From: Parcubacteria group bacterium GW2011_GWB1_44_7
GTDB taxonomy: Bacteria; Patescibacteria; Paceibacteria; UBA9973; DSPV01
DNA length: 11,809 nt
Reading direction: 5' to 3'
Assembly: GCA_000999175.1 (NCBI GenBank)
Contig: LCJJ01000013.1
Location: 1 to 11,809, forward strand
Part shown: one piece after another, positions 1 to 11,809 of the stretch
Layout of the letters: each line of letters starts with the position of its first letter
Numbering within the stretch: position 1 is the first letter of the stretch
Notes under the pieces: generated by a model
Seen by the model: only the letters and a program-made list of their open reading frames with translations
The model's database searches: none
What the model was told of the DNA's origin: nothing
Translations under genes and position numbers: made by a program

Positions 1-277
1 GATGTTCGTGATTATCGCCAGCGTCAATTCTTCTACTGGTCATTTGAAAAAATCGCCGGACATTATTTCGCGCGGTTTCGTTTATTTGCGCGAGTCGCAA
101 GCCCTGCTTCAAGAGACGCGATTGGTGGTCAAGCGAACAGTGGAAGAAGCGACTGCCGGTATGCGGCCCATCAATTTTGAATATGTGAAAAACATCTTGA
201 CCGAAAATGTCAGCCGTTTTCTCTATCAAAAAACCGCCAAGCGCCCGATTGTCATTCCGGTAGTGTTAGGGGTGTAA
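1..277 (+). CDS. rnj: Ribonuclease J, C-terminal fragment (gene enters from the left edge)
   Basis: This is the last 91 or so codons of RNase J, a metallo-beta-lactamase/beta-CASP nuclease with endo- and 5'-3' exonuclease activity in mRNA turnover and rRNA maturation. The block SPDIISRGFVYLRES is the typical end of the beta-CASP core region, and the final RPIVIPVVLGV matches the way RNase J1 proteins end (compare RRPMILPIIMEV in Bacillus). The protein therefore appears to finish normally, and only the 5' part lies outside the window. Base 1 is the last base of a preceding codon, and the ATG at 2 is internal. The last 19 bases including the stop codon recur exactly at 834-852. No terminator follows directly; the next gene starts 9 bp after the stop. 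Confidence 0.93.
   Translation, partial: MFVIIASVNSSTGHLKKSPDIISRGFVYLRESQALLQETRLVVKRTVEEATAGMRPINFEYVKNILTENVSRFLYQKTAKRPIVIPVVLGV
259..277 (+). repeat. 19-bp direct repeat, left copy (end of rnj)
   Basis: GGTAGTGTTAGGGGTGTAA encodes V-V-L-G-V-stop of RNase J. An identical copy lies at 834-852, giving a repeat period of 575 bp. The pair brackets the BECR-like gene and resembles the left end of an element integrated at the 3' end of a host gene. Confidence 0.85.
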
Positions 278-286
278 ATTAAATTT

Positions 287-703
287 ATGGCTTACAAAAA
301 TTACCACGAACTTATTAAAGAAAAAAGAACTTGGTACAAAGCCGTCGGTAAAAGTTTTTGCCCTATTTTGAAAGAAGATGTGTTTTTTATTTCCAAAGGA
401 TTCCAACACCTACTTTATGATGGTTTAGGACACGCCCGTTCAAGAAAAGAGAGAATGTATCGGGTCGGTCTTCTGCCATTAGTTATACCGGTTTTGAAAT
501 TTGCCACAAAGATAGAGGATTACAAGTTGCCGATGTTCTCAAAATCATTGAGCAAGATGGTTGAGTTTTGGACTTTGCAATCTGTGGTCGGGAAACGAAG
601 AACTTTGATTACGGTTATTTTGCGAAAAGTTGGTACCGGTAAAATCCACTTTTACAGCGTTTGGAAAAGGAAGGAAAAGAAAACAAAAAAGCCGTCAAAA
701 TGA
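287..703 (+). CDS. Small basic protein, possible BECR-fold (Barnase/EndoU/ColicinE5-D/RelE-like) nuclease
   Basis: This encodes a 138-residue basic protein with a very lysine-rich tail. I do not recognise a named family with certainty. The order of elements is a hydrophobic strand (EDVFFISKGFQHLL) with a His, an RSRKER helix, a hydrophobic segment (GLLPLVIPVLK), a strand with FWTL, and finally TLITVILRKVGTGKIHFYSVW. This resembles BECR-fold nucleases of the kind found in phage polyvalent proteins and in toxins, where the conserved His, Arg and a late Ser/Thr act in RNA cleavage; candidates here are His41, Arg51/Arg53 and Ser124. The start ATG follows a -10-like TAAATT (275-280) by 6 nt, with no Shine-Dalgarno. 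The gene lies inside a unit bounded by 19-bp direct repeats and ends within its own terminator hairpin. It may be a solitary toxin or selfish nuclease; the function is inferred. Confidence 0.7.
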   Translation: MAYKNYHELIKEKRTWYKAVGKSFCPILKEDVFFISKGFQHLLYDGLGHARSRKERMYRVGLLPLVIPVLKFATKIEDYKLPMFSKSLSKMVEFWTLQSVVGKRRTLITVILRKVGTGKIHFYSVWKRKEKKTKKPSK

Positions 704-715
704 CGGTTTCTTTGT
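688..715 (+). terminator. Intrinsic terminator overlapping the stop of the BECR-like gene
   Basis: CCGTCA (692-697), an AAA loop and TGACGG (701-706) form a perfect 6-bp stem, extended by a G-U pair and A-T pairs on both sides. TTTCTTT follows. The gene's TGA stop (701-703) is part of the stem. The A-rich 5' side and T-rich 3' side suit termination mainly on the plus strand. Confidence 0.7.
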
Positions 716-757
716 TGTGCCCACTTTCGGCTTATGGAATTCCTTAGCCGAACAAAG
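710..757 (+). other. Two-part stem-loop after the nuclease gene
   Basis: An outer stem, CTTTGT (710-715) with ACAAAG (752-757), encloses an inner stem, TCGGCT (727-732) with AGCCGA (746-751). The inner loop contains the palindrome GGAATTCC. No T-run follows, so this does not look like a second terminator. It lies inside the repeat-bounded unit and its role is unknown. Confidence 0.4.
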
Positions 758-833
758 CTTGCGCTTCATGGACACATGAGAAGTATAAGCAAATGGGTGG
801 CAAAAGTCAAATTTTTCTGGGGATAGTAATTTT

Positions 834-852
834 GGTAGTGTTAGGGGTGTAA
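834..852 (+). repeat. 19-bp direct repeat, right copy (non-coding)
   Basis: This copy is identical to 259-277. The bases just before it are also related when read in the rnj frame: they would encode I-V-I-L in place of I-V-I-P ahead of V-V-L-G-V-stop. The duplicated segment may therefore have been slightly longer (about 29 bp) with third-position changes. It has no gene of its own. Confidence 0.85.
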
Positions 853-876
853 CGGTTGAAAATTTTTAGTGTTAAG

Positions 877-1040
877 ACAAATGCTTGGTGAGATTAACGA
901 TGTAGTCAGGATTACTCCACTCAAGGTTCTTTCTCATGTTTATCTCCTTTCAAGAGATTTCCCATTACCTTTATGGATCACGCGACCGATTTGGTTCGAA
1001 AGCTGTGATGTGAGTCCGAGAAGAACTCACTAATGGCCCA
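877..1040 (+). pseudogene. Decayed 3' end of 23S rRNA (relic)
   Basis: Several blocks match, in order and with nearly correct spacing, the last part of bacterial 23S rRNA as I remember it. GATGTAGTCAGGATTAC corresponds to the GCTATGT...GGGATAA segment. CATGTTTATCTCC then TCAAGA-GATTTCCCAT corresponds to TCAAGATGAGATTTCCCAT. GGTTCGAAAGCTGTGATGTG corresponds to GGTTGATAGGC...GGTGTAAG, and CTAATGGCCC to the terminal ACTAATNGNCC. Small deletions and lost pairings are seen, and the rest of the 23S gene is absent from the upstream sequence, so this cannot be a working rRNA. A short hairpin (GTGAGT/ACTCAC, 1011-1030) survives. The alignment was made by eye and from memory. Confidence 0.62.
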
Positions 1041-1150
1041 ACAAACTTTTTGGTTTATTGATGCAAATAGGTTATCATAGGTTTATATTTCTGTCAATGT
1101 CATTTTAATTTTCTTTTGCCTACCGCCAAAACACAGCTCAGTTTAGGGGT

Positions 1151-1276
1151 TTTTAATCCCCCTTTGAAAAAGGGGGTGGCTGGAGCGAAGCGGAAGTCGG
1201 GGGATTTTCCGGAAATTAAAATCCCTCCCCCTCGCGGACTCGGGTACTCCCTTTTACAAAGGGAGATTTAAAAATT
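1151..1276. repeat. REP/MITE-like double palindrome (two inverted units)
   Basis: The first unit is TTTTTAATCCCCCTTT... with a tight hairpin CCCCCTTT/AAAGGGGG (1158-1176) and an outer pair AATCCCCC (1155-1162) with GGGGGATT (1199-1206). The second unit, read on the minus strand, begins TTTTTAAATCTCCCTTTG, has the hairpin CTCCCTTT/AAAGGGAG (1247-1265) and also ends in GGGATTTT. The two halves are thus related copies in opposite orientation. The block ends just before the promoter of the MFS gene and contains no open frame. Confidence 0.65.
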
Positions 1277-1296
1277 CGTGGGATTCATGATAAAAT
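1268..1296 (+). promoter_or_regulatory. Promoter of the MFS gene, probably leaderless
   Basis: There is an extended -10, TGA-TAAAAT (1288-1296), with a weak -35 TTAAAA (1268-1273) at 17 bp. Only 7 nt separate the -10 from the ATG at 1304, so transcription would start at or next to the start codon. No Shine-Dalgarno is present. Confidence 0.5.
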
Positions 1297-1303
1297 AATT
1301 GGC

Positions 1304-2467
1304 ATGACTGCACCAAGAATTTCACGGGCGTTGTTTGTTTTATATTTAGTCGGTTTTTTGTTTGCCTTGAATCAGGCATTGCCGGCTTATATTAATTCCA
1401 CTTTCCTTTCCGGTTTTGCGACGGAAAAAGCTGTTGGCATGATTTACGCTGTTGCTTCCGCCATCACCGTTATTTTGTTTTTCCTGTTGCCCCATTTATT
1501 GCGTCGGTTTGGAAATTACCGGTTGGCATTTTGGCTTTTTGTTTTGGATGGAATTGCCATGCTCGGTTTGGCCAACGCGCGTTCGTTTTGGCCGGCAATC
1601 GGTTTTTTTATTTGCGTTTTTGTCGCCACTTTTATGTTGGCTTTCACTATGGATATTTTTCTGGAGAGCAATTCGCGCGATAGCAAAACCGGTTCCATCC
1701 GCGGTATTTATATGACCGTTATCAACAGCGCCTGGGTGTTCTCTCCCCTGTTGGTCGGATTTATTTTATCCGATAGCGACTATTGGAAAATTTATCTCGC
1801 CGGAGCGATTTTGATTTTGCCGGCACTGTTTTTGTTGCGCGCCGGATTTAGAAAATTCAACGACCCGACCTACAAGAATATCGCCATTAGGGCGACTTTG
1901 AAGAATATCTGGCGCGAGCGCGATTTGTTCCGGATTTTTTCGGTCAGTTTCTTGCTCGGTTTTTTCTATACCTGGATGATTATTTATACGCCGATTTATC
2001 TTCATGACCATATTGGTTTTTCTTGGCAAACCATCGGCCTAATTTTTACCATTATGCTTTTGCCTTTCGTTTTGACGGAAACACCTTTGGGAAAATTGGC
2101 GGACAAGAAGTGGGGCGAAAAGGAAATTCTTTCTTGGGGCTTGGTAATTATGGCTTTATCCACGGTGGTGCTCACTTTTATCAATTCAACGAGCGTGGTG
2201 TTTTGGGCGATTCTTCTTTTTATCACTCGGGTTGGCGCCAGCGCCGTGGAAATAATGAGCGAGACCTATTTTTTCAAAAAAGTTCAAAGTAGCCAAGCCG
2301 ATATCATAAGCTTTTACCGCGCGACCCGTCCGGCCGCTTATGTTGTTGGACCGCTTGTCGCCAGTGTGTTATTTATTTTTATTGATTTCCGAATGATTTT
2401 CTTGGCGCTTGGCATTATTATGTTTAGTGGTTTGTGGTTTTCTTTGCGGTTGAAAGATACCTTATAA
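1304..2467 (+). CDS. MFS-type membrane transporter
   Basis: This encodes a 387-residue, very hydrophobic protein with about 12 predicted membrane segments, the length and pattern of a major facilitator superfamily permease. Short basic loops follow segments (LLRRFGNYR near residue 70; FRKFNDPTYKN near 185). A motif-A-like loop, GKLADKKWGEKE near residue 265, marks the start of the second six-helix half, and a long central cytoplasmic loop (about 185-210) separates the halves. The substrate cannot be told from the sequence; sugar, drug or metabolite efflux are all possible. The gene stands alone between a REP-like block with a promoter and a hairpin, convergent with tsaC. The start codon is fixed by the close -10 element. 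Confidence 0.85.
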   Translation: MTAPRISRALFVLYLVGFLFALNQALPAYINSTFLSGFATEKAVGMIYAVASAITVILFFLLPHLLRRFGNYRLAFWLFVLDGIAMLGLANARSFWPAIGFFICVFVATFMLAFTMDIFLESNSRDSKTGSIRGIYMTVINSAWVFSPLLVGFILSDSDYWKIYLAGAILILPALFLLRAGFRKFNDPTYKNIAIRATLKNIWRERDLFRIFSVSFLLGFFYTWMIIYTPIYLHDHIGFSWQTIGLIFTIMLLPFVLTETPLGKLADKKWGEKEILSWGLVIMALSTVVLTFINSTSVVFWAILLFITRVGASAVEIMSETYFFKKVQSSQADIISFYRATRPAAYVVGPLVASVLFIFIDFRMIFLALGIIMFSGLWFSLRLKDTL

Positions 2468-2590
2468 TTGTGTTTACAAATTCTTTCTCGGCAGTTTCGC
2501 CGCAATATCAAAATTTTTGCCGCTTTACCCGTTTGCTGACGGGCTCCGACGCGGACGAAAATTTAGACATTGCGGCTTCATTTGTGTTTA
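2468..2590. other. Long imperfect hairpin between convergent genes, flanked by 9-bp direct repeats
   Basis: GCCGCAAT (2499-2506) pairs with ATTGCGGC (2569-2576). The stem continues through AAATTTT pairs with two mismatches, and an inner hairpin CCCGT/ACGGG (2528-2542) lies at the centre. ACAAAT (2476-2481) also faces ATTTGT (2580-2585). TTGTGTTTA occurs on both sides (2468-2476 and 2582-2590). The block fills the space between the stops of the MFS gene and tsaC. It may act as a bidirectional terminator or be a small MITE-like insertion; no strong T-run decides between them. Confidence 0.5.
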
Positions 2591-3133
2591 TGCTCGCAAA
2601 GTTTTTATTTTCCCGTTTTGTAATTTTATTAAGGTTGATGGTGTGCCGACGATGGTGCCGCCGTCTTGGTAAAAATCCACTTGGTCACCAAAGTATTTTT
2701 TGGCTTCGGCTATGGTGGTGGCTGGCGGTAGGCCTTCCGGATTGGCGCTTGGTGCAATCAACGGCCCGGTTTCTTTGAGAATTTTTTGTAACCATTCATT
2801 TTTAGGCCAGCGGAAAGCGATAGTATTAGTGCCTCGATGGAGATATTCAAAATCATTCCCCGTCACCCTATTATCTTCAGTTGGGTAAACTGGCAAAATC
2901 ACACTCACTGGTCCCGGCCAGTATTTATTCAAAATTTTTTTATCAGTGGCGGAAATTTTTACACCGAATTTTTCCAAGTATTGCCAACTACTAATCAAGA
3001 CAATCAATGGTTTTTTCGGGTCACGTTTTTTCAGCTGATAGATTTTTTTTACCGCTACTGGTGAAAAAGCAGAACCGACTAAGCCATAAAGTGTATCGGT
3101 GGGCAACACTCCCACTTTGTCATTTTTTATCAT
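2588..3133 (-). CDS. tsaC: Threonylcarbamoyl-AMP synthase (TsaC/YrdC/Sua5 family)
   Basis: This 181-residue protein is the YrdC domain alone. It makes L-threonylcarbamoyl-adenylate from threonine, bicarbonate and ATP, the first step of t6A modification at position 37 of ANN-decoding tRNAs. Family signatures seen are PTDTLYGL (11-18), the KKRDPKKPL nucleotide-binding stretch (35-43), the YWPGPVSVIL block (71-80), APSANPEGLPPATT (127-140) and PSTLIKL (165-171). The C-terminal Sua5 domain of longer homologs is absent, so this is the short TsaC form. The start overlaps the 3' end of dnaX by 14 bp, so the two are probably translated from one mRNA. The N-terminus is slightly shorter than usual, beginning close to the first beta strand. 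Confidence 0.92.
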   Translation of the reverse strand: MIKNDKVGVLPTDTLYGLVGSAFSPVAVKKIYQLKKRDPKKPLIVLISSWQYLEKFGVKISATDKKILNKYWPGPVSVILPVYPTEDNRVTGNDFEYLHRGTNTIAFRWPKNEWLQKILKETGPLIAPSANPEGLPPATTIAEAKKYFGDQVDFYQDGGTIVGTPSTLIKLQNGKIKTLRA

Positions 3134-4157
3134 CGCAAAGTTTGATGATTGCCAATTCCAGCGGCAGAGATGGAACGGCGGCGGCGCCTAAAAATTCTTC
3201 AGCTTTCAAAAATTCTAGAATTGTTGATGAGGAGATTTTGGTTTCTTTGCCACTGGCGATTTTCTGAAGCAGAACGAAATCCTCTTCCGATACCTCTTTG
3301 GCAATCGTTGCTTTCATTTCCGGCGCGTGGCGCAAGAGCAAAACAAAACGCAATTTTGCCAACAATAATTTCAAAAAAACTTTCATATCAATGTTTTCTT
3401 CGCTGGCGCGCCGCAGAATGTCTATTCCTTTACTTGTTCCACTTTCATTTAAAGCCGTTATCATCTCATTAATCAATTCTGCCTTGGGCGCGCTGGCGGC
3501 TATGGCTATTTCGTTAGCGGTGATTTTTTTGTTGGATGAAGCGCCAATGACTTTCTGAAGCATCCCCAAAGCGTCGCGAAACGAGCCGTCGCCGAGCAAA
3601 GCAATTAATTCAGCCGCCGCTGATTCCAGCACAAAACCTTCTTTTCTAGCGACATTAACGGTCATTTCTTTCAAGGCATTTTGGCTCGGTTTTTTGAATT
3701 TAAAAACCTGACAACGAGATACCACCGTTTCCGGCAATTTTTCCATTTCCGTCGTCGCTAAAATAAAAATCACATGAGCCGGCGGTTCTTCCAAGGTCTT
3801 AAGCAAAGCGTTGAAAGCGTCTTTGGTCAACATATGGGCTTCGTCCACGATATAGACTTTGTATTTTGATTCAAACGGCGAGGTATTGACGCCCTCGCGA
3901 ATAGCTCGCACATCGTCAATACCTCGGTTGGAAGCGGCATCCATTTCGTAAATATCGTTTTTGCTAACACCGGCCGCTTCCGCCAGAATTCGCGCTACCG
4001 AGGTTTTACCAGTGCCGCGCGAGCCGGCAAAAAGATAAGCGTGAGCGATGTGTCCCAACTTAACCGATTCAGCCAAAATTTTGACGATATGGTCTTGACC
4101 CAACACCTCCTTAAAACTCTTCGGCCGATATTTTCTATATAATACTGTTTCGGTCAT
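3120..4157 (-). CDS. dnaX: DNA polymerase III gamma subunit (DnaX), short form lacking the zinc module
   Basis: This is the clamp-loader ATPase that loads the beta sliding clamp on DNA. The 345-residue protein has Walker A GSRGTGKTS (45-53), Walker B VYIVDEAH (101-108), the SRC motif with the arginine finger (147-149) and a sensor-2 region GDGSFRDAL (189-197), followed by the helical collar domain. Two usual parts are missing. The four-cysteine zinc module normally found between ARILA and the DIYEMDAASNRG block is reduced to a few residues (AGVSKN), and no tau-type C-terminal extension is present. The gene follows tRNA-Trp on the same strand and overlaps tsaC. No Shine-Dalgarno is seen; a -10-like TAAATT ends 7 nt before the ATG, within an 11-bp tandem repeat (4164-4185). 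Confidence 0.95.
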   Translation of the reverse strand: MTETVLYRKYRPKSFKEVLGQDHIVKILAESVKLGHIAHAYLFAGSRGTGKTSVARILAEAAGVSKNDIYEMDAASNRGIDDVRAIREGVNTSPFESKYKVYIVDEAHMLTKDAFNALLKTLEEPPAHVIFILATTEMEKLPETVVSRCQVFKFKKPSQNALKEMTVNVARKEGFVLESAAAELIALLGDGSFRDALGMLQKVIGASSNKKITANEIAIAASAPKAELINEMITALNESGTSKGIDILRRASEENIDMKVFLKLLLAKLRFVLLLRHAPEMKATIAKEVSEEDFVLLQKIASGKETKISSSTILEFLKAEEFLGAAAVPSLPLELAIIKLCDDKK

Positions 4158-4163
4158 GTTTTT

Positions 4164-4185
4164 TAATTTAACTTTAATTTAACTT
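4164..4185. repeat. 11-bp tandem repeat upstream of dnaX
   Basis: TAATTTAACTT is present twice in direct succession. Read on the minus strand, each copy gives a TAAATT hexamer, the nearer of which could serve as a -10 element just before the dnaX start. Confidence 0.5.
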
Positions 4186-4188
4186 TGG

Positions 4189-4372
4189 CGGGTCCATCCC
4201 GAATTGCACGGGGAACTTCGGTTTTGCCAGCCCGCCGAACTTGCGGGCGATGGAGGAATCGAACCCCCGAATGCGGTTTTGGAGACCGCTGGTATACCAC
4301 TTACCTAATCGCCCATAAACCAACATTGCCAGCCCGAGGCTGATCCGCCTTGGTCGGGAAACTATGGACCCG
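4189..4372 (-). other. Nested pairing sequences enclosing tRNA-Trp
   Basis: In the minus-strand transcript CGGGTCCAT (4372-4364) and CCCGA (4358-4354) are complementary to ATGGACCCG (4197-4189) and TCGGG (4202-4198), separated on the 5' side by a 5-nt bulge. Closer in, TTGGTTT before the tRNA can pair with AAACCGA after it, with one G-U. A hairpin CCAAGGC/GCCTCGG (4353-4334) lies in the 5' flank. TTGCCAGCCCG also occurs as a direct repeat on both sides (4224-4234 and 4326-4336). Confidence 0.5.
4244..4314 (-). tRNA. tRNA-Trp (anticodon CCA)
   Basis: On the minus strand a full cloverleaf can be drawn: acceptor GGGCGAT/ATCGCCC, anticodon stem GCGGT/ACCGC with loop CTCCAAA (anticodon CCA at 4280-4282), a 4-nt variable loop, and T arm GGGGG-TTCGATT-CCTCC with one G-U pair. 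The discriminator base is G, the usual tryptophan identity base in bacteria. The 3' CCA is not encoded (the sequence continues CAAGTT), so it must be added by a nucleotidyltransferase. The UGG-reading anticodon gives no sign of UGA recoding. The gene lies upstream of dnaX and is bracketed by complementary sequences (4354-4372 and 4189-4202). Confidence 0.95.
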
Positions 4373-4400
4373 TAGCTAAAATCTATCATATTTTTTCCCA

Positions 4401-4438
4401 AACAAAAACCTCCCGAAATTCATCGAGAGGTTTTTGTT
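4401..4438 (-). terminator. Intrinsic terminator of the RRM gene, possibly bidirectional
   Basis: A 16-bp stem with one mismatch, AACAAAAACCTCCCGA (4401-4416) with TCGAGAGGTTTTTGTT (4423-4438), has a 6-nt loop. It starts 12 nt after the stop of the minus-strand RRM gene. Reading on the minus strand, GGGAGG is followed by TTTTTGTT. Confidence 0.85.
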
Positions 4439-4450
4439 AAGAGTTCCCGT

Positions 4451-4717
4451 TTACCGTCTCGGCGCTCTTTCAGCCATCGGCCGAGCTTCGTTGACCACGA
4501 TTTTTCGGCCATCCAGTTCTTTACCGTTCAAGGCCTCAATCGCTTTGTCAGCGTCAGCGTCTTCCATTTCCACGAAACCAAAACCGCGAGAGCGGCCGGT
4601 CATTTTATCCATCAAGACATTGGCGGAAACAACTGTGCCCGCTTGTGCGAACGCATCGCGCAAGCTGTCATTGGTGGTCGTGTAGGGCAGATTGCCCACA
4701 TACAACTTCTTTGCCAT
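4451..4717 (-). CDS. Small RNA-binding protein with a single RRM domain
   Basis: This 88-residue protein is almost entirely one RNA recognition motif of the bacterial/cyanobacterial Rbp type. RNP2 is LYVGNL (5-10) and RNP1 is RGFGFVEM (44-51), with the aromatic residues that stack on RNA bases in place (Tyr6, Phe46, Phe48). A short basic tail (APRR) ends the protein. Such proteins bind single-stranded RNA and are often linked to cold response or mRNA localisation in other bacteria; the role here is inferred. The gene is monocistronic, with a terminator just after the stop, and is divergent from hisS across a 160-bp gap. A -10-like TATTAT (4727-4732, minus) lies 9 nt before the ATG, without a Shine-Dalgarno. 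Confidence 0.93.
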   Translation of the reverse strand: MAKKLYVGNLPYTTTNDSLRDAFAQAGTVVSANVLMDKMTGRSRGFGFVEMEDADADKAIEALNGKELDGRKIVVNEARPMAERAPRR

Positions 4718-4850
4718 GTGACAAAAATAATAGCTACTAAATATCGCTACGACCTTCTCACCTGGCTAAGAAGATGTCAAAAAACTTCCTATCCGAGAGA
4801 AATGCTAACGACCCTGACACTATACCTGAAATCAAAATAAAAGCAAGGGG

Positions 4851-4879
4851 TTGGTAAAAAGAAAACATTAGGTTAAAAT
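4851..4879 (+). promoter_or_regulatory. hisS promoter, leaderless geometry
   Basis: TTGGTA (4851-4856), a 17-bp spacer and TAAAAT (4874-4879) make a good sigma-70-like promoter. Transcription would begin about 6-7 nt downstream, at the ATG at 4886. This argues for 4886 rather than the in-frame ATG at 4880, which abuts the -10. Confidence 0.6.
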
Positions 4880-4885
4880 ATGCTT

Positions 4886-5782
4886 ATGATTAGCAAAGAA
4901 CCATACAAAGGCGTGCGGGATTTTTATCCGCCGGAGATGGCGATTCAAAATTATATTTTCTCCGTTTGGCGAAGCGTGGCGGAAAAATTTGGTTACGTTG
5001 AATACAGTGCCTCAATCCTTGAATACGCAGAACTTTACAGAAACAAAGGCAGCGATGAAATTGTCAATGAACAAATGTATGTTTTTAAGGACAAGGGTGA
5101 TCGTGAAGTGGCCCTTCGTCCGGAGATGACCCCCACTCTAGCTCGTATGGTCGCTGCGAAGCGCAGGGCGCTTAAATTTCCTTTGCGTTGGTATTCTATC
5201 CCTAATGTTTTTCGTTATGAGCGTCCGCAACGAGGCCGCCGCCGAGAGCATTGGCAGCTTAATTGCGATCTTCTAGGCATTGCTGGTGTTGAGGCGGAAG
5301 TGGAAATAATTTCGTTGGTCCATTCAATTATGAAAACGTTTGGGGCGAAGGACGAAGATTTTGAAATTAAAATAAATAGCCGAAAAATTATTGCCGCCGC
5401 GCTGGCGGATAAAAATTTTTCCGAGGAGCAAGTCCGCGAATTTACCAGAAAATTAGACCGGGGTGAATCGACCCCAGTTGATATTCACCTTGAGCCAAAC
5501 GAAGAAATTAATAAGCTGATAGCCGCGTTGGAAGAAAACGATGTTAAAAATGTTCGTTTTGACGAAACTCTGGCGCGCGGTTTTGATTATTACACCGGAA
5601 TGGTTTTTGAGGTGTTTGATACCAATCCCGAAAACAAGCGCTCACTCTTCGGTGGCGGCCGCTACGATAATTTACTTGAAATTTTTGACGCTGAACCAGT
5701 GCCCACGGTTGGCTTTGGTATGGGCGATATCACTATTCATGACTTTTTGGAGACCCACAATTTGCCGTTAAAAAATAAATGA
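4886..5782 (+). CDS. hisS: Histidyl-tRNA synthetase, catalytic core only (no anticodon-binding domain)
   Basis: This class II synthetase attaches histidine to tRNA-His. Residues are counted from the ATG at 4886, giving 298 aa; an in-frame ATG at 4880 would add two. The N-terminal motif-1 region (GVRDFYPPE), the ATP/His loops (LRPEMTP near 78), motif 2 FRYERPQRG (109-117), the histidine signature RGFDYYTG (231-238) and GGGRYD (256-261) are all intact, so it looks catalytic rather than HisZ-like. Motif 3 reads GFGMGD (276-281) and lacks the usual Glu-Arg. The protein then stops after HNLPLKNK, whereas family members of about 420 aa continue with a roughly 100-residue anticodon-binding domain. 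No other frame downstream restores it; instead the TGA overlaps the next gene's ATG. The truncation appears real unless there is an assembly fault. Confidence 0.9.
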   Translation: MISKEPYKGVRDFYPPEMAIQNYIFSVWRSVAEKFGYVEYSASILEYAELYRNKGSDEIVNEQMYVFKDKGDREVALRPEMTPTLARMVAAKRRALKFPLRWYSIPNVFRYERPQRGRRREHWQLNCDLLGIAGVEAEVEIISLVHSIMKTFGAKDEDFEIKINSRKIIAAALADKNFSEEQVREFTRKLDRGESTPVDIHLEPNEEINKLIAALEENDVKNVRFDETLARGFDYYTGMVFEVFDTNPENKRSLFGGGRYDNLLEIFDAEPVPTVGFGMGDITIHDFLETHNLPLKNK

Positions 5783-6363
5783 GGAAAGTTGTCTTTGATA
5801 TTGAAACGACCAATTATTTTTCCGATATCGGCAAAAATGACCCGGCGTCTTTGGATTTGGCGGTGGTTTGTCTTTATGATTCCGCCGATGATTCTTATAA
5901 AAGTTTTACCCAAAAAGAACTTCCGGGCCTTTGGCCGATTTTGGAAAAAGCCGATTTGCTCATCGGTTTCAATTCCGAGCATTTTGACATTCCCCTGCTC
6001 AATAAATATTATTCCGGCGATTTGTCTAAAATTCGCGGCGTGGACTTGCTCAAAGAAGTAAAAAAGGTTTTGGGTCGGCGGATTAAATTGGACATTTTGG
6101 CGGAAGCGACTTTGGGCAGAAAAAAAACCGGCGATGGCACCGAATCAGTACGTTGGTGGCGAGCCGGAGAAATTAAAAAAGTCATTGATTATTGCATTGA
6201 AGATGTGCGTATTACCAAAGAGCTTTACGAATACGCGCTTAATAATCATCATCTGAAATATCGCGACAGAAAAATTCTTAAAGAAATTCCATTAGATACC
6301 AACCATTGGGAAAAAATCACCGAGGGCGCCGAAACCAAACTTACCCACACTTTACCGTTTTGA
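5779..6363 (+). CDS. DEDD-type 3'-5' exonuclease (RNase H-like fold)
   Basis: This is a 194-residue single-domain exonuclease. The DEDD residues are visible: Exo I as DIET (Asp7, Glu9), Exo II as GFNSEHFD (Asp70) and Exo III as YCIED (Tyr138, Asp142), the DEDDy pattern. These positions coordinate two metal ions in DnaQ/PolB-type and YprB-type exonucleases. The substrate, DNA or RNA, cannot be told. The ATG overlaps the hisS stop (ATGA), so translation is probably coupled and the pair co-transcribed from the hisS promoter. Co-transcription with a tRNA synthetase hints at an RNA role, but this is only context. The spacing to the next gene is about 150 bp and no clear terminator is seen. Confidence 0.85.
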   Translation: MRKVVFDIETTNYFSDIGKNDPASLDLAVVCLYDSADDSYKSFTQKELPGLWPILEKADLLIGFNSEHFDIPLLNKYYSGDLSKIRGVDLLKEVKKVLGRRIKLDILAEATLGRKKTGDGTESVRWWRAGEIKKVIDYCIEDVRITKELYEYALNNHHLKYRDRKILKEIPLDTNHWEKITEGAETKLTHTLPF

Positions 6364-6510
6364 AATTTGAAAATTAGCGGATAATAGCGATAGCGGATAT
6401 ATGCTGAGTTTGCTGGAATTATAAAATTATGTTTACATATTCCTTGGTCGGGGCTTTTTTAAAGTTCCCGAGAAACAGCACAAAACAAGAAAAACGAAGT
6501 CATCGGAAAT

Positions 6511-6831
6511 ATGGAAACCAATATGGCTCATGTTGTTGTTCAACCACTACATCGGCGCGCGATAGCCATTCAACCAAATGGTTGTTCTTTGGGAGAATTC
6601 CGCGAATTGGCGAAGTCAAAAATCACGGCTCAGCCGGAAATAATAAGAACGATTATCAAGGACGCTCGAACCTTATCGGACCAGCCGGGCAAACGGGAGT
6701 TGGTGGAGAAATTAAAAACCCTTAACCAAATGCGGTCCCTGGTGCCCGAACACGCCTGGCATCGCTTTGTCCATCGGGCATTGCGCCGTGCCGGTAGCAC
6801 TTTCGCCCCGTTCGACAACTTTCATTGGTAA
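6511..6831 (+). CDS. Hypothetical small basic protein
   Basis: This frame encodes 106 residues and I do not recognise it. It contains a mostly helical middle (about 27-75, LGEFRELAKSKITAQPEII and ELVEKLKTLNQM) and an Arg/His-rich segment (HAWHRFVHRALRRAG, 81-95), with no membrane segment or signal peptide and a single Cys. The basic charge would suit nucleic-acid binding, but no motif confirms this. That it is a real gene is supported by a strong terminator 30-70 nt after its stop and by the lack of another use for the interval. The start could be the ATG at 6511 or the one at 6523 (MAHVVV). No Shine-Dalgarno is seen before either. Confidence 0.6.
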   Translation: METNMAHVVVQPLHRRAIAIQPNGCSLGEFRELAKSKITAQPEIIRTIIKDARTLSDQPGKRELVEKLKTLNQMRSLVPEHAWHRFVHRALRRAGSTFAPFDNFHW

Positions 6832-6863
6832 TTGCCAGAATGGTTTTGTTGATTTCAGTTTAA

Positions 6864-6900
6864 CCCGCCCCGAACAGTTTCGAGGGCGGGCTTTTTTATT
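6864..6900 (+). terminator. Strong intrinsic terminator
   Basis: CCCGCCC (6864-6870) pairs with GGGCGGG (6884-6890), extended by CGAA/TTCG with a bulged A. CTTTTTTATTT follows. It ends the transcript of the small gene at 6511-6831 and insulates thrS. Confidence 0.9.
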
Positions 6901-6927
6901 TGACGCTTTGCTCATAAACAAAATTCT

Positions 6928-6936
6928 TGCTATATT
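6928..6936 (+). promoter_or_regulatory. Extended -10 of thrS, leaderless geometry
   Basis: TGC-TATATT (6928-6936) is an extended -10 with only TTGCTC (6908-6913) as a partial -35 at 17 bp. Six nt separate it from the thrS ATG, placing the transcription start at the start codon. Confidence 0.55.
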
Positions 6937-6942
6937 TTAGCT

Positions 6943-8703
6943 ATGGAAAAAGATGCGGAAAAGAATGAAAATTTAGTGCAGAAACGCCACTCGCTCGCCC
7001 ATCTTTTGGCGGCGGCGGTTTTAGAGTTATACCCTGAAGCAAAAAACACCATTGGTCCGGCCATTGACAATGGTTTTTATTACGATTTTGATAACTTAAA
7101 AATTTCTGATACTGATTTACCGAGAATTGAAGAAAAAATGCGCGAGCTCCTGCCGTCTTGGACAAAGTTTTCTCATAAAGCTATGGAGGCCAACGAAGCT
7201 AAAGCAGCTAATGAAGCCAACCACTACAAACTGGAGTTAATCAATGAATTAGAAAAAACCGGCGAAAAAATCACTTTCTATACCTGCGGTAATTTTACTG
7301 ATTTATGCCGAGGCGGCCATGTTGAAAATCCCAGCAAAGAAATCAAACCGGATTCGTGGAAACTTTCTCGTATTGCCGGCGCTTATTGGTGGGGTGACGA
7401 AAAAAATAAAATGCTCACTCGTATTTACGGTTTAGCGTTTGAAACAAAAAAAGAATTGGCAGATTATGAAAAACAAATAGCAGAAGCGGAAAAATACGAC
7501 CACCGAAAACTTGGGCAACAATTAGAAATTTTTATGTTTGACGAAGATGTTGGGCCTGGTTTACCACTTTGGCTGCCTAATGGCGTGATAATAATCGAAG
7601 AATTAGAAAAATTGGCCAAAGAAACAGAAAATGCCGCTGGTTATCAACGAGTGCGCACGCCACATGTTGCCAAGGAATCAATGTATAAGAAAAGTGGTCA
7701 CTTGCCATACTACGAAGGCGGTATGTTCCCGCCGATGGAGTATGAAGGCGGAAAATATTATTTGAAAGCGATGAATTGTCCGCATCACCACAAAATTTTT
7801 GCCGCTAAACCAAGAAGTTATCGCGATTTGCCGCTTCGTCTTGCTGAATATGGAGTTCTCTATCGCCATGAAAAATCTGGAGAGTTATTCGGATTAATGC
7901 GTGTCCGGATGCTTCAAATGAATGACGCTCATATTTATTGCACCGAGGAACAGTTTGCCGATGAGTTCCGGGCCGTAAACGAAATGTATCTCAAATATTT
8001 CAAAATTTTCGGCATTAAAAAATATGTAATGCGTTTTTCAACTCATGACCCAAAAAAACTCGGGCAAAAATTCGTTAACGAGCCGACGCTCTGGAACAAA
8101 ACTGAAAATATGGTGCGGCAGGTTTTGATTGAATCAAAAATTCCATTTGAAGAAGTGGCGAATGAAGCGGCTTTTTACGGACCAAAAATCGATGTGCAAG
8201 TTTGGTGCGCAATCGGTCGCGAATTTACTTTAGCGACTAACCAAGTAGATTTTTCCGTACCAAAAAGATTCGGGCTGGTTTATACTGACAAAAACAACAA
8301 AGAAAAAACGCCACTTTGCATTCATCGCGCGCCGCTCGGCACCCATGAAAGATTTATCGGTTTTCTTATTGAACACTTGGCCGGCGCGTTTCCATTGTGG
8401 CTGTCGCCGATTCAAGTGAAAATTTTACCAGTCGGAGAGACGCATTTAATGGCCGCTAAAAAAGCGCTGAAAGCGCTTCTAGCGGTAAACATTCGCGCTG
8501 AATTGGATGAGAATAATGAAACGCTCGGCAAAAAAGTTCGGGCGGTTAAACTTCAAAAAATTCCCTATTGGCTAGTTATCGGCGATAAAGAAATTTCTGC
8601 CGACAAAATCACCTTAGAAAGCCGCGACCAAGGTAATCTTGGCCAGATATCCGTTGACGAACTTCTCAAGAAATTTCAAAAAGAAATCGCGGAGCGGAAA
8701 TAA
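6943..8703 (+). CDS. thrS: Threonyl-tRNA synthetase lacking the N-terminal TGS domain
   Basis: This 586-residue class II synthetase charges tRNA-Thr. It begins directly with the N2 editing domain, whose Ser-tRNA-Thr hydrolysis residues are present: HSLAH (16-20) and CRGGH (122-126). The catalytic core has the zinc ligands Cys279 (MNCPHH), His330 (DAHIYC) and His461 (IHRAPLG), motif 2 around YRHEKSGELFGLMRVR (308-322) and motif 3 LGTHERFIG (465-473). A C-terminal anticodon-binding domain follows (about 488-586). The roughly 60-residue TGS domain found in E. coli ThrRS is missing, and this is not caused by a late start choice, because the -10 element and a terminator lie just upstream. The gene is monocistronic, convergent with the next gene with 2 bp between stops. 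Confidence 0.97.
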   Translation: MEKDAEKNENLVQKRHSLAHLLAAAVLELYPEAKNTIGPAIDNGFYYDFDNLKISDTDLPRIEEKMRELLPSWTKFSHKAMEANEAKAANEANHYKLELINELEKTGEKITFYTCGNFTDLCRGGHVENPSKEIKPDSWKLSRIAGAYWWGDEKNKMLTRIYGLAFETKKELADYEKQIAEAEKYDHRKLGQQLEIFMFDEDVGPGLPLWLPNGVIIIEELEKLAKETENAAGYQRVRTPHVAKESMYKKSGHLPYYEGGMFPPMEYEGGKYYLKAMNCPHHHKIFAAKPRSYRDLPLRLAEYGVLYRHEKSGELFGLMRVRMLQMNDAHIYCTEEQFADEFRAVNEMYLKYFKIFGIKKYVMRFSTHDPKKLGQKFVNEPTLWNKTENMVRQVLIESKIPFEEVANEAAFYGPKIDVQVWCAIGREFTLATNQVDFSVPKRFGLVYTDKNNKEKTPLCIHRAPLGTHERFIGFLIEHLAGAFPLWLSPIQVKILPVGETHLMAAKKALKALLAVNIRAELDENNETLGKKVRAVKLQKIPYWLVIGDKEISADKITLESRDQGNLGQISVDELLKKFQKEIAERK

Positions 8704-8705
8704 CT

Positions 8706-10103
8706 TTATTCTTTCAACTCCCCTATTCGCATCACCGCTAGTTTCAAGCCGATGGCGGGGTTTTTATAATTTTTATTAATGATGGAAAGTAAAATTCCGA
8801 TAACCTCTTCGGTTTTTTCGCTACTCCAGCGGGAGATAATTTGCGATAAAACAAAATTATGTCGATCGTTTTCATTTTCCAGGCGAGCGCGATAAGCATC
8901 ATCAAGAGCCATAATCGTTTCGCGAATAAAACGTTCCACCGATTTACCTTCTGTTCGTAAAACTCGTAAGTGATCAGTAACAGCTTTTTCATCGCCCCTA
9001 GATAATAAGCTGACAAAAGTGTTGATTTCTGTCGTAACTTTTTCCGATGCGCCGTAAGCAGGCACAGCGACAGTTTCTGTCGGCAAACTCGCTTCAATTT
9101 TTTCTTTATTCAACAATAACCAACCATCTTCGCGCGGAAATTTATTCTTGGCGTTTTCCATAGTTTTTCCGAGCACAACAATTGGCTTTTCGTTTTTAGC
9201 GGTAGCAGTTTCAATGACTGTTTTTAAGCCATCGGGCGAAATCAAAGTCCGTTCTTTTTTAGCTTCCACTGCCAGCAAGGATTCCATTTCTGAAATTGGC
9301 GCCGATTCCCGCATTTCAAAATTATCCATTGGTTTTTCGGCCAATTGAAAAATCTTGCTAGTAGTCAGCGAAAAACGAGCGCGAACATTGCTAATTAAGC
9401 GCCCAGCCAATTCCGCGGTTTTTTGACTGCGCAGAGTGTAAACTACTAAAGCGCTCCAAACAGCTAAGCCAAGAATGAACAATAAAATTTTGCCCGTGCC
9501 GCTCAAGCCGGTGTAGGGAATCTGGGAAAGATAGACGAAAGCCAACGGCGTTTTAATCGCTTTTTGTAATAAGACGACATTCGGTTGGTTCAATCCCCCG
9601 CCGCCGCAATTGCTTTGACAGCCGCTGGACGGCGGATTTGCTGGTGGCGGATTTGTCGGCGGCGGGTTTTCCGGCGGCGGGTTAACGGGCGGTTGTTCTG
9701 GAGGAGGTTCCGTGGCTGGCGGAGTTTTAACTGTTATTGAGCAAGTTCGGGTAATTTTTTCAATCTTACTCGGCGTGATAACCAAAGAAATTTTTACCGA
9801 AGCGTTTTTAATGCCAGCGGTGGCATAGGTTTTAGAAACTGATTGAGTGGAACCGGACAAACTTTCATTACCGCTCCATTGCCAAGTGTAATAAGCGCCG
9901 TCGCCGGTTTGAGCGGTTGAGGTTTGGTTAGTCGTCCAAACAACCGTTTCGCCGATATTGACTTCAGCTGGCAAGCCGGCGCAAGAGCCTTGTAAATTCC
10001 AGGCAAAAACCGGCTTAGCAATCATTATTGCTGTGGCGACAAGAATCAATCCAATCAATAATTTTGTTGTTTTCATTGTTTTGCTATATAAACCGATAAT
10101 CAT
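8706..10103 (-). CDS. PKD-like surface protein with internal IPYTG sortase-type motif and cytoplasmic domain
   Basis: This 465-residue protein has, in order, a signal peptide (M10-A34, cleaved after VFA), an Ig/PKD-like domain (about 36-126), a proline-rich linker of PPP-x-N units (about 128-159), a Cys/Gly stretch (GCQSNCGGGG, 161-170), the motif LSQIPYTG (192-199), one membrane helix (about 205-224) with a basic stop (RSQK), and a C-terminal region of about 240 residues predicted inside the cell. The last 110 residues are helical (FVSLLSRGDEKAV to the end) and recall a conserved but unnamed domain of Parcubacteria proteins. The start ATG overlaps the sortase stop by one base (TAATG), implying coupling; an alternative start is the ATG at 10076 (MKTTK). 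It is probably the substrate of the adjacent sortase, an inference from motif and context. Confidence 0.82.
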   Translation of the reverse strand: MIIGLYSKTMKTTKLLIGLILVATAIMIAKPVFAWNLQGSCAGLPAEVNIGETVVWTTNQTSTAQTGDGAYYTWQWSGNESLSGSTQSVSKTYATAGIKNASVKISLVITPSKIEKITRTCSITVKTPPATEPPPEQPPVNPPPENPPPTNPPPANPPSSGCQSNCGGGGLNQPNVVLLQKAIKTPLAFVYLSQIPYTGLSGTGKILLFILGLAVWSALVVYTLRSQKTAELAGRLISNVRARFSLTTSKIFQLAEKPMDNFEMRESAPISEMESLLAVEAKKERTLISPDGLKTVIETATAKNEKPIVVLGKTMENAKNKFPREDGWLLLNKEKIEASLPTETVAVPAYGASEKVTTEINTFVSLLSRGDEKAVTDHLRVLRTEGKSVERFIRETIMALDDAYRARLENENDRHNFVLSQIISRWSSEKTEEVIGILLSIINKNYKNPAIGLKLAVMRIGELKE

Positions 10104-10714
10104 TATTTAATCAAGCGGTCGCTTATAAATTCCGCCGTTACCACAAATCGAGCGTCTCGCTTGCCGAAAGTGTCGCAAGTGGATAAAGTCAATTTTCTTT
10201 TGCCAGTTTCAAATTTAACCAACGCTTCATTCTGGTCAACCAAAGCGACAGTCGTTACTTTATAAATATATTCTTTCTCATCAGAAAATAATTTTATTTC
10301 ATCGCCAAGCTGAAGTTCATTGAGCCGATTCAATGACTTGAAAGCCTGATTATGAACAGTGTCCCAGTTAGTGCTGTGTCCAAAAATAAACATATTGGTA
10401 TTGTTTTCCAACGAGCCGGAACCAGGATAATGAACAACGCCCTTAAGCAATGCCGCATCTAATACGGCAATGTCGCGGCTTTGGGGATTTTCCACCGGCG
10501 CGTCCGTGCCGATTTTTTCAATGACCAAGCGAATCGGTTGAGAGCCAGCAGAAAAATCGGCAGTTGGCTTCGGTTCGGAATTTTTGGCGAATAATGCCAA
10601 AATCACCGCGTTCAGTTCTTTTACTTCAATAGGCGCTAAATCAACGGTTAAAAGTAAAGTGTAACTGGCGATAAAAATGATAAGCCAAAAAAATATTGAA
10701 TTAAAAATTTTCAT
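10103..10714 (-). CDS. Sortase (membrane-anchored cysteine transpeptidase)
   Basis: This sortase cleaves LPxTG-like signals and transfers surface proteins. Counted from the ATG at 10714 it has 203 residues: an N-terminal membrane anchor (about 4-28), a linker, and the sortase beta-barrel. The catalytic residues are visible as His113 (IFGHSTNW), Cys180 (TLSTC, 176-180) and Arg189 (ARFVV). The order and the GVVHYPGSG block (92-100) fit the single-domain class D/E-like group; the exact class is not certain. A TTG at 10723 could add three residues, but the ATG is better placed. It is the first gene of a two-gene minus-strand unit with the PKD/IPYTG protein, served by a TTGACA/TATATT promoter. Confidence 0.93.
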   Translation of the reverse strand: MKIFNSIFFWLIIFIASYTLLLTVDLAPIEVKELNAVILALFAKNSEPKPTADFSAGSQPIRLVIEKIGTDAPVENPQSRDIAVLDAALLKGVVHYPGSGSLENNTNMFIFGHSTNWDTVHNQAFKSLNRLNELQLGDEIKLFSDEKEYIYKVTTVALVDQNEALVKFETGKRKLTLSTCDTFGKRDARFVVTAEFISDRLIK

Positions 10715-10716
10715 AC

Positions 10717-10744
10717 TTGACAATTATTTAATTAGTGATATGCT
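10717..10744 (+). promoter_or_regulatory. Promoter of the CARDB gene
   Basis: TTGACA (10717-10722), a 16-bp spacer and extended -10 TGA-TATGCT (10736-10744) point to the right. Transcription would start near 10751, about 30 nt before the GTG. The site overlaps the region that polymerase at the sortase promoter would occupy. Confidence 0.55.
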
Positions 10745-10749
10745 TGCCT

Positions 10750-10777
10750 AATATACATTATTTATAAAAAATGTCAA
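10750..10777 (-). promoter_or_regulatory. Promoter of the sortase operon
   Basis: On the minus strand, TTGACA (10777-10772), a 16-bp spacer and TATATT (10755-10750) form a near-consensus promoter. The start would be near 10743, leaving a leader of about 28 nt before the ATG at 10714. Confidence 0.65.
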
Positions 10778-10781
10778 TACT

Positions 10782-11507
10782 GTGAATTATCCTAAAATCA
10801 TTAATAATACCGCTTTCATTGCCCTGCTCGCTACCGGCGCTTTTGCCGGCTTTATTATTGGCGTTAAACTGCCGTCAGTTTTTGCTTCATTTTATTCGGC
10901 GCCCGCTACTTCCGTCGCGTCGGTAATTTCTCCTATCATAATTGATGAATCGGCGGTGCCAATTAAAGAAATAAAAACAGAAACTAAATCGGAAATTAAA
11001 CCGGTAATTGCGCCGATAAAACCAACTGGCAAATCAATAGTTCCAACGACTGTTACCAATGAAAAAACTGCCGGTGTCAAAACTGAAACCTTGCAATTAA
11101 TTAATCCGCCCGCACTGATGAAAGATTACGGTAAGCCCGACTTGGCGGTAAAAACTCTAGAAACCGGCGTGATTGATAAAATTACCAACGTTTTTGTCGC
11201 CACTACTTCTTTGCGTTCCATTGACCGAATTGCCGCGCGTTTTTCGGTGGAAAATTTAGGCACCAAAGAAACCGGTTCCTGGTATTTTAACGCTGTTCTG
11301 CCGACTTACCCTTCGCATATTTATTCTGCCAACAACCAAGCCTCGCTCTTGCCCGGTGAGCGGATTGAATTCACTCTGGGTTTTGATAGCGTGGAGAAAA
11401 AAGACGGCAACGTCGTCGTTATCAATATTGACCCGGCTAATTCCATCTTTGAAGCCAGTGAAGACAACAATGTCGTTCGCCTTATTATTGATGGTGTGAG
11501 TTTCTAA
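10782..11507 (+). CDS. Membrane-anchored extracellular protein with a CARDB domain
   Basis: This 241-residue protein has an N-terminal hydrophobic anchor (about 9-37), a Lys/Pro/Thr-rich linker (about 45-112) and a C-terminal beta-sandwich of the CARDB type. The CARDB features are PDLAV (119-123), the strand RFSVENLGTKETG (153-165), SLLPGERIEFTLGF (188-201) and the closing D-x-x-N-x-I-x-E-x-x-E-x-N-N pattern (217-230). CARDB domains are cell-adhesion-related and are common in secreted proteins of archaea and bacteria; the binding partner is unknown. The start is GTG (10782), as no ATG precedes the anchor. No IPYTG-like signal is present, so it is held by its N-terminal helix rather than by the sortase. 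It is divergent from the sortase operon. Confidence 0.83.
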   Translation: MNYPKIINNTAFIALLATGAFAGFIIGVKLPSVFASFYSAPATSVASVISPIIIDESAVPIKEIKTETKSEIKPVIAPIKPTGKSIVPTTVTNEKTAGVKTETLQLINPPALMKDYGKPDLAVKTLETGVIDKITNVFVATTSLRSIDRIAARFSVENLGTKETGSWYFNAVLPTYPSHIYSANNQASLLPGERIEFTLGFDSVEKKDGNVVVINIDPANSIFEASEDNNVVRLIIDGVSF

Positions 11508-11537
11508 AATATTCGCTCGACCCCTCGCTTTTTATTG

Positions 11538-11579
11538 ACATACACTAACTTTAAGCGATAGCAATGAGTTAGTGTATGT
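11538..11579. repeat. 13-bp perfect inverted repeat after the CARDB gene
   Basis: ACATACACTAACT (11538-11550) is exactly complementary to AGTTAGTGTATGT (11567-11579), with a 16-nt loop. TTGACA (11535-11540) overlaps its left arm. No T-run follows, so an operator or cruciform site is as likely as a terminator. Confidence 0.7.
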
Positions 11580-11648
11580 GTGTCTCTCGAAGGATTTTCA
11601 ATTTTTTAGCAAATTCTACGCCATGGCAGACTATTTTCTGTTGCGAAC

Positions 11649-11678
11649 TTGACACATAAGTCCATTCAATGGTAGATT
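11649..11678 (+). promoter_or_regulatory. Possible promoter reading out of the right edge
   Basis: TTGACA (11649-11654) and TAGATT (11673-11678) are separated by 18 bp. The small palindrome CCATT-C-AATGG (11663-11673) fills the spacer. The target gene, if any, is outside the window. Confidence 0.3.
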
Positions 11679-11708
11679 TCTTTCGTATTGTTCTTCAAAA
11701 CCATGGAT

Positions 11709-11756
11709 TCGCCACAGCAGAAAGCGGCTTAATTAGGCCATTTTCTGCTGTGGCGA
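11709..11756. repeat. 15-bp perfect inverted repeat with inner hairpin
   Basis: TCGCCACAGCAGAAA (11709-11723) pairs perfectly with TTTCTGCTGTGGCGA (11742-11756). The loop contains a further 6-bp stem, GGCTTA/TAGGCC with one G-U (11726-11739). The remaining bases of 11508-11809 hold no gene that I can support. Confidence 0.7.
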
Positions 11757-11809
11757 CAATTGAGTTGTTGCAGCGCTGTGCCATTCGGCACGAATACAAT
11801 AAACACACA

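Follow-up and report, generated by a model that had tools for sequence, protein, structure and literature searches.

Organization of the rnj locus

The window, i.e. the whole 11,809-nt stretch of contig LCJJ01000013.1 from Parcubacteria group bacterium GW2011_GWB1_44_7 that was analysed, opens with an ORF corresponding to the 3' part of rnj (2-277, plus strand; RNase J C-terminal domain, RNase_J_C E 2.5e-17). The last five codons and stop of this fragment, GGTAGTGTTAGGGGTGTAA at 259-277, recur exactly at 834-852 with a start-to-start spacing of 575, which confirms the duplication of the rnj end reported in the preliminary description. The 19 bp given there are the exact core of a longer repeat: with mismatches allowed, the match reaches further upstream without gaps and covers 31 nt, of which 27 are identical (left copy 247-277, in frame with rnj; right copy 822-852, both on the plus strand). 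The core is the longest exact direct repeat anywhere in the window, and the claim that it would hardly arise by chance was borne out, as none of 300 first-order Markov sequences of window length contained an exact direct repeat of at least 19 bp (maximum 17). The right copy encodes Leu at a position occupied by Pro in 29 of 30 rnj relatives; in L089, the remaining one, the residue reads X and an unrelated end follows. Since Leu replaces a residue conserved among the rnj relatives, the right copy is probably a displaced remnant of the native end. An MFS transporter gene follows at 1304-2467 (plus strand; Pfam MFS_1 E 7.3e-25).

The two copies bound an inserted cassette body at 278-821, the right edge of which is uncertain by approximately 10 bp; blastn comparison of cassette pairs gives similar limits. 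Here the preliminary description had placed a nuclease-like gene, its terminator and a stem-loop. Gene and terminator were recovered, whereas the stem-loop proved to be a conserved minus-strand RNA gene with promoter-like sequence. The nuclease-like gene (287-703, plus strand) is the only ORF of at least 60 aa between the copies, and no recombinase gene was found among ORFs of that size. Its 138-aa product is a relative of LPD3 (PF18798) with a predicted BECR-like fold. The Pfam LPD3 model matched 29 of 44 family members at E ≤ 0.1 (best 4.1e-6) and a precomputed LPD3 tag was present on 4 of 43 homologues; the window protein's own sequence gave no match to this model and none in NCBIfam. The BECR pattern consists of an N-terminal helix followed by four or five strands, with His in the helix and Ser/Thr in strand 4. 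The predicted secondary structure of the family agrees with it, as two residues conserved to at least 90% are placed accordingly, H41 within a helix and S124 within the last strand. This His/Ser pattern and the LPD3/PBECR domains of phage polyvalent proteins are covered in the available text of Iyer et al. 2017 (PMC5512222).

Structural comparison of the nuclease-like protein with VIA-align placed BrnT and chains of one toxin-antitoxin (TA) and two contact-dependent inhibition (CDI) complexes in the best rows, with a weak structural score, and the first four matches among viral structures were annotated as LPD3. Foldseek against the PDB returned nothing below E 1e-3, and the single match in a profile search of PDB sequences was at chance level (E 1.3). 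ToxN, CptN and TenpN were not among the seven Pfam families that the 44 members matched, nor did the NCBIfam search with the window protein return them. The predicted fold resembles that of RNase toxins, and the protein may possess RNase activity. The suggestion that the nuclease itself might drive insertion found no support. A phage origin was also considered and rejected, as no match was obtained in a phage collection and none of 15 viral stretches that matched a pattern was confirmed.

The RNA gene was exposed by an alignment of the DNA following the ORF in 14 loci, which revealed a conserved block whose minus strand folds into a three-way junction. In the window, this structured small RNA of approximately 62 nt lies at 715-776 on the minus strand, facing the nuclease gene (MFE -26.3 kcal/mol, z -4.47; covariation over relatives). 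Its promoter-like sequence consists of a -10 box, TATACT, at 782-787 and a -35 box, TTGACT, at 805-810, both on the minus strand and separated by a 17-bp spacer. A hairpin at 689-709, terminator-like on the plus strand (689-709) as well as on the minus strand (706-692), is common to the two converging genes. Two covariance models were built, R1 from 8 sequences and R2 from 12 sequences of a second RNA class; the window RNA scores 86.4 bits with R1 by construction, being a member of that model. An independent MAFFT alignment of 32 RNAs gave the three-way junction, with compensated double changes in 12 of 16 pairs. In the model-fitted alignment of 36 RNAs, 94.7% of the cells pair, and 115 cells with double changes were counted against a shuffle mean of 33.3, a number that none of 500 shuffles reached. 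The second class (12 RNAs) shares the architecture, with 11 of 18 pairs compensated.

A sigma-70 promoter score of at least 10/12 was obtained before 34 of 48 RNAs compared to 0.9% of mononucleotide shuffles (L002, where the contig ends, was omitted and L026 was counted twice), and the -10 box ends 5-7 nt ahead of the modelled RNA in 43 of the 48. Rfam returned nothing at gathering threshold for the cassette, the single match being a tRNA elsewhere, and the 14 weak matches at E ≤ 10 for positions 660-1300 were nowhere near gathering score. Locus L026 carries two copies of the RNA (1894-1964 and 2129-2194) beside one nuclease gene.

Recurrence of the RNA-nuclease pair

R1 and R2 together marked the RNA at 48 of the 60 ORF loci of a first set (E ≤ 0.011, window included). 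Of these 60 loci, 20 had trained the models, which leaves 28 marked among the 40 others. The RNA lies downstream of the ORF and faces it in 47 of the 48 marked loci, and upstream in L027. Among the 12 unmarked loci, a fold search gave a candidate in five and none in seven. In a later set of loci used in no model, the RNA was marked at 21 of 23; at L141, one of the two others, it is visible in the printed strand. As a control, R1 was absent from 49 rnj and clpB loci, and R2 from the 23 of these that were included in its run. The nuclease, which the preliminary description had treated as a lone gene, is thus usually partnered by an RNA gene. L140 contains an LPD3-family ORF without the RNA (595-1896, minus strand), whose reading frame continues into a zinc-ribbon domain of recombinase type (E 4.3e-8).

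At the genome level, the ORF was found in 29 of 379 genomes of the Patescibacteria, the phylum of G001, and in 5 of 41, 13 of 86 and 5 of 16 genomes of narrower groups. In the phylum of G006 it was present in 2 of 396 genomes, both of which were the genomes that had led to that phylum and are possibly misbinned. R1, searched with stricter filters than the ORF, matched 15 places in 14 of the 379 genomes; 10 of the 14 were ORF-positive, 11 of the 15 places lay within 115 bp of an ORF match, and 19 ORF-positive genomes had no R1 match. One of the places, in L136 (E 0.004), is probably a chance match. At three others the RNA has no intact LPD3 partner. In L133 its neighbour is the degraded remnant of an LPD3 gene (A1 profile E 0.012), in L134 an R1-type RNA (1501-1565, plus strand) precedes a PBECR3 gene in the same direction (1640-2116, plus strand; E 5.2e-4), and in L131 the RNA is an orphan, with no ORF of at least 80 aa between 1311 and 1878. 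The RNA is thus seen without the nuclease, but the nuclease hardly without the RNA, which is the pattern that a toxin-antitoxin pair would give.

Gene ends, empty sites and joint movement

Repeats bracketing the cassette were sought by Smith-Waterman alignment between the flanks of each locus (score ≥ 42). Such repeats were present at 7 of 56 scorable loci of the first set and 2 of 23 of the second, for which the downstream stretch that was scored differed slightly and the null was that of the first set. The total of 9 in 79 makes them approximately 28-fold commoner than around random segments, 6 of 1500 of which reached the score, these segments being unmatched for intergenic position. Six of the nine repeat loci involve gene ends, each of a different gene (names assigned by Pfam), and the repeats are 31 to 111 bp long. 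Besides rnj in the window (27/31), they concern the ends of clpB (L009, 68/75), recQ (L060, 111 bp, comprising the last codons and approximately 100 bp of downstream DNA), relB (L068) and fba (L138), and, at L141, the 5' codons of an unnamed gene in divergent orientation. The preliminary description had proposed a search for the same nuclease family between duplicated ends of other genes, and these five loci are where it succeeded. The repeats at L040, L048 and L050 were rejected as gene-end duplications, being AT-rich, REP-like or distant. Across the coding pairs, which number five once L060 is set aside, 13 of 24 differences between copies fall at third codon positions (P 0.028, which covers one window codon just beyond the 31-bp match). 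This bias toward third positions suggests that most of the divergence accumulated while both copies were functional genes, and hence in separate genomes.

The earlier idea of an element inserted at a gene's 3' end was upheld as far as a discrete mobile unit is concerned, but not as a targeting rule. No bracketing repeat was detected at 70 of the 79 scorable loci, and the upstream neighbour, called in 75 of 83 loci, is a plus-strand gene in 42 cases and a minus-strand gene in 33, which led us to reject exclusive insertion at gene 3' ends. Given the repeat-free loci and the mixed neighbour strands, such ends are one kind of site. Two observations on sites may be added. The relB locus carries a gene for a RelB-type antitoxin (1969-2310, minus strand; E 2.4e-11), at which a toxin-like cassette has been inserted or with which it is paired. 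In L031, L040 and L154, the neighbour on the opposite strand is in each case a GTPase gene; the three are related and look typA-like by eye, and this may be a favoured site.

The limits of the unit emerged from blastn comparisons, in which the DNA shared by 18 of 24 cassette pairs was confined to the stretch from approximately 35 bp before the ORF match through the RNA promoter (e.g. L067/L159, 1466-2068; L057/L065, 1486-2085). In the remaining pairs, similarity extended past the cassette (L067/L160 and L138/L139), only the neighbour gene was common (L031/L154 and L031/L040), merely 62 bp located elsewhere were shared (L027/L029), or nothing was (L028/L066). The comparisons support the view that the cassette is a discrete unit that has moved. 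Empty sites in relatives, which the preliminary description had suggested looking for, were found for three of the genes. Of 30 rnj loci, 8 have the start of an MFS gene no more than 210 bp from the rnj stop and 10 have it within 1.5 kb, and neither nuclease nor R1 RNA was present at those rnj-MFS junctions. The R1 RNA was likewise absent from 18 of 18 clpB relatives. Finally, fba is present in 19 of 21 genomes around G430 and occupied by a cassette in G430 and G396, while no nuclease relative was found downstream of fba in the other 17.

The two occupied fba loci allow the history of one insertion to be followed. The fba DNA of G430 and G396, which are different species, is 71% identical except for the last 51 nt, which are 92% identical (47/51). 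No other of the 66 pairs formed by the 12 closest fba genes gains as much identity toward the gene end (0.21 here, 0.09 in the next pair). The nucleases of the two genomes are 93% identical, and the cassettes are 0.78-0.98 identical in 60-column windows, and the similarity declines shortly before the right-hand repeat in G430. The gene end, far more similar than the gene body and followed by similar cassettes, thus moved together with the cassette, and the native end, displaced, probably survives as the right-hand fba copy. G430 also shows that several units can gather at one gene end: in L138 (oriented positions 2119-2710, on the strand opposite to that of the record), the first cassette is succeeded by another unit, whose 156-aa ORF is unrelated, and then by the fba end in a third copy.

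Interpretation and relation to known systems

The reading that best accommodates these results, and that we consider probable by a narrow margin, is that of an RNA-neutralised toxin module, type III-like by inference, inserted by recombination at gene ends. A constitutively made RNA would hold the nuclease in check, and loss of the cassette would penalise the cell, allowing the cassette to persist and spread. At rnj, which would follow the fba pattern, the gene end that now terminates rnj (the left copy) would have arrived with the incoming DNA, while the displaced native end would have stayed to the right of the cassette (the right copy). Arrival may have proceeded via recombination at the carried gene-end homology, for instance after DNA uptake or from a circle excised between repeats.

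The same pair could instead be a defence or regulatory ribonucleoprotein, in which the RNA serves as substrate, scaffold or sensor of the nuclease, e.g. in phage sensing. The strong conservation of the three-way junction would suit such a role, as would the occurrence of one RNA fold with two nuclease families, LPD3 and, once, PBECR3. We nevertheless consider it rather unlikely, as the RNA alignments displayed no variable guide-like segment, PADLOC gave a single weak match among the 44 members (E 0.016), and the RNA of L131 exists with no ORF of at least 80 aa nearby.

The mode of arrival could also differ from the homologous recombination of our preferred reading, in that an integrase supplied from elsewhere, or the nuclease-RNA pair itself, inserts the cassette at gene-end attachment sites. 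This site-specific route would explain why the cassette is closely flanked by the repeats, and the three gene-end copies separating two different units at fba of G430 resemble tandem accretion. A tyrosine recombinase is, moreover, encoded in 20 of the 21 genomes tested. However, only one was detected in each of the repeat-bearing genomes G009, G196, G272 and G419, and the same holds for 9 of 10 relatives of G009 that lack the family, while G430 has two, G169 (L048) three and G012 (L040) five; these counts comprise tyrosine recombinases only, in genomes that may be incomplete. A dedicated tyrosine integrase was rejected on the grounds that several bearing genomes show a single such enzyme. The repeats, besides, derive from different genes, differ in length from 31 to 111 bp and are lacking at most loci. 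Site-specific integration therefore appears unlikely, and recombination at gene-end homology is favoured because the bearing genomes mostly show one tyrosine recombinase, just as relatives without the family do. It is still less probable that the repeats arose independently of the cassette's arrival, as local tandem or target-site duplications or as assembly artefacts. Slippage or staggered repair could produce a single short 27/31 repeat, but hardly an excess of this size over random segments, at the ends of six genes. The third-position differences also fit orthologues rather than fresh copies, and the fba end travels with the cassette.

A broader proposal, which we put forward tentatively and regard as possible rather than probable, is that one three-way-junction antitoxin RNA serves both LPD3 and PBECR3 BECR nucleases, and that the pair of approximately 550 bp spreads recombinase-free, carrying the end of its target gene as a homology arm and building arrays at favoured gene ends. 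It would then represent a new class of RNA-neutralised toxins in Patescibacteria.

Toxins of type III systems have a MazF/Kid-like fold, and their antitoxin RNA lies upstream of the toxin in one operon. In the accounts available to us, the type III systems ToxIN, CptIN and TenpIN resemble the cassette in that a structured RNA usually accompanies the gene of a small endoribonuclease-type protein; in these systems, the RNA usually occurs in tandem repeats. The cassette differs in its predicted BECR-like protein and in its RNA, which is downstream, convergent and single, with its own promoter; the type III order, with the RNA upstream and in the same direction, was seen only at L134, with the PBECR3 gene. 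With the LPD3/PBECR phage polyvalent proteins (PF18798, PF18812) the family shares LPD3 matches and the His/Ser pattern, but the cassette protein comes from a stand-alone chromosomal gene that is accompanied by an RNA, a kind of partner that the available text of PMC5512222 does not mention. In the accessible part of PMC10910872, matches were to LPD39 only. BrnT/RelE type II and CDI BECR toxins are set apart by the lack of a protein antitoxin gene between the window repeats and by the weak structural score.

Elements inserted at the 3' end of a coding sequence are exemplified by e14 in icd of E. coli. Like such elements at CDS or tRNA 3' ends, the cassette preserves a complete gene on one side by supplying it with a different 3' end, and leaves the diverged old end on the other. 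In contrast, it is shorter than 600 bp, has no integrase, uses different genes and is free of repeats in most copies. Literature searches combining Patescibacteria with type III toxin-antitoxin, or with noncoding RNA and toxin-antitoxin, found no paper in the collection consulted, and a wider search of titles and abstract openings found no description of such a cassette among the matches listed. If the preferred reading is true, RNA-neutralised toxins would gain a new protein fold and a new RNA fold, in a directly testable pair. Tiny genes would, moreover, have a simple means of moving between species recombinase-free, by bringing along the end of the gene next to which they insert.

Elsewhere in the window, a hisS-like ORF at 4880-5782 encodes only 300 aa (tRNA-synt_His E 3e-43) and is apparently short at its C-terminus, as no anticodon-binding family matched at E ≤ 0.01. 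In the interval from the right repeat to the MFS gene, a 21-codon ORF seen by eye (872-937, minus strand; MRKNLEWSNPDYIVNLTKHLS) is preceded by a minus-strand promoter-like site at 1103-1074 and a Shine-Dalgarno-like sequence, and is possibly a leader or a small protein. At approximately 1150-1275, ahead of the MFS gene, a palindromic, REP-like stretch was noted by eye.
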